Shown: in pieces, positions 1-58,663 of the stretch
Position numbering within the stretch: the first letter of the stretch is position 1
Layout of the letters: each line of letters opens with the position of its first letter
Assembly: GCA_017550285.1 (NCBI GenBank)
Contig: JAFZPP010000031.1
Span: 1-58,663, forward strand
Source of the DNA: Oscillospiraceae bacterium
GTDB taxonomy: Bacteria > Bacillota > Clostridia > Oscillospirales > Ruminococcaceae
DNA length: 58,663 nucleotides
Reading direction: 5' to 3'
Notes under the pieces: generated by a model
Told to the model about the DNA's origin: nothing
Databases searched by the model: none
The model's input: only the letters and a program-made list of their open reading frames with translations
Position numbers and translations under genes: made by a program

Positions 1-13
1 GAGAATCCCATTT

Positions 14-114
14 CTGCTCCGCATCAGCCCCTTTATGGGGCTGGTACGGAGCAGCAGCGGGGTTCCTAGGGGATAGTATCCCCTAGGCAGGGGTGTGGGG
101 ACAGCGTCCCCACA
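14..114. repeat. Three tandem perfect or near-perfect hairpins
   Basis: Three inverted repeats lie back to back. Positions 14-54 form an 18-bp arm stem with two imperfect positions around a TTTAT loop. Positions 65-87 are CCTAGGGGA / TCCCCTAGG. Positions 94-114 are TGTGGGGAC / GTCCCCACA. No gene overlaps them. They look like a dispersed intergenic repeat, though only part of the flank is visible because the window starts here. They could also act as a strong bidirectional transcription stop for the gene ending at 168. Confidence 0.6.
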
Positions 115-167
115 ATGTCCCCCGACCGCCCCGCCAAATTCTGATTTCCCTTTGTGAGCTGTGTGCT

Positions 168-2201
168 TTACAGCTCGTGCCGGACGGCTTTGATGATGTA
201 TCTGCCGCTGACAATGGCGCTGTTGCCGTGGTTGTAAACATGTTTGTCATAGGCGGCGCGGATAGATTCCCGATAGGCATCGCGGGCGGCAAGCATTTCG
301 GAAACGATGTTCGCGGCATCGGCGAGCGCATCCGGCTTGACGACCTTGCCGACCTCGCTGCGCATGGTAATCGTAATCGGCTGCGTTGCGATTTTGTCGT
401 AATCCGGATTCATGACCTTCATCGGTGTTTCGATAAACAGCACCGGTTTCAATGTGGTGAAGGCGTATTCAAATGCAATGGATGACCAGTCCGAGATCAG
501 CAGATCGGCAGCCCAGACGGAATCGGTCGAGCTGAAATCCGTCTGAATCTCGATGTTGTCATTTGCCTGATATTTGTCCTTGAGCAGCGCAAATTTCTCC
601 GGCTCGAGCCGGACCTGCTGCGGATGCGGGCGGAGCGTGACCGTATATCCGGCGGCACTGAGCGCATCGAGAAGCTGCTCTGCGCAGGAATCGACGATGT
701 TATCCGGATGCCACGAGGGCGCAATCAGAATGTGCGGCGGATCGTTGGCAGGCGGCGTATTCTCGCGGTATGCGCGGATCATATCATCGAGCAGCGGATA
801 GCCGGCTTCCACGAGCCGTTTCTGCGGTGTACCGTAGAGTGTCTCCATTTCGCGGATTGCGTCCCGAAATTCGACACCGGTGCAGAAGACCGTATCGAAC
901 CAGTCAAAGGCATGCTTGCGGTAAGTCATTGCGGCGCTGCCGAGCGCGTGGTCGGTATACACATACTCAATTTTTTTGCTGACGCGCGAGCGCTTGATGT
1001 GATACTTTTCAAGATCGGGCATCGTCATGACGCAGACATCGCAGTCCAGCTTCATGAACAGCGGAATCAGATACTGCTCAGAGCTGATATAATAGGGATG
1101 CAGCTGCTCCGGATGCTGCGAAAACAGCTTGTCATTCGGGTCGCTGGTGACATAGTGAATCGGGATATCGGAATGCGCGCAGATATATTCGATCATGCTC
1201 TTGAAATATTTGTAGTAGCCGTTTGCTTCGGAATAAAACATCAGCTGCATATTTTTGACAGCGAAAAAGCGCTTATAATCCTCACGTTCACGCTTCCGGC
1301 TGGCGCGGCGGCGTTCTTCTGCCTGCTTCTGTTCCTGTTCCAGCTGCTTGAGATACGCAAAATCGACGTATTTCTTCGGCGGCATCACGGCATTGACCGC
1401 GGCGGTCGAGAGCATCGAGAACAGATTGCCGAAGATCCAGTAAAGCCCGACGCCTGCCGGAACGAGAAATGCAAAATAGACAGAAATAGTGATCGAGATG
1501 AGCATAACGCCGATCCGGTTCCATGCGGGCTGTACGCGCTGCAAGACATTGATGCGGTTCTGGAAGGCGCACATCAGCCATGCGCTGATGCCTGCAAAGA
1601 CCGGAATCAGCAGCAGCGGCTCGGCGGCGAGCGACGGGCGCTGCGTCAGATCCAGTCCGAGGAAATGCAGATTCAGGCTGCGGATTGCCTGCTCCGCATC
1701 CGCCAGCACCGGATTGCCGGTGACAGTGCCGTGCTTGATCTGCCGTATGACCTCAATCTGCCATGCATGATCTTCCGGATTGACATTCGGCAGTAAAACA
1801 AACCACCGGCGGAACGTCTCGGTCAGACCGGAGTCCATTCCCAGCGCATAGGAGAGCGGACGGTAGATTACGCCGACCACACCGAGCACGAGAATGATCT
1901 GCACCGCAAGCGGAATCAGATCGAGCAGCGGATGATAGCCGTGCTTCTTATAGAGTGCGAGCTGCGCATCGGTATAGGCGTCCTTATCGTCGATATATTT
2001 GATTTTGAGCTTATGCTGCTCCGGCATAAGCTGTACCATTTTGATCGCGTTCCGCTGGAGCAGCAGCGCGAGCGGAAAGAGCAGCAGCTTTGTCAGCAGC
2101 GTGAAAATGATGATGCTGAGCCCGTAGCTGCCGGTCAGACGAAAGCAGAAGAGCATCACGCTGCCGAGCAGCAGATAGAGGATATTCATGATCCGGTGCA
2201 T
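168..2201 (-). CDS. YidC/Oxa1-type membrane insertase fused to a CDP-glycerol glycerophosphotransferase-like domain
   Basis: The protein has 677 residues. Residues 1-285 are hydrophobic and resemble the YidC/Oxa1 insertase core, including the stretch LLTKLLLFPLALLLQRN, where a Lys stands at the usual groove Arg. A charged Glu/Arg-rich linker (about 285-320) joins it to a glycosyltransferase-like C-terminus. That part resembles CDP-glycerol:poly(glycerophosphate) transferases, with the late motif SDWSSIAFEYA and an earlier HPQQ. The start was placed at 2201 because AGAGGTG sits six bases upstream; the open frame continues further but without a ribosome site. It follows plsY in the same operon after a 130-bp gap. 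Known: YidC inserts membrane proteins, and TagF-like enzymes build teichoic-acid-type polymers at the inner membrane face. Inference: the insertase part anchors or couples polymer synthesis. I know of no standard single-gene fusion of this kind. Confidence 0.82.
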   Translation of the reverse strand: MHRIMNILYLLLGSVMLFCFRLTGSYGLSIIIFTLLTKLLLFPLALLLQRNAIKMVQLMPEQHKLKIKYIDDKDAYTDAQLALYKKHGYHPLLDLIPLAVQIILVLGVVGVIYRPLSYALGMDSGLTETFRRWFVLLPNVNPEDHAWQIEVIRQIKHGTVTGNPVLADAEQAIRSLNLHFLGLDLTQRPSLAAEPLLLIPVFAGISAWLMCAFQNRINVLQRVQPAWNRIGVMLISITISVYFAFLVPAGVGLYWIFGNLFSMLSTAAVNAVMPPKKYVDFAYLKQLEQEQKQAEERRRASRKREREDYKRFFAVKNMQLMFYSEANGYYKYFKSMIEYICAHSDIPIHYVTSDPNDKLFSQHPEQLHPYYISSEQYLIPLFMKLDCDVCVMTMPDLEKYHIKRSRVSKKIEYVYTDHALGSAAMTYRKHAFDWFDTVFCTGVEFRDAIREMETLYGTPQKRLVEAGYPLLDDMIRAYRENTPPANDPPHILIAPSWHPDNIVDSCAEQLLDALSAAGYTVTLRPHPQQVRLEPEKFALLKDKYQANDNIEIQTDFSSTDSVWAADLLISDWSSIAFEYAFTTLKPVLFIETPMKVMNPDYDKIATQPITITMRSEVGKVVKPDALADAANIVSEMLAARDAYRESIRAAYDKHVYNHGNSAIVSGRYIIKAVRHEL

Positions 2202-2263
2202 TGTTTCACCTCTTGTGAAGAATCGGGATTTGCCGTTTCGTGATACGGCGCTGTCAGTAAAAC

Positions 2264-2302
2264 ACCGCAGCAAATCTGAACTGTCATCAGAAATGCTGCG
2301 GT
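2264..2302 (-). terminator. Hairpin between plsY and the YidC fusion gene (possible attenuator)
   Basis: On the minus strand ACCGCAGCA pairs with TGCTGCGGT (9 bp). After two mismatches, TCTGA pairs with TCAGA around a short loop. GTTTT follows. It may reduce transcription into the downstream fusion gene, or help stabilise the upstream mRNA. Confidence 0.45.
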
Positions 2303-2331
2303 TCTGTGATAAACGCAAAATCCTTGCGGTA

Positions 2332-2976
2332 TCATTCTTTTGCATCGTCTGTTTCAGCCGCCGTTTTCTTTTTGCTGCCCAGCGGAATCTCGGTGCCGTT
2401 TGCGATGCGTTTGATATTCTGAATATGCTTGCTGATAATAATGACGGCGATGCCGGCGAAGAGCACCGTTTCAAATACATCGCCCGTCGTGATGAACCAG
2501 AAGACAGGCAGCGCCGCCACGCAGGTAATGGATGCGAGCGCGATATATCTGGTGACAAACAGAATCACGCCCAGAATGCCGAGGCAGATCAGCAGAAACT
2601 GCCAGCTCAGTCCGAAGATCAGTCCGAGCAGCGAGGCAAAGCCCTTGCCGCCGCGGAACTGCATCCAGAACGGGAACATATGCCCGAGAATCACGCAGAC
2701 GCCTGTGACAGCAGGCAGATGCGCGCAGGCTTCCGAAACCGGAATCACATGCCGCAGCAGGAAGACCGGCAGAAATGCCTTGAGGATATCCACAAGTGCG
2801 GTCGCGGCAGCAGCGCCCTTGCCCATTGTGACAAATGCATTTGAGGCGCCTGCATTGCCGGAGCCTTTGCTGCGGATATCAAAGCCCTTGCAGCGCGCAA
2901 TGATCGCCGCCGTATTGATGTTGCCGAGCAGGTAGCCGATGAGAATGCCGCCTGCATACCAGAGACCTGTACTCAT
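2332..2976 (-). CDS. plsY: Acyl-phosphate:glycerol-3-phosphate acyltransferase PlsY
   Basis: This 214-residue multi-pass membrane protein carries the PlsY signatures GSGNAGASNA near residue 38 and RGGKGFA near residue 108. Length and hydrophobic pattern fit the family. PlsY acylates glycerol-3-phosphate from acyl-phosphate, the first step of phospholipid synthesis. Its start codon overlaps the stop of the upstream c-di-GMP sensor gene by 4 bp, so translation is probably coupled. The C-terminus has a short charged tail (KKKTAAETDDAKE), which is mildly unusual. The neighbourhood links lipid and glycerol-phosphate polymer metabolism to a signalling protein. Confidence 0.93.
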   Translation of the reverse strand: MSTGLWYAGGILIGYLLGNINTAAIIARCKGFDIRSKGSGNAGASNAFVTMGKGAAAATALVDILKAFLPVFLLRHVIPVSEACAHLPAVTGVCVILGHMFPFWMQFRGGKGFASLLGLIFGLSWQFLLICLGILGVILFVTRYIALASITCVAALPVFWFITTGDVFETVLFAGIAVIIISKHIQNIKRIANGTEIPLGSKKKTAAETDDAKE

Positions 2977-5900
2977 CTGTTGATCGAAACCTCACTTGTG
3001 CCGCCTGTCTGAACCAGATAGTTCGGATTTGCGGAGAAATGCTGCGCCTTTGCACTGAGGATTGCAATATCAAAATTGGAATCAATCAGCGTCAGCTCGG
3101 CATCTGCCGAGAAGCTGCCGATATCCATTGCATGATTGCCCTCGAGCCGGATTGTTGCATTGCACTGCCGCAGGCTGATTGCCGGAGAAGAATCGCCGGA
3201 GCCGATGCCGATTGCATTCTGACCCGTAAATTCCTCGTTGATTGTCGAATCGCGGAGCGTGATCGTACCGCCGCCGGTTTCGGAGCCGATGCCGCCGACA
3301 AATGTACCCGAGCCGGATGCCGTAATGCAGGCGGTATTGCAGAGGATATCCGGTTTGCCGTCCATGCAGCCGATTGCGATACAGCTCGCCATACGGATTG
3401 AGAAATCCGCTTCACAGCCGGAAATCATGATCTCGGCATTGCCCTCATGGAAGCCGATGCCGACGCCGCTCTTGCCGGTCATTTCAAAGAACATTCGCGT
3501 ACCCGTCACAGAGATTTTCTGTCCCTTGCCGTAGCCGGAGCCGATGCCGACGCACTGTCCCGCATTGGAGAGAATCGTCAGGATACCGGCGAGGTCAATA
3601 TTGATCTCACCGCAGGCAAGATCGGGGTCGTTTCCGATTGCGAATGCCTTGGAATTATCCGCGCGGATGCTGAGATTGCCGTTTCCGGTCAGATGCAGCC
3701 GGCTGGATTCCGGCACGAGAATACCGCCGTTATCCATACGGTTGTCGCCCTGAAATTCCACGGTGACATTGGAATTCTTGCCGAGCATGATCGCCGGTGC
3801 GACGATCTGCTGCGGCAGATTGAAGTGTACATCCCGCAGAATGATATGGCAGTCGGTGTCATCCTTGACCTTGATATGCACGCCGCTTGTCTCATGGAAA
3901 TCGCCGATGATTTCGATGAAGGGCTGCGCGATGAAGAGATCGGTGAAATGTTCCGCATCGAGCCGCGGCAGATGCACCATATCCTCGCCTTCGCTGAGCA
4001 TATAGGTCTTCTGCATGATCTGCTTTTCGGCGCTGGCGCTGAATTTCGCAATCATGGCTTCGATGTGCGTCGGGATTGCCGGAACCGGCAGCTCATTCGG
4101 AACGGATGTGAAATTGCCCTGAATGAGATCAGCGCCGAACCGGATGACAGCACGCAGCTCCTCGACGGTCTCGACGCCCTCGGCAAGCGCCATAAAGCCG
4201 TTTGCGTGAGCGAATTCGATGATATTCGTGACGAAGTGCTGCTTCTTGGGCTCCTCATGGATGCTGGAAATCAGGCTTCTGTCGATCTTGACATAATTCG
4301 GCGAATACCGCAGCAGGTTCGAGATATTGGAATAACCCGTGCCGTAATCATCGACGGCGATTGCCATGTGATTCCGTGCGCAGCGTGCCTGAATCATGCT
4401 GAGCTCCTCGCCCTCAGTTTCCGCCTGTTCGGTAAATTCAACGACGAGCTGCGGCAGGAGCGCGCTGTACTGCTCGCGGAGCTTTAAGAAGTCGGTTTCA
4501 TTGAGGAAATGCCCGGGGATGCTGTTGACAAAGATGCGTTTATCTGCAAACTTCTCCAGATTTGCAGCAATATATTTCAAAACATTGTTATAGGTCAGCC
4601 ACTCGACCTCATAGAGTCTGCCTGCCTGTGTTGCATAGGTCAGGAGCGTCAGCGGGGCAATCTTCATGCCGCCTGCGGTACGCATCAGCGCCTCATAGGC
4701 AAAAATCTGACCTGTCTTTGCATTGACAATCGGCTGGAAGCAGTAGGAGAGCAGGTTTTCGTTCAGGACGCGCTCCATCTGCGCCGCTTCGGCATCGGTC
4801 AGCGAGGGCTTTTCCGGCGCTTCGCTGCCGCTCTTGCGCTGTGCGTCTTTCATCGTGACAGCTTCTGCAAGGAGCGCTTCGAGTGAGAGCGTACCGCTGA
4901 GATCGGCACTCACTCTGCCGAACGAGATTTCCATGGTATAGCTCTTGCCGGAGACCTGATTATAGCTCTGCATGCGCTTTTTGAGCACGCCGATCAGTGC
5001 CTCGGAGGTGTTGATCTGCAAATCGGATTCAAAGAATGCGATCATGAACTCGTCGCCGCCGATGCGTGCCGCCGTGACATCGCTGTCGATGCTGTCGGTG
5101 ATCGCATTTGCAAGGCTCAGCAGCGCCTGATCGCCTTCCGCTCTGCCGAAGATGCTGTTGATCTGGCGCAGACGGTTCAGTCCGATGACAATCATAATCA
5201 GCCGCTCGTCATCATGCTTTTCATTATGAATCCGCTCGGTCAGCGCTTTCAGGGCGCCGTGCAGATTCAGCATACCGGTCAGCGAATCGCGGACGCGCGC
5301 CGCAACGAGCCGTTCGTTCATCGTCTGCAATCTGGATGTAGCGAGGCAGGAGCCGATGACATTGCCGGTTGTATGGATAAACTTCGGGAGCTTGAAGCTC
5401 TCCTCGTCGAGATCATCGCCGTAATATGCATAGTAGCCGTAGACCTCGTCCTGCATATAGATCGAATTGAACAGGATCGTTCTGCCGGAAGAGAGGATAT
5501 CATCCATGCCGGGGATCAGCACGGCGCGCTGAATAATCGCAAACTGTTTTTCCTTGCGCCGGTGCATCACAACGCTCATCAGCTCGGTCGAATCGGCAAA
5601 CTGCTGCAAGCTGTTCGCGGTCAGATCGACGCTGAGGGAATCGCGCAGGCAGAGATAGGAATTCTCCGGAATGCATCCGGCAATGACATCAAGAAAATCA
5701 ATGACGGTCGGCTGCTGACGCTCAAGCATGGAGCCGAGCAGCCAGTGCTCCTCGGATTCCTGCGCCATGCAGATTTGCAGCCGGTCATAGAGATCGTGAA
5801 TCGCCTGATTCTGGTCACGCTGCTCGGTGACGAAGCAGCCGCAGGATTCGGAGATCCGGAGCAGCGGCTTGATTTCGGTATCCAGGCTGACATCCTCGCC

Positions 5901-6692
5901 GTCGAGAATCAGCTCCGCCGTATCGAAAAATGCAGCGCAGAGGCGGTCATAATCCTTGATACATGTCGTCAGGCGCGGGATGTGGAAGCGTTCCTTGATG
6001 ATGCCGTCCGAGCCGGTGACGATGACATCCTCCGGCACGCGCAGACCGTGGCTGCGCAGCACGGCACAGACCGCGATTGCCATTTCGTCATTGACGCAGA
6101 CAATCGCATCCGGTGTATCATGGGCAAGAAAGCGCTCGGCGGCTTCTTTCGCGGGAGTTTCCCAGTAGTTGCCGTAGCCGACGCGCTCCTCTTCAAACGG
6201 GAGATTATATTTCCGCAGTGCTTCGCTGTACGCCATGACCATGCACTCGGAGCCGTAATTGCCGCGGATGCCGGTCAGCAGATTGACGCGCTTGCACTGA
6301 TGCTCACCGAAGACATGATCCAGCAGGGCGCTGAATGCCTGATTGGAATAGGAATACAGCGAAGGAACGCCGTCCATTTTGCCGTCATAGGACAAAATCG
6401 GAATGCGGTGCTCCTTTGCAATCGCGGCAATCGTATTTGTTACGACGCGGTTTGCGATTGCCTCGCTCATAATCACGATCATATCGACGATTTGCAGCGG
6501 GATCAGGTCGAATACGCTGTAGCAGCTCTGCTCATGCAGGCTGTTCGGGTTCTGGTCGAGGCTGGAATTGAACACCAGAACGGCATAGCCGCGCCGGTGT
6601 GCCTCCTCTGCAAATTTATTGACACTTTCAAGCACCTCCGGATTATGAATCCGCGAAGTGCAGAGTGCAAAAACCAGACGGTTATTCAGCAT
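2973..6692 (-). CDS. Soluble LacI-type sensor, GGDEF, EAL and beta-helix multidomain protein
   Basis: The protein has 1239 residues. Residues 1-290 resemble a LacI/GalR-type periplasmic-binding fold, but there is no helix-turn-helix and no signal peptide. Residues 300-460 are a less clear, GAF-like linking region. A GGDEF domain follows with an intact motif (RIGGDEF at 543-549). Then comes an EAL domain with YEALMR (666-671), EFTE (752-755), DDYGTGYS (781-788), VKIDRS (801-806) and AEGVET (837-842), so both c-di-GMP synthesis and hydrolysis residues look present. Residues 910-1239 are a repetitive run rich in VGIGSG-type turns, like a parallel beta-helix. GGAGGG-like spacing (GAAGGGAGGG, then ATTCG) supports the start. 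Inference: a cytosolic one-component sensor binding a small molecule, with the helix possibly docking on carbohydrate or polymer. It leads the plsY operon. Confidence 0.85.
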   Translation of the reverse strand: MLNNRLVFALCTSRIHNPEVLESVNKFAEEAHRRGYAVLVFNSSLDQNPNSLHEQSCYSVFDLIPLQIVDMIVIMSEAIANRVVTNTIAAIAKEHRIPILSYDGKMDGVPSLYSYSNQAFSALLDHVFGEHQCKRVNLLTGIRGNYGSECMVMAYSEALRKYNLPFEEERVGYGNYWETPAKEAAERFLAHDTPDAIVCVNDEMAIAVCAVLRSHGLRVPEDVIVTGSDGIIKERFHIPRLTTCIKDYDRLCAAFFDTAELILDGEDVSLDTEIKPLLRISESCGCFVTEQRDQNQAIHDLYDRLQICMAQESEEHWLLGSMLERQQPTVIDFLDVIAGCIPENSYLCLRDSLSVDLTANSLQQFADSTELMSVVMHRRKEKQFAIIQRAVLIPGMDDILSSGRTILFNSIYMQDEVYGYYAYYGDDLDEESFKLPKFIHTTGNVIGSCLATSRLQTMNERLVAARVRDSLTGMLNLHGALKALTERIHNEKHDDERLIMIVIGLNRLRQINSIFGRAEGDQALLSLANAITDSIDSDVTAARIGGDEFMIAFFESDLQINTSEALIGVLKKRMQSYNQVSGKSYTMEISFGRVSADLSGTLSLEALLAEAVTMKDAQRKSGSEAPEKPSLTDAEAAQMERVLNENLLSYCFQPIVNAKTGQIFAYEALMRTAGGMKIAPLTLLTYATQAGRLYEVEWLTYNNVLKYIAANLEKFADKRIFVNSIPGHFLNETDFLKLREQYSALLPQLVVEFTEQAETEGEELSMIQARCARNHMAIAVDDYGTGYSNISNLLRYSPNYVKIDRSLISSIHEEPKKQHFVTNIIEFAHANGFMALAEGVETVEELRAVIRFGADLIQGNFTSVPNELPVPAIPTHIEAMIAKFSASAEKQIMQKTYMLSEGEDMVHLPRLDAEHFTDLFIAQPFIEIIGDFHETSGVHIKVKDDTDCHIILRDVHFNLPQQIVAPAIMLGKNSNVTVEFQGDNRMDNGGILVPESSRLHLTGNGNLSIRADNSKAFAIGNDPDLACGEINIDLAGILTILSNAGQCVGIGSGYGKGQKISVTGTRMFFEMTGKSGVGIGFHEGNAEIMISGCEADFSIRMASCIAIGCMDGKPDILCNTACITASGSGTFVGGIGSETGGGTITLRDSTINEEFTGQNAIGIGSGDSSPAISLRQCNATIRLEGNHAMDIGSFSADAELTLIDSNFDIAILSAKAQHFSANPNYLVQTGGTSEVSINR

Positions 6693-6751
6693 CGAATCCC
6701 TCCCTTCACCGTCAGAATTTATATGTAATACGCATACATTTAATTATTGTT

Positions 6752-6780
6752 ATTGTAGCACAATTTCGTCAGTTTGTCAA
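6752..6780 (-). promoter_or_regulatory. Sigma-70 promoter for the sensor-plsY-fusion operon
   Basis: On the minus strand TTGACA is separated by 17 bp from TACAAT, with TGC just before the -10 box. It points at the ATG at 6692, leaving a leader of about 55 bases. Confidence 0.8.
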
Positions 6781-6919
6781 TAAGAACTGCACAAAAAACC
6801 GAAGCGTTTTTTTGAGGTTCTGCGTGGAAAACGCCGAGGATTCGTCATGTTGCACGAGAATTGCGTTTCATTTTTGTTCATAATTCGTTCATCCCCGTTC
6901 ATATATTATCCACAAATGA

Positions 6920-6948
6920 TTGACATTTGAAATGATTTGTGATACAAT
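6920..6948 (+). promoter_or_regulatory. Sigma-70 promoter upstream of the PHP-like gene
   Basis: TTGACA, 17 bp, TACAAT on the plus strand. Transcription would begin near 6955, about 225 bases before the chosen start at 7180. Confidence 0.75.
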
Positions 6949-6954
6949 AAAAAT

Positions 6955-7179
6955 AGGGAAGAAGTATCTGATGCCGAAGCGGCTGCTTCTGCATCATTTT
7001 CTGAAGACTTTGATACCGACAGCATTCCTCATGACACAGGCATGATATGATCCCGGCACAGTTCATAGCCCCAGAATCAGCAATATTTTCGGAATTGCAT
7101 CACTTCGGATGAAAAACAGCTGCGGCAGTCTGCCGCCGTGACACGAGAGGAGGTTCGCGCTGCTACAGCGCTATGCAGA
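6955..7179 (+). other. Long structured leader of the PHP-like gene
   Basis: A hairpin spans 6969-6996 (TGATGC-GAAGC paired with GCTTC-GCATCA, one internal mismatch). TTTTC follows, so it could act as an early terminator. Several very short ATG frames occur in the leader (for example one starting at 6970 and one reading MKNSCGSLPP near 7110), but none has a convincing ribosome site. A strong GAGGAGG at 7146-7152 is too far from 7180 for normal spacing. No known riboswitch was recognised. Confidence 0.4.
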
Positions 7180-7905
7180 ATGAATTACTATGTTGATATG
7201 AATGCCGCTCTGCTGCCAGGTCTGCCGGATACGGACGGGCGAATCCTGACAGAGCCGGAAGCTGCGAAGCGACTTGCGGAATTTCGGGACAGCAATATGA
7301 AAATGATTGTTGCTGCGCCGTATTTTCAGCCGGAAGTCAGTACACCGCAGGATTTTCTGAGGCTGCGCAATGAAAAAATCGCCGCTGTCAGCGAAGCGGC
7401 GCAGCCGATCCGGATTGTCGGCGGTGCGGTTCTGCCCTTCAGCTACTGCACGGCGTATCCGCGTGACTTAAAGCAGTTTGCGCTCGGCGATTCGGATTTT
7501 ATCCTTGTCGATCTGCCGCGCGAGCCGCTGACGGAGGCATTCTGCGAGGAGATTTCCCGTCTGCGGATTGTCAGCGGGCTTTGTCCGGTTGCTGCCGATA
7601 TTGACCGCAGCTTTGAGGTGCTGTCGCCCGAGGAGCTGATTGCGCTGCGCAAGGCAGGCATTCTGCTGCAAATCTCGGTCAACGGCGTTCTGCGGCAGGA
7701 TTACCGCAAGCTCTCGCTCTATCTGCTGGCGAATCAGCATGCGCATTTTCTGGCGACCGGTGCGCGCGATTTCGGCGAGCCGCTGCGCTTTGTCGAGGCA
7801 ATGCGGATTATTCAGCGCAGTCTGCCGGCGCAGCTTTACCGCCGGATTAAGAACAATGCCGGTATGCTGCTCTCCAATGCAGAGCCCTCGGCATTCCTCG
7901 AATAA
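7180..7905 (+). CDS. CpsB/PHP tyrosine-phosphatase-like protein lacking the metal ligands
   Basis: The protein has about 241 residues with the layout of CpsB/YwqE PHP-family tyrosine phosphatases: a start like MNYYVDMNAALLPG, FILVDLP in the middle and AHFLATGARDF near the end. The family's metal-binding residues are replaced throughout. The usual DxHxH becomes DMNAA, the ATPHH region is AAPYF, the AHPERY region is AADIDR and the SDAH region is TGARD. It is probably a non-catalytic relative that binds a partner or ligand. The start at 7180 was chosen by family alignment; a GTG at 7138 is also open, and the good GAGGAGG lies between the two, so the start is uncertain. Known relatives regulate capsule and exopolysaccharide kinases, but no kinase gene is visible nearby. 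Confidence 0.65.
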   Translation: MNYYVDMNAALLPGLPDTDGRILTEPEAAKRLAEFRDSNMKMIVAAPYFQPEVSTPQDFLRLRNEKIAAVSEAAQPIRIVGGAVLPFSYCTAYPRDLKQFALGDSDFILVDLPREPLTEAFCEEISRLRIVSGLCPVAADIDRSFEVLSPEELIALRKAGILLQISVNGVLRQDYRKLSLYLLANQHAHFLATGARDFGEPLRFVEAMRIIQRSLPAQLYRRIKNNAGMLLSNAEPSAFLE

Positions 7906-7934
7906 TCCCGCATACTATACATAGTACCATTTCG

Positions 7935-7971
7935 CGGCATATCCGGCAGAAATCCGGATATGCCGTTTTTT
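7935..7971 (+). terminator. Intrinsic terminator after the PHP-like gene
   Basis: A perfect 12-bp stem (CGGCATATCCGG / CCGGATATGCCG) with a seven-base loop is followed by six T residues. Confidence 0.92.
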
Positions 7972-8114
7972 GTCCGGATGCTGACTGTGCGATTGTGCCG
8001 GATAGATTACGGATTGTTCACAAAACAGTTACGCTTCACCAAAACCTGCTTATGATTTGTATAGATTTACGAAAATACGGCAGATGTCCGGCGGCGGTTT
8101 TGCAAAAATGTTTG

Positions 8115-8143
8115 TTGACAACTTGCGCAAAATGTGCTAAAAT
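8115..8143 (+). promoter_or_regulatory. Promoter of the sugar-binding lipoprotein gene
   Basis: TTGACA, 17 bp, TAAAAT, with TGC before the -10 box. Transcription would start near 8150, giving a leader of about 90 bases that contains a small GCATAC / GTATGC hairpin. Confidence 0.78.
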
Positions 8144-8237
8144 GATATCGGGCATACTATGGCGTATGCTGAAAAACATGAGAAAACCGATGCGAAAAAT
8201 CGGGGATTACTATTTTGTGTACAGGAGGAACCATAAG

Positions 8238-9614
8238 ATGAGAAAAACAAGACTTGCAGTCGCTGCGATGCTGCTTGCGTCCGTGACCTGCGGCATGCTC
8301 ACCGGCTGCGGCGAAGAATCCAAATATGAAAAGCCGCTGGACTCCGCAACAGCAGAGGAGGTCGGACAGATCGCTGCCAGCGATGCGCGTCTGAAAGGCG
8401 AGCTTACAAATAAAACCGTGAAGTGGATGGCAAACTGGGACATCAATCCGGACGGTACCGGCAAATCCACGCCGATTGAGCTGGAGATTTTCCACGACCG
8501 CTATCAGGGTGTGATCGAATATCATCAGGTAGACTGGAATTCGCGTTTTGATGCGCTGGCAAACGCAATCAACGGCGACGAGGGCATCGACTTCTTCCCG
8601 GCGAGCGATCTCGACTGCATCCCGAAGGGCGCAATCAAGGAAATGTTCGTACCGATTGACGATTATATTGATTTCAGCGATCCGCTGTTCGCCGATATGA
8701 AGGAAGAAATGGACCTGTTCCAGTGGAAGGGCAAGCATTATATCATCGTCAATGATGTCACCGGCGATAACTGCGTCGTGATCTATAACCGCGATACCAT
8801 GGAGGAAAACGGCTTGAAGGACCCTGCAAAGCTCTTTGAGGAGGGCAAGTGGGACTGGAAGGCATTTCAGGATTCGCTCCAGCAGTTCGTTGATCCGGAC
8901 AACGGTCAGTTCGGCATTGACGGCTGGTGGTTCGAGGCGGGTCTCTCCGCAACCTGCGGCGTGCCGTATATCGGTCTCGAGGACGGCAAGCTCGTCAATA
9001 ACCTCAAGGACCCTGCAATCGAGCGTCTCCAGAACTGGATGTTCGAGCTCGGCACCACGAACTGCGTTGCAATCGGCGTCGGCGATTACGGCTGGACCGC
9101 AATGCCGAATTACATCGGCGAGGGCAAGACGCTCTACTATCCGTGCGGCGCATGGGCACTCTATAATGACACATGGAAAAAAGACTTCGGCGAGAATGCA
9201 ATGTTCGTTCCGATGCCGAAGGACCCGAATGCTTCCGAGTATTATATCCCCTGCGGTCTGGACGGCTATGTCATGGTCAAGGGCGGCAAGAATCCGGAAG
9301 GCGTCGCAAAGTTTGCAGCCTGCAAGCGCGTGACGATTACGAATGAGCGCGCAAATGAGATCGCAACCGAGCAGCTCTACAAGGATTACGGCTGGACCGA
9401 TGAAATGGTTAACATGCTGCACAAGTGCCACGAAATGGCAAAGGCAAATCCGCACTATGACTTCTATACCGCTGTTTCCAACGATGTCAAGGATATCCTC
9501 GATTCCAATGAGAACGGTATCCGTGCTGCATCGAAGGGTCAGACGCAGTGGAGCGAATCCGTCGGCGTCATCAACTCCGCGATTGACGCATATCTCGCAG
9601 ATGCGAACGGCTGA
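8238..9614 (+). CDS. Extracellular solute-binding lipoprotein, family 1 (carbohydrate ABC type)
   Basis: The 458-residue precursor has a lipoprotein signal peptide with lipobox LTGC (Cys24). The mature part resembles family 1 sugar-binding proteins of ABC importers (MalE/UgpB group), with many aromatic residues suited to sugar stacking. The ATG at 8238 follows AGGAGGAA with good spacing. No permease or ATPase gene lies on either side, and strong terminators follow, so the gene is monocistronic. It must work with permeases encoded elsewhere, or serve as a sensor or surface binder. The exact ligand cannot be read from the sequence; a plant oligosaccharide is plausible for this organism. Confidence 0.85.
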   Translation: MRKTRLAVAAMLLASVTCGMLTGCGEESKYEKPLDSATAEEVGQIAASDARLKGELTNKTVKWMANWDINPDGTGKSTPIELEIFHDRYQGVIEYHQVDWNSRFDALANAINGDEGIDFFPASDLDCIPKGAIKEMFVPIDDYIDFSDPLFADMKEEMDLFQWKGKHYIIVNDVTGDNCVVIYNRDTMEENGLKDPAKLFEEGKWDWKAFQDSLQQFVDPDNGQFGIDGWWFEAGLSATCGVPYIGLEDGKLVNNLKDPAIERLQNWMFELGTTNCVAIGVGDYGWTAMPNYIGEGKTLYYPCGAWALYNDTWKKDFGENAMFVPMPKDPNASEYYIPCGLDGYVMVKGGKNPEGVAKFAACKRVTITNERANEIATEQLYKDYGWTDEMVNMLHKCHEMAKANPHYDFYTAVSNDVKDILDSNENGIRAASKGQTQWSESVGVINSAIDAYLADANG

Positions 9615-9642
9615 TTTCATGCATTTATTCACAATTTGAACC

Positions 9643-9716
9643 AAAGCCCGATACAACTGTGTCGGGCTTTGTACTGCCCGCGTGCGCATGATAGTTACGC
9701 TGTCATGCGCTTTTTA
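9643..9716 (+). terminator. Two consecutive terminators after the lipoprotein gene
   Basis: The first stem is AAAGCCCGA / TCGGGCTTT (9643-9670), extended by a wobble pair. The second is GCGCATGA / TCATGCGC (9684-9710) and is followed by TTTTT. Together they isolate the orphan lipoprotein gene from the gene downstream. Confidence 0.85.
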
Positions 9717-9817
9717 TCGGAATATACACGGCAAACATGCACAGCTTCAAATTGTATTGTGTGCAAACTGCCTAAAAGCAAGAGGAATAATTCTACAGTC
9801 AGGAGCGGTGTTCCTTC

Positions 9818-9846
9818 TTGAAAATTATGCAATTTTATGGTATAAT
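9818..9846 (+). promoter_or_regulatory. Promoter of the leucine-rich-repeat protein gene
   Basis: TTGAAA, 17 bp, TATAAT. The start codon at 9918 follows CAGGAGG with 7-8 bases of spacing, so the leader is about 65 bases. Confidence 0.75.
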
Positions 9847-9917
9847 GATTAAGATGCAAGAGTTCGGGCTGGATCAGTCCGTATTGTCCGAAACCGTCAA
9901 TTTCAGGAGGCGCAAAA

Positions 9918-12900
9918 ATGGGTTTCAAAATTAAAAACGGCGTTTTGCTGAAATATGAGGGTGCAGGCGCGCTTGAAAGGCTGGGCATCCGGAAACAGGA
10001 TGAATCGCTCAGCCTGCCGAAAAATGTGACGTCGATTGCGGATGAGGCTTTCTCCATGAGCGATGTGAGCCGTGTGCTGATTCCGCCGAATGTCATTACA
10101 ATCGGCGAGCGTGCGTTTGCGTTGTGCGCTGAACTCCAGACAGTTGATTTTTCCGGCGGTCTGCGCGAGATCGGCACCAATGCATTTGACGGCTGCCATG
10201 TTCTGAAAAGCGCTGTCATTCCGGAAACCTGCGAAACAATCGGCGCATGGGCATTCTGTAATTGCAGCGGTCTGCGGTCGGTCAAGATTTCGAGCAAGGT
10301 CGAGGCGATTGCGCGCGGCACATTTTCCGGCTGTTCGCGGCTGGAGGAGGTCGTTGTTCCGGCGGGCGTCAAGCATATTGACAACCGCGCTTTCTATGCA
10401 TGCGCGTCGCTGACGACGATCAATCTGAACAAGGGACTGAAAACAATCGGGCGCGAGGCATTTGCATGCTGCGCGTCGCTGACAACGGTCTATATCCCCG
10501 ATACCGTCACCGAAATCGCCGAGGATGCTTTTGCAGGCTGCACGGAGCTGAAAACGATCATCATTCCGCCTTCCGTGACAAAGCTGCACCCGTTTGCATT
10601 CGGCAGCGATCATCATATTCAGACAATTACCACTGTCACCGGCAGCGTGGCGCATCAGTATGCGCTGACGCACGGGATTATGTGCTATACCGAGAAGGAA
10701 GCGAATCTCCTGCGCGGATGCAATCCGGCGTTCTTTATCGAGTACGGCATTCTCAAGAAATATACGCAGGAGTATAATGTGCGGGATATTATGGTTCCGC
10801 AGGGCGTCATCCGCATCGGCAATCATGCATTTGAGCAGAACCGGCAGCTTGTTTCGGTTGTGATTCCGGAGGGCGTGACGGAGATCGGCGCATATGCATT
10901 CAACGGCTGCCGCAGCTTGCAGCGCGTTTATCTGCCGACAACGCTGAAAACGATCGGCAAATATGCCTTCCGAGACTGTCAGCTGCTGGAGGTCATCCTG
11001 CCGCAGGGCGTGGAGACTGTCGAAGCAAATGCGTTTCAGGGCTGTACGTCGATGCGCCGCTTCTATATGCCGGATACGGTTTCGCATCTGGAAAATGAGG
11101 CGCTGCGTGACTGCATGTCGCTTTCCGAACTGCGTTTCTCCGCAAGACTCGAAGCGATTGCAGACAGCATCTGCGTCGGCTGCTCGTCGCTCCGGACGGT
11201 TGTGATTCCGGAGGGTCCGAAATATATTCTGCAAAATGCGTTCCGCGGATGCAGCAGCTTGCAGGAGGCGTATATTCCGGACAGTGTCATTGAGGTTGCA
11301 GGCAATGCCTTTGCCGATACACCGCTGTTCCGCATGACCGCAGGTCACTATATCGTCGGCAGATTTCTGATCCGTGCCGACGGCTACAGTCCGATTCCGG
11401 TCGGCGTGCACCGCATCGGACCGCGTGCCTTTGAACGCGGCGGACTGCGTGCGGCGATCATTCCGGACGGTGTCATCAGTATCGGAGACAATGCCTTTGC
11501 AAACTGCGGCATCCTGACGGATGTTGTGATTCCGAAGAGCGTGACGGAAATCGGTGTGGATGCATTTGCGTGTACGCCGTGGGTCGCGCGGCGCACCGAG
11601 CCGTATACGATTGCCGGTGCAAATATTCTGCTGCATGCAAATATTCAGCAGCCGGTTGTCAATGTGCCGATCGGCGTGCGCTGCATCGGTCCGACTGCAT
11701 TTTCGCAGCTTCCGATCCGCAAAGTGACGCTGCCGGACAGCGTAGTGCATTTGCAGCACGGTGCATTTTCCTACTGCGAACAGCTCGAATCCATTGAGGT
11801 TCCGGCGTCGGTTCGCCGCATAGACGGCTATATTTTCCACGGCTGTACCTCGCTGAAAGAGGTTGTGCTGCATGAGGGCGTTCCGAAGATCGGTCACGCA
11901 ATGTTCAGCAGCTGTACGAGCCTGAAAACGCTCAAGCTGCCGACAACGGTCACCGAGATCGAGAACGAAGCATTCTATCATGCCGGTATCGAGCGCCTGA
12001 TTCTGCCCGACAGTGTCACGCGCATCGGTCATTCGGCATTCAGCCACTGTGAGCATCTGGCGGATATCGCAATTCCGGCATCTGTGACGGAAATCAGCGA
12101 GAATGCATTTACCGAGTGTCCGAAATTCCGTCTGCACGCAGAAGAGGGCAGCTATGCCGAGCGGTTTGCCAAGTCGCATCATATGCTGATGACGCTGGTG
12201 CCGCTGGATATGGATGCACTGCTCATGGAGCAGCTCCGGATCGAGGAGGCTGCGGTTCAGGCGGCAAAGGCGGCGCAGGCTGTCGCGGCGGCACAGAAAG
12301 CTGCCGAGCAGTCCGTTGAGGAGGAAGCAACCGCGTTCCTCTATCGGCAGGAGAACGCGCAGACTGCCGTGCAGCAGTTTGCAGCGGCGCCGAAGCCGGA
12401 TGCCAAACCGAAGGTTGTATATCAGCCGGTCGAGCAGCTCAAAGCTGCTGAAAATGCAAAGCCTGTCGCCGATGTGAAACCTGTTGAGACGGAGAAATCG
12501 GTCGTGCAGGCACAGCCCGCCGAGGATGTGAAGCCTGCTGAGACGGAGAAACCGCTTGCACAGGCACAGCCTACTGAGGATGTAAAATCTGCTGAGACGG
12601 AGAAACCGGCCGCACAGGCACAACCCGCCGAGAATGTAAAACCTGCTGAGCCGGAGAAACCGGTCGCACAGGCACAGCCCGCCGAGGATGTAAAATCTGC
12701 TGAGCCGGAGAAACCGGTCGCGCAGGTGCAGCCTGCCGAGGATGTGAAGCCTGCGCCGGCGGCGGAGCAGATTCAGAAGCCGAAGCCGGTTGAAACCGTG
12801 CGTGAGCTGGAACAGCGCTTCGCTGAGAGCATGAAGATCGTTGCAGATACGCCTGCGAAGCCTGCCAAGGCAGCAGCGCCGAAGCGCAAGCCGGCACCGG

Positions 12901-13502
12901 AGCCTGCGGTCGAAGCCGCAGAGCCGGAGCAGCCGGAACCTCCGAAGAAGCCCGTCAGCTTTGATGAGGAGGAGGAGCTGAATTATGCGCAGCGCGTGAA
13001 GCGTGAGCTCGAGGAGGCGCGGAAGAAATCCGTCCTCGGCGATCCGCGCGTAAAGCTGCCGCCGATTCCGGAGGAGCCGGAGCCGGTACCGGAGAAAACG
13101 AAGAAAAAGCGCAAGAAACGCGAACTGTCGCCGGAGGAACTCGAGCAGAAGCTCCGCGCAAAGGAGACGCCCGAGGAAACCAAGGCGCGACACCGCGCAA
13201 GTCTGCTGGATGATCTGCCTGATCTGCCGGAGGAACACGAGCCGGTACGCCGTGCGAAGGAAACACCCGAGCAGGCGAAGGCACGCCGCCGTGCGGCGCT
13301 TCTGGATGATCTGCCGGATGTGGACGATATGCCTGTACGCAAATCCGCAGTGCTGCCGGATACGGATGAAGAGCCGGATATTCCGAAGCTCGATGCCGGT
13401 ATGGGCGGTACCATTGCGGTTGCCGATACGGGCGAGGATCCGTTCAAGGATGCTGATATTCAGTGGAACAAGGAACAGACCACCTTTACGATTCGCTTAT
13501 AA
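9918..13502 (+). CDS. BspA-like leucine-rich-repeat protein with proline/glutamate-rich tandem repeats
   Basis: The protein has 1194 residues. Residues 20-740 are serial LRR_5 (BspA/TpLRR) repeats with units like I..AF.GC..L..V.IP..V..I. Residues 760-850 are Ala/Glu-rich and probably helical. Residues 852-941 are five copies of an 18-residue unit built on VKPAETEKPVAQAQPAED. The rest is charged with two related RAKETPEQAKAR-like segments. There is no signal peptide, transmembrane segment or sorting motif, unlike most BspA proteins, which are surface exposed. It may be cytosolic or leave the cell by an unknown route. It stands alone between a promoter and a terminator. Role unknown; LRR_5 proteins usually mediate protein binding. 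Confidence 0.88.
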   Translation: MGFKIKNGVLLKYEGAGALERLGIRKQDESLSLPKNVTSIADEAFSMSDVSRVLIPPNVITIGERAFALCAELQTVDFSGGLREIGTNAFDGCHVLKSAVIPETCETIGAWAFCNCSGLRSVKISSKVEAIARGTFSGCSRLEEVVVPAGVKHIDNRAFYACASLTTINLNKGLKTIGREAFACCASLTTVYIPDTVTEIAEDAFAGCTELKTIIIPPSVTKLHPFAFGSDHHIQTITTVTGSVAHQYALTHGIMCYTEKEANLLRGCNPAFFIEYGILKKYTQEYNVRDIMVPQGVIRIGNHAFEQNRQLVSVVIPEGVTEIGAYAFNGCRSLQRVYLPTTLKTIGKYAFRDCQLLEVILPQGVETVEANAFQGCTSMRRFYMPDTVSHLENEALRDCMSLSELRFSARLEAIADSICVGCSSLRTVVIPEGPKYILQNAFRGCSSLQEAYIPDSVIEVAGNAFADTPLFRMTAGHYIVGRFLIRADGYSPIPVGVHRIGPRAFERGGLRAAIIPDGVISIGDNAFANCGILTDVVIPKSVTEIGVDAFACTPWVARRTEPYTIAGANILLHANIQQPVVNVPIGVRCIGPTAFSQLPIRKVTLPDSVVHLQHGAFSYCEQLESIEVPASVRRIDGYIFHGCTSLKEVVLHEGVPKIGHAMFSSCTSLKTLKLPTTVTEIENEAFYHAGIERLILPDSVTRIGHSAFSHCEHLADIAIPASVTEISENAFTECPKFRLHAEEGSYAERFAKSHHMLMTLVPLDMDALLMEQLRIEEAAVQAAKAAQAVAAAQKAAEQSVEEEATAFLYRQENAQTAVQQFAAAPKPDAKPKVVYQPVEQLKAAENAKPVADVKPVETEKSVVQAQPAEDVKPAETEKPLAQAQPTEDVKSAETEKPAAQAQPAENVKPAEPEKPVAQAQPAEDVKSAEPEKPVAQVQPAEDVKPAPAAEQIQKPKPVETVRELEQRFAESMKIVADTPAKPAKAAAPKRKPAPEPAVEAAEPEQPEPPKKPVSFDEEEELNYAQRVKRELEEARKKSVLGDPRVKLPPIPEEPEPVPEKTKKKRKKRELSPEELEQKLRAKETPEETKARHRASLLDDLPDLPEEHEPVRRAKETPEQAKARRRAALLDDLPDVDDMPVRKSAVLPDTDEEPDIPKLDAGMGGTIAVADTGEDPFKDADIQWNKEQTTFTIRL
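12471..12740 (+). repeat. Five tandem copies of a 54-bp coding repeat
   Basis: Five consecutive 54-bp units, each starting GATGT or AATGT and ending GCCGAG or similar, encode an 18-residue Pro/Glu/Gln module. Copies differ by several substitutions. A partial sixth copy begins at 12741. The array stays in frame, so gain or loss of units would change linker length without breaking the protein. Confidence 0.95.
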
Positions 13503-13508
13503 TGCCAA

Positions 13509-13547
13509 ACATCCGCATGGGTTTTGTCCCGTGCGGATGTTTTTTTA
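13509..13547 (+). terminator. Terminator of the leucine-rich-repeat gene
   Basis: ACATCCGCA pairs with TGCGGATGT, extended inward through a wobble pair and GGG/CCC. Seven T residues follow. Confidence 0.9.
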
Positions 13548-13567
13548 CGGATAATTTTTGATACTGA

Positions 13568-13602
13568 CAAGAAAAAGGACACAGCCGAGGCTGTGTCCTT
13601 TT
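13568..13602 (-). terminator. Terminator of the split-dockerin protein gene
   Basis: AAAAGGACACAGCC and GGCTGTGTCCTTTT form a long stem with a minimal loop and A/T tails on both sides. It serves the minus-strand gene ending at 13626 and may work in both directions. Confidence 0.88.
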
Positions 13603-13625
13603 GTGAAGCGAACAGTTTATTGCAA

Positions 13626-15983
13626 TTAAGCAATCGTTCTGTCGAGGCCTCTGTAATCAGTTGCATACGGATCCTCAGCGTTCGGATCAGCGTGGAGCTT
13701 ATCCATAACGGTGATTTCCTTACCGATGACGTCCTCATGGCTCCAAGACGCATTGCTTCTCTCGGTGACAACGAACTCGAGGTAGTACCAGAGAATCATC
13801 TGTGCATCTTCAACGGTGATGTTACCGTCGTTGTAAACGACTTCGCCGCCCTGCTTGCTCTTGTCGCAGGTGACGTCCATTGCATAGTGCGAATACGGGA
13901 AGAATGCTTCCTTCTTATCGCCCTTGTTCTTCAGGTAGGTGCCGTTCTCATCGTTGAGGAGCTTCTTTGCGGACTGCTGAGCCAGCAGTGTCTCAGTGTA
14001 GTAAACCAGAGCGTACTGCGGGTCTTCTGCGGAAACCTCACCGTTAAGGTCGGAGTCGCCGCGGAGAACGAGGATGACAGTGAATCTGCCAGCCTGCTTG
14101 CCCTGAACAAGGCCTTCCTGATCAATCAGATCCTGACCGTAGCCGGCATCCTTGACTGCCTTCTGAACGGTGAGGACATCCTGCAGGACGAAGTTGACCG
14201 GGATTGCGGAGATGCCGAGGCCCTCGCCGAGCTTCAGGTCTTTCGGGCTGGTTGCATCCGGCTTGAATGCGTTGGTAACATCAACAGTCTTGCCGGTATC
14301 CTGACCCTTCTCGAAGAAGTGCAGGGTGATGCTCAGCTTGGAAAGATCGAATGTGCCGGTCTCTTCGGACCAGTAAACCAGACCCTGATCCTCAATGCCC
14401 TTAATCTCAAAGGAGACATAGGTTGCCGGAGTCGTAGAAGTGGACTCGGTAGCAGAAGAGCTGGTCGTGGTAGAAGTGGAAGTGCTGGTAGAAGTAGAAG
14501 TGGAGGTGCTGGTGCTGGTGGAAGTGGAGGTGCTGGTGGTCGTGGTGGGAGTCGTAGAAGAGGTGGTCTTCTTCGTCTCAGTCAGAACGACCTTCTTGAT
14601 GATACGTTCAACATCGTAGCCGAGGGTACCCTTGACGCCGTATTCGGTGTCAGCCTTTGCGGTGACCTTCTTCTCAGAAACGATCTCCTTGTAAGCATAC
14701 TCGCATTCGTCTTTGAAGGACGGAACAGAGCCGTCTTCGAGAACGACGGTGTAGCCTGCGTCGAGCAGACCCTTTGCATAAACCTTAACGTCCTTATCGA
14801 GTGCCTTGACAGCTGCGAGCAGCTCGTCAGCCTGATCATCAGCGATCTTGAAGGTGATGTCAGCAGACGGACCCTTCTTGATTGCGATGTTGAAGTCATA
14901 GCCGTCGTTCAGGATTGCAGCTGCATCAGCGGTGGTGAAGTTGATAGTTGCCTTGCCGTCCAGAGCGGTGTTTGCAAAATCAACTGCAACATCATAGTAC
15001 TCATTGACCTTCTCGTCTGCGAGAGCAGCCTGAATGGTCTCCGGCTTCTTCTCCTCAACCTTGGAGATCAGCTCGTCAGCCTTTGCAGCGTACTGAGCCG
15101 GAACATAGGACTTGCCGAGCTCCTCAGCAGCCTTGACATAGTCAGCATAAACAGCGTTCGGATCGGTGCCGGAAACAGCGATGCTTGCGAATGCATCTGC
15201 AAAATCTCTGACAACGGCGATCTTGTCTGCAACATACTTCTTGCAGTCAGCCATCTTTGCGGTTGTGGAAGCCATCTTGGTCTGTCTCTGGGAATTGACC
15301 AGCTCATAAGCCTCAACAGCCTTCTTGGAAGCGTATTCCTCGATGCCCTTGTCATTCTTGTAAGCGGTGCCGTTCTCGTCGATCAGCGTGGTCTCATAGG
15401 AGAACGTCTTCTTTGCGAAGTCAAACTTGCCTTCGACAACGATAGAACCGCTTGCCTTGAAGGAAGACCAGTCGATGACAACGTCATCGCCGTCAGCGTT
15501 CTTGGAAGGATAGCCGCGGAGTGCGAGCTCGTCCTCGCAGAACTTGCCGATCGTCGGACCGACATTTGCGCAGGTAGCAGTTGCCTTGAAGCCGCCCTTG
15601 CCGTCGAGCTCGATCGAAGCGGTGTCAGCGATGCCGGCGAGAACTTCGTCGATCTCAGCAGAAGAAACGTGGCCGTACTTTGCTGCTGCCTTGTTTGCAG
15701 CTTTGCGTGCAATGTTCTTTGCCTTAACGGTGCTTGCGGTAACGGTCTTTTCGCCGACTGCAAGGATCAGGCTCTCTGCCTCATCGTTCCAGTCAGAGAA
15801 CTGACCCTGCTTCAGCGGATCTTTCTCATCAACGGGGACGTCAAGGACAAACTTCTTGTCGATGCTCAGCGGTGCTGCATCAGCGGCGCTGACATTGACG
15901 TTCGCAGCGACGGTAGCAAGCTGGCTCAGAACGAGTACAGAGCTGGATGCTGCTGCGATTGTGCGCTTGAAAAGTGATTTCAT
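13626..15983 (-). CDS. Secreted dockerin-type protein with a Ser/Thr linker and an interrupted dockerin
   Basis: The protein has 785 residues with an N-terminal signal peptide (positively charged start, then a hydrophobic run ending near AADA). Residues 35-465 form an unrecognised, Ala/Lys/Asp-rich region with two or more helical or mixed modules. A Ser/Thr linker made mostly of alternating ST lies near 470-517. A beta-rich module follows (about 520-640), then a dockerin. Its first calcium loop is canonical (DSDLNGEVSAED near 641). About 45 extra residues separate it from a degenerate second loop (VVYNDGNITVED near 712) that lacks the first Asp. Spacing and linker suggest an X-module/dockerin tail for docking to a scaffoldin or the cell surface. 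No catalytic domain was recognised. The start is supported by AAGGAGAGG. Confidence 0.75.
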   Translation of the reverse strand: MKSLFKRTIAAASSSVLVLSQLATVAANVNVSAADAAPLSIDKKFVLDVPVDEKDPLKQGQFSDWNDEAESLILAVGEKTVTASTVKAKNIARKAANKAAAKYGHVSSAEIDEVLAGIADTASIELDGKGGFKATATCANVGPTIGKFCEDELALRGYPSKNADGDDVVIDWSSFKASGSIVVEGKFDFAKKTFSYETTLIDENGTAYKNDKGIEEYASKKAVEAYELVNSQRQTKMASTTAKMADCKKYVADKIAVVRDFADAFASIAVSGTDPNAVYADYVKAAEELGKSYVPAQYAAKADELISKVEEKKPETIQAALADEKVNEYYDVAVDFANTALDGKATINFTTADAAAILNDGYDFNIAIKKGPSADITFKIADDQADELLAAVKALDKDVKVYAKGLLDAGYTVVLEDGSVPSFKDECEYAYKEIVSEKKVTAKADTEYGVKGTLGYDVERIIKKVVLTETKKTTSSTTPTTTTSTSTSTSTSTSTSTSTSTSTSTTTSSSATESTSTTPATYVSFEIKGIEDQGLVYWSEETGTFDLSKLSITLHFFEKGQDTGKTVDVTNAFKPDATSPKDLKLGEGLGISAIPVNFVLQDVLTVQKAVKDAGYGQDLIDQEGLVQGKQAGRFTVILVLRGDSDLNGEVSAEDPQYALVYYTETLLAQQSAKKLLNDENGTYLKNKGDKKEAFFPYSHYAMDVTCDKSKQGGEVVYNDGNITVEDAQMILWYYLEFVVTERSNASWSHEDVIGKEITVMDKLHADPNAEDPYATDYRGLDRTIA

Positions 15984-16101
15984 TCAAACCTCTCCTTATA
16001 AATAGATTATGTACAGAATGCGGCACTTTCCGAGAGCCTGAAAGCGGGAACACAGGCAGGCGGAGGAGTATTGATGTATAGAGCCACATATACATATTGA
16101 C

Positions 16102-16130
16102 ATTATAGCATTCTTCTTACGAAAAAGCAA
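16102..16130 (-). promoter_or_regulatory. Promoter of the split-dockerin protein gene
   Basis: On the minus strand TTGCTT, 17 bp, TATAAT, with TGC before the -10 box. It gives a leader of about 110 bases to the ATG at 15983. Confidence 0.75.
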
Positions 16131-16338
16131 GCCTTTTTGCGCAAATTGTTGAGTTTCGACAAACTGAATATCTCAGTCTGTTCCCCTTTGGACATTTTTC
16201 ACACGCTGATTCCATTGTTTTCCGCCTGTAGCGCAAAAAAACGGCGCTTCGGATGCAGTATTTCCGCTGATTATACTGTAATTATGCACAGTTATAATGA
16301 TTAAAAGAAAAATATATATAAAATTGTCACAAAACCTA

Positions 16339-16367
16339 TTGACATTTTGAGAACAGTATGATATAAT
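16339..16367 (+). promoter_or_regulatory. Perfect-consensus promoter of the micro-ORF array
   Basis: TTGACA at 16339-16344 and TATAAT at 16362-16367 with exactly 17 bp between, an ideal housekeeping promoter. No long ORF follows on this strand before the terminator at 16748-16781. Confidence 0.85.
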
Positions 16368-16489
16368 ACAGACAGAAGGAAAGAACAATACAGTTCAATA
16401 TACTTCAAGAATACAATGAGTGGAGGCGTTTCCAATGGGCTGACTTCTTGGGAGAAGCTGATATCATCAAACGAAAGGGCGTGCTTCCG

Positions 16490-16513
16490 ATGCAGAAGTA
16501 CAGTTTCGGATAA
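16490..16513 (+). CDS. Micro-ORF 2 of the array (7 residues)
   Basis: Encodes MQKYSFG. The block AAAGGGCGTGCTTCCG lies immediately upstream and offers a purine-rich ribosome site at about ten bases. Confidence 0.35.
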   Translation: MQKYSFG

Positions 16514-16562
16514 GTTCCGGATTTGAACGAAAAACGATAATACTGAAAAGGATGTGTTTCCG

Positions 16563-16595
16563 ATGTGCAGGACAGCGAGGTTCCAGGACAACTGA
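16563..16595 (+). CDS. Micro-ORF 3 of the array (10 residues)
   Basis: Encodes MCRTARFQDN. The block AAAAGGATGTGTTTCCG lies upstream and matches the blocks before micro-ORFs 2 and 4. Confidence 0.35.
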   Translation: MCRTARFQDN

Positions 16596-16617
16596 TATTT
16601 GAAAGGACGTGGCACCG

Positions 16618-16662
16618 ATGCAGCCAATTCAGAAGACCGTTCAGATACGCGCAATCAAATAA
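16618..16662 (+). CDS. Micro-ORF 4 of the array (14 residues)
   Basis: Encodes MQPIQKTVQIRAIK, a basic peptide. Upstream block is GAAAGGACGTGGCACCG. Confidence 0.38.
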   Translation: MQPIQKTVQIRAIK

Positions 16663-16676
16663 AGCGGAGGAACGGC

Positions 16677-16742
16677 ATGAAATTTGAATATGAGGTAGCA
16701 ATGCTGCTAACCCGTGCAGGCAGTATTGTGATAATTAGATAA
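16677..16742 (+). CDS. Micro-ORF 5 of the array (21 residues)
   Basis: Encodes a peptide starting MKFEYEVAMLLTRAG with a hydrophobic Ile/Val-rich end and a final Arg. GCGGAGG with six bases of spacing is a textbook ribosome site, the best in the array. It is the last frame before the terminator, so it is the likeliest functional product. No sequence family was recognised. Confidence 0.5.
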   Translation: MKFEYEVAMLLTRAGSIVIIR

Positions 16743-16747
16743 TCAGG

Positions 16748-16781
16748 CGGTTCGGTTCCTTCCCGGACCGTTTTGATTTTT
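16748..16781 (+). terminator. Terminator closing the micro-ORF array
   Basis: CGGTTCGG pairs with CCGGACCG (one wobble), followed by TTTTGATTTTT. It separates the array from the GNAT gene. Confidence 0.82.
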
Positions 16782-16862
16782 CAGATAGACAGGCTCTGCC
16801 GGCGGCGGAGTCTGTTGTTTTGTCCCTATTATAAATAGTATAGTCACGGTCGGGAGGTTCCT

Positions 16863-17609
16863 ATGAGAAAATGCCGGAAGGAAGAATTTGCAGCGTTTCT
16901 GCCGCAGGCGCGCGCCGCTGCCGGAGACTCAGTGTATCCCTGCGCGATTGCGGAGGGGATACAGTCCGGCGATATTTATACGGACGGGCATGCCGTTCTG
17001 TTTCATCATTATTGCGGATTTGCGTATTTTTCCGGTGATCCGGATGCGGCATTTCTCTCAGAGACTGCGGAATGCTTTTTCGGCGATCATCCGCAGCCGC
17101 GGCGGTTTGTCCTGATTAACGACCGCGCGGATGTGATTGATTATTATGCAAATCTTCCGCAGATCATTGCGGAGAAACGCCTGTACTTTGCGGCGGATTC
17201 TGCGCCGGACATTGCGGTGCCGGAGGGATTTTCGTGCCGGCCGGTGACGTCAGCGCTGCTGCCGCGGATGCAGGGGCGCATCGTTCCGGCGTTCTCGTGG
17301 GAATCGGATGCGCAGTTTCTGCGTTCGGGCTTCGGCAGCTGTATTCTGCAAGGCGATACGGTCGCTGCGTGTGCATTCAGCGCTGCTGTGACCGCAGAGG
17401 CAGTCGATATCGGGCTGGAAACGCAGGAGGCATTCCGCCGCAGGGGACTTGCGGTCTGTGCAGCCGCTGCGGTGATGCGGGAGATCATCCGGCAGGGGAA
17501 AACGCCGGTCTGGGCGTGTCATACAGCGAATACCGGCTCTGCAAAAACTGCATTGCGGCTCGGATTCCGTCAGACGCATATCTGCACGGTGCTGCGCAGA
17601 TGTGATTAA
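16863..17609 (+). CDS. GNAT-family acetyltransferase (ZmaR-like)
   Basis: The protein has 248 residues. The C-terminal half carries a GNAT core: the VDIGLETQEAFRRRGLAVC segment resembles the acetyl-CoA-binding motif A region, and it is followed by NTGSAKTALRLGF. The two-part length resembles the GNAT_acetyltran group that includes zwittermicin resistance protein ZmaR. The start has GGGAGG with five bases of spacing. The acceptor is unknown. The gene sits between the micro-ORF array terminator and a convergent TIR gene, with no pathway partner. A weak promoter-like TATAAAT lies near 16835. Confidence 0.82.
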   Translation: MRKCRKEEFAAFLPQARAAAGDSVYPCAIAEGIQSGDIYTDGHAVLFHHYCGFAYFSGDPDAAFLSETAECFFGDHPQPRRFVLINDRADVIDYYANLPQIIAEKRLYFAADSAPDIAVPEGFSCRPVTSALLPRMQGRIVPAFSWESDAQFLRSGFGSCILQGDTVAACAFSAAVTAEAVDIGLETQEAFRRRGLAVCAAAAVMREIIRQGKTPVWACHTANTGSAKTALRLGFRQTHICTVLRRCD

Positions 17610-17630
17610 CAAAGAAATCAAAACACAAAA

Positions 17631-17666
17631 GCGCCCTTGCAGTTCACGGACTGCGAGGGCGCAATT
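17631..17666. terminator. Bidirectional terminator between the GNAT and TIR genes
   Basis: GCGCCCTTGCAGT and ACTGCGAGGGCGC form a perfect 13-bp stem with AAAA on one side and ATTTT on the other, fitting its place between convergent genes. Confidence 0.92.
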
Positions 17667-17669
17667 TTG

Positions 17670-18158
17670 TCATATTTCGCGATTCAGGATATCCCAGATA
17701 CCGGTCTTTTTCAGGTCGGGTTCCTCACCTTCAGGCATCACACAATCCTGTATGCATTCCAGCCCGAGCAGCTCTGCCATGCAGTCCGCATCATTGTCCG
17801 GCGCATAGTCAATCATGCGCGCCGAACGGTTGAGCAGTGCATTCAGATCGTCTCTGCCGACAAGATCGGCACCGCCCAGAAACAGCAGCACAATCGCCTT
17901 TTCCTGCTCTGCCGCAGCACGGAGCTGTGCGGCGCAGGTCTCTGATTCGAGCCAGTCTTTGGAAATCAGAATCAGCGCCGTCCGGCATTGCGCAAAGCGT
18001 GCGGCATCATCCTTCTTCTTCACATTGCAGCCGCGCTCGCTTGACCAGACACGCAGCCGTTTTGCGTACAGCTTTTCGATCAGCGCCTCGGCAGTGCTGC
18101 GGTCATCCTTTGCAAAGCAGACTGCAATAAAATCCAATTTTCCCTGATATACTTCCAT
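17670..18158 (-). CDS. Stand-alone TIR-domain protein
   Basis: The 162-residue protein is nearly all TIR domain. It begins KLDFIAVCFAKDDR, continues with VWSSERG and contains the alpha-C-type stretch LISKDWLESETCAAQL (about 63-79). In TIR NADases this stretch normally reads S-x-W-C-x-x-E. By eye the catalytic Glu position is Gln78 here, although Glu71 and Glu73 are close by. The start at 18158 has GGAAGGAG. Known: bacterial TIR proteins act in NAD-depleting anti-phage systems (Thoeris and others) or as scaffolds. No ThsA-like, STING or Argonaute partner is adjacent, so the role is open. It has its own promoter and terminator. Confidence 0.8.
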   Translation of the reverse strand: MEVYQGKLDFIAVCFAKDDRSTAEALIEKLYAKRLRVWSSERGCNVKKKDDAARFAQCRTALILISKDWLESETCAAQLRAAAEQEKAIVLLFLGGADLVGRDDLNALLNRSARMIDYAPDNDADCMAELLGLECIQDCVMPEGEEPDLKKTGIWDILNREI

Positions 18159-18189
18159 GTGAATTGCTCCTTCCGCAGCATTTTTTATT

Positions 18190-18218
18190 ATTATAACACA
18201 ATGTTCCGAAAAACGCAA
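18190..18218 (-). promoter_or_regulatory. Promoter of the TIR gene
   Basis: On the minus strand TTGCGT, 17 bp, TATAAT. The transcript would begin about 25 bases before the start codon. Confidence 0.7.
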
Positions 18219-18254
18219 GCCTTTGTGATTGTCGGGAGTGTCTAATCGGGGAGT

Positions 18255-18440
18255 TTGGTAAAAAGAGGTATCCGCTGCGCGGATGCGATTCAGAATGGGT
18301 GCCTCTATTGCAGGCACCCAAGCCCGCGGGCTCCTGAACGCAGGGGGAGTTTCGCGCTTTGCCCTCGACCCGCGAGCTTTTGAAAAAGCTCGACCAAAAT
18401 TTTATTTTTGCCCGCCGGAAGTGCTCTACTGCTCCACGAA
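18255..18440. repeat. Intergenic mosaic of inverted repeats
   Basis: Several palindromes are packed here: ATCCGCTGCGCGGAT, GGGTGCCT / AGGCACCC, AGCCCGCGGGCT and CGAGCTTTT / AAAAGCTCG. There is no credible gene between 18159 and 18557. The block resembles dispersed hairpin-rich repeats of Ruminococcus-type genomes. Its right part may also fold with the terminator at 18499. Confidence 0.55.
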
Positions 18441-18498
18441 TAAGCCACTCCCTGATTGCCGGAGCCTGCATGAGAAATGGATGTATCCGCTTGCGATG

Positions 18499-18536
18499 AA
18501 AAGGAACCGCAGAACTCTGCTGAATTCTGCGGTTCC
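18499..18536 (-). terminator. Terminator of the double-SGNH dockerin gene
   Basis: GGAACCGCAGAA pairs with TTCTGCGGTTCC. On the minus strand TTTTC follows. It lies 22 bases past the stop codon at 18558. Confidence 0.88.
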
Positions 18537-18557
18537 CGAAATCATCTGCGATACGGC

Positions 18558-20681
18558 TTATTTGATTAAACCGATGCCCCAGATCGTGAACTGTCCGCTT
18601 CCCTTGATCGAAACATCCAGCTCGCCGGTCTGATCCTGATAATAACCGAGCTCTGCATCCGGACCGCCCCAGCAATACTGCTTGTTGCCGTTGACCTTTG
18701 TGGTCTTGCCGTTGACGGTGACGTCAATGCTGCCCATGCCGGAGGTATTCGCCTTGAACACGATAATCAGCCCCTTGCCCTCGGTCTTGAAGGTCATCGG
18801 ATTGCCGCCGTTCAGCGTATAGGAATAGGTCAGCGCCGGACCGTTGTTGTAGCCGCCGCCTGCCGTCCACGAGCCTGCATTGAAATTGTTTGCGTCCTTC
18901 GGATTGAGGTAGGAGCAGTTTTCGTATTCCGTGCCGTAGACGGATTTTTCCGGAACACTGTAGGAATCGGAACGGTTTTCCGTCCGCATCGCCTGCCGGA
19001 AGAAATAGCTGAGGCAATCCGAAACCAGCTTGCCGCCCTTGTCATGCGGATGATAATCGTCAGAGAAATAATCGCCCTGCGAGAGCAGTCCGCTGTTGAA
19101 TGCCTTGGTCAGCGCATTGTCCATGCTGATGATCGGGATATTGAAATTCTCGCCGACCGGAACCATTTGCTTCTGGCTGGAGAAGCCGCTCTTTGCGCGG
19201 TGAATCAGAATGATAACCGCGGGTTCGTTCGGCAGGTCGAGGAACCGTTTGATTACGCTCTCGAAGCATTTTTTGTACATGATATCCTCGTGGTCGTTGA
19301 CGGAGAATTCCACGAATACGATATCCGGATTCTTCGAGATGACATTCGGCTCACTGCGGACCAGACCGACAACTGAGGACGTACCGGAGAGACCCGCGTT
19401 CACCTCGGTGAAGCCGCCCTTTGCAAAGGTCTCCTTGACATAGGATGAGAACGGCGTCGTATATTTGCCCATTTCGGTGATCGAGCCGCCGAGATATGCC
19501 ATGGTCAGCTTCTCGCCGTTTTCGGCTGCCTCGAGCTTTTTGACGAGCCGGTGCGTATTGCCCATGCTGTAGATTGCATCCTTGTAGAACTGGAGATATT
19601 TCGCATCGGCGGTCTCCTGATAGCTGTCCCACTTGTTTTCCTTCTGCGGCTCCGGCGGCGTCACGACGACCTCGGATTCGCCTTTTTCAAATTTTGCGAT
19701 CATGCCGAGCAGATATTTCTGCATCATTTCGGCATCGGTTTTGCTGACAACACCGCTCTGGTTGATATCGGCGCGCTTGATGAAATCCGCATCCTTGTTT
19801 TCGGCGCGGATGCCCTGCTTCATCAGGGAGAGATCTGCGGCGCTGATGACGCCGTCCTTGTTGACATCGCCGACGAGAACATCTGTCTGCGTGCTGCTGC
19901 TGCCGCCGCCGCTGAGATATCCGTCGAGCTGTTCTGCCCAGTAATCTGCCATTTTTTCATACCCGCCTGCATTCGGATGGACACCGTCAGCAAGATCTGA
20001 CGATGCGTCGATTACGCTGTGAATATCGGCATAAATGACGTTTTTGCTGCTGTATTCCTCCGCGACCTTTTTGACGATCTGATTATACGAAGCGATGTCG
20101 CCGTTTTTATCGCCGCCGCCCCAGCCCGAATTGCCGAGATCGGGAATCGTCGTCATGAAAATGACACCGTTCTGCGGACGCTTTTCGCAGAGATAATCAA
20201 GCAAAGTGTGCAGGTCGTTTTCCGAAGAATCCAGCGCACCGTTGTTGATATCGTTTGTGCCGATTTGCAGCAGAATGATATCCGGCGCGTATTTTGTGAT
20301 GTAATCGCCGCTCTGCATGGTTTCCAGAATGCCGTTGAGCTTTCCGAAGAATCCGCCGGGACGGTCAACGATTGTATAGCCGCTGTAGCCTGCATGATTG
20401 TCGTCATAGGTTACCTGCTGACCGTGGTAATTGAAGCTGGCGCTCTCCTTGCCCTCCGGTCCGACAAAGTCGATATCCTCATAGCCTTTTTCCTTGAGCT
20501 TCTGCCACAGATATTTTCTGTAGCCGCCGTCATCTGCCATGCCGAAGGTGATCGAATCGCCGAGCGGCATGATTTTCGTCTTTTCGGCAGCCGACGCAGG
20601 AAAGCAGGGATTCGCCGGCAGTGCCGAAGCCGTCAGCGTCAGCGCTGACAGCAGGGATAATAGTTTCTTTTTGATTCTCAT
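18558..20681 (-). CDS. Cellulosomal protein with two SGNH hydrolase domains and an internal dockerin
   Basis: The precursor has 707 residues with a signal peptide. The first SGNH esterase domain (about 35-255) has IMPLGDSITFG, QIGTNDIN and DGVHPN and resembles CE3 acetylxylan esterases. An internal type I dockerin (about 266-330) has two good calcium loops, DVNKDGVISAAD and DINQSGVVSKTD. A second SGNH-like domain follows with GGSITEMG, FVEFSVND and DDYHPHD. A beta-sandwich tail (about 600-707) could bind carbohydrate. The start at 20681 follows GGGAGGA; a longer frame upstream lacks a better site. Known: such enzymes remove acetyl groups from xylan in cellulosomes. A putative small RNA or attenuator lies upstream. 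Confidence 0.88.
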   Translation of the reverse strand: MRIKKKLLSLLSALTLTASALPANPCFPASAAEKTKIMPLGDSITFGMADDGGYRKYLWQKLKEKGYEDIDFVGPEGKESASFNYHGQQVTYDDNHAGYSGYTIVDRPGGFFGKLNGILETMQSGDYITKYAPDIILLQIGTNDINNGALDSSENDLHTLLDYLCEKRPQNGVIFMTTIPDLGNSGWGGGDKNGDIASYNQIVKKVAEEYSSKNVIYADIHSVIDASSDLADGVHPNAGGYEKMADYWAEQLDGYLSGGGSSSTQTDVLVGDVNKDGVISAADLSLMKQGIRAENKDADFIKRADINQSGVVSKTDAEMMQKYLLGMIAKFEKGESEVVVTPPEPQKENKWDSYQETADAKYLQFYKDAIYSMGNTHRLVKKLEAAENGEKLTMAYLGGSITEMGKYTTPFSSYVKETFAKGGFTEVNAGLSGTSSVVGLVRSEPNVISKNPDIVFVEFSVNDHEDIMYKKCFESVIKRFLDLPNEPAVIILIHRAKSGFSSQKQMVPVGENFNIPIISMDNALTKAFNSGLLSQGDYFSDDYHPHDKGGKLVSDCLSYFFRQAMRTENRSDSYSVPEKSVYGTEYENCSYLNPKDANNFNAGSWTAGGGYNNGPALTYSYTLNGGNPMTFKTEGKGLIIVFKANTSGMGSIDVTVNGKTTKVNGNKQYCWGGPDAELGYYQDQTGELDVSIKGSGQFTIWGIGLIK

Positions 20682-20812
20682 GATAAATCCTCCCACGATT
20701 TGAAAGCGGTTTTTTTGTTTACTGTGCCGCTTTATGATTCTCCCAGAATCATACCGGTTCACGCTTTTGTTTCTCTGCTGTCTGCACATCCCTCCTCCGA
20801 TTCGTTCCGATA

Positions 20813-20959
20813 CAATAAAGCAGCCGCATGCTGAAACATGCGGCTGCCGGCTGTGATACAGTTTCGATGCATTCGATTTCCGTACCTGCATGGCATGACC
20901 GCAGTTCATCATTACGGTGTGAACCCCTGCAAGTGATTGGAAATCGCTTTTATCTTTAT
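20813..20959 (-). ncRNA. Putative structured small RNA or 5' regulatory leader
   Basis: A perfect promoter (20966-20994) starts a transcript of about 147 bases that ends in a strong hairpin. That hairpin is an 11-bp GCAGCCGCATG stem followed by CTTTATTGT. Inside, CGATTTCC pairs with GGAAATCG and encloses a nested hairpin (TTGCAG / CTGCGG with TTCA / TGAA). No ORF of note lies in it. It either ends as a free small RNA or controls read-through into the esterase gene starting at 20681. The terminator could alternatively serve the aminotransferase gene upstream. It did not match any riboswitch consensus I know. Confidence 0.5.
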
Positions 20960-20965
20960 GTTTTG

Positions 20966-20994
20966 ATTATAGCACAGTTTTTCACGGATGTCAA
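20966..20994 (-). promoter_or_regulatory. Consensus promoter of the putative small RNA
   Basis: On the minus strand TTGACA, exactly 17 bp, TATAAT, with TGC directly before the -10 box. It sits 27 bases past the aminotransferase stop codon. Confidence 0.85.
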
Positions 20995-21020
20995 GTGCCG
21001 TCGGCAGGCAGAGCGCCTGC

Positions 21021-22187
21021 TTATGCGCGCGGCATTTTTTCGCGGATTGCACGGAGGCGTTCGAGCGCTTCATTCAGCGTTTCATTTTTCTTGGCAAAGT
21101 GCAGCCGGATATAGCGATTCTCCGGCTCCTTGAAAAAGCTCGAGCCCGGCACTGCACCGACCCCGACATACTGCGCGAGTTTTTCGCAGAATGCAAGGTC
21201 GCTTGCATAGCCGTATTCCGATATATCAAGCAGAATGTAATATGCGCCCTCGGGAACAGTATGCGGAATGCCGATGCTGTCCAGTCCCTTGAGGAACAGC
21301 TCACGTTTCTCGGTATATTCCGCCTGCAAGCCGCGGTAGTAATCGTCACCGAATTTCAGACCTGTGACCGCCGCCTCCTGCAAGGGCGCCGCCGCGCCGA
21401 CAGTCAGAAAATCATGCACCTTTTTGACTGTATCAATAATCTCCGGCGGTGCAATCACATAACCCAGACGCCAGCCGGTGATCGAATAGGTTTTGGAAAG
21501 CGATGAGCAGGAAATCGTGCGCTCCCACATGCCCGGCAGCGATGCCATATAGGTATGTGTATGCGGTGCGTAGAGGATGTGCTCATAGACCTCGTCGGTG
21601 ATGACAAAGGTATCATATTTCTTCGCAAAATCTGCAATAATCTCCAGCTCCTGACGGGTAAAGACCTTGCCGCAGGGATTCGACGGATTGCAGAGAATCA
21701 GTGCCTTCGGATGCTGTTTGAATGCTGCTTCCAGCACATCTGCATCAAAGTGAAAGGAGGGCGGAATCAGCGGAACATAGATCGGCTCGGCGCCGGACAG
21801 AATTGTATCTGCGCCGTAATTCTCATAGAACGGTGAAAAAACGATAACCTTGTCTCCGGGATTCGTCACGCTCATCATCGCCGCCATCATGGCTTCCGTG
21901 CTGCCGCAGGTCACGACGATCTCCCCGTTCGGGTCAATCGGTCTGCCCATGAAATGCGACTGCTTTGCGGCGAGTGCTTCGCGGAAATTCTGTGCGCCCC
22001 ATGTGATCGAATACTGGTGAAAATCCTCTTTTGTGACCTCGGCAAGGCGGTCGAGAATCTCCTTCGGCGGATCAAAATCAGGGAAGCCCTGTGAGAGATT
22101 GACCGCGCCGTACTGATTGGAAATGCGCGTCATCCTGCGGATGACGGAATCGGTAAAACCGGCGGTTCTGCTGGATAAACTGGGCAT
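21021..22187 (-). CDS. Class I/II PLP-dependent aminotransferase
   Basis: The 388-residue protein shows the fold type I aminotransferase signatures: CNPSNPCGK, ITDEVYEH and the PLP-lysine motif SSLSKTYSITGWRLGY. It resembles the aspartate/aromatic/kynurenine aminotransferase group. The start follows AGGAGGACAAT. It comes after the CoA-ligase gene on the same strand, with an attenuator-like hairpin in the 113-bp gap. Context suggests a role on aryl or branched 2-oxo acids made by the 2-oxoacid:ferredoxin oxidoreductase upstream, giving amino acids; this specificity is inferred. Confidence 0.87.
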   Translation of the reverse strand: MPSLSSRTAGFTDSVIRRMTRISNQYGAVNLSQGFPDFDPPKEILDRLAEVTKEDFHQYSITWGAQNFREALAAKQSHFMGRPIDPNGEIVVTCGSTEAMMAAMMSVTNPGDKVIVFSPFYENYGADTILSGAEPIYVPLIPPSFHFDADVLEAAFKQHPKALILCNPSNPCGKVFTRQELEIIADFAKKYDTFVITDEVYEHILYAPHTHTYMASLPGMWERTISCSSLSKTYSITGWRLGYVIAPPEIIDTVKKVHDFLTVGAAAPLQEAAVTGLKFGDDYYRGLQAEYTEKRELFLKGLDSIGIPHTVPEGAYYILLDISEYGYASDLAFCEKLAQYVGVGAVPGSSFFKEPENRYIRLHFAKKNETLNEALERLRAIREKMPRA

Positions 22188-22201
22188 ATTGTCCTCCTAA
22201 A

Positions 22202-22234
22202 AACACGGTGTACCGGACTTTCGCCCGATACACC
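22202..22234 (-). terminator. Terminator-like hairpin before the aminotransferase gene
   Basis: On the minus strand GGTGTATCGGG pairs with CCGGTACACC around a short loop, and GTGTTTTT follows just before the ribosome site. It could end the CoA-ligase transcript or attenuate the aminotransferase. Confidence 0.55.
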
Positions 22235-22300
22235 TATTATTACATAATATGGCTTAAATTCCAATGGGGATAATTTGAAGTGCGTGCGTGCATTTTCCGT

Positions 22301-23641
22301 TCAGATCGTGTAGTCCAGCTTGCGCTCGTCGATGATGCGCTTGGACTTGTGCTCGGAGCGGGTATTCAAGCCGCCGTCCGGATGTACCACAACTCTTGCA
22401 GGCTTGACGCCGATGCGTGCCTTGAGCGCTGCGGAAATCTCTGCTGCAAGGGTCTCGTCATCCTTCGGATTGCCGGAAGTTTTCTCAACCTCAACCGCAT
22501 ATTTATTTGTGAAATCCTTTTCAAAGATGCGGATGAGATATTCGCCGGTGATATCATGCTGCTCGCGGATGACTGCCTCAATGTCGCTCGGGAAAACATT
22601 GACGGCGGAGACGATGAACATATCGTCCTTTCTGCCGAGAATGTGGATTCTGCCGTGTGTTCTGCCGCACTTGCACGGTGTCTGGTCGATTCTGCCGATG
22701 TCGCCGGTGCGGAAGCGGATCAGCGGTCTTGCGTGCTTGCGGAGCGTGGTGAAGACCAGCTCGCCGGTCTCGCCGGGCGGCAGAATCTCGCCGGTGTGAA
22801 GATCGACTGTCTCGACGAGAATATGATTCTCTGCGATGTGCAGACCGTCATGATATTCGCACTGTGCTGCGCAGGCGCCGAAAATATCGGACAGACCGTA
22901 GAAATCAAAGACCTCTGCGCCCCAGATATCCTCGATTGCCTTTCTGGTTGCGTCGATCGAGCCGCCGAGCTCACCGGCAACGATGATCTTCTTGATATTG
23001 AAATCCTTTTTCGGATCGTAGCCGGATTTCAGTGCCTTTTCACCGAGCTGCCATGCATAGGACGGCGAGGTCCAGATGACGGTCGGCTGATAGGTTTTCA
23101 GGATGAACAGCAGGCGTTCGCTCGGAAGCGTACCGCCCCAGATGCACAGTGCGCCGAGGTTCTGTGCGCCGATCACGTCCGGTCCGCCGACATACAGCGA
23201 GAAGTTCAGCGCGTGCACATAGCGGTCGTTCGGTCTCATGCCGATCTGCCAGAACCAGCGGCTCTCGGTCTCCTGAAACTCGTCAAAATCCTTCTTCGTG
23301 AAGGGGCTCATGGTCGGCACACCGGTCGAACCGGACGAGGTCGAGATGAAGACGACATCCTCCTCCGGAACGGCTGCGAGCTCGCCGAGGAACGAGCCGA
23401 CGCCCTGCGTATCACGCTGCGTTTTCTTGTTGATGAACGGGAATTTTTGCAGATCGGAAAGCTGCTTGATATCCGACGGCTTCACGCCCGCTTCATCGAA
23501 CGAGCGCTTGTAATACGGTGCGTGATCGTATGCAAACTGTACGATCTCCTGCAAGTCGGCAAGCTGCTTTTTTTCAAGCTCTGCACGGGGAAGCGTTTCG
23601 AGCGCCTCATCCCAGTATTTGTTGTTGATATCTCTGCTCAT
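22301..23641 (-). CDS. paaK: Phenylacetate-CoA ligase-like enzyme
   Basis: The 446-residue protein matches the PaaK branch of the ANL superfamily in length and motifs: the phosphate loop SSGSTGVPT near residue 105, the DFYGLSDIFGA region, and GELVFTTL followed by RFRTGDI. It would activate phenylacetate or a related aryl acid to the CoA thioester with ATP. The start has CAGGAGG. It lies downstream of the four-subunit oxidoreductase but has its own promoter with the shared operator (23692-23748). Substrate range beyond phenylacetate (indoleacetate, short branched acids) cannot be read here. Confidence 0.88.
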   Translation of the reverse strand: MSRDINNKYWDEALETLPRAELEKKQLADLQEIVQFAYDHAPYYKRSFDEAGVKPSDIKQLSDLQKFPFINKKTQRDTQGVGSFLGELAAVPEEDVVFISTSSGSTGVPTMSPFTKKDFDEFQETESRWFWQIGMRPNDRYVHALNFSLYVGGPDVIGAQNLGALCIWGGTLPSERLLFILKTYQPTVIWTSPSYAWQLGEKALKSGYDPKKDFNIKKIIVAGELGGSIDATRKAIEDIWGAEVFDFYGLSDIFGACAAQCEYHDGLHIAENHILVETVDLHTGEILPPGETGELVFTTLRKHARPLIRFRTGDIGRIDQTPCKCGRTHGRIHILGRKDDMFIVSAVNVFPSDIEAVIREQHDITGEYLIRIFEKDFTNKYAVEVEKTSGNPKDDETLAAEISAALKARIGVKPARVVVHPDGGLNTRSEHKSKRIIDERKLDYTI

Positions 23642-23691
23642 TGGGTTGACCTCCTGATATTCCTGTATTTCTATAGGATTGGTATGCTTTT

Positions 23692-23748
23692 ATTATACAC
23701 GCTTTTGCCGCATTTGTCCAATACCGGCATTTTATAGTGAGTGATAGA
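23692..23748 (-). promoter_or_regulatory. paaK promoter with degenerate copy of the shared operator
   Basis: On the minus strand the -35 is TTGGAC and the -10 is TATAAT, 18 bp apart. GTATTGGACAA (complement of 23714-23724) is identical to the copies before the oxidoreductase and ABC operons. The distal half-site (23739-23748) matches the other two at 6 of 10 positions with the same 14-bp spacing. Confidence 0.6.
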
Positions 23749-23750
23749 AA

Positions 23751-24647
23751 TTATTGATAAGTGAAATTCTTTTCAATGAAAGCCCATTTTTTATCACGGG
23801 CTTCGATGATCGTATTCAGATCCGAAAGATCGAGATGCTTGAAGCGTCCCTGCTTTTTCAGATATGCCTCAACGCTCGAAAAATCCTTCGGCTTATGATT
23901 CAGCGTAAATTCGCCGTTTTCATATTCCGCAAGATACCAGAGACCGCAGTCCACGACCTCCTTTGCAATCTCGACGGTTTCATCCGGCGCGATGCCCCAG
24001 CCCGTCGGACACGGTGCGATCACATGGATATATTTTGTACCCTTGATGGATGCCGCCTTCTCGACCTTCCGGATAAAATCAGGAAGATAACCGACGCTCG
24101 CCGTCGCTGCATAGGGGATATCATGCGCTGCCGCGATCTCAAACATATTCTTCTTCGGGCGGAGATTGCCGTGGATATTCGCACCGGCAGGCGTAGTCGT
24201 TGTGCGCGCGCCGAACGGCGTCAGACCGCTTTTCTGGATGCCGGTGTTCATATAGGCTTCGTTGTCATAGCAGATGTAAATGATGTTATCATTGCGGTCA
24301 ATCGCGCCGGAAAGCGCCTGAATGCCGATATCTGCCGTGCCGCCGTCACCTGCAAAGCCGACTGCGGTGAAATCGCTGTGTCCTCTGGCGCGCAGACCTG
24401 CCTCGATACCGGTCAGCATGGATGCCGTTCCGGCAAAGGTCGAGATGATCGAATTATTCGAGAAGCAGAGCTGCGGGAAATTGAATCCGACTGCCGACAT
24501 ACATCCTGCCGGAAGCACGGAAACCGCATTCTGCCCGAGAATTTTCAGTGCTGCACGGACGGCAAGCGCGCCGCCGCATCCGGCACATGCCTTGTGCCCG
24601 TAGAAATATTCGTCACGCGAGAGCTTTTCAGCCGTTTGATTCGCCAT
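23751..24647 (-). CDS. 2-oxoacid:ferredoxin oxidoreductase, beta (TPP-binding) subunit
   Basis: The protein has 298 residues. HKACAGCGGALAVR holds conserved cysteines, and FAGDGGTADIG with ICYDNEAYMNTG marks the thiamine diphosphate and Mg site, as in PorB/VorB-type subunits. The ATG at 24647 is preferred because GGAGGTG lies six bases upstream; it overlaps the end of the alpha-subunit gene. Together with the alpha, gamma and delta genes it makes a four-subunit enzyme interconverting a 2-oxo acid and acyl-CoA plus CO2 with ferredoxin. Substrate (pyruvate, branched or aryl) is uncertain. Confidence 0.92.
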   Translation of the reverse strand: MANQTAEKLSRDEYFYGHKACAGCGGALAVRAALKILGQNAVSVLPAGCMSAVGFNFPQLCFSNNSIISTFAGTASMLTGIEAGLRARGHSDFTAVGFAGDGGTADIGIQALSGAIDRNDNIIYICYDNEAYMNTGIQKSGLTPFGARTTTTPAGANIHGNLRPKKNMFEIAAAHDIPYAATASVGYLPDFIRKVEKAASIKGTKYIHVIAPCPTGWGIAPDETVEIAKEVVDCGLWYLAEYENGEFTLNHKPKDFSSVEAYLKKQGRFKHLDLSDLNTIIEARDKKWAFIEKNFTYQ

Positions 24648-25809
24648 TGCCGTCACCTCCGATTCCGATAAAGTTTACGTTGCCTGTGCCGCTTTGGATA
24701 TCCGCAAAAATCTGCTCAATATCGCCTGCGGAAATATTTCTGCCGCCCAAGCCGCCGATGAAATTATAGCCCTTGATCTGAATGCCTGCCTTTTGCAGCG
24801 CGGAATTGACATTCGTATAGACTGCGCCCTCATTGCCGAAGGAAATATCCTTTTCGAGGACACCGAATGCCTTTGCATTCCGGAGTGCCGCGGCGATTTC
24901 ATCATTCGGGAAGGGGCGCATATAGCGGATGCGCACAACGCCCGCCCGTATGCCCTGCTGACGCAGCTTGTCGGCGGTCTCGCGGGAGAGTCCCGCAATG
25001 CTGCCGAGCGTCACGAGGATATAGTCTGCATCCTCTGTGCGGTAATTGTCGAGCAGTCCGGAATACCGTCTGCCGAAAATCTTTGCGAAGGTATCCTCGG
25101 TTTCCGTCACGGCTTCCTTTGCCGCCAGCATGCCCTGATGCGCCTTATACTTGAAAATATAGTTTGTATCCGGACCGGCGGAAAACGCCAGATTCTTCGG
25201 ATTGTCAAAATCAATCCGGTTATCGGTCACATAGGGCGGCAGAAATTGATCTGCCTGCGCCTGCGCCGGAATCTCGACCGTCTCATAGGTATGCGTTAAG
25301 ACAAAGCCGTCGAGATTGACCATGACCGGCGTCGATACGCGGCGGTCCTCCGCGATGCGCCAGCTCATCAGTGCCAGATCAAGCGCCTCCTGCGCATTCT
25401 CCGCATAGACCTGAATCCAGCCGCTGTCGAGCTGCGAGAGGCTGTCGCGCTGGTCGCCGTAAATATTCCACGGCAGCGCGGTCGAACGGTCCGCGTTCAT
25501 CATCACAATCGGGAACCGTCCGCCGGATGCGTAATACAGACATTCCGCCATATAGAGCAAGCCCTGCGAGGATGTCGCCGTGAATGCTCTTGCGCCGGAT
25601 GCGCTGGCACCGATTACACAGGAGAGCGCCGAATGCTCCGATTCCACATGAATGAACTCGGATTTCAGGCTGCCGTCCTCGACCATTTCCGAGAGCCGCT
25701 CGACAACAATCGTCTGCGGCGTGATCGGATACGCGGAGATGACATCGGGCTTTGCAAGGCGGATGCCCTCGGCAAATGCCTCATTGCCGGATAAGAATTT
25801 CTTGCTCAT
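24628..25809 (-). CDS. 2-oxoacid:ferredoxin oxidoreductase, alpha subunit
   Basis: The 393-residue protein carries the alpha-subunit hallmark SAYPITPQT near residue 25, followed by ESEHSA and TATSSQGL. These belong to the pyrimidine-binding and CoA-binding parts of PorA/VorA subunits. It overlaps the delta gene upstream by 4 bp and the beta gene downstream, showing tight translational coupling. The combination with PaaK and an aminotransferase points toward aryl or branched-chain 2-oxo acids, run perhaps in the reductive carboxylation direction. Confidence 0.92.
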   Translation of the reverse strand: MSKKFLSGNEAFAEGIRLAKPDVISAYPITPQTIVVERLSEMVEDGSLKSEFIHVESEHSALSCVIGASASGARAFTATSSQGLLYMAECLYYASGGRFPIVMMNADRSTALPWNIYGDQRDSLSQLDSGWIQVYAENAQEALDLALMSWRIAEDRRVSTPVMVNLDGFVLTHTYETVEIPAQAQADQFLPPYVTDNRIDFDNPKNLAFSAGPDTNYIFKYKAHQGMLAAKEAVTETEDTFAKIFGRRYSGLLDNYRTEDADYILVTLGSIAGLSRETADKLRQQGIRAGVVRIRYMRPFPNDEIAAALRNAKAFGVLEKDISFGNEGAVYTNVNSALQKAGIQIKGYNFIGGLGGRNISAGDIEQIFADIQSGTGNVNFIGIGGDGNGESNG

Positions 25810-26099
25810 TTGTGCTCCGCCTCCGTTCTGATTGCGCCGAGCTTGCAGATTTTCGCGCAGATGCCGCAGCCCTTGCAGAAATCGTAATCAACGACTGCCT
25901 TGCCGTTCTGCACCGAGATCACGCCGTCCGGACAGTACAGATAGCACTGCTCGCAGCCGACACATCGTCCCGTATCAATCACCGGACGGATACTGCGCCA
26001 GCCGCTGTTGACCGATACCAGATAACCCGCTTCAAATGCGGTCGCCTCCGGAATCTCCGCGGCGGAAAAGCTCTTCTTTTCTCTGAGATACGGTTTCAT
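25806..26099 (-). CDS. 2-oxoacid:ferredoxin oxidoreductase, delta (2[4Fe-4S]) subunit
   Basis: The 97-residue protein is a ferredoxin-like electron-transfer subunit with two complete cluster motifs, CVGCEQCYLYCP and CKGCGICAKICK. It overlaps both neighbours by 4 bp. It passes electrons between the TPP centre of the beta subunit and free ferredoxin. Confidence 0.94.
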   Translation of the reverse strand: MKPYLREKKSFSAAEIPEATAFEAGYLVSVNSGWRSIRPVIDTGRCVGCEQCYLYCPDGVISVQNGKAVVDYDFCKGCGICAKICKLGAIRTEAEHK

Positions 26100-26611
26100 T
26101 TCCGCACCGCCTCTCTTGCCAGCTTCAGTGCGCCGATATTGCGCGCCTGAATTTTCTGCGGCATATAGTTTTCAATCGCACTGACTGCCTGTTCCTCCGT
26201 GATGTAATCCGACAGCGCCGAAACAATGCCGAGCATCACCGTATTGACCGTCGGCAGATGATATTCCGCCGCGACAGCTTCGCCGTCAAAGGTGAAGGTA
26301 TCGGGAATCGGCGCCTTGGAATTGACAAGGATTCTGCCGCCTGCTTTGCGCAGCGATTGCAGTGCCGGTGTATAAAGCGTATCATCGAGCACGACGATAA
26401 AATCCGCCTGTTCGGTCTGACTGCGGTCCAGAACGGGCTTTTCGTCGAGCTTCGTAAATGCTCTGACCGGTGCACCGCGCCGTTCCGGTCCGAAGGACGG
26501 AAATGCCAGTGCATAATGTGCATCATTGCCTGTGATATACGCCGCGCCGAACAGCTTCGCCGCCGTGAAGGCGCCCTGTCCGCCGCGTCCGAGCCAAAGA
26601 ATCTCTTTCAT
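26096..26611 (-). CDS. 2-oxoacid:ferredoxin oxidoreductase, gamma subunit
   Basis: The 171-residue first gene of the four-subunit operon shows the gamma-subunit motif GRGGQGAFTAAKLFG at its N-terminus and normal length. The start follows CAGGAG. An operator-bearing promoter lies immediately upstream, between this gene and the ECF S-component gene, where I saw no terminator; some read-through from the sulfur operon is possible. Confidence 0.92.
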   Translation of the reverse strand: MKEILWLGRGGQGAFTAAKLFGAAYITGNDAHYALAFPSFGPERRGAPVRAFTKLDEKPVLDRSQTEQADFIVVLDDTLYTPALQSLRKAGGRILVNSKAPIPDTFTFDGEAVAAEYHLPTVNTVMLGIVSALSDYITEEQAVSAIENYMPQKIQARNIGALKLAREAVRK

Positions 26612-26646
26612 TCTATCATTCTCCTGCCTGTGTTTGATATGCTCTT

Positions 26647-26703
26647 ATGATACATCGTTTTCCGCGCCTTGTCCAATACGAAAGAACAATCATCAGTTAT
26701 CGG
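26647..26703 (-). promoter_or_regulatory. Oxidoreductase operon promoter with bipartite operator
   Basis: On the minus strand the -35 is TTGGAC, the spacer 18 bp and the -10 TATCAT. Upstream sits CCGATAACTG (complement of 26694-26703), then 14 bases, then GTATTGGACAA (26669-26679). The same two blocks with the same 14-base gap occur before the ABC transporter operon. Confidence 0.7.
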
Positions 26704-26709
26704 AAAAGG

Positions 26710-27225
26710 TTATAGCAAATGACGCTTGCGGCTCCGCTTCCGGATCATTTCGTAAACTGCGGAGGATGCCGCCGCACCGAATACGCCCTGAATGAGATTC
26801 TCCGGCACGGAAAGCAGTGCGGAGGAAACCGAGCCGTACAGCACACCGGCAAATACCGCATAGCCGAAAATCATCACCAGCTCTGCGGCGACCGCGCCGG
26901 CAAGCAGTGCAAAAAACGATTCGCGTTTCTGCGAGAACCGTCGGAAAACGAAATACGAGACGACTGCCATGGCAGCTTTGATGAGCAGCGTTGCCGGTGC
27001 ATAGACCGTATAGCCGGAAATCAGATCGGCAAGTGCGGAGCCGATGCTTGCCGCCGCACTGCCGTACAGCGGTCCTAAAATCCATGCGGACAGATTGACA
27101 AGCACATCGCCCGTATTGATATAGCCCTTTGTCGGTGACGGAATCTGAATCAGCAGCGTTGCAACAGTCGTCAGTGCTGCGAGCGCGCCTGCAAGTGTCA
27201 GTTTTTGTATTTTATGATCTTTCAT
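26710..27225 (-). CDS. ECF transporter substrate-binding (S) component
   Basis: The 171-residue protein has about six hydrophobic segments and the ECF S-component pattern: YINTGDVLVNLSAWILGPLYG followed by SALADLISGY. The start at 27225 follows GGAGG with seven bases of spacing. It is the last gene of the sulfur amino acid operon, 2 bp after the LysR gene. The energising EcfA/EcfT module is not in this window, as is usual for group II S components. Context suggests a sulfur amino acid precursor or related cofactor as substrate (compare MtsT); this is inference only. Confidence 0.85.
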   Translation of the reverse strand: MKDHKIQKLTLAGALAALTTVATLLIQIPSPTKGYINTGDVLVNLSAWILGPLYGSAAASIGSALADLISGYTVYAPATLLIKAAMAVVSYFVFRRFSQKRESFFALLAGAVAAELVMIFGYAVFAGVLYGSVSSALLSVPENLIQGVFGAAASSAVYEMIRKRSRKRHLL

Positions 27226-27227
27226 GT

Positions 27228-28154
27228 TCAATCCTCCTTTCCGGACTGAATGCCGAGATAGCGCTTCAGTTCCTCAATATAAATGGTTCCCGCTTTGCTG
27301 CGGAGTGTTTTTTTCAGTGTGATATAGCCGATTTCCATTGCATCCTCATCCTCTGTTTCAAACGGCACGGCAATATAATCGCTGCCGTTCAGTTCCTCGC
27401 AGATGATGCCGGAGCAGAGCGTATAGCCGTTTAATCCGATCATCAGATTGAGCATCGTTGCGCGGTCATTTGCCTTGATTGTCCGCGGATACTCTGCCGT
27501 GCTCAGAATCTCCTCTGCGTAATAGAACGAGCTGTTTGCGCCCTGTTCAAAGGAAAGGCAGGGATAATCCGCAAGCTCGTCAAAGGTGATCTGCTTCCGG
27601 TTTGCCAGCGGATGTCCCTTCCAGAGATAGACAAACGGCTGGCATTTTGTAAGCGGGGTGAATTCCAGACCGTTGGCGCTGAGCAGCTTCGTGAGCGCCT
27701 TGCGGTTGAAATCGCTCAGGTACAGAATACCGATCTCGCTGCGCAGCGCAGCAACATCGCTGATGATCTCAGCCGTTTTCGTCTCGCGGATTGCAAACTC
27801 ATATTTTGCCGTATCAAAGCGCTTGACCATTTCCACAAACGCCTTGACCGCGAACGAATAATGCTGCGTAGATACGCCGAATTTCTTTTTGATATTGCTT
27901 TTTGCGCTGTATTTCTCGGTCAGGACATCGAACTGCCCGACGACCTGATGCGCATACTGCAAAAACTCCGCGCCGTCATTCGTGACGGTCACGCCTCTGC
28001 CGCTGCGGTTGAAAATCCGGATGCCGGTCTCCTTTTCGAGCTCCTGCACGGATGCCGTCAGCGAAGGCTGCGAGACATAGAGCAGCTCCGCCGCCTTGTT
28101 CATTGAGCCGGTTTCTGCGATTGTCAGCGCATATTTCAGCTGCTGCAACGTCAT
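27228..28154 (-). CDS. LysR-family transcriptional regulator
   Basis: The protein has 308 residues with an N-terminal winged helix typical of LysR regulators (LQQLKYALTIAETGSMNKAAE, then LYVSQPSLTASVQELE) and a substrate-binding-like effector domain. The start follows GAGGTG. It lies within the operon between cysK and the ECF gene, 12 and 2 bp away, unlike the divergent placement of many LysR genes. It is the only transcription factor in the block, so it is the prime candidate to bind the shared operator at the oxidoreductase, paaK and ABC promoters, and perhaps to sense a sulfur or acetylserine signal like CysB relatives. Confidence 0.9.
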   Translation of the reverse strand: MTLQQLKYALTIAETGSMNKAAELLYVSQPSLTASVQELEKETGIRIFNRSGRGVTVTNDGAEFLQYAHQVVGQFDVLTEKYSAKSNIKKKFGVSTQHYSFAVKAFVEMVKRFDTAKYEFAIRETKTAEIISDVAALRSEIGILYLSDFNRKALTKLLSANGLEFTPLTKCQPFVYLWKGHPLANRKQITFDELADYPCLSFEQGANSSFYYAEEILSTAEYPRTIKANDRATMLNLMIGLNGYTLCSGIICEELNGSDYIAVPFETEDEDAMEIGYITLKKTLRSKAGTIYIEELKRYLGIQSGKED

Positions 28155-28166
28155 AAAATCACCTCA

Positions 28167-29078
28167 TTATCCGAATAATCCGGTACTGAAATAACGGTCG
28201 CCGCGGTCGGGGAACACTGTGACAATATTGCCCCCGCCGACGCGCTCCGTCAGCTTTAAGACAGCCGCCATTGCCGCACCGGACGACGATCCTGCAAAGA
28301 TGCCTTCCGTTTTTGCAAGCAGACGGGCGGTCGAAAATGCTTCGTCATCCGTCACCTTGATCACATCATCGACCAGCGACATATCCATTGTCTCTGCGAT
28401 GAAATCATTGCCGATGCCTTCAATGTTGTAGTCGCTGTGCTCGCCGCCGCCCATAGTCGAACCGACCGGATCGGCAAGGATGCCGCGGATGTCGGGATTC
28501 CGCTCTTTCAGATAGCGCAGAATGCCGGTATAGGTTCCGCCGCTGCCTGCACCTGCGACAACATAATCAATTCTGCCGTCAAGCGATTCATAGATTTCCC
28601 TGCCGGTCGTTTCATAATGCGCAAGCGGATTGCTCTGGTTTTTGAACTGTTCCAGCGAGATCGAACCGGGAATCTGCGCCTTGATTTCCTCTGCCTTTTC
28701 GACTGCGCCGAGCATGCCTTTTTCACGCGGCGTATTGATGACCTCCGCGCCGAGTGCACGCATCAAAGCCTGTTTCTCCGCAGAGAATTTAGTCGGTACG
28801 ACGAAGATGATACGGTATCCGCGGTTCAGTGCCGCAAATGCGATGCCGAGTCCCGTATTGCCTGCGGTCGCTTCGACGATTGTGCCGCCCGATCTGAGCA
28901 CGCCGCGTTTTTCTGCATCATTCACCATGTAAAGCCCCGTTCTGTCCTTGACGCTGCCGGACGGATTCCAGAGCTCCAGCTTCGCAAAGACATTCACGCC
29001 CTGCTTTTGTACGATATTGCCGAGCCTGACCAGCGGCGTATTGCCGATCAGCGCCTGCATTGACTCATAATAATGCAT
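28167..29078 (-). CDS. cysK: Cysteine synthase (O-acetylserine sulfhydrylase)
   Basis: The 303-residue protein has the fold type II PLP signatures: SVKDRTGLYM with the PLP lysine, EATAGNTGLGIAFA, and GSGGTYTGILRY as the phosphate-binding loop. It makes cysteine from O-acetylserine and sulfide. It could also act as a cystathionine beta-synthase relative in reverse transsulfuration beside the cystathionine enzyme and SAH hydrolase; sequence alone does not settle this. The start at 29078 follows GGGGAGGG, one base after the ahcY stop. Confidence 0.9.
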   Translation of the reverse strand: MHYYESMQALIGNTPLVRLGNIVQKQGVNVFAKLELWNPSGSVKDRTGLYMVNDAEKRGVLRSGGTIVEATAGNTGLGIAFAALNRGYRIIFVVPTKFSAEKQALMRALGAEVINTPREKGMLGAVEKAEEIKAQIPGSISLEQFKNQSNPLAHYETTGREIYESLDGRIDYVVAGAGSGGTYTGILRYLKERNPDIRGILADPVGSTMGGGEHSDYNIEGIGNDFIAETMDMSLVDDVIKVTDDEAFSTARLLAKTEGIFAGSSSGAAMAAVLKLTERVGGGNIVTVFPDRGDRYFSTGLFG

Positions 29079-29079
29079 A

Positions 29080-30321
29080 TTATCCCTCCCCGTAAAGGTA
29101 CACACGCTGTTCATCGGTCAGCGTATCAATTTCAATGTTCATGGTCGCCAGCTTCTGCCTTGCGACGGCTTCATCCACTGCGCGCGGCACATTGTTCAGT
29201 ACGGATGTGACCGTATCGCGGTGTGCAATGAGCCATTCTGCACTGCGCGCCTGAATGGCAAAGCTCATGTCCATGATCTCCGCCGGATGTCCGTCGCCTG
29301 CTGCGAGATTCACCAGTCTGCCCTCTGCAATGACATAGATTGTCACGCCGCTCGGCAGCGTATAGCCGGTGATATTATTTCGCGCTTCAAAGCTGCGGAC
29401 AGCGAGCTTTTTCAGCGCCGCCATATCGACTTCGACGTCAAAATGTCCGGCATTGCTGAGAATCGCGCCCTCATGCATCTTCAAAAAGCTGTTTTCGGTA
29501 ATCACGCGGCTGCATCCTGTCACGGTCACGAAGAAGTCGCCCAGCGGTGCGGCATCCTCCATTTTCATGACGGTAAAGCCGTCCATGACCGCCTCGATTG
29601 CCTTGACCGGATCGACCTCGGTGACGATGACCTTCGCGCCGAGTCCCTTTGCGCGCATCGCAGCGCCCTTGCCGCACCAGCCGTAGCCTGCAATGACAAC
29701 TGTCTTTCCGGCGACAATCAGATTCGTTGTGCGGTTGATGCCGTCCCAGACGGATTGACCGGTACCGTAGCGGTTATCGAAAAGATGCTTGCAGTCCGCA
29801 TCATTGACAAGCATCATCGGGAATTTCAGTTCACCGGCTGCCGCCATCGCTTTCAGCCGCAGAATGCCGGTTGTCGTCTCCTCGCAGCCGCCGATTACAT
29901 TGCCGAGCAGCTCCGGATATTCATTATGAATGAGCGTCACGAGATCGCCGCCGTCGTCGATAATGAAATGCGGCTGTGCTTCGATCACGCGGCGCGTATG
30001 TGCTTCATATTCCTCCGGTGTGACGCCGTGCCAAGCATAAACATTCAGTCCGTTGTGTACGAGCGCCGCCGCGATATCATCCTGCGTGGAAAGGGGATTG
30101 GAGCCGGTGATATACATTTCCGCACCGCCTGCCGCCAGTACGCGGCAGAGATACGCGGTTTTCGCTTCGAGGTGAATCGAGAGGGCAATGCGTTTGCCTG
30201 CAAACGGCTTTGTCTTTGCAAATTCTGCTTCGATCCCGCGCAGCAGCGGCATATTTCCCTTTACCCACTGGATTTTCCGTTCGCCGCTCTCCCAGAGCGC
30301 AATATCTTTGATCTCAGACAT
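29080..30321 (-). CDS. ahcY: S-adenosylhomocysteine hydrolase
   Basis: The 413-residue protein has the NAD-binding GYGWCGKGAAMRAKGLGA and the substrate-site stretches NDADCKHLFDNRYGTGQS and SNAGHFDVE. It resembles the shorter bacterial/archaeal type. It splits SAH to homocysteine and adenosine, removing the by-product of the operon's methyltransferase and feeding the cystathionine enzyme. The start at 30321 follows AAAGGCGG; it overlaps the upstream gene by 8 bp. Confidence 0.94.
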   Translation of the reverse strand: MSEIKDIALWESGERKIQWVKGNMPLLRGIEAEFAKTKPFAGKRIALSIHLEAKTAYLCRVLAAGGAEMYITGSNPLSTQDDIAAALVHNGLNVYAWHGVTPEEYEAHTRRVIEAQPHFIIDDGGDLVTLIHNEYPELLGNVIGGCEETTTGILRLKAMAAAGELKFPMMLVNDADCKHLFDNRYGTGQSVWDGINRTTNLIVAGKTVVIAGYGWCGKGAAMRAKGLGAKVIVTEVDPVKAIEAVMDGFTVMKMEDAAPLGDFFVTVTGCSRVITENSFLKMHEGAILSNAGHFDVEVDMAALKKLAVRSFEARNNITGYTLPSGVTIYVIAEGRLVNLAAGDGHPAEIMDMSFAIQARSAEWLIAHRDTVTSVLNNVPRAVDEAVARQKLATMNIEIDTLTDEQRVYLYGEG

Positions 30322-31477
30322 TGGCAGCCGCCTTTCCGATTGCCTGTTCCAGATCGGCGAGAATATCCGCAATGTTTTCAATGCCGACCGAAAGACGGAT
30401 CAGCCCGTCTGTGATGCCGACCTTTTTGCGGATATCCGCCGGAATGGATGCGTGCGTCATGGTCGCAGGGTGGCAGACAAGCGACTCCACGCCGCCGAGG
30501 CTTTCCGCCAGCATCACGAGCTGCAAGCTCTCGAAGAAGCGGTTGATATCATAGCCCTCGTGCAGTTCAAAGGAGATCATCACGCCGCCGTTTTTCGCCT
30601 GCTTTTTGTTGATCTCATAGCCCTGCGCGTCCGGCAGCCCGGGATAATATACGGTTTTCACCGCCGGATGATTTTTGAGATATTCCGCCGCTTTCTGCGC
30701 ATTTTCCACATGTCTGTCCATGCGGACGGCAAGCGTTTTGATGCCGCGGATCAGCAAAAACGAATCAAACGGTCCGAGGACGCCGCCGGTCGAATTCTGG
30801 ATAAACGCGATCTTCTGCGCAAGCTCCGCGCTGTTCACAACGGCAAGTCCCGCGACGACATCGCTGTGACCGCCGAGATATTTCGTTGCGCTGTGCACAA
30901 CAATATCCGCGCCGAGCGAAAGCGGCTTTTGCAGATAGGGCGTCATGAATGTGTTATCGACAATCACAAGCAGCCCGTACCGGTGCGAAATCTCCGCAAC
31001 ACCGCGTATATCCGTGACTGTCATCAGCGGATTTGCGGGGCTTTCGATGATGACTGCTTTCACATCCGCCGTGATCTGCGTTTCAAATTTAGTGAGATCG
31101 GCGGTGTCTGCGATTGTATAGGTGATGCCGAAATGATCGAATACTTTGTCCAGCACGCGGAATGTTCCGCCGTAGACATTGCTCGAGATCAGTACACGGT
31201 CGCCGCTGTGCAGGAGACTCAGCACTGCCGTAATTGCCGCCATGCCGGAGCCGAATGCAAAGCCGGCATAGCCGCCCTCCAATTCCGCGATCAGCTTTTC
31301 CAGCGCTTCTCTTGTCGGATTTCCTGTGCGGGAATATTCGTATCCGCGCATTTTTCCGAGACCGTCCTGCTGATAGGTCGAGGTCTGGTAGATCGGCACA
31401 TTGACCGCGCCGGTGCGTTCGTCCGTAGAAATGCCGCCGTGAATCAAAGCGGTTTCTGTATGTTCAAATCTGCTCAT
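30314..31477 (-). CDS. Cystathionine gamma-synthase/lyase family enzyme
   Basis: The 387-residue PLP enzyme of the Cys/Met metabolism family has YEYSRTGNPT, GSGMAAI and the PLP-lysine motif HSATKYLGGHSD. It may make cystathionine from acyl-homoserine and cysteine, split cystathionine, or directly sulfhydrylate; these activities are hard to tell apart by sequence. The start at 31477 follows AAGGAG. The preceding stop lies 17 bp upstream. Co-operonic ahcY and cysK favour homocysteine-to-cysteine traffic. Confidence 0.9.
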   Translation of the reverse strand: MSRFEHTETALIHGGISTDERTGAVNVPIYQTSTYQQDGLGKMRGYEYSRTGNPTREALEKLIAELEGGYAGFAFGSGMAAITAVLSLLHSGDRVLISSNVYGGTFRVLDKVFDHFGITYTIADTADLTKFETQITADVKAVIIESPANPLMTVTDIRGVAEISHRYGLLVIVDNTFMTPYLQKPLSLGADIVVHSATKYLGGHSDVVAGLAVVNSAELAQKIAFIQNSTGGVLGPFDSFLLIRGIKTLAVRMDRHVENAQKAAEYLKNHPAVKTVYYPGLPDAQGYEINKKQAKNGGVMISFELHEGYDINRFFESLQLVMLAESLGGVESLVCHPATMTHASIPADIRKKVGITDGLIRLSVGIENIADILADLEQAIGKAAANV

Positions 31478-31494
31478 GATGATGCTCCTTATCA

Positions 31495-32394
31495 TTACTC
31501 AAAATCATAGCCTGCGGTATAGGTCGCCGAAAGCAGGCTGACATTTTCAAATGCTTTCATGCGGTCTGCGCGGCTGTCAAAATATTCTGCCTGCACCTTT
31601 TCCGGCGGCAGGTAGGTGTCGATCTGAAAGCCCAGCGCATAGAGTGCACGCGATACCTCGTTGTAATCGTATCCGCCGCGCATATGCTCGCCGAGCGATG
31701 CCGTGATCTGTTCAAGCCGGCGGACGCGCTCCGGAAAAACGCCGGTCTTCATCGGATAATCAAACACCAGCACGCTTCCCGGTACGGATAATTCCGCGAT
31801 CTGCTTCAGCGTATCCGAAAACACATCCAGCGTCAGATAATAGGTCACGCCGAGAATGCTGAAATAGGTCGGCAGCTGCGGATCGAAGCCCGCGTTCAGC
31901 AGTTCCTCCGTCATGCGCTGCCGCTCAAAATCGACCGGTACAAAATGCACATTCTCCCGAATATTCCATTCGAGCTGCCGGATGCGTTCGCGCTTATAGC
32001 GCTGTGTATCCGGATGATCAATCTCAAATATTTCGATGTCGGGATTGTCATTGCGGAATAAAAATGTATCCGAGCCTGCGCCGCAGATCACATACTGAAT
32101 CTTTCCGTGGTTTGCGGCAAAATCATGCAGGCGGTTCTCTGCGAAATGAATGCGGGCAAGCGGGATCGGTGCGATATATTCCGTGATGATCTGTTCGGTA
32201 TCCGCCCGTGAAAACGGGATATCCGCGCCGCCGAATCCGCTGCTGACGAGCGCATACATCGCATCATATTCCTCCTTGCCGATGAGATCAAAGGCGAGGT
32301 CATCTTCAAAAATCTTATCTCTCTCATGGATTGCGTGCCACGCTCTTGCAAAGGCACAGAGCTTCGCGGTCACGCTTTCTCTCTCAGCTACCAT
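31495..32394 (-). CDS. SAM-dependent methyltransferase of the LCMT/PPM1-like family
   Basis: The 299-residue protein matches the leucine carboxyl methyltransferase-like group. It has a Rossmann-type segment QYVICGAGSDTFLFR, the acidic stretch EIFEIDHPDTQRYKRERI and FSILGVTYYL. Bacterial members usually methylate small polyketides or unknown acids rather than PP2A. It is the first structural gene of the sulfur operon, sitting 17 bases after the attenuator's T-run, so it would be induced with homocysteine recycling genes. The start follows GGGAGGATTT. Its substrate is unknown. Confidence 0.83.
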   Translation of the reverse strand: MVAERESVTAKLCAFARAWHAIHERDKIFEDDLAFDLIGKEEYDAMYALVSSGFGGADIPFSRADTEQIITEYIAPIPLARIHFAENRLHDFAANHGKIQYVICGAGSDTFLFRNDNPDIEIFEIDHPDTQRYKRERIRQLEWNIRENVHFVPVDFERQRMTEELLNAGFDPQLPTYFSILGVTYYLTLDVFSDTLKQIAELSVPGSVLVFDYPMKTGVFPERVRRLEQITASLGEHMRGGYDYNEVSRALYALGFQIDTYLPPEKVQAEYFDSRADRMKAFENVSLLSATYTAGYDFE

Positions 32395-32410
32395 AAATCC
32401 TCCCAGGCAT

Positions 32411-32444
32411 AAAAAGGCACAGTATGCTCATTGCACACTGCGCC
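32411..32444 (-). terminator. Attenuator terminator of the sulfur amino acid operon
   Basis: On the minus strand GGCGCAGTGTGC pairs with GCATACTGTGCC (wobble pairs included) around an AATGA loop and is followed by TTTTT. It lies between the leader peptide and the first structural gene. Confidence 0.82.
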
Positions 32445-32465
32445 TGATTCTTCATGTTACATGGC

Positions 32466-32573
32466 TTATGAGACATGAGAAAGCTGACATCGCTGCGATG
32501 CCGCGTGTGTATGAGACATTCGTATTCTGTTGTTCCGGATCATACAGCACAGCATACAGTACATTGCTTTCAT
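32466..32573 (-). CDS. Cys/Met-rich leader peptide of the sulfur operon
   Basis: The 35-residue frame starts MKAMYCMLCCM, with Cys or Met at six of residues 4-11. AGGAG is eight bases upstream of the ATG at 32573. The frame stops 21 bases before the attenuator stem. An alternative ATG at 32580 in another frame is only one base from the ribosome site and is therefore less likely. Known principle: ribosome stalling on scarce-amino-acid codons in a leader peptide controls a downstream terminator. Inference: this peptide senses cysteine and/or methionine charging. Confidence 0.72.
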   Translation of the reverse strand: MKAMYCMLCCMIRNNRIRMSHTHAASQRCQLSHVS

Positions 32574-32617
32574 GATTCATTCTCCTATTAACTATATTAC
32601 CTATCGGTTATGTATGC

Positions 32618-32646
32618 ATTATAGCACGAAAGAGGCGGCTTGTCAA
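32618..32646 (-). promoter_or_regulatory. Promoter of the leader peptide and sulfur operon
   Basis: On the minus strand TTGACA, 17 bp, TATAAT, preceded by TGC. It yields an mRNA leader of about 215 bases before the methyltransferase start, holding the leader peptide and the attenuator. Confidence 0.88.
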
Positions 32647-32713
32647 TAGGCTGAGACTATATTCGGAAAAGTGCACAAAATATTCTCTGCATGTCGAGAA
32701 ACAAACAGGGGAA

Positions 32714-32748
32714 TAAAAAGCCCCGTGCCTGTCAGACGGCACGGGGCT
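32714..32748 (-). terminator. Terminator of the ABC transporter operon
   Basis: AGCCCCGTGCC pairs perfectly with GGCACGGGGCT; on the minus strand TTTTT follows. Two further palindromes at about 32793-32845 (TTCTTCCG / CGGAAGAA and TCGAAT / ATTCGA) lie between it and the permease stop codon at 32866. Confidence 0.92.
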
Positions 32749-32865
32749 GCGCATATTCCGCGCAGATTCAGAGTGAATTGTGTTTCTTCCGGAATCATAT
32801 CGGAAGAAATCGAATGTACGAAGATTCGATATTTTTGTGAGATCAGCACAGGGCTGCATCCGCGC

Positions 32866-33786
32866 TCAGCGCTTCCATTTCAGCATCCGCTTCTGGAATG
32901 CGTTGAACAGAAACGTCACCGCAATGACTACGATACCGATGACAAGCAATCCGGTGATTGTGCGCGTGTAGTCGCCGAAATCGGAATAATACTTGACATA
33001 ATATCCCATGCCGTCGCGTGCGCCGATCATCTCTGCCGAGGTCAGCAGAATGAACGAGACACTCAGACCTTGATTGCAGCCGAGGAAAATCTGCGGCAGC
33101 GCAGCCGGAAGTATCACTGAGAAAAGCATTTCCGGCTTCGGCACATTCAGTACCTTGGCAGAATCAATGATGCGCTGGTCAACGTGCATCACGCCGCTCA
33201 TTGTTCCGGCAAAGACCGGCCAGAAGGTCGCCAGAAAAATCACGAATACGGAGACCGACTGGAAAGTCGGCAGCAGCGCAATGCCGTAGGGGATATACAC
33301 AATCGGCGGGATCGAGCTGAAAAACTTGGAGATATAGGTTGCAGCGCCGCCGAGACGGGCATTCCAGCCGAGGAACAGTCCGAGCGGAACTGCAACAGCC
33401 GATGCAAGGATGAAGCCCTTGACCGTAATCCCGAGCGAGCTCCGGATATTGATAATGATTTTCTCCCTGTCCTCCGCAAACTGATGCAGCACCTTGCCCG
33501 GCGCCGGAAACAGCAGCGGATTCAGCACATTGAACTTTGCCGTTGCCAATGACCAGACTGTCAGCAGCACAAAAATGAAACCGACAATATCCAGCAGCAG
33601 TGAAAGGCTCTCCTTTTTCTTGATCAGAAAGCTCAGGATCAGCGTAACTGCTTCCAGACCGAATGCAAAGGCAATCAGTGCACCGGTGAATACATCCTTG
33701 TCCGATTTGTCAGGCAAAAGCTGCACAAGCAGCAGAATCACGAACAAAAGATGCGTCACGCGGAGCAGGCGGTTTTTCAGTGTCAT
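32866..33786 (-). CDS. NitT/TauT-type ABC transporter permease
   Basis: The 306-residue membrane protein has the binding-protein-dependent permease core. The EAA-type loop reads RIIDSAKVLNVPK, then a PQIFLGCNQGLS stretch as in SsuC/TauC permeases. An extra hydrophobic pair at the N-terminus lengthens it. The start overlaps the ATPase gene by 4 bp. The whole operon runs lipoprotein, ATPase, permease. The ligand is not apparent from the sequence. Confidence 0.9.
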   Translation of the reverse strand: MTLKNRLLRVTHLLFVILLLVQLLPDKSDKDVFTGALIAFAFGLEAVTLILSFLIKKKESLSLLLDIVGFIFVLLTVWSLATAKFNVLNPLLFPAPGKVLHQFAEDREKIIINIRSSLGITVKGFILASAVAVPLGLFLGWNARLGGAATYISKFFSSIPPIVYIPYGIALLPTFQSVSVFVIFLATFWPVFAGTMSGVMHVDQRIIDSAKVLNVPKPEMLFSVILPAALPQIFLGCNQGLSVSFILLTSAEMIGARDGMGYYVKYYSDFGDYTRTITGLLVIGIVVIAVTFLFNAFQKRMLKWKR

Positions 33787-34601
33787 AGGACAACCTCCTC
33801 TCCGCCGATGCGTGCCGCGACATCCTGATAGAGCAGCGAGAGCAGCCGGTTGCGGAATCTGCCGTATTCCTCGGTTTTCACGAGCTCTGCACGGCTGCGC
33901 GGACGTTCAAACGGCACCTTGACGATCTCATTGACCGTTCCCGGATGCGATGTCAGCACGACAATCTTATCCGAGAGCAGAATCGCCTCGTCAATATCAT
34001 GCGTGACGAATACGACCGTCTTGCGCTTATCCTTATGGTCGCCCTCCCAGAGCGAGAGCAGCAGTTCCTGCAATACCACACGGTTTTTCGCGTCAATCGC
34101 ACTGAACGGTTCGTCCATCAGCAGAATCTCGGTGTTCATTGCAAGCGCACGGGCGATTGCAGCGCGCTGCTGCATACCGCCGGAAAGCTGCGACGGGTAT
34201 TTCTTGCCGAATTCCGCAAGACCGACCTTGCCTAAAAATTCATCCGCAATCTCGAGACGCTCTTTTCTGCTGAGCTCATGCCGCGCCTGCTTGATGCCGA
34301 AGGCGATATTGCTGCGGGTTGTCATCCACGGAAACAGCGAATAATGCTGGAATACGACGCCGCGTTCTCTGCCGGTACCGTGCAGCGGCGCACCGTCGAT
34401 CTCGACCGTGCCGCCTGCCGCCTGATACAGCCCTTCCAGTACACTGAGCAGCGTGGATTTTCCGCAGCCGCTCGCACCGATGACGCTGACAAATTCTCCT
34501 GCACCGACGCCGAAGGATACATCGTGCAGCGCATTGAAGGTTCTGCCGCGCTCGGTATAGTCAACCGTCAGATTTTTGATCTCGATTTTATTCGTAGACA
34601 T
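33783..34601 (-). CDS. NitT/TauT-type ABC transporter ATPase
   Basis: The 272-residue ATPase has Walker A GASGCGKST, Q-loop, signature LSGGMQQRAAIARAL, Walker B ILLMDEPFSA and the His loop VTHDIDEA. It resembles SsuB/TauB. The start at 34601 follows GGAGGAG; 14 bp overlap the lipoprotein gene, consistent with coupled expression. Confidence 0.94.
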   Translation of the reverse strand: MSTNKIEIKNLTVDYTERGRTFNALHDVSFGVGAGEFVSVIGASGCGKSTLLSVLEGLYQAAGGTVEIDGAPLHGTGRERGVVFQHYSLFPWMTTRSNIAFGIKQARHELSRKERLEIADEFLGKVGLAEFGKKYPSQLSGGMQQRAAIARALAMNTEILLMDEPFSAIDAKNRVVLQELLLSLWEGDHKDKRKTVVFVTHDIDEAILLSDKIVVLTSHPGTVNEIVKVPFERPRSRAELVKTEEYGRFRNRLLSLLYQDVAARIGGEEVVL

Positions 34602-35811
34602 TGAAATGCTCCTCCAATGATTTGTAGATATCATCGGAGCCTTCGGCGAGAATGCTGTCCAGAGCCGCCTTGTAGATATCGGTGTTATACAGCGGTTCGA
34701 TGTCATAATCCTCCGTATAACCAAGCGCTACAATCGTATCCTTCAGCGTCAGCGTGCCCTTTTTGTCCGGATCGGGACTGGATACGCTGTAGCCGCCGTA
34801 AACCTCCGTTTCGATAAATTCCTCATCAATGTCGATGTACTTTTTCACATCGGCGATTGTCTTTTCCTGGTTTTCCTGCGTCAGATGATACGCCTTGATG
34901 AATGCGCGTTCCAGTGCGGTAAAGGTATTCGGATTCGCCTTGACCGCAGCCGTGGACGCGACCTGCCGGCAGCAGGGCTGATTCTCAAGCGCCTTTTCAT
35001 GTGCGCAGTAGTAGACGACCTTATAGCCCTGCGATTTTGCAAGGGATGCATACGGCGAATAAACCGATGCGGCATCAATCGTCTGATTCGAGAGCGCTGC
35101 ATAGGCGTCCTTCTGGCTGTCGAAATAGACGATGTTGACCTTGTCTTCGCCCTCGCCGATTTCAATGTTCGCATTTCGCAGCAGGATTTGCAGCTCGGCA
35201 TCCTGCACGCTGTTTTTCACTGATGCGACATTTCTGCCCTTGAGGATTTCGACGCCCTGTTCATCTTCCTCCGCGTATTCGGATTTGATAACATAGCCGT
35301 GACCGTTCGTCATTGCGCCGCCGATGATCGAGACATCATGTCCCTGACTCTGGAAGGTCAGCGTCGGGACGGAGCCGATGAATGCCACATCGAGCTTGCC
35401 GGATTCCAGACCGTTGACGAGCTCGCCTGCGCTGGAAAACTGTGTCAGCGTGACGTTCAGACCTTCTTCGGCGAAGTAGCCTTCCTCTGCTGCAACGAAT
35501 GCAAGCAGATGCGCAGTCGAATTGAGATAGCCGAGATTGAGATCAGCCTTTTCCGGTGCTGCGGTCTGTGCGGATTCTGCATCGGATTTGTTTTTGCAGC
35601 AATCCTTCTCACCGGATTTGTCCTTGCAGCAGTCAGAAACGCTGTCGCCTCCGCAGCAGTCCGGCACCTCGGAACTTTCATTGACGGTTTCAGCCGCATC
35701 GGTTTTCGGTGTATCATAACCGACAGACTGTTCGGAATTGTTCAGTGCGCCGCAGCCGGATAAAAGTGCAAGCGATGCAAGGACTGCGGTCAGCTTTGTA
35801 TACTTTTTCAT
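34588..35811 (-). CDS. Substrate-binding lipoprotein of the NitT/TauT type with a Cys-Cys-rich linker
   Basis: The 407-residue precursor has the lipobox LLSGC (Cys20) and, after residue 90, a fold like SsuA/NrtA binding proteins. It contains GYLNSTAHLLAFVAAEEGYF and LDVAFIGSVPTL. Between anchor and binding domain are three Cys-Cys pairs at residues 52-53, 61-62 and 71-72, set in Asp/Lys/Gly-rich sequence. Another Cys-Cys pair occurs in ENQPCCRQ. Such a linker is unusual for this family and could bind metal or form disulfides. The operator-bearing promoter at 35950-36006 drives the operon. Confidence 0.88.
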   Translation of the reverse strand: MKKYTKLTAVLASLALLSGCGALNNSEQSVGYDTPKTDAAETVNESSEVPDCCGGDSVSDCCKDKSGEKDCCKNKSDAESAQTAAPEKADLNLGYLNSTAHLLAFVAAEEGYFAEEGLNVTLTQFSSAGELVNGLESGKLDVAFIGSVPTLTFQSQGHDVSIIGGAMTNGHGYVIKSEYAEEDEQGVEILKGRNVASVKNSVQDAELQILLRNANIEIGEGEDKVNIVYFDSQKDAYAALSNQTIDAASVYSPYASLAKSQGYKVVYYCAHEKALENQPCCRQVASTAAVKANPNTFTALERAFIKAYHLTQENQEKTIADVKKYIDIDEEFIETEVYGGYSVSSPDPDKKGTLTLKDTIVALGYTEDYDIEPLYNTDIYKAALDSILAEGSDDIYKSLEEHFNVYE

Positions 35812-35949
35812 AAATCAAATTTACCTTTCTTATTTTCAGATTTCATGCGGACGGTTTATTGTGATTGCAGACATCGCATTCGCTCCGAAAAGCTCAGATA
35901 AACCGGATTCAGATTCATTGGATTCACTCCCTGTTGTTGGTATGTGTAT

Positions 35950-36006
35950 ATCATAGCATACATATAGGAATTTGTCCAATACAGATTGACGATAGGCAGT
36001 TATCGG
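35950..36006 (-). promoter_or_regulatory. ABC operon promoter with bipartite operator
   Basis: On the minus strand the -35 is TTGGAC, the spacer 18 bp and the -10 TATGAT. Upstream CCGATAACTG (complement of 35997-36006) and GTATTGGACAA (35972-35982) are 14 bases apart, exactly as before the oxidoreductase operon. Confidence 0.72.
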
Positions 36007-36119
36007 AAAAATCTATGGATCATCAGACCGTCAGCAAAGGTTTTTTCTGCACGCTGCTTTCCTTCATGCAGCATCAACTGTCGTATTCTGCTTTTTTTCT
36101 GTCGGGAAGTCGCAGATGC

Positions 36120-36148
36120 TTGACGCTGCACGGAAAGTATGCTATACT
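36120..36148 (+). promoter_or_regulatory. Promoter of the CE1 dockerin esterase gene
   Basis: TTGACG, 17 bp, TATACT with TGC before the -10. The leader to 36349 is about 195 bases; no known riboswitch or convincing small ORF was seen in it. The 540-base gap from 35812 to 36348 otherwise holds only the divergent ABC promoter. Confidence 0.7.
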
Positions 36149-36348
36149 GAATTTAATCGCATCCTGTATGCTGATTGTACGGCGAAAAGAGAATCAGAGA
36201 ACGAATGGAAAACGGAACAGGATATCTGTCTGTGACGGTGTAATGTCCATCCGATTTTATCCGGAACATATGCTGCTCCCTGCTTGAAATGTACATGTGT
36301 TCCGCAGAGAAACAGTCCGAACAACATGGAAAACAGGAGGAAATCAAT

Positions 36349-37905
36349 ATGAAACGCAAACTGACATGTCTGGCAGCTTTTTTGCTGGCAGCGAACAGCA
36401 TTTTTCCCGTGTCAGCCGCGGAAACCGAGCTGCTGCACAGCGGTTTTGAGGAAGGGCTTTCCGGCTGGCAGGCACGCGGCGGCGCAAGCGTTGCAGTCTC
36501 CTCGGACGCTGCGGCAGAGGGCGCTGCATCTGCGCTGGTCTCAAACCGCAGCGATGCATGGAACGGCATTTCCTATGCCGTCGGCAGCATCTGTCCTGCC
36601 GGTACAAAATGCAGCGTAACGGCGCAGGTCATGCAGAAATCCGGCGAATCCGTACATTTCAAGATGACGATGCAGTACGGCAGCGGAAACAGTGCGGTCT
36701 ATGACACCTTTGCCGAGGGCGATGCGGCAGACGGCGAATGGCTCAGGCTCTCCGCCGAGAATTATACCGTCGGCGACGGCAGTGATCCGGTGCTCTATAT
36801 CGAGACCGAAGGCTCAACCTGTGATTTTTATCTCGATGAGGCGGTCGTGATCCGAACCGGCAGAGCACCCTCTCAGCCAGGAAAATACAAGCAGGGTGAT
36901 GCGGACCATAACGGCAAGGTCGAAGCTGCGGATGCGAACGTGCTCTGTGATTATCTGCTGACAAAGGACAGCGATGTCTACGAGGATACTGCCGATCTCG
37001 ACGGCGACGGCGCACTGACGGCGACGGATCTCTCCATGCTCAAGGATATGATTCTGAATCCGCCGCCTGAGCCCGAGCATGATACGGATTATATGTCGAA
37101 AATCCGCGATCAGGTTACGCCGAATGTTCCTTCCTCCGCACTGGGCAAAGCGGAGGGCACGCTCGAGCACATCACCTATTTCTCCAAGACGGCGAACCGT
37201 GACAAGGGCGCGAATGTCTGGCTGCCGCCGGGATATGATAAGAACGAGAAATATCCGGTTTTCTATGTCAACCACGGCTACGGCGGCGATGAATCCGCAA
37301 TGGTCAACGGCATGGGCGTCCGCGAAATCGCAACCAGTCTCATCAAGAGCGGCGATGCGGTTCCGATGATCATTGTATTCACCGACCAGTATTCCGACCC
37401 CGCACATCCGAAGCAGACCGGCAACGGTCAGGCGGACGTTTACGGCTACGATCTCTTTGTCGAGGATTTGCCGGGCAGCCTGATGCCCTATATCGAGGAG
37501 CATTATCCGGTCAAGACGGGGCGTGAGAATACCGCGATTGCAGGCTTCTCCATGGGCGGCAGAGAGTCGCTCTATATCGGCATGAAGTGCTGCGACAAGA
37601 TCGGTTATATCGGTGCGGGCGCACCGGCGCCGGGCATCTTCAAGACGAAGGATCAGTTCATGGATCATCCGGGCGTCATGACGAAGGAGGAGATCCGCAT
37701 TGATCCGCCGTATTCGCCGTATCTGCTGCTGATCGCGGGCGGTACGAGCGACAATATGGTCGGCACCTTCCCCGACCAGTATCATCAGCTCTTTGATGAG
37801 CACGGAACGGAAAACATCTTCCTTTCGGTGCCGGGCGGCGGACATGACAGCAAGACCGTCACGCCGATGATGTACAATTTCATCCGGTTTATTTTCAAGG
37901 CATAA
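36349..37905 (+). CDS. Cellulosomal CBM-dockerin-CE1 esterase (feruloyl or acetylxylan esterase)
   Basis: The 518-residue precursor has a signal peptide ending near VSAAE. Residues 25-180 resemble a CBM4/9/22-type beta-sandwich (a GFEEGLSGWQARGG start). A type I dockerin (about 184-240) has loops DADHNGKVEAAD and DLDGDGALTATD. The C-terminal esterase (about 245-518) is of the CE1/esterase D type with nucleophile motif GFSMGG and a GGGHDS region for the catalytic His. Such enzymes cut ferulate or acetyl esters on xylan. The start at 36349 follows CAGGAGG. Confidence 0.9.
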   Translation: MKRKLTCLAAFLLAANSIFPVSAAETELLHSGFEEGLSGWQARGGASVAVSSDAAAEGAASALVSNRSDAWNGISYAVGSICPAGTKCSVTAQVMQKSGESVHFKMTMQYGSGNSAVYDTFAEGDAADGEWLRLSAENYTVGDGSDPVLYIETEGSTCDFYLDEAVVIRTGRAPSQPGKYKQGDADHNGKVEAADANVLCDYLLTKDSDVYEDTADLDGDGALTATDLSMLKDMILNPPPEPEHDTDYMSKIRDQVTPNVPSSALGKAEGTLEHITYFSKTANRDKGANVWLPPGYDKNEKYPVFYVNHGYGGDESAMVNGMGVREIATSLIKSGDAVPMIIVFTDQYSDPAHPKQTGNGQADVYGYDLFVEDLPGSLMPYIEEHYPVKTGRENTAIAGFSMGGRESLYIGMKCCDKIGYIGAGAPAPGIFKTKDQFMDHPGVMTKEEIRIDPPYSPYLLLIAGGTSDNMVGTFPDQYHQLFDEHGTENIFLSVPGGGHDSKTVTPMMYNFIRFIFKA

Positions 37906-37913
37906 TGCATCAC

Positions 37914-37957
37914 AAAGCCGCTGAAATCTGCTTTACTGCATGATTTCAGCGGCTTTT
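37914..37957 (+). terminator. Terminator of the CE1 esterase gene
   Basis: AAGCCGCTGAAATC and GATTTCAGCGGCTT form a 14-bp stem followed by TTCTG. Confidence 0.85.
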
Positions 37958-37993
37958 CTGCAATATGCGGAATGGTAAAGATTCCGCCGTATA

Positions 37994-38032
37994 CGAATCC
38001 CGCCGCCTGCATTGCGCAAGCGGCGGGATTCG
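37994..38032. repeat. Inverted repeat between convergent genes
   Basis: CGAATCCCGCCGC and GCGGCGGGATTCG are perfect 13-base arms 13 bases apart. No T-run follows on the minus strand, so it is a weak terminator candidate for the phosphatase gene ending at 38078. Confidence 0.6.
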
Positions 38033-38077
38033 TTATGAGCAAGAGACTTATTCGTGACCTGATAATCGGAAATGCAA

Positions 38078-40390
38078 TCAGCCTTCCAGATAGAGCGCTT
38101 TCAGCGTCTGGAAATCAGCATCGGTCAGACCGACCTTTTCGCGGAGGAAGCCCTTGACGGAGCCGTACTGTGCGGTAAAGTCGTCAAGATTCCGCTCCAT
38201 GATCTCCGGATAGACTGCTGCGGAATAGATGATGTTATAGCGCAGCTCCGGATCATCGGTATATGCTTCTGCCGCTGCGGTCGTCTCAGCGATCTTATCG
38301 GCATTTGCAATGTTGGACATCAGATAATCCTGCATGATGACATCTCTGTCGAAATCCAGTGCACTGAGCAGCAGCGCCGAAACGATACCGGTTCTGTCCT
38401 TGCCGCCTGCGCAGTGGAACAGGACTGCTGCATCCTCCGGCTTATTGAGGAAAATCTCAAATGCCTGACGGTAATATTCCGCAGCTTCATCGGACTCGAA
38501 ATATGCAATACTTCTTTCCGCATTGATGACGCCGACCTCGGACTGGAAGATTGCAAGTGCAAGGCTTCCGCCCGGCTTGCCTGCATTGCGCTGGAGCTCC
38601 AGCATTCTTGCGTAGAGGTCTGCATTCTGCGAGAAGACCGACTCTGCATATGCCTTGCTGGGCGACATCGGCAGATTGTGGTGCACAGCACCCGGGATTT
38701 CCTTGTCAATCGTATTCGGATTCAGCTCACGGTCATAGCGGAAATCCATGATATCCGAAACCTTGTACTTATTCTGGAGTGCCTGAATGCCTCTGTCCTG
38801 AATATGGGAGAGATTTGCGGTGCGGAGCAGGACATTCTGCTTGATTGCCTTGCCTTCCTTATTGATATAGCCGCCGAGCTGGCGCGCATTGGAAACGCCC
38901 GGCAGATCACGGAGCACCTGCTTGCTGTAATCCAGTGTCTGCTCCGGCTTCCAGAGCCCTGTGCCGAAGAATACATTATTGAAGAACTGGCTTGTACGCT
39001 CTGCACCGAGGCACATATTGAAGATTGCGGTCGATACGCCCGGATTGCTGATCAGATGATCGACATAATCCTGTGTCTTATAGTATCTTGCGATGCGCTG
39101 TGCTTCGCTGAGATCAGGCGATGTTTTGGATGCATCGAGCGTAATCCGGAAGCTGTCATAGAGCATCTGGCTGATTGCTGCATCGTCCTTATAGGTCGTT
39201 GCCTTGAACAGACCCATGGTGCGAACCTCATCGAACCAGCCCGGTGTCGGCGGCTGATCTGCATACTGTGCATATTTTGTTTGCAGCGGCCGGAGCGCCT
39301 CGAATGCCGGAATGTTCTCGTCGCCGTTGATGCCGAGACCGTAGAACTCGATATAGGAGACTCTGCCTTCGCCGTTGAACATATAGTCCGTGGAGATCAG
39401 AGGCAAATCCTTGTTGAACGGCGTCAGGACGATAGTGCTCATCTGCTGCATGCCGTCCGTCTTCATGACTGAAAGATTGCCGTATCCCTCAACCTCGTAC
39501 TGCTGCACCTCGAAGTCCAGCGTGACCATGAAGCCCGGAGCCAGCGGCGCCGTCATGCTGATGTTTGCGAATTCGCCCGCATCCAGCGGTTTGACGTTGT
39601 AATACTGCGAAATCATTTTCAGGATGTTGTCGGCTTCGACGTCCATCATGTAGCTGTTGAACTTCGCAATATAGGATGCCTTGGTTTCCGAATCGGTGCC
39701 GACTGTATCGGCGTATGATCGTCCGTAGTTTGCGTTGACATTGTTTGCGTTCAGCGTGATTGTATCCGCGATAATGACAGTATTGTTCAGGTTGATGTTA
39801 TTCGCCGTAATGGTGACTTTGCCGAGCGGCGCATAGATCAGACCCGTCATGCTGACATTGTTGCAGTCGATGCTGATATCGCCGAATTCCGAATAGAGGA
39901 CGGCATTGTTGAAATTGCTGACATTGCCGCTGATGCTGATATCGGCATCGGCACGGACGGATGCGTTCATATTGATATTGCCCTTGAAGCAGGCTTCTCC
40001 GGCGACATCATAGGTCGTATTGAGGTTGATGTTATGATCGGAAAGACTGAGCGCCTCCGCCGCTCTTGCATTGGAGAAATAGCGGCTGCCGATCTTTTCG
40101 CTGACAAACGGCATATCCATTGCCGCATGCTCTTTCTTTGTGCCGTTGATATTCGCTTTTCTGCCGGTGACGATTGTACCGTTCGCGGCGACGCTTCCGT
40201 TCATGCAGAGATGCTTTGCATTGACGGTCAGCGCGCCGGCTGCATCTGATCCGGCAAACATTGTATAGGGGAAGGCGGTGTTACCTGCTGCTTTCGCACA
40301 GATCATGGCGGAGTACGCACATGTTGAGGTCATTGCCGTTATCAGCGCGGTAACGGCTGCGGATGCCTTCTTGACGCTTTGCCTTTTCAT
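38078..40390 (-). CDS. Secreted tyrosine-phosphatase-like protein with a beta-helical N-terminal region
   Basis: The 770-residue precursor has a long signal peptide. Residues about 45-240 repeat short units such as NNVSMTGLIYAPLGKVTITAN, typical of a right-handed beta-helix or polymer-forming module. The C-terminal third is a protein tyrosine/lipid phosphatase of the Y_phosphatase3 type, with catalytic P-loop HCAGGKDRTG (Cys660, Arg666) and an early NARQLGG motif. The CX5R motif is intact, so it is probably active. The start at 40390 follows AAGGAG. Related secreted bacterial phosphatases act on phosphotyrosine or phosphoinositides, and some help host interaction. The combination with a beta-helix is unusual. 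Confidence 0.82.
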   Translation of the reverse strand: MKRQSVKKASAAVTALITAMTSTCAYSAMICAKAAGNTAFPYTMFAGSDAAGALTVNAKHLCMNGSVAANGTIVTGRKANINGTKKEHAAMDMPFVSEKIGSRYFSNARAAEALSLSDHNINLNTTYDVAGEACFKGNINMNASVRADADISISGNVSNFNNAVLYSEFGDISIDCNNVSMTGLIYAPLGKVTITANNINLNNTVIIADTITLNANNVNANYGRSYADTVGTDSETKASYIAKFNSYMMDVEADNILKMISQYYNVKPLDAGEFANISMTAPLAPGFMVTLDFEVQQYEVEGYGNLSVMKTDGMQQMSTIVLTPFNKDLPLISTDYMFNGEGRVSYIEFYGLGINGDENIPAFEALRPLQTKYAQYADQPPTPGWFDEVRTMGLFKATTYKDDAAISQMLYDSFRITLDASKTSPDLSEAQRIARYYKTQDYVDHLISNPGVSTAIFNMCLGAERTSQFFNNVFFGTGLWKPEQTLDYSKQVLRDLPGVSNARQLGGYINKEGKAIKQNVLLRTANLSHIQDRGIQALQNKYKVSDIMDFRYDRELNPNTIDKEIPGAVHHNLPMSPSKAYAESVFSQNADLYARMLELQRNAGKPGGSLALAIFQSEVGVINAERSIAYFESDEAAEYYRQAFEIFLNKPEDAAVLFHCAGGKDRTGIVSALLLSALDFDRDVIMQDYLMSNIANADKIAETTAAAEAYTDDPELRYNIIYSAAVYPEIMERNLDDFTAQYGSVKGFLREKVGLTDADFQTLKALYLEG

Positions 40391-40444
40391 TTTCAAAACT
40401 CCTTTACAATGTTTTTGCAGCGATCATTTTGCGCCGCCATGATC

Positions 40445-40473
40445 ATAGTAGCACAAAATCAATCAAATGTCAA
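40445..40473 (-). promoter_or_regulatory. Promoter of the secreted phosphatase gene
   Basis: On the minus strand TTGACA, 17 bp, TACTAT with TGC before the -10. The leader is about 45 bases. Confidence 0.75.
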
Positions 40474-40576
40474 CAGGAAATTTGTCAAAATATGCCATAG
40501 TTCACGTTTTCGTATGAATCCATAGTTTTCCGGCTATAAATTGTGCAATATCACTAGTATTATATTGCGAAAAGAA

Positions 40577-40614
40577 CAAAAAACAGACAGATCATAAAAG
40601 ACCTGTCTGTTTTT
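40577..40614 (-). terminator. Terminator of the degenerate-GGDEF gene
   Basis: ACAGACAG and CTGTCTGT form the stem, flanked by A and T runs, so it can stop transcription in both directions. Confidence 0.85.
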
Positions 40615-40643
40615 CACAAATTCAAAGGAACATACTGTTTCGC

Positions 40644-41870
40644 TTATCCGAGCGGTGCCAGAAGGCTGACGCCCTGTTCAGCACAGAGCATTTTCGTCTG
40701 GCGGATGCTCTGATCGACTGCGACAAAGAGCTTGGATGCCGATTTATAGGCGTTGACCGGACAGTGGCAGAGACAGCCTGCAACGGTCAGCTGAATCGCT
40801 GCGCTCCGAACCTGCACGGGCTGTGAGAGCAGCGACATGATCTTCTGCGCCATGCCGACGGTTTTGCTCTTGGGCATCTCCTTATCAAATACCACACAGA
40901 ATTCGTCCGTTTCGGTGCTGAATACCTCGACCTGATCGCCGAAGGTTTTAATCAGCTTTTTGGACATGTAAGCGACAAAGTCATCCGCATAGTCACGGCC
41001 GAACTGCTCGTTGATGCTCTTGAAGTTATTGAAATCATACAGCACCAGCGAGATATCTTCGTTCTTCATGCGCTCGTCCAGCTCCTCGAGCATGGCGTAG
41101 CGGTTTTTCAGATTCGTGACAACATTCGTATAGGCAATCTCGACTGCCTTCTGGCGGATATTTGCCGTTTTCTGCTTGCTGGACTGCAATTCCATCGCAA
41201 ACGCCATGTCATGCTTTTTGATTCTGGAGATTGCATACAGACCTGCGGACATGGTCAGCACAAGGAACAGGATCACGAGCAGGAAGCGCTGACCGACACG
41301 GCAGAAGAACTGATAGGTTGCTTCATCCGACTCTATGAACAGTTTGTGCAGCGAAACCGTTGCATCCTCACGCAGATTTTCAATCTCGTAATTATGCAGC
41401 ACGGAGGTTTCTGCGATGCCGATTTTGACATTGTTCAGATTGCTGGCAATGGCATCGTAATAGCGGTCCGCCTTCGTCATGGTGCTCTCGAATTTCCCAG
41501 GCAGAGCGGAATCCACATGGCTCAGATTGATGGCACGGAATTTCTGCGTGGTATCGACGATATCCTGATGATAGCTGAGGATATTGTCAACGCATGCCGA
41601 GACGGTCTGCTGATCTTCGGGATGAAGCTGGATTTTCAGAATACTCTGGTTAATGTCATCGAAGCTGCCGTCAATCTTTGCAATACAGCTCAGTGCATCC
41701 TCGGCGTGCCAGAGACCGTAGCCGGTTCTGGCAAAGGCGTAGATGATTGCAGCAAGATTGACAATGGTCAGGACAATAAAAAGCAGGGAAAGGCTGCGGT
41801 ACACATTGGGATTGAAGCCTTCAAGGATTTCGTTTTGATTCCGGCTTTGTTCTTTCTCATCTTTTTTCAT
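40644..41870 (-). CDS. Membrane protein with a degenerate GGDEF domain
   Basis: The 408-residue protein has two membrane segments (about 26-47 and 195-216) framing an extracytoplasmic, mostly helical sensor of about 145 residues. The C-terminal GGDEF fold reads VFSTETDEF where active enzymes have GGDEF or similar, so diguanylate cyclase activity is unlikely. It may bind c-di-GMP or GTP, or act by dimerisation. The start at 41870 follows AGAGGAG. A leader of about 260 bases with a short peptide frame precedes it. Confidence 0.85.
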   Translation of the reverse strand: MKKDEKEQSRNQNEILEGFNPNVYRSLSLLFIVLTIVNLAAIIYAFARTGYGLWHAEDALSCIAKIDGSFDDINQSILKIQLHPEDQQTVSACVDNILSYHQDIVDTTQKFRAINLSHVDSALPGKFESTMTKADRYYDAIASNLNNVKIGIAETSVLHNYEIENLREDATVSLHKLFIESDEATYQFFCRVGQRFLLVILFLVLTMSAGLYAISRIKKHDMAFAMELQSSKQKTANIRQKAVEIAYTNVVTNLKNRYAMLEELDERMKNEDISLVLYDFNNFKSINEQFGRDYADDFVAYMSKKLIKTFGDQVEVFSTETDEFCVVFDKEMPKSKTVGMAQKIMSLLSQPVQVRSAAIQLTVAGCLCHCPVNAYKSASKLFVAVDQSIRQTKMLCAEQGVSLLAPLG

Positions 41871-42023
41871 GGTACATTCTCCTCTGTTTATGTAATGTGA
41901 TTTCAACCGGATGTTAAATGATTTTTGCAATGTGTGACTTCAGGATTGCTTTTTTCTCTCTCTAAAAAAGTATGTGTCTTAGGGGAATATTCAATTTTCA
42001 AGATACATGCACGGTGCGATTCG

Positions 42024-42056
42024 TTAACAAATGCACCGTATCACAAGGTATACCAT
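42024..42056 (-). CDS. Possible 10-residue leader peptide of the degenerate-GGDEF gene
   Basis: Encodes MVYLVIRCIC. GAGGTG lies seven bases upstream, a strong ribosome site. The following sequence can fold (GGTGC / GCACC). It might regulate the downstream gene by translation of the leader. Confidence 0.35.
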   Translation of the reverse strand: MVYLVIRCIC

Positions 42057-42135
42057 ATCGCATCACCTCAAATATGAAATTTTGCTTATATATTGGCTGG
42101 ATAGTTGAGCCAAGTTAGCCAAATTGCTCAATTGT

Positions 42136-42164
42136 ATTATAGCATTATGATATTGAAATGTCAA
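42136..42164 (-). promoter_or_regulatory. Promoter of the degenerate-GGDEF gene
   Basis: On the minus strand TTGACA, 17 bp, TATAAT with TGC before the -10; fully consensus. The leader runs from about 42128 to 41871. Confidence 0.85.
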
Positions 42165-42242
42165 TAGCTACAAGAAAATTTGAAAAAATAACATTATGAG
42201 CCGGAAAATCATCCGCCAAAAGAACTGTTTTCGGCATTCGGC

Positions 42243-42271
42243 TTGTATTTTCCTGCGGGGTGTGGTATAAT
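42243..42271 (+). promoter_or_regulatory. Promoter of the aldehyde dehydrogenase gene
   Basis: TTGTAT, 17 bp, TATAAT. Divergent from the GGDEF promoter, about 80 bp away. Confidence 0.7.
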
Positions 42272-42320
42272 ATTGCAAAGCATACCGTGTGATATGATAC
42301 AGAATGGAGGAGGGAACGCA

Positions 42321-43724
42321 ATGTGGGATGCAGAACGGATTCATGAGACCGTCGAAAAGCAGCGTGCGTTTTTTCAGACAGGAAGAACGCTGCCGGTTGC
42401 ATTCCGGATTCACCAGCTTCAGCGGCTGAAGCAGAAGGTCATCGAATACAGCGGAAGGCTCTCTGCGGCGCTGCAAGCGGACCTCGGCAGAAGCGCGGCG
42501 GAAGCCTATCTGCTCGATATCGGCGTGACAGTCACGGAAATCAATGAGAATATCAAAGGCATCCGCAAATGGGCAAAGCCGGAGACGCATTTCAGCGGCA
42601 TACAGTGCTTCCCGAGCACGCGGACAAAGGTCTACAAGATGCCCTACGGCGCTGCGCTGATTATCAGTCCGTTCAATTTTCCAGTCCTGCTGACGCTCGG
42701 CGTCCTGACGGCGGCGCTTGCTGCCGGAAATACCGCAGTCATCAAGGCAAGCTCCAAAACGCCGCACTGTACGGCGGTCATGCAGGAAATGCTCGCAGAG
42801 CTGTATCCGCAGAAATATGTCGTACTGATCGACGGCGGACATGATGTCGCCGATCTCTGTCTTGCGGAGCGCTTCGATAAAATATTCTATACCGGATCGC
42901 CGCGCGTCGGGTCGCATGTGATGCAGGCGGCTGCAAAGAATCTGACGCCCGTCGCGCTCGAGCTCGGCGGCGAAACCGGCAACTGGTGCATCATCCGGAA
43001 AGATGCGGATATCCGCGATGCAGCGAGAAAAATCGCATTCTTCAAGCTCTGCAACAGCGGTCAGATCTGCATCAATATCAATCAGGTTGCCGTTGCCGAG
43101 GAGATCGCGCCGCAGTTTCTGGAGGCGATGAAAAAGGCATTCACAAAGCAGATCGGCACCGATCCGGTTCATAATCCGGAATATCCGCATCTGATCTCGG
43201 CGCAGGCTTACCGGAAATGTGCGGATGAGGCGGAGCAGTACCGCAGCCGGATTGTCTTCGGCGGCAAGGGCGATCCGCAGACGCTGAAATATGCACCGAC
43301 GGTCATTTATCCCTGCCGCATCAGTGAACCGATTGTGCAGCATGAGCTGTTTTCGCCGCTGCTGCCGGTTGTGCCGTATCCGGATGCAAAGATCAATGTG
43401 CTGCTGAAAACTGTTGCGGAACGGGAGCACGGGCTTGCGCTCTATCTGTTCACGCGCGATCTGAAATGGGCAGAAAGCGTCATGCAGTCGCAGCAGTACG
43501 GCGGCGGCTGCGTCAACGAGGTCTGCCTGCATCTCATGGTAAAGGGGACGCCGTTCGGCGGAACGGGGCATTCCGGCATGGGCGCCTATCACGGGGAATG
43601 GGGATTCCGCGAATTTACGCATCCTTCGACCGTGCTCTACGGGCGCACAAAATGCAATCTGCCGCTGCGTGAGCATCCGTATCGCAAATGGAAGGAAACG
43701 ATTATCCGCGCGCTGGAAAGATAA
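42321..43724 (+). CDS. NAD(P)-dependent aldehyde dehydrogenase, class 3-like
   Basis: The 467-residue protein has the ALDH active-site Glu in ALELGGETGN and the nucleophile Cys in NSGQICININ. A cofactor-loop stretch reads FYTGSPRVGSHV and an early binding segment SPFNFPVLLT. Length fits short class 3/fatty-aldehyde-type ALDHs. The start follows GGAGGAGGGAACGCA. It is monocistronic. The aldehyde may come from fermentation or lipid breakdown; context does not decide. Confidence 0.9.
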   Translation: MWDAERIHETVEKQRAFFQTGRTLPVAFRIHQLQRLKQKVIEYSGRLSAALQADLGRSAAEAYLLDIGVTVTEINENIKGIRKWAKPETHFSGIQCFPSTRTKVYKMPYGAALIISPFNFPVLLTLGVLTAALAAGNTAVIKASSKTPHCTAVMQEMLAELYPQKYVVLIDGGHDVADLCLAERFDKIFYTGSPRVGSHVMQAAAKNLTPVALELGGETGNWCIIRKDADIRDAARKIAFFKLCNSGQICININQVAVAEEIAPQFLEAMKKAFTKQIGTDPVHNPEYPHLISAQAYRKCADEAEQYRSRIVFGGKGDPQTLKYAPTVIYPCRISEPIVQHELFSPLLPVVPYPDAKINVLLKTVAEREHGLALYLFTRDLKWAESVMQSQQYGGGCVNEVCLHLMVKGTPFGGTGHSGMGAYHGEWGFREFTHPSTVLYGRTKCNLPLREHPYRKWKETIIRALER

Positions 43725-43743
43725 TGCATCACATGGCAGGAAA

Positions 43744-43779
43744 ACCGCCGTCTGTTTTACGCAGGCGGCGGTCGTTTTT
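43744..43779 (+). terminator. Terminator of the aldehyde dehydrogenase gene
   Basis: ACCGCCGTCTG pairs with CAGGCGGCGGT (one wobble); CGTTTTT follows. It sits between convergent genes. Confidence 0.88.
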
Positions 43780-44857
43780 ATGCGATTGCTTTTTCATAGA
43801 GCGCGTAGGTATACTGCGCCTGTACAAGCTGGCTGAAATAGCCTCCGGTGACTTTTCCCTTGCGGATCAGTGCCCCGACAGACACTGCCTGCCGGTCACA
43901 GAGCTCCCTGAGAATGCACTCCGAAAGCGCCTTGCCGAGCCCTAAATGCGTCGGCTCCGCACCGAGATAAAGCAGTATATAATCGCGCGGATGATGCTTT
44001 GTTTTGCAGAAATGCAGCAGCTTGGCAGGCGTCATTCTACCGCAGGCTGCATTGCCGTAATTCGGCAGCGTGACGAAGAAACCGACTGCTTTGCCGTTCT
44101 GATATGCGACCTTGACCATGTCATAATCCGCCGCATATTTCATACCGGCATAGAGTGTGCGGAATTCTGCCTCGGTAATCGGCGCAAATGTCTGAAAATC
44201 GCTGTAAAGCGACATAATCATATGATAGATTTCATGCAGAGAAGCGTCAAACGTATCCTTTTCGAGACTGCGGATTTCATAGCCGTGCTCCTTGAAATAC
44301 TGCAATCTGCGGACGTTTTTCTCCGTGAGAAAGCTCTGCGGTACGGTGCGGTAGCGGTTCGAGAGATATTCGCCGCTGACGCCGTAACCGTTTTCGCGGA
44401 AAAATGCTTCGTAATACGGCAGATTGTAGGGCTCGCCGGTATAGGGCGCCTGATCGAAGCCGCCGGTTTTGAGCCGGTAGCGAATCCAGAAGGACGCATC
44501 GACCGGACCGGTGACGGATTTGCAGCCGCATTTCTGTGCCTGCTCCTCTGCCGCGCGGAAGATGCACCGTGCCGCATCGGGATCGTTGATGCATTCAAAG
44601 AAGCCGATGTAGGCGCAATCGCGGTCGGGATAAACAGTCAGAATGCAGCGTGCCGCGGTCTGCTGCGCGGCATCGAAGCAGAGAAACGGATACACGGAAA
44701 AATAACGGCTGAGGATATGCTGCCCGCTGAGGATTTCCGCTTCCGTTTTCGCATCCTGCATCAGCTCATTTTTCAGGTAGAGCGATGCCGGAAACCGCAG
44801 GAAGCTGCGGACATGTTTTTTGTCCTGCGGCGTGAACATAACAGCCTTGTATTCCAT
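43778..44857 (-). CDS. GNAT-fold acyltransferase-like protein (YghO-like)
   Basis: The 359-residue protein has a tandem GNAT-like layout. The segment VTGPVDASFWIRYRLK, then GGFDQAPY and YNLPYYEAFFRENGY, resembles the YghO-like family, where GP...GFD.PP...YN.PYY is conserved. The ATG at 44857 is preferred since AAGGAG lies six bases upstream; it starts 14 bases past the preceding stop codon. As the last gene of the lipid-type operon it may acylate an amine or hydroxyl on the product. Function is inferred from fold and context only. Confidence 0.65.
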   Translation of the reverse strand: MEYKAVMFTPQDKKHVRSFLRFPASLYLKNELMQDAKTEAEILSGQHILSRYFSVYPFLCFDAAQQTAARCILTVYPDRDCAYIGFFECINDPDAARCIFRAAEEQAQKCGCKSVTGPVDASFWIRYRLKTGGFDQAPYTGEPYNLPYYEAFFRENGYGVSGEYLSNRYRTVPQSFLTEKNVRRLQYFKEHGYEIRSLEKDTFDASLHEIYHMIMSLYSDFQTFAPITEAEFRTLYAGMKYAADYDMVKVAYQNGKAVGFFVTLPNYGNAACGRMTPAKLLHFCKTKHHPRDYILLYLGAEPTHLGLGKALSECILRELCDRQAVSVGALIRKGKVTGGYFSQLVQAQYTYALYEKAIA

Positions 44858-44871
44858 GAGATTCTCCTTCA

Positions 44872-47226
44872 TTAACTGACTTTTCTGCGGAGCAGCTGAA
44901 TGCTGCCGTCGATGCCGTTTAAGCGGACATAATCGCCGTCATGAAAATGATTGCATGCATTTCCGACGCCGACGACCGCCGGCTTTTTCAGCTCGCGCGA
45001 GATGATTGCCGTATGCGAAAGCAGCGAGCCGCGCTTGGAGATGATGCCTGCCGCCTGCGAGATCACGAACACCCAGCCCGGGTCTGTGATATCGGCGAGA
45101 ATGATCTTACCGGAGGCGTCCGTATCGGCGGTGAGACCGGAGATATGCGTGATCTCTCCCTCGACGATGCCCGAGGAGCAGGGGGTGCCGTAGATCAGTG
45201 CGCTTTCGCTGCAAATTGTCTCGGCGACACAGTGCGACGGATGCTTGTCAAAAACCTCGCGGTCAAATACGATGCGCGTATACGGCGGAATCGCTGCAAA
45301 TGCATCCCACTGCCGCTGCCGTTCTGCGATGCGTGCGCGCAGTCCGGAGACGCTGCCGTTCACAGCCTGCCCGAGTTCTTCAAATGTCAGGCAGAAGATA
45401 TCCCGCGGCTGTCCGATGAGCCCGCGCTCTGCAAAATCACTGCCGCATTTTAACACGATTTCCCGAATCAGCCCGAAGATTTTGCCGCGCGACATTCTTG
45501 ATTTTTCACGCAGCAGAATGCCGTGATATGCCTTCTTTGCATAGATTTTTGCAAGTCCGTGCAGCTTCGGCGTCTGTGCCGGTTCGTGTGTCGCCGGTGC
45601 TTCTGCGCATGCTGCGAGTGTGTCAATCAGCAGCAGCGGATTCGTGCGGTAGGTTTCGGATTCGAGCTTGAGTTCACAGGCGCAGCGGTCGCCGTAGCGG
45701 TCAATGTACTCCGCGATCAGCTCCGCCGAACGGCACGGACGCTGCATGAACTGTTCCATTTCCTCTGCGGAGCGGATGCCGAAGAATGCTTCATTCAGCT
45801 GCTCTTCACGGAGCGCATTGCGGATGTCGCCAAGCATTCTGACCGGCTTCATGCTCTCAATCGCATCGGAGCCGCAGATGATCTGATTTGCCGTATCCTC
45901 GGGATTTTCGCATCCGCTCTTTTTGAGCGCGGATTTCAGCAGACCGGTGAAAATAAATGCATACATATCATTGACAAGCGTCAGGTCCCAGCAGCCCGCC
46001 AGCGTATCTTTGAGCTCTGCATAGATGCGGAACAGCTCCGCCGGATCGTCCGTCTGCCGGATGCGTGTGCGGAAACGCGGATACAGATGATCGAATCTAC
46101 GGTTCAGCTGCTTCATTTTCCGCTCATTTGAGAGGATGAGCCGGATGAACGAATGCAGCACTCTGCACTTTGTCAGGCGGCTCGGCGCATCTGCCGACTG
46201 TGTTACGGTTTTATCAGAAACACCGAGCATTTCCTGCCAGACGGGGATGATCTTTTTGCTGAACGGCAGCATCGCAATGACATCATACCAGCTGCTGATG
46301 CGGTAGTAGATTCTGCCGTTTGCCGCATCCGTCATATTGGAGAGCACATTGTCGAGCCGCTCTGCGGTGCCGTCGTTGCAGGTGATTCTGCGGACGCAGC
46401 TGCTGAACACCGTGTGATAGACGTCTTTGACAAAGCTGATTGTCATGGGGCTGGAAATATCGGGATAGCTCTCCGAGATATTGCTGCTGTCGAGAATGAT
46501 ATGTCCGTCTGTATGCAGTGTTGTGATCGGTCTTGCCTGCAAAATGAAGATTTCGCCGTCCCTGACTGCGTATTCGATATCGCATTCGCAGCCGAAGATG
46601 TTTCGGATTTGACCGGCAGTTTGCAGCAGTTCGGCAAGCTGCGCATTGCTGAGCTTCGGTGCGCCCTCACGGACCTCTGCATAATAATTATTGTCGGAGC
46701 GGTTGCAGTAATAGGTCGTGACCGGAACCTTGTCCTCGACAACATGATCGCCGGTGCCGCTGCCGACCGTGATAACGGTTTCATTGAGAATGCCCTGCGG
46801 ATTCGCCGTGAACATCACGCCGGAGCAGTCTGCATCGACCATAACCTGCACAATGACATTTACCCTGCAATCCGCGCGCCGGATGCCGCTGATGCGGAGA
46901 TATTCGCGGATGTGCTCGGAATCTGCGGCGGCGCGGCACAGTGCTGTTTTCTCCGGAACCTGTGCTGCCGGTACGAACAGGAATGTATCGAACTGACCTG
47001 CAAAGGAGCATGCGGCGCTGTCTTCGGCAGTTGCGGAGGAGCGGACGGAAAATACCGCATCTGCGCCGAAATGCTGATTGATATATGCCGTGATTTCAGA
47101 ATCCTTTGCCTCCTCGGGGACGCAGAACAGCGCCGGTACATTGAGACCGTGCTGCCGCATCCGGAAGAGGCGTTCCGCCTTGGTACCGATGCTGTATGCA
47201 CCGAAATTTTCAGCTGTAATCATCAT
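44872..47226 (-). CDS. PEP-synthase/rifampin-phosphotransferase-like dikinase
   Basis: The 784-residue protein has an N-terminal ATP-grasp domain of the PPDK/PEP synthase type (FSVRSSATAEDSAACSFAGQFDT near 59-81, and QVMVDADCSGVMFTANP). A divergent middle region (about 260-680) follows, and a C-terminal swivelling His domain holds GSLLSHTAIISRELKKPAVVGV. It lacks the C-terminal PEP-binding barrel of true PEP synthases. This order matches rifampin phosphotransferase-like enzymes, which move the beta-phosphate of ATP through the His to an alcohol. In this operon the acceptor could be an isoprenoid or glycerol-type alcohol. The start follows GAGGTG. Confidence 0.8.
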   Translation of the reverse strand: MMITAENFGAYSIGTKAERLFRMRQHGLNVPALFCVPEEAKDSEITAYINQHFGADAVFSVRSSATAEDSAACSFAGQFDTFLFVPAAQVPEKTALCRAAADSEHIREYLRISGIRRADCRVNVIVQVMVDADCSGVMFTANPQGILNETVITVGSGTGDHVVEDKVPVTTYYCNRSDNNYYAEVREGAPKLSNAQLAELLQTAGQIRNIFGCECDIEYAVRDGEIFILQARPITTLHTDGHIILDSSNISESYPDISSPMTISFVKDVYHTVFSSCVRRITCNDGTAERLDNVLSNMTDAANGRIYYRISSWYDVIAMLPFSKKIIPVWQEMLGVSDKTVTQSADAPSRLTKCRVLHSFIRLILSNERKMKQLNRRFDHLYPRFRTRIRQTDDPAELFRIYAELKDTLAGCWDLTLVNDMYAFIFTGLLKSALKKSGCENPEDTANQIICGSDAIESMKPVRMLGDIRNALREEQLNEAFFGIRSAEEMEQFMQRPCRSAELIAEYIDRYGDRCACELKLESETYRTNPLLLIDTLAACAEAPATHEPAQTPKLHGLAKIYAKKAYHGILLREKSRMSRGKIFGLIREIVLKCGSDFAERGLIGQPRDIFCLTFEELGQAVNGSVSGLRARIAERQRQWDAFAAIPPYTRIVFDREVFDKHPSHCVAETICSESALIYGTPCSSGIVEGEITHISGLTADTDASGKIILADITDPGWVFVISQAAGIISKRGSLLSHTAIISRELKKPAVVGVGNACNHFHDGDYVRLNGIDGSIQLLRRKVS

Positions 47227-47232
47227 TTTGAA

Positions 47233-48129
47233 TCACCTCGCAAATGCTAAATATCCCGCGACCGTCAGGAGCATGATGCTCTCCTGAATGTAGGTATACC
47301 GCTCGACCTTTTCGACGAGCCTGAACTGATGCGGGTCGCGCATATACTGCACGAATTTCCATGTCATCCAGATGACGTTAATCAGCAGCGCCAGAACCGA
47401 CAGCTTGCTGAGATGCCAGACCAGCACAAAGTTTGTGAGAATATCGGCGATCGTGAGAATCAGGACGAACCGTGTCGCTCTGCGGTAGCCGAACAGCTTG
47501 GAATAGGTGACGTATTCTGTCTCATCCTCGGGCGCTTTGATCTTGCGGGAAATCTCCCAGATCAGCGCCGGAAAATAGAGCGTGAATGCGGCAAGAATTG
47601 TTGTCAGCGTGATTGCGTTCAGTCCGTATTTGATGACGGTAAACGAGATGATGTAAATATTCAGGATCATCTGTACGGGATTGTGCGTGACGAGCGCGAG
47701 CGGGAGACTTTTCTGAATCTTTTTCTTCTGGAAGAACCACATCGACATCAGCGTGCCGTAGATATAGAGGAAGAAGAAAAACGGGATATTGTTCATGAAG
47801 ATGAGATTGAGCAGGACCGTGACGGCAATCAGCACACCGATGAAAATGCCGAGGTCCTTTTTCTTCACTCTGCCCGAGGGCAGCGGACGCTCTTTGAACA
47901 GCCGGCAGTCGAGTTCGTAATCCTTGAAATCGTCGGCGATGCGCAGCCAGCAGAGAAAGCTGAATACCGTAAAGCCGCCGATGAATTCTGCGGCGGTGAT
48001 ATGGAAATGCGTGACACCGTTGTTGAGCAGAATGATAAAATAGATTTCAAAGAAGATGATGCCGCCGAGCAGCAGCCGCGGAATGATCGGATACATTTCC
48101 CTGAAATAGATTTGCAAGCGTTTCAGCAT
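47233..48129 (-). CDS. UbiA-family prenyltransferase-like membrane protein
   Basis: The 298-residue protein has eight to nine hydrophobic segments and an Asp-rich loop, LRIADDFKDYELDCRLFKERPLPSGRV, matching the first prenyl-diphosphate motif of UbiA enzymes. A second loop (SRKIKAPEDETEYVTYSKLFG) sits where the second Asp-rich motif is expected. UbiA enzymes join a prenyl chain to an aromatic ring, sugar or glycerol phosphate. The start at 48129 follows AGAGGTG. Neighbours suggest a lipid acceptor. Confidence 0.85.
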   Translation of the reverse strand: MLKRLQIYFREMYPIIPRLLLGGIIFFEIYFIILLNNGVTHFHITAAEFIGGFTVFSFLCWLRIADDFKDYELDCRLFKERPLPSGRVKKKDLGIFIGVLIAVTVLLNLIFMNNIPFFFFLYIYGTLMSMWFFQKKKIQKSLPLALVTHNPVQMILNIYIISFTVIKYGLNAITLTTILAAFTLYFPALIWEISRKIKAPEDETEYVTYSKLFGYRRATRFVLILTIADILTNFVLVWHLSKLSVLALLINVIWMTWKFVQYMRDPHQFRLVEKVERYTYIQESIMLLTVAGYLAFAR

Positions 48130-48151
48130 GATAAACACCTCTTTCGGAAGA

Positions 48152-48736
48152 TTACAGGTTTCTGCGGATTTTCAGCGTGTACAGCACTGCATTCAGTGCA
48201 ATGTGCGTCACCGCGCCGAGCAGCAGATACTGCACATACTGCAAGGGCGTAATGCCTGCAAACAGCACCAGCAGCAGCATGACGCCGAGCAGCGAATCAA
48301 TCTGGTCCATGACAAAGAACAGCGCACCCTTGCAGCCGTTCGCGGTTTTGCCGGGCTGAATGTCCAGCCGGCGTTTGAGAAAGCTGTTCGGCAGTTCAAA
48401 GAGGACGTACACAAGCCCGAACAGTGCGCCGGCTGCCGCATTGAACAGCAGCGTATTGCCGCAGAAGCGGTAGAGTTCATTTGCACCGCCGAGCGCTTCG
48501 GAATGCAGCGAGAGCAGTCCCCAGAGAATCTGTGCGATGCAGTTTGCGGCGATCATGCCGAAAAAGCCCGCCCATGTTTTGTTGTCACCGAAGATGCGTT
48601 TGCCGTCAGCGCAGCATTTTCCGCCGTCAATCGGGACGCAGGTTTCGCGGTAGAGCCGCGTTTTCGTAAAGAGCATATTCGCCGCGCCCGCAATGACCAC
48701 GGGCATCAGCGTTGCATACATAATCAGAATACGCAT
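48152..48736 (-). CDS. CDP-archaeol synthase-like (CarS/PF01864) membrane protein
   Basis: The 194-residue multi-pass protein shows family landmarks GDNKTWAGFFGM, FELPNSFLKRRLDIQPGK and MDQIDSLLG. CarS loads CTP onto a lipid phosphate to make a CDP-lipid, in archaea for archaeol. Bacterial members have unknown or varied substrates. It overlaps the DgkA-like gene by 13 bp; GGAGGTG precedes the ATG. It would follow naturally a lipid kinase and precede head-group attachment. Confidence 0.88.
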   Translation of the reverse strand: MRILIMYATLMPVVIAGAANMLFTKTRLYRETCVPIDGGKCCADGKRIFGDNKTWAGFFGMIAANCIAQILWGLLSLHSEALGGANELYRFCGNTLLFNAAAGALFGLVYVLFELPNSFLKRRLDIQPGKTANGCKGALFFVMDQIDSLLGVMLLLVLFAGITPLQYVQYLLLGAVTHIALNAVLYTLKIRRNL

Positions 48737-49191
48737 GCGATCACCTCCAGCAGCTTCGGCAGCAGGATGAGCCCCTGCGAGAGGAAGAATGCAATAGATA
48801 CGATGAATACGCCTGCTGCGGCAGTATCCTTGATGAATTTATTGTCCTCGCAGATTTCGGGGAACCGCGTGTCGATCAGACGTTCCAGCGCGGTATTGAG
48901 ATACTCTGCCGAGAAGACACCGCAGACAAGCCCGAAGCCGATCAGGAATTCCGTGACGGACGCACCGAGCATCAGATTCAGGATGAAGAATACCGCATAG
49001 ATCGCGGCATATTCGCGGAAATTACGCTCTGCCTTCCATGCAGCCTGCATTCCGTCAAAGGCGTGGCGCATGCTTTGCAGAATGTTCTTGTTTTTCATTG
49101 CGGTATGGTCGTTCTGTACGGTGCGGAGGCGGTATGTATCCGGCTGTACGGCGCGGAATGCATACGGTGCGCAGCTGTTTTTGCTTTTCAT
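48724..49191 (-). CDS. DgkA-like lipid kinase (diacylglycerol/undecaprenol kinase family)
   Basis: The 155-residue protein has three membrane segments and the family core AEYLNTALERLIDTR, then NKFIKDTAAAGVFI. An N-terminal hydrophilic extension of about 30 residues precedes it. The start at 49191 follows AAAGGAAG; an inner ATG (MKNKNIL) is possible. It heads the operon after a regulated promoter. The kinase would phosphorylate a lipid alcohol, giving the substrate for the CarS-like enzyme. Confidence 0.87.
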   Translation of the reverse strand: MKSKNSCAPYAFRAVQPDTYRLRTVQNDHTAMKNKNILQSMRHAFDGMQAAWKAERNFREYAAIYAVFFILNLMLGASVTEFLIGFGLVCGVFSAEYLNTALERLIDTRFPEICEDNKFIKDTAAAGVFIVSIAFFLSQGLILLPKLLEVIACVF

Positions 49192-49241
49192 AGAGAGCAC
49201 TTCCTTTCCGGTTTTGTTCTGCGGTTTCATTCTATGCTTTC

Positions 49242-49305
49242 ATTATACGGATTTCCGGCGGATTTGGTAGATGTCACCTGTCATAACATAAATGACAAAT
49301 GTCAT
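49242..49305 (-). promoter_or_regulatory. Weak promoter with tandem operators for the lipid-type operon
   Basis: On the minus strand the -10 TATAAT is good, but the -35 position reads CTACCA, far from consensus. Directly upstream are two 14-bp sites, ATGACATTTGTCAT (a perfect inverted repeat, complement of 49292-49305) and ATGACAGGTGACAT (49271-49284). They are seven bases apart, so centres are 21 bp or two helical turns apart. This is the layout of an activator-dependent promoter. Confidence 0.65.
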
Positions 49306-49487
49306 CGGGCAGCGCCCGACTGTATTGGTCTAAAGTTCTTCGGCAGGCATTCTGTTTTTCAAGGATTACTTCTCTCCGGTTGCATCATGCAGGATAAAAT
49401 GATAAGAGGGCAGTGCCGCCCTCCTCTCTTCTATTTCCTACCTTCTCACTCCTCCCTCCTACTTTCTCAAAACATGATGCTCTCCGC

Positions 49488-49516
49488 TTGCTTTTTGCGT
49501 AATAATATGCTATAAT
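49488..49516 (+). promoter_or_regulatory. Promoter of the gatCAB operon
   Basis: TTGCTT, 17 bp, TATAAT with TGC before the -10. The leader to gatC is about 37 bases. The preceding stretch to 49310 shows a GGGCAGCGCCC palindrome and pyrimidine-rich sequence but no gene. Confidence 0.75.
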
Positions 49517-49560
49517 AAAGGCGATTCGCAATCACGATATCAATTTGAAGGAGAACGATT

Positions 49561-49848
49561 ATGCAGTTAGATGCAAAAACGCTGGAAACGCTCAAATGGC
49601 TTTCCAGACTGGACATTCCGGAGGATGAGACCGAAGCACTCTCCGGCAGCATTTCAGAGATGCTGACCTTCTTTCAGCAGCTTTCCGCGCTCGATACCGA
49701 GGGCGTCGAGCCGACTGCGCACATTGCGCCGCTGACGAACGTGCTGCGCGAGGATGAACCCTTTTCGCCGCGTCTGGATCGTGACCTGCTGCTTTCCGGT
49801 ACGGAATCCGAGGACGGTCTGATTACGCTGCCGAAGGTCATCGGCTGA
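49561..49848 (+). CDS. gatC: Asp/Glu-tRNA amidotransferase subunit C
   Basis: The 95-residue protein begins with the GatC pattern (TLKWLSRLDIPEDE) and contains VEPTAH, followed by LREDEP. GatC stabilises the GatA-GatB complex that converts misacylated Glu-tRNA(Gln) or Asp-tRNA(Asn). The start follows AAGGAG. gatA begins 13 bp downstream. Confidence 0.95.
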   Translation: MQLDAKTLETLKWLSRLDIPEDETEALSGSISEMLTFFQQLSALDTEGVEPTAHIAPLTNVLREDEPFSPRLDRDLLLSGTESEDGLITLPKVIG

Positions 49849-49861
49849 AAGGAGCGCAGGA

Positions 49862-51301
49862 ATGAAATACAGTGAAATGGATATTGCGGCGCTTTCTGCG
49901 CTGCTGAAAAACAAAGAGGTCACCGCAAAGGAGCTTGCCGCGGATGCACTCGACGCGATCAAAGCGGCGGACGGTACGGTCGGTGCCTATCTGACTGTCG
50001 CGGAGGAGGAGGCATACCGTCAGGCGGAGATCGCAGACAAGATGCTTTCCGAAGGCACCGCAGGTCCGCTGACCGGCATCCCCTTTGCGATGAAGGACAA
50101 TATCTGCACGAAGGGCATCCGCACGACCTGTGCCTCGAAGATGCTTGAAAACTGGCTGCCGGTCTATGACGCATGCGTTACGGAGCAGCTGAAAAAAGCC
50201 GGCGCGGTCATGCTCGGCAAGACCAATATGGATGAATTTGCAATGGGCAGTTCCTCGGAAAATTCCGCCTTGCAGGTGACGCGCAATCCGGCAGCGACGG
50301 ACTATGTGCCGGGCGGCTCCTCGGGCGGCTCTGCGGCAGCGGTCGCAGCGAATGAGTGTGCATTTGCAATCGGCTCCGATACCGGCGGCTCGATCCGTCA
50401 GCCGGCATCGTTCTGCGGCGTGGTCGGAATGAAGCCGACCTACGGCACCGTTTCACGTTACGGTCTCGTTGCATACGCATCGAGCTTTGACCAGATCGGT
50501 CCGCTGACAAAGACTGTCGCGGACAATGCAAAGGTGCTCGAAGCGATCTCCTGCCACGACCGCCGTGATTCGACGTCGCTGCCGGAGTTTGATACGAATT
50601 ATTCTGCGCTGATCGGCAAGGATGTTTCCGGTATGCGCATCGGTCTGCCGAAGGAATATTTCGGTGAGGGCATTCATCCGGAGGTCGCGGCGCTTGTGAA
50701 GAATGCCGCAAAGCAGCTGGAAAATGCCGGTGCAAAGATCGAAGAATGCTCGCTGCCGGCAGTCTCATTTGCATTGCCTGCATATTATGTGCTGTGCTGC
50801 GCAGAGGCTTCGTCGAATCTTGCGCGGTTCGACGGCATTCGCTACGGCTTCCGCGCTGAGGGCATTGAGGATCTCGAGCAGCTTTACCGCAAGACCCGTA
50901 CACAGGGCTTCGGCAAGGAAGTGCGCCGCAGAATCATGCTCGGAAACTATGTGCTTTCCGCAGGCTATTATGATGCATATTATAAGAAGGCGCAGCAGGC
51001 AAGAACCCTGCTGATCCGCGCATTCAAGGAACTGTTTGCGCAGTATGACATGCTGCTGGCTCCGGTCGCGCCGACACCGGCATATAAGATCGGTGAGAAG
51101 TCAGGCGACCCCATGGAAATGGCACTCGGCGATATCTGTACGGTGCCGGTCAATCTCGGCGGTCTGCCGGCGATTTCGGTACCCTGCGGCAAGGTGCAGC
51201 AGGACGGCGCAAGCCTGCCCGTCGGCTTCCAGCTGATCGGTCCGGCATTCTCCGAGGCGAAATTGTATCAGGCAGCTGCGGCATATGAGAGCGGAGCGTA
51301 A
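49862..51301 (+). CDS. gatA: Asp/Glu-tRNA amidotransferase subunit A (glutaminase)
   Basis: The 479-residue amidase has the amidase signature PGGSSGGSAAAVA with the Ser-cis-Ser-Lys triad region: AMKDN near residue 77 supplies the Lys, and GSDTGGSIRQPASFCG the nucleophile. Length fits the family. It releases ammonia from glutamine for GatB. Its partner gatB lies 1.75 kb downstream, with three unrelated genes between. Confidence 0.96.
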   Translation: MKYSEMDIAALSALLKNKEVTAKELAADALDAIKAADGTVGAYLTVAEEEAYRQAEIADKMLSEGTAGPLTGIPFAMKDNICTKGIRTTCASKMLENWLPVYDACVTEQLKKAGAVMLGKTNMDEFAMGSSSENSALQVTRNPAATDYVPGGSSGGSAAAVAANECAFAIGSDTGGSIRQPASFCGVVGMKPTYGTVSRYGLVAYASSFDQIGPLTKTVADNAKVLEAISCHDRRDSTSLPEFDTNYSALIGKDVSGMRIGLPKEYFGEGIHPEVAALVKNAAKQLENAGAKIEECSLPAVSFALPAYYVLCCAEASSNLARFDGIRYGFRAEGIEDLEQLYRKTRTQGFGKEVRRRIMLGNYVLSAGYYDAYYKKAQQARTLLIRAFKELFAQYDMLLAPVAPTPAYKIGEKSGDPMEMALGDICTVPVNLGGLPAISVPCGKVQQDGASLPVGFQLIGPAFSEAKLYQAAAAYESGA

Positions 51302-51306
51302 TCTGC

Positions 51307-52122
51307 ATGGGCGTGCTCGGCGATATTTTCGGCGCGCTTTTGGCAGATAATAGCGGAACATATGGTGAAGCGCTGACAGCGATTGAGCTGAATTGGGTGA
51401 AGCTGTTCGGGAAAAAGGGTATTACACTGAAAAATATTTATATTCCGAAAGAGGACGGCGGCACATCAGAAATTGACCTTTTGTTTATTACGCCAAAAGG
51501 AATATTTGTGATTGAAAGCAAGAATTATTCCGGATGGATTTTCGGTGATGAATACAGTCAATATTGGACGCAGTCACTTCCAAACAAGCAAAAAAATCGC
51601 TTTTACAATCCAGTTAAGCAAAACCGTACACATATTAAATGGCTGAGGAATTATCTGGGAGAAGATGTTTTCTGTTATTCGCTGATTGTATTTTCCGTTC
51701 GATGCGAATTAAAGAATGTAACCGTGAAATCTGATTATCTCAGCGTGATAAAACGGGATGATCTGGTCAGCGAAATCGGTTATCTTTGGAAACATCTGGA
51801 TGATTCGCTGAGCGATGAACAAATGGAGCAGATACATCAAAAGATGCTTGTACTTACAAATGTTGATGAAGCAGTGAAACAGTCACATATTGATGATATA
51901 AACTGCAAATTTTACGCCAAAACTGAAAAAGAATTGCCGGTGCAGTCTGAGACAGCTTTGGAAATAACGCCCGATCCGGAGAACACGCCGGAAAGAATCT
52001 GTCCCCGCTGCGGTGCGCCGATGATTCTGCGGACTGCGAAAAAAGGCGATAATGCCGGAAAACAGTTCTACGGCTGCTCGGCGTTTCCGAAATGCCGCTG
52101 CATCCTGAATCTTGACGAATAA
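51307..52122 (+). CDS. NERD-domain protein with a C-terminal topoisomerase-type zinc finger
   Basis: The 271-residue protein has a NERD (nuclease-related) domain with the active-site-like pattern EIDLLFITPKGIFVIESKNYSG (E-x-D ... E-x-K), characteristic of a PD-(D/E)XK fold. At the C-terminus CPRCGAPMILR, followed by FYGCSAFPKCRC, forms a C4 zinc finger as in topoisomerase I tails. It probably acts on DNA. The coding sequence is visibly more AT-rich than gatA and gatB around it, which suggests later insertion into the gat operon. The ribosome site is modest (GGAG, ten bases). Confidence 0.85.
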   Translation: MGVLGDIFGALLADNSGTYGEALTAIELNWVKLFGKKGITLKNIYIPKEDGGTSEIDLLFITPKGIFVIESKNYSGWIFGDEYSQYWTQSLPNKQKNRFYNPVKQNRTHIKWLRNYLGEDVFCYSLIVFSVRCELKNVTVKSDYLSVIKRDDLVSEIGYLWKHLDDSLSDEQMEQIHQKMLVLTNVDEAVKQSHIDDINCKFYAKTEKELPVQSETALEITPDPENTPERICPRCGAPMILRTAKKGDNAGKQFYGCSAFPKCRCILNLDE

Positions 52123-52143
52123 TTGCGGAAAGGAGCCGGTGCA

Positions 52144-52752
52144 ATGGGCAAAATCAAAACAGAAGGTCGCGTGACGCTCGAATTTGAACCCGATCTCTAT
52201 GAGATTTCGGTTACCGTGCGCGCAGAGGGCGAAACCTCCGGCGCAGCAGTCACTGCCGGCAAAAAGCAGACTGAAATGCTGTTGCAGTATTTGCGGATTC
52301 AGCTGGATATACTGCCGGAGCAGCTGACCGCGGAGAGCGAAAATGTTTCCGTGCCGTATCGGGATGAGAAATATATCTTTTCGCGCGAGCTGCTGCTGAA
52401 AATCCCTGCGGACAATCATGTGCGCGAAGCGCTGACAGAGATGCTTTCCGAGATGCAGGCGGTCAGCTATGATATCAGACCGAAGCTCGCGGATGAAAGC
52501 CGGCAGAAGCAAGCCGCGCTGGATGCCGCCGTGCAGAATGCAAGGGAAAAGGCGGAACGTCTGGCAGCCGCGATGCATAGCCGAGTGACATCTTTCGATG
52601 AAATCTGTACTGACGGAATGGGTATGCAAGACGGTGTGCGCTCGGCTGCGGCGTGTGCTGCGCCGAGAATGAAGAATCTCGCCGCAGACCTGCAAAATCC
52701 CAAAATCAAAATCACCGGCGAAGTCACGGTTGTCTGGCTGACTGAATCATGA
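52144..52752 (+). CDS. SIMPL-domain (DUF541) protein
   Basis: The 202-residue protein matches the SIMPL/DUF541 layout: an N-terminal GRVTLEFEPDLYEISVTVRAE strand pattern, a helical middle with QAALDAAVQNAREKAERLAAA, and a final ITGEVTVVW strand. Most members are exported, but no signal peptide is seen here, so it seems cytosolic. The start at 52144 follows AAAGGAG. Function of the family is poorly defined. Confidence 0.8.
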   Translation: MGKIKTEGRVTLEFEPDLYEISVTVRAEGETSGAAVTAGKKQTEMLLQYLRIQLDILPEQLTAESENVSVPYRDEKYIFSRELLLKIPADNHVREALTEMLSEMQAVSYDIRPKLADESRQKQAALDAAVQNAREKAERLAAAMHSRVTSFDEICTDGMGMQDGVRSAAACAAPRMKNLAADLQNPKIKITGEVTVVWLTES

Positions 52753-52753
52753 T

Positions 52754-53047
52754 ATGAGCATCAGCACGAAAAACAAACGAAAGCTGATATATCAGAATAA
52801 AACCTATTACTGGTATGTCGCGCCGGAATATGACGAAATGTATCTGACGGGGAAGATGCTGCGGCTGCATATCATTGCGGCAGACAATACATGGCACGGA
52901 TGCTTTCCGCTGGATTCCTGTCTGCGTCCCGAAGAACGGTATGCGATTCATAAAGCGCCGGTTCCGGTCCCCGATGCGGTCACGCCGGAGACAGTCCGGC
53001 AGCTCATCGCGCATTATTTATCCGAAAATGAATCAAGGAGCAAATAA
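52754..53047 (+). CDS. Small protein of unknown function
   Basis: The 97-residue protein is not recognised. It has many aromatic residues early (KLIYQNKTYYWYVAPEYDEMY) and no membrane segment. The ATG lies one base after the SIMPL stop codon without a clear ribosome site, so it probably depends on coupled translation; gatB starts two bases after its stop. Its tight placement in the operon supports it as a real gene. Confidence 0.6.
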   Translation: MSISTKNKRKLIYQNKTYYWYVAPEYDEMYLTGKMLRLHIIAADNTWHGCFPLDSCLRPEERYAIHKAPVPVPDAVTPETVRQLIAHYLSENESRSK

Positions 53048-53049
53048 AA

Positions 53050-54447
53050 ATGGCAAAATACGAATGTGTCATCGGTCTGGAAGTGCATATTGAGCTGCGC
53101 ACGAAGACCAAGATTTTCTGCGACTGCCCTGCCGATCACGGCGGCGATCCGAATACGCGCTGCTGTCCGGTCTGCATGGGTATGCCGGGAACGCTGCCGG
53201 TGCTGAACAAGCAGGTGGTGGATTTTGCGGCAAGAGCCGGCATGATGCTGAACTGCGAGATTGCGCATTTCTCGAAAATGGACCGCAAAAACTATTTCTA
53301 TCCCGATCTGCCGAAGGCATATCAGATTTCACAGCTCGATCATCCGCTCTGCGAGCACGGCTATATTGATGTGAACGTCAACGGCGAGGAGAAGCGCATC
53401 GGCATCACGCGCATTCATATCGAGGAGGATGCCGGTAAGCTCGTGCATACCGATTACGGCTCCGGTGCGGACTGCAACCGCTGCGGCGTGCCGCTGATCG
53501 AGATCGTTTCCGAGCCGGATATCCGCACCGCCGCACAGGCAAGAGCATATCTCGAGCGTCTGCGTGAGCTGATCCGCTGGGTCGGTGTCTCCGACTGCCA
53601 GATGGAGACCGGCTCCATGCGCTGCGACGTCAATCTCTCGATCCGTCCGGTCGGCGATACGAATTTGTATACCCGTACCGAGATCAAGAATCTCAACAGC
53701 TTAAAGCATATTGTCGCGGCGATTGACGCAGAAAAAGCGCGTCAGATCGACGAAACCGAGGCGGGCAGAGCGCTTGTGCAGGAAACGCGCCGCTATGATC
53801 CGGAAAAGGATAAGACCTATTCGATGCGCGTCAAGGAGAACGCAAACGATTACCGTTATTTCCCCGATCCGGACCTTGTGCCGATCATTCTGACCGACGA
53901 GGATCATGCAAGACTGCGCGCGATGATTCCCGATCTGCCGGAGGAGCGTCTTGCGAAATATATCAGCGAATACAAGCTGCCCGAGGCAACGGCAAAGACG
54001 CTCTGCGATGAGCCGAAGCTCGCAAATCTTTATCAGGCAGCAGCGGAGCAGGTCAAACAGCCGAAGCTGCTTGCAAATCTCATGCTTGCCGATGCAGATG
54101 CCGTCAGCATTCCGGCAGAGGTCTGGGCAGAGCTGACGAATCTCTGCGCCGACAACAAGATCAACCGCTCGGCACCGGCAAAGCTGCTCGAGGTCTACCG
54201 CGAAAAGGGCGGCGAGGTTTCGGCACTGGTCAAGGAACTCGGACTCGAGCAGGTGCAGGATACCGGTCTGCTGAATTCGGTTGCGGATGAAGTCATTGCG
54301 GCGAATCCGAAGGCAGTTGCGGACTATAAGGCGGGCAAAGAGGCTGCGATCAAGGCTCTGATGGGTCAGGTCATGAAGCGGACAAAGGGCGCGGCAAATC
54401 CGGTTGAGGCGACAGAGCTGCTCAAGGAAAAGCTGGCGAAGCTGTAA
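53050..54447 (+). CDS. gatB: Asp/Glu-tRNA amidotransferase subunit B
   Basis: The 465-residue protein begins with the GatB signature ECVIGLEVHIEL and has the zinc site CDCP with CCPVCMGMPG. It also has DRKNYFYPDLPKAYQIS and a C-terminal YqeY-like tail. It is the kinase and amidation subunit that binds the tRNA. The start follows AAGGAG. Confidence 0.96.
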   Translation: MAKYECVIGLEVHIELRTKTKIFCDCPADHGGDPNTRCCPVCMGMPGTLPVLNKQVVDFAARAGMMLNCEIAHFSKMDRKNYFYPDLPKAYQISQLDHPLCEHGYIDVNVNGEEKRIGITRIHIEEDAGKLVHTDYGSGADCNRCGVPLIEIVSEPDIRTAAQARAYLERLRELIRWVGVSDCQMETGSMRCDVNLSIRPVGDTNLYTRTEIKNLNSLKHIVAAIDAEKARQIDETEAGRALVQETRRYDPEKDKTYSMRVKENANDYRYFPDPDLVPIILTDEDHARLRAMIPDLPEERLAKYISEYKLPEATAKTLCDEPKLANLYQAAAEQVKQPKLLANLMLADADAVSIPAEVWAELTNLCADNKINRSAPAKLLEVYREKGGEVSALVKELGLEQVQDTGLLNSVADEVIAANPKAVADYKAGKEAAIKALMGQVMKRTKGAANPVEATELLKEKLAKL

Positions 54448-54469
54448 GCCGCAGCGATGATACGAACAG

Positions 54470-54505
54470 AAAGCCGGTGCTCTGCAAGCTGAGTGCCGGC
54501 TTTGT
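54470..54505 (+). terminator. Terminator-like hairpin after gatB
   Basis: AAAGCCGGTGCTC pairs with GAGTGCCGGCTTT (two wobble pairs), then TTTG. It separates the gat operon from the nucleoside phosphorylase, but the downstream gene shows no clear promoter, so read-through may occur. Confidence 0.7.
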
Positions 54506-54540
54506 GCATATACGGAAAATGATGAAACAGGAGGCTCAGT

Positions 54541-55860
54541 ATGGCAACATTTCATATCGGAGAATGTATCCGCAAGACAAAACAGCAGATTCCGCTTTCG
54601 TCGGAGGAGATCCGGCAGCTTGTGCAGGGTGTGACCGCAGAGCCGCCGATTCCGGATTATCAGCTTGCCGCATGGCTTATGGCGGTATGCTTTTCCGGTC
54701 TGAACGATGACGAGACCGCCGCACTGACAATGGCAATGCGCGATTCCGGTCAGGTGATGCACTGGGAACTCGACGGACCTGTTGCGGATAAGCACAGCAC
54801 CGGCGGCGTCGGAGATAAGACGACGCTGATTCTCGCGCCGATTGTTGCTGCCTGCGGCGTCTATATGCCGAAAATGTCCGGCAGAGGGCTCGGGCACACC
54901 GGCGGCACGATTGACAAGCTCGAGAGCATTCCGGGGCTTTCGACGGCGCTTGATCCGGCGGATTTTCTCGCACTGGTCAAAAAGGCAGGATTTGCCGTAG
55001 CAATGCAGACGGGCAATCTTGCGCCTGCGGATAAGAAGCTCTATGCGCTCCGTGATGTCACCGAGACCGTAGACAGCATTCCGCTGATCTGCGCGAGCAT
55101 CATGAGCAAGAAGCTGGCGACCGGCGCCGATCATATTCTGCTCGATGTCAAGGTCGGCAGCGGCGCATTCATGAAGAATGATACTGATGCAGCGGAGCTT
55201 GCGCGCCGGATGCTTTCGGCGGCAAAGGCAGACGGCAGAGACTGCACCGCGATTCTGACGGATATGGACCGTCCGCTCGGTATGTGCATCGGCAATGCGA
55301 TTGAGGTGCGCGAAGCAATCGAGGTGCTTGCCGGCGATACCGGTTCGGAGCTCGGCACATTCTGCATCACGCTTGCTGCGGAGCTCCTGCGCATGGCGGG
55401 CAGAGGAACCGCAGCGCAGTGCCTGAAAATGGCAGAGCAGGCGGTCACAAGCGGTGCTGCGATGGAGCGTCTGGCGATGATGATTGCCGGACAGGGCGGT
55501 GACGCGCGCGTCACGGAAAATCCGGCGCTGCTGAAGTTCTCTGCCTGTGAACGCACGCTGAAAGCGCCGCGGGACGGCTGGATTTCGGCGATGCTGAGCG
55601 AGGAGATCGGGCGTGCCTCGGTTCTGCTCGGCGCGGGCAGAATGACGAAGAACGATGCGATTGACCCGGGCGCGGGCATCCGGCTCTGCTGCAAGAACGG
55701 TGATGCCGTGAAGCGCGGCGATGCACTGCTGACGATGTATGCAGAGAAGGAATCGCAGCTTGATGAAGCGGAGGCGATGCTGCGGCAGGCGATCCTCCTT
55801 GCGGACGAGAAGCCCGAGCCCGCACCGCTGATTCACAGCACATACAGCACGGCACAGTAA
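54541..55860 (+). CDS. pdp: Pyrimidine/thymidine nucleoside phosphorylase
   Basis: The 439-residue protein shows the thymidine/pyrimidine phosphorylase signatures DKHSTGGVGDKTT, SGRGLGHTGGTIDKLESIPG and KVGSGAFMKN. It splits pyrimidine nucleosides with phosphate for salvage. Length fits the family. The ATG follows GGAGG with a few bases of spacing. Substrate preference (thymidine only or broad) cannot be assigned. Confidence 0.94.
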   Translation: MATFHIGECIRKTKQQIPLSSEEIRQLVQGVTAEPPIPDYQLAAWLMAVCFSGLNDDETAALTMAMRDSGQVMHWELDGPVADKHSTGGVGDKTTLILAPIVAACGVYMPKMSGRGLGHTGGTIDKLESIPGLSTALDPADFLALVKKAGFAVAMQTGNLAPADKKLYALRDVTETVDSIPLICASIMSKKLATGADHILLDVKVGSGAFMKNDTDAAELARRMLSAAKADGRDCTAILTDMDRPLGMCIGNAIEVREAIEVLAGDTGSELGTFCITLAAELLRMAGRGTAAQCLKMAEQAVTSGAAMERLAMMIAGQGGDARVTENPALLKFSACERTLKAPRDGWISAMLSEEIGRASVLLGAGRMTKNDAIDPGAGIRLCCKNGDAVKRGDALLTMYAEKESQLDEAEAMLRQAILLADEKPEPAPLIHSTYSTAQ

Positions 55861-55958
55861 AAGGGGATCGCGGACAGCGGAAAGAGCTGTTTGCCGTTAT
55901 AAATCATCCGCGCTGCGGATACCGCAGTTCCTCATTATTTCATTCACTGCCCGCCCCA

Positions 55959-55987
55959 TTGCAAATAATCGGAAAGTGTGCTATAAT
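55959..55987 (+). promoter_or_regulatory. Promoter of the CorC/HlyC-like gene
   Basis: TTGCAA, 17 bp, TATAAT with TGC before the -10. The leader to 56043 is about 50 bases. Confidence 0.75.
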
Positions 55988-56042
55988 ATAGGCATTCTGA
56001 AAATCAGAACCCTCTGAACATATGAAAGGATGATCGTGAAAC

Positions 56043-57371
56043 ATGGAACAAGACGGCGACCGATTATGGCTCGTGATTGTACTGCTGATACTGTTTGCCG
56101 TGCTGCGCGCATGGTATTCTGCGTGTGAGGCTGCATTGACGGAGATCAATGATGCCGTGGTGCATGCCAGAGCGGCAGAGGATAAGGCGTGGAAACCGCT
56201 GGATACACTGATCGGCAAGCCGACGCGGCTGCGCAGGAGCTTTACGATGCACCGCATCTTTTCCGCGCTGCTGATCGGCATGGTCTGCTGGCTGCTCTTC
56301 GGCGGTCAGATTGCCGTACACTTTCCGTTTACGGGCGGCTCGATGCTGTCGGCGGTGCTGCTGACGCTCGTGCTGATGCCGGTGCTTGCGGTGCTGACGG
56401 ATTTGTTCCCGAAGCGTCTTGCGATGCACCGCTGCGAGGCACTGGCGCGGTTCTGCGTCCCGTCCGTGCGGCTGCTGATTCTCGTGCTGACGCCGTTCTG
56501 GGCGGTTGCATCCGGTATTACGGCACTGCTTTGCAGGATCGTCCGGATTCCTGCCGCGGACAGGGTTGATGTTGTCACCGAGGAGGAGATTCGCCTGCTT
56601 GTCGATGCCGGAAATGAGACCGGCGGCATCGAGGAGAGCCAGCGCGAGATGATTAACAATATCTTTACGTTTGACGATGTGCCGGTTTCGGATGTCATGA
56701 CGCACCGCAAGGATATGACCGCCGTACCGAAGACCGCAACTGCGACCGAAACGGCTGCGATTGCGCTGGAGGGCGGATATTCGCGCATACCGGTCTATGA
56801 TAATCAGATTGATACGATTATCGGCATTCTGCTCGTGAAGGATTTGCTGCCGCTAGTCGGCAAGGCAAAGGACTGCCCTGTCACCGAGCTGATGCGCGAG
56901 GTGAGCTTTGTACCGGAGACTGCCAAATGCCGCGATGTCTTTCAGCAGATGCGCCGCGACAAGATGCAGCTTGCGATTGTCGCGGATGAATACGGCGGCA
57001 CCGCGGGCATGGTTACAATGGAGGACCTGCTCGAAGAAATCGTCGGCAATATTCAGGATGAATTTGACGATGAGGAGGCGGAATTCACTGAGCTTTCCGC
57101 GGGCGTCTGGTCGATTGCAGGTGAAGCCGATCCGGAGGATATCCTCCCGAAGCTCGGCGTACCTTTTGAACCCGATGACGAATTTGATACAATGAGTGCA
57201 TTTGTCGTGCATTTGCTGGGCAGAATCCCCGAGGAGGGCGAGACGCTTTCGGCAGAGCAGGACGGCATCCGTTATACGCTCCTCTCCTATGAGGACAACT
57301 GGATCAGCCGGATTCAGGCGGAGCGCATCGAGACGGAGCAAGAGGAGACAATCCATGACAAAACGGAGTAA
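56043..57371 (+). CDS. CNNM/CorC-type transporter or hemolysin-family membrane protein
   Basis: The 442-residue protein has a DUF21-type membrane domain (residues 1-180, several hydrophobic segments). Two CBS repeats follow (about 215-340, [11 protein letters not shown] and [20 protein letters not shown]), then a CorC/HlyC C-terminal domain ([17 protein letters not shown]). Such proteins are linked to magnesium or other cation export and are often misnamed hemolysins. The start follows GAAAGGATGATCGTGAAAC. Its end overlaps the transglutaminase-like gene by 17 bp. Confidence 0.9.
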
Positions 57372-58437
57372 GATCATTATCATAGTAGTATTGCTGGCGA
57401 TGATTGCGGCACTGATGTTTACGCTGCTGTTCAATATGGGCTGGATTCGCTCGCGCAAGGGCGCACTGCCGCGCGAGGATGCCAAGCTGCGCTATCCTTA
57501 CAGTCAGCTCAGTGCAACGGAAAAGGCGCTGTACGGTGCGCTTTATCGGGGCGTCGAGGCGCGCGAGGATACGATTTCGCTGCCGGGCACATACGATAAA
57601 AACACGTATACGCGCGTTTATCTGCTTCTCGCGGAGCAGGAGCCGCAGTTTTTCTATCTGGATTCAGTTTATGAAACGGCTGACCTCATGGACAAGGCGA
57701 ATATGCGCTATAAGGTGCCGAAGGAGGAGATTGACATGATGCGTGCGGCGATGAATGTCCGTGCGGATGAGATCATCAGCCGGATTCCGTCGGATGCGGA
57801 TGACATCCAGAAGCTGCTCACAATCCACGACGGTATCGCTGCCGGATGCGACTATACGGACGGCGACTATCAGGATGAAGCATACGGCTGTCTGGAAGCG
57901 GGCGAGGCGAAGTGCGAGGGCTATGCAAAGGCATTTCTGTTCACGGCGCGCAGAGCCGGTCTGAATGTTATGAACGTGACCGGAACGATCAACGGCACGG
58001 AGAATCATGTCTGGAATATTGCCGAGGTGAACGGGCAATACTATAATATAGATGTGACATGGGATGATTCCGCACAGTATAACGGACACACAACGCATAC
58101 CTGCTTTGCGGTGCCGGATGCGATTTTCGGCGATCATCAGCCGGACCTGACGGCATATCAGCCGCCGGTTTGTGAGGATGATTCTCTGAATTATTATACG
58201 ATGAATGCGCTGATTGTCCGGCAGGCGTCTGAGCTGCCGACCATGGCGTCCACGTGGCTCTGGGACCCGATGCTGCTGGAATTCCGCATGGCAGATGATG
58301 CCGTCGTGAAATCGGTATCGGATATGCTGGCGACTTCCAGAGAGATGCGCGACGCGGTGCAGCTGACAAGCGGGGCAGCCTCTTACCGCGCATTTATGGA
58401 TGAAACCCGCCGCGCACTGGTGATTTTACCCTCATAA
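57355..58437 (+). CDS. Membrane-anchored transglutaminase-like protein
   Basis: The 360-residue protein has one N-terminal transmembrane segment (about 7-30) and an extracellular domain with a transglutaminase/protease-like triad: Cys187 in AKCEGYAKAF, His218 in NHVWNI and Asp233 in NIDVTWDD. It probably cleaves or cross-links cell-surface proteins. The start at 57355 follows AGAGGAG within the preceding gene. Translation is likely coupled to the CorC-like protein. Confidence 0.85.
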   Translation: MTKRSKIIIIVVLLAMIAALMFTLLFNMGWIRSRKGALPREDAKLRYPYSQLSATEKALYGALYRGVEAREDTISLPGTYDKNTYTRVYLLLAEQEPQFFYLDSVYETADLMDKANMRYKVPKEEIDMMRAAMNVRADEIISRIPSDADDIQKLLTIHDGIAAGCDYTDGDYQDEAYGCLEAGEAKCEGYAKAFLFTARRAGLNVMNVTGTINGTENHVWNIAEVNGQYYNIDVTWDDSAQYNGHTTHTCFAVPDAIFGDHQPDLTAYQPPVCEDDSLNYYTMNALIVRQASELPTMASTWLWDPMLLEFRMADDAVVKSVSDMLATSREMRDAVQLTSGAASYRAFMDETRRALVILPS

Positions 58438-58499
58438 TTCCGGCGTTCCGGAATGCATTTGTGCAGAACGTAAAACTCGAAAAAAATCGAGGAAAACGC

Positions 58500-58528
58500 T
58501 TGACAAATCAGGCGATCTGTGGTATTAT
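58500..58528 (+). promoter_or_regulatory. Upstream promoter of a tandem pair at the window end
   Basis: TTGACA, 17 bp, TATTAT, followed by AGTCGCCGCAAGAGAG-like sequence that recurs after the second promoter. Confidence 0.78.
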
Positions 58529-58585
58529 ATACAAGTCGCCGCAAGAGAGCGGGGGCAGAGATAAGAAAAAAGTCCGAAAAAGGGC

Positions 58586-58614
58586 TTGACAAAATCTCAA
58601 AGATATGGTATAAT
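58586..58614 (+). promoter_or_regulatory. Downstream promoter of the tandem pair
   Basis: TTGACA, 17 bp, TATAAT, fully consensus. The segment after the start (AGTCGCCTCAAAGAGGGG) resembles that after the first promoter. Tandem consensus promoters with repeated initial sequence suggest an rRNA or other stable RNA operon just beyond the window. Confidence 0.85.
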
Positions 58615-58663
58615 GAGGGAGTCGCCTCAAAGAGGGGACGGGTCAAAATACCATAAGCGGCAC

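Follow-up and report, generated by a model that had tools for sequence, protein, structure and literature searches.

In the window, the stretch of 58,663 nucleotides that was analyzed as a whole, an operon predicted to convert methionine to cysteine is preceded by a cysteine-rich leader ORF and an intrinsic terminator. The best account of this arrangement is a cysteine-sensing, ribosome-mediated transcription attenuator of the trp type, to which we assign a probability of about 0.86 on the basis of sequence comparison. In Bacillota, control by cysteine is usually ascribed to T-boxes, S-boxes, or repressors such as CymR. Attenuation is supported here by the persistence of leader and terminator in different genera and, according to the taxon labels, phyla, by a candidate alternative pairing that emerges from the leaders taken together, and by the lack of any detected S-box or T-box.

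Organization and conservation of the leader region

All regulatory parts and the operon lie on the minus strand, and the region from the promoter to the first gene spans positions 32646-32395 (Table 1). The original prediction had placed a promoter, a leader, and a T-run terminator in front of an operon for homocysteine and cysteine metabolism. These parts are present on that strand, and the functional assignment of the operon holds for the methyltransferase, the Cys/Met-type PLP enzyme, the adenosylhomocysteinase, the cysteine synthase-type PALP enzyme, and the LysR regulator. As judged from the predicted products, the gene set is that of a methionine-to-cysteine (reverse transsulfuration) operon; an ECF riboflavin-type S component is also encoded in it. 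The leader ORF starts with MKAMYCMLCCM, the terminator stem (32445-32415) comprises 13 pairs, and its T run reaches position 32411. The leader RNA is more stable than its dinucleotide shuffles (z = -3.29), with 1 of 200 shuffles being equally good. The crude scan of the window was by itself unremarkable, with two promoters found vs. 2.1 expected and three terminators found vs. 1.0 expected; the reality of the locus therefore rests on conservation.

Table 1. Features of the leader region, the operon, and a second leader-type ORF (window coordinates).
Feature	Position	Strand	Basis
Promoter TTGACA-17-TATAAT, TG before -10	32618..32646	(-)	12/12 consensus matches; 17-nt spacing in 18/18 genus loci
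CCGATAGG, element just past -10, candidate operator	32600..32607	(-)	invariant in 18/18 genus loci
Shine-Dalgarno sequence AGGAG of leader ORF	32582..32586	(-)	sequence, ATG start downstream
Leader ORF, 35 codons, MKAMYCMLCCMIRNNRIRMSHTHAASQRCQLSHVS	32466..32573	(-)	Cys-rich ORF in 18/18 genus loci
Cys/Met codon cluster, codons 4-11, presumed stall site	32541..32564	(-)	aligned genus leaders
Segment 1, inside Cys/Met codons, partner of segment 2	32547..32554	(-)	RNAalifold consensus, 18 leaders
Segment 2, CATACACACGCGGCA, candidate antiterminator strand	32499..32513	(-)	complementarity tests and RNAalifold; 2:3 not significant in window leader alone
CGA-TGT (Arg-Cys) codon pair, rare CGA	32487..32492	(-)	GCGATGT invariant in 18/18 genus leaders
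Segment 3, terminator 5′ arm	32433..32445	(-)	terminator scan and RNAalifold
Segment 4, terminator 3′ arm	32415..32427	(-)	terminator scan and RNAalifold
Terminator T run	32411..32415	(-)	terminator scan
LCM-type (TIGR00027) SAM-dependent methyltransferase, first gene, ATG at 32394	31495..32394	(-)	profile match
Cystathionine gamma-lyase / homocysteine desulfhydrase-like PLP enzyme (MccB-like)	30314..31495	(-)	best model 568.9 bits, below curated cut-off of 594
Adenosylhomocysteinase, from MSEIKD (listed ORF starts earlier, 30381)	29080..30321	(-)	profile match
Cysteine synthase / cystathionine beta-synthase-type PLP enzyme (PALP)	28167..29114	(-)	profile match
LysR-family regulator, after the enzyme genes	27228..28154	(-)	profile match
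Second leader-type ORF, MNLNPVYLSFSERMRCLQSQ, before sulfonate-type ABC operon	35856-35918	(-)	conserved in 21 aligned genus loci

The methyltransferase gene is present in 18 of 30 genomes of the genus, the window genome included. In each of these 18 loci it is preceded by a TTGACA/T-17-TATAAT-like promoter, a Cys-rich ORF, and a terminator hairpin; in locus L012 the leader ORF has no stop before the gene. Conservation of the leader frame, on which the original prediction had been staked, was thus found at all 18 genus loci. In a search of 396 genomes of the family, 30 gave a methyltransferase match at 1e-30, four of which are genus loci already counted. The other 26 comprise 16 loci with about 48% identity or more (L046-L061) and ten with 30-39% identity (L062-L071). 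By manual reading, a Cys-rich leader is present in 11 of the former 16 (L046-L051, L055, L056, L058, L060, and L061, with L049 and L050 being near-identical) and doubtful in L059, while no leader was seen at L052-L054 and L057; at L052 and L053 the methyltransferase gene comes shortly after the end of another coding sequence. The same reading gave no clear leader at the ten loci of 30-39% identity.

The scan of named genomes covered 75 loci, several of which are the same records as genus or family loci. Their labels include Ruminococcus flavefaciens FD-1, MC2020, ND2009, YRD2003, and SAb67 as well as Lachnospiraceae, Fibrobacter succinogenes, Spirochaetaceae, Treponema, and Gastranaerophilales; many of the loci stem from metagenome bins, and how far their taxon labels can be trusted depends on the binning. 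A leader was called when the 320 nt upstream held an ORF of 8-60 amino acids with three Cys within eight codons. Such a Cys-clustered ORF was found in 60 of the 75 loci, a count that includes at least one likely chance match (L136), compared to a mean of 7.25 and a maximum of 14 of 75 in 40 shuffle sets, 5/75 on the other strand, and 22/261 in control windows further upstream. Among the 15 misses, L099 and L112 correspond to L012 and L019, whose leaders were read in the genus set. The other 13 had no leader directly upstream, and by eye another coding sequence abuts the methyltransferase start in eight of them (L119, L124-L126, L130, L135, L137, L140). At L052, L053, L124, L125, and L130, a conserved coding sequence with the end ...KRIIDER... 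immediately precedes the leaderless methyltransferase gene.

Genes for MccB and PALP follow the methyltransferase gene on the same strand in 50 of the 75 named loci and MccB alone in five more. Neither was found in 20 loci, three of them at contig ends; several of the 20 have Cys leaders, so that the leader accompanies the methyltransferase also at some loci that lack MccB. Adenosylhomocysteinase is encoded downstream of the methyltransferase in six of the 75. As a separate observation, the methyltransferase gene of L120 (3755-9164, Lachnospiraceae label), which has a CCCC leader, is followed by a lipoprotein/ABC set and not by MccB or PALP; by eye, this set looks like one for the uptake of an amino acid, perhaps methionine.

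Codons were compared in those 13 of the 18 genus leaders that can be aligned over their first codons without gaps. In 11, 12, 12, and 12 of them, Cys is found at codons 5, 6, 9, and 10, respectively; Met is found at codon 4 in 12 and at codon 7 in 12. Outside the Ruminococcus clade the leaders read, e.g., MTKLSTNLNNILCCCCMLK, MNIQFARFCCSSDRC, MFKILKSYCQNCCCACCGRC, or DFSCLCCCP, with Cys constant and Met not; by eye, recurrent Met is limited to the Ruminococcus clade and the codons elsewhere are mostly Cys. The Cys codons of the genus leaders are TGT and TGC in a ratio of 67:30 vs. 3:23 in ten window genes, which all come from one genome (p = 1.5e-7). The remaining codons show weak constraint on the peptide (six leaders, pN/pS 0.81). 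Since Cys is constant and the rest of the peptide weakly constrained, the codons seem to matter more than the peptide, and the sensed amino acid is best read as cysteine.

Pairing within the leader and a proposed mechanism

When the 18 genus leaders were folded unguided with RNAalifold, the Cys-codon stretch paired with the downstream ACGCGGCA (1:2) and the terminator formed (3:4). For seven of the 25 consensus pairs, one or more of the 18 sequences differ at both positions and still pair; the 1:2 pairs were broken in up to four of the 18 leaders, and the covariation term was small (-1.07). In many leaders, the segment after the Cys cluster is complementary to the terminator 5′ arm, with wholly different sequences between groups. 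Examples are AACTCGGGCAT with TGCCCGAGTG in L120, ATACGTGTTCTGCGCG with TGCGTGGGATGCGTA in L047, and ACGGGCG with CGCCCGT of the terminator arm in Fibrobacter L149. Within the genus, segment 2 (CATACACACGCG) can pair in either of two registers, through CATAC with GTATG arms or through CACAC with GTGTG arms.

This complementarity was assessed with 32 representatives, hand-picked and non-random, out of the sets of 18, 16, and 75 loci, which overlap. ORFs and terminators were set by hand for L139, L152, L048, L019, L128, and L149, and terminators for L058, L061, and L142. Own segment/arm pairs were better than cross-pairs (0 of 200000 permutations as good, z = -6.1), and own segments were better than their dinucleotide shuffles (Stouffer -7.2, Fisher 4.4e-9, 12/32 at p ≤ 0.05). 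A control with reversed segments was also significant against cross-pairs (z = -4.1, p = 5e-5) and against shuffles (Stouffer -2.8, p = 0.009, 5/32), and therefore part of the complementarity signal is base composition. In an earlier test with 29 leaders, in which the segment was taken from 9 nt past the cluster and the site of L058 was clipped, eight leaders reached p < 0.05 (Fisher 1.6e-4). In L007, L008, L115, L118, and L128 the 2:3 complementarity was at chance level, and for the window leader taken alone the 2:3 duplex was not significant vs. dinucleotide shuffles (p = 0.25).

A ribosome that has the last Cys of the cluster in its A site would cover a mean of 0.21 of segment 2 and so leave most of it free. 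In L058, L118, L141, L142, and L144 it would cover most of the segment, and the stall would have to come earlier in these five leaders. In constrained folding of 27 leaders, upstream pairing of the terminator 5′ arm rose from 0.57 in the free RNA to 0.66 with a ribosome at the first Cys (p = 0.009) and 0.65 at the last Cys (p = 0.045), a modest effect of the stall.

According to the mechanism that we propose, RNA polymerase would start past position 32618 and a ribosome would begin the 35-codon leader, both steps being predicted from the sequence. When Cys-tRNA is plentiful, the ribosome would pass the Cys cluster and move over segment 2, so that terminator 3:4 could form and transcription would end ahead of the methyltransferase gene. 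When cysteine is short, the ribosome would stall in the cluster, with segment 1 covered and segment 2 free; the latter could then pair with the terminator 5′ arm (2:3) and the polymerase would continue into the operon, whose genes would provide cysteine from methionine via SAM, SAH, homocysteine, and cystathionine. If the leader is not translated, 1:2 and 3:4 would form and the operon would be off. The 2:3 and 1:2 steps are derived from computation and comparison, and the response to cysteine is one that we infer.

The heptamer GCGATGT, invariant in the genus leaders, is always in frame as Arg-Cys, and CGATGY occurs in frame within the Cys-rich ORF in 42 of the 75 named loci, which belong to the Ruminococcus clade or are Fibrobacter-like (one labelled Deltaproteobacteria). 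CGA is a rare codon: ten window genes use it for 3 of 142 Arg positions. With CGA in its A site, a ribosome would cover 67% of those bases of segment 2 that are paired vs. an average of 40% over all positions (n = 15, descriptive). We suggest tentatively that the CGA-Cys pair may park the ribosome over segment 2 and so secure termination, but constrained folding gave no support for parking, as the 5′ arm was paired upstream at 0.62 with a ribosome at Arg-Cys and at 0.66 with one at the Cys cluster (n = 23, p = 0.24).

Competing explanations and known systems

The original prediction had been attenuation through a Cys/Met leader peptide. Its attenuator part is well supported by the comparison of orthologous leaders, which also confirmed the Cys codons, whereas dual sensing is borne out only in part, with conserved Met codons in the Ruminococcus clade. 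If a stall at either Cys or Met codons gave read-through, the Met codons 4 and 7 of the aligned genus leaders would be explained, as would the Met residues that flank the Cys run in R. flavefaciens. However, by eye the leaders outside the Ruminococcus clade are mostly Cys only or nearly so, and Met codon 7 falls within the RNAalifold 1:2 helix, so that its conservation may serve RNA pairing. Moreover, switching on a methionine-consuming pathway during methionine shortage would make little sense. We therefore regard a dual Cys/Met sensor as rather unlikely. In another reading, which we consider very improbable, the ribosome would be arrested by the nascent Cys-rich peptide, acting as a sensor of a metal, an oxidant, or a thiol, and codon supply would not matter. 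A Cys-Cys-Met-x-Cys-Cys motif could bind a soft metal, as known from general chemistry, and the C-terminal Arg-Cys is conserved, but the number and spacing of Cys vary widely (from CC to CCCCCC), as expected for codons and unlike a binding site, and sulfur amino acid genes lie downstream in most loci. The leader peptides matched no family in NCBIfam (six peptides) or Pfam (three peptides).

Since the unit has a strong promoter and a terminator of its own, it might be a separate gene for a small RNA or small protein, with the operon transcribed from another promoter. We give this almost no credence, as the scan found no promoter-like site in the 16 nt between terminator and gene, antiterminator complementarity is seen at the level of the whole group, and across groups the unit is found together with the methyltransferase. 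A DNA-binding regulator of the LysR or Rrf2/CymR-like type acting at CCGATAGG, with the leader being vestigial, would account for the invariance of this element in 18/18 genus loci and could be encoded by the LysR gene within the operon or by the one Rrf2 gene in the genome. It would leave the conserved Cys clusters and terminators unexplained, and as the sole control it is highly improbable. Both layers may act together, however: because CCGATAGG is invariant and, by eye, CCTA..ATAGG-like sequences are also found at Fibrobacter and Treponema promoters, such a regulator may act in addition to attenuation. With respect to other sulfur-responsive RNAs, covariance models gave no match to any Rfam family, S-box (RF00162) and T-box (RF00230) included, in the window, and the Rfam scan of 12 related loci returned tRNAs but no riboswitch or T-box. 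At a lax threshold only weak matches appeared, located at the hairpin of the upstream operon. The single S-box of the genome precedes metK (gene named by eye). The best three of its four T-box matches precede acyl-CoA synthetase-like, ilvB-like, and trpE-like genes (by eye), and the fourth, with 29.3 bits, is below the cut-off.

The proteobacterial trp, his, leu, thr, and ilv attenuators combine a short ORF led by a Shine-Dalgarno sequence, clustered regulatory codons, segments 1-4, and an intrinsic terminator. The cysteine attenuator proposed here has the same design: a short ORF with a ribosome-binding site and predicted translation (AGGAG, ATG) ahead of the first gene, a cluster of codons for the amino acid whose supply the operon is predicted to serve (Cys, with MccB and PALP in 50/75 loci), candidate segments 1-4, and a terminator between leader and gene in 18/18 genus loci. 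It differs in that cysteine would be the regulatory amino acid, in its occurrence in Bacillota and, by label, in Fibrobacter and spirochaetes, and in the CGA-Cys pair conserved near the leader end in part of the leaders.

For the Cys leader peptides of Mycobacterium, P. acnes, and B. longum (cbs), the Cys codons are described as lying close to the stop and a conserved terminator hairpin as lacking (PMC1262725), and the Cys sORFs of M. smegmatis are described as leaderless and acting by translation attenuation (PMC13236596). What these share with our locus is a short ORF with runs of Cys codons that precedes genes for cysteine, whereas the ORF studied here is led by a Shine-Dalgarno sequence and comes with a candidate antiterminator segment and an intrinsic terminator; the leaderless start and the lack of such a terminator that mark the mycobacterial polycysteine sORFs are not found. 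In bacilli, His leader peptides replace T-boxes at hisS/hisZ genes (PMC2965389), which is similar to the present case in that a Firmicutes leader peptide takes the place of a T-box, and unlike it in the codons and genes concerned. The Clostridium ubiG-mccBA operon, which also leads from methionine to cysteine, is controlled by a Cys T-box and an S-box antisense RNA (PMC2940859). A methyltransferase, MccB, and an MccA-type enzyme are common to both operons, as is, if our proposal is correct, cysteine control by premature termination; in place of the T-box and the S-box antisense RNA our operon has a predicted leader peptide, and it differs further by an LCM-type methyltransferase and by the adenosylhomocysteinase of this genome. 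The latter presumably stands in for luxS or mtnN of clostridial ubiG-mccBA-type operons.

Leader-peptide attenuation as such is known. Titles and abstract openings among the matches listed in our literature search held no cysteine leader attenuator in Bacillota or Fibrobacter, weak evidence given that subscription journals were mostly outside its scope, and on this evidence the cysteine-sensing version in these groups appears to be new. If the proposed reading is correct, a Cys-codon attenuator accompanies one methyltransferase/methionine-to-cysteine operon from Ruminococcus to Fibrobacter and represents a cysteine sensor that searches with riboswitch models miss. It would suggest how fibre-degrading bacteria manage cysteine, and it would provide a cysteine leader with an intrinsic terminator in which the stall codons and the second site, CGA-Cys, are open to codon swaps.

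A second leader-type ORF upstream of an ABC transporter operon

Within the second leader-type ORF, in front of the neighbouring sulfonate-type ABC operon, CGAATGCGAT is invariant in 21/21 aligned loci, followed by a Cys codon directly in 18 and one codon later in three. The encoded RMRC is correspondingly conserved (RMRFC or RMRYC in the three), with the Cys codon after the rare CGA. A 22nd locus, L044, was dropped, as its match begins inside the gene, and the extra pattern matches L085 and L087 were set aside because they look like chance matches inside other genes. No T-run terminator was seen at this leader. RNAalifold gave no consensus structure for the 21 sequences, with 0 pairs predicted, and so did not support GAATGCG...CGCATTC, a hairpin of the RMRC leaders that had been noticed by eye. 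An attenuator before an alkanesulfonate transporter is mentioned for bacilli in PMC2965389. It is conceivable, though we hold this as a tentative and rather doubtful idea, that the Cys leaders have two ribosome stops each, namely a starvation stall at the Cys cluster and a holding pause at CGA-Cys over the antiterminator segment that would enforce termination in replete cells, and that with the same CGA-Cys pair standing alone in the M...RMRC leaders of the sulfonate-type ABC operon they form one leader-peptide cysteine regulon.

By eye, CGATA-N6-TATCG is located upstream of the ABC promoter (35990-36005, minus strand); this sequence and CCGATAGG suggest a shared DNA-binding regulator. The window's own genome holds a second copy of the ABC binding-protein gene (L043 / L091, C24) with an RMRCC leader of its own. 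On the plus strand of the window, positions 36289-37905 encode what we take to be a secreted esterase-like protein with an apparent dockerin module, recognized by eye from its motif.
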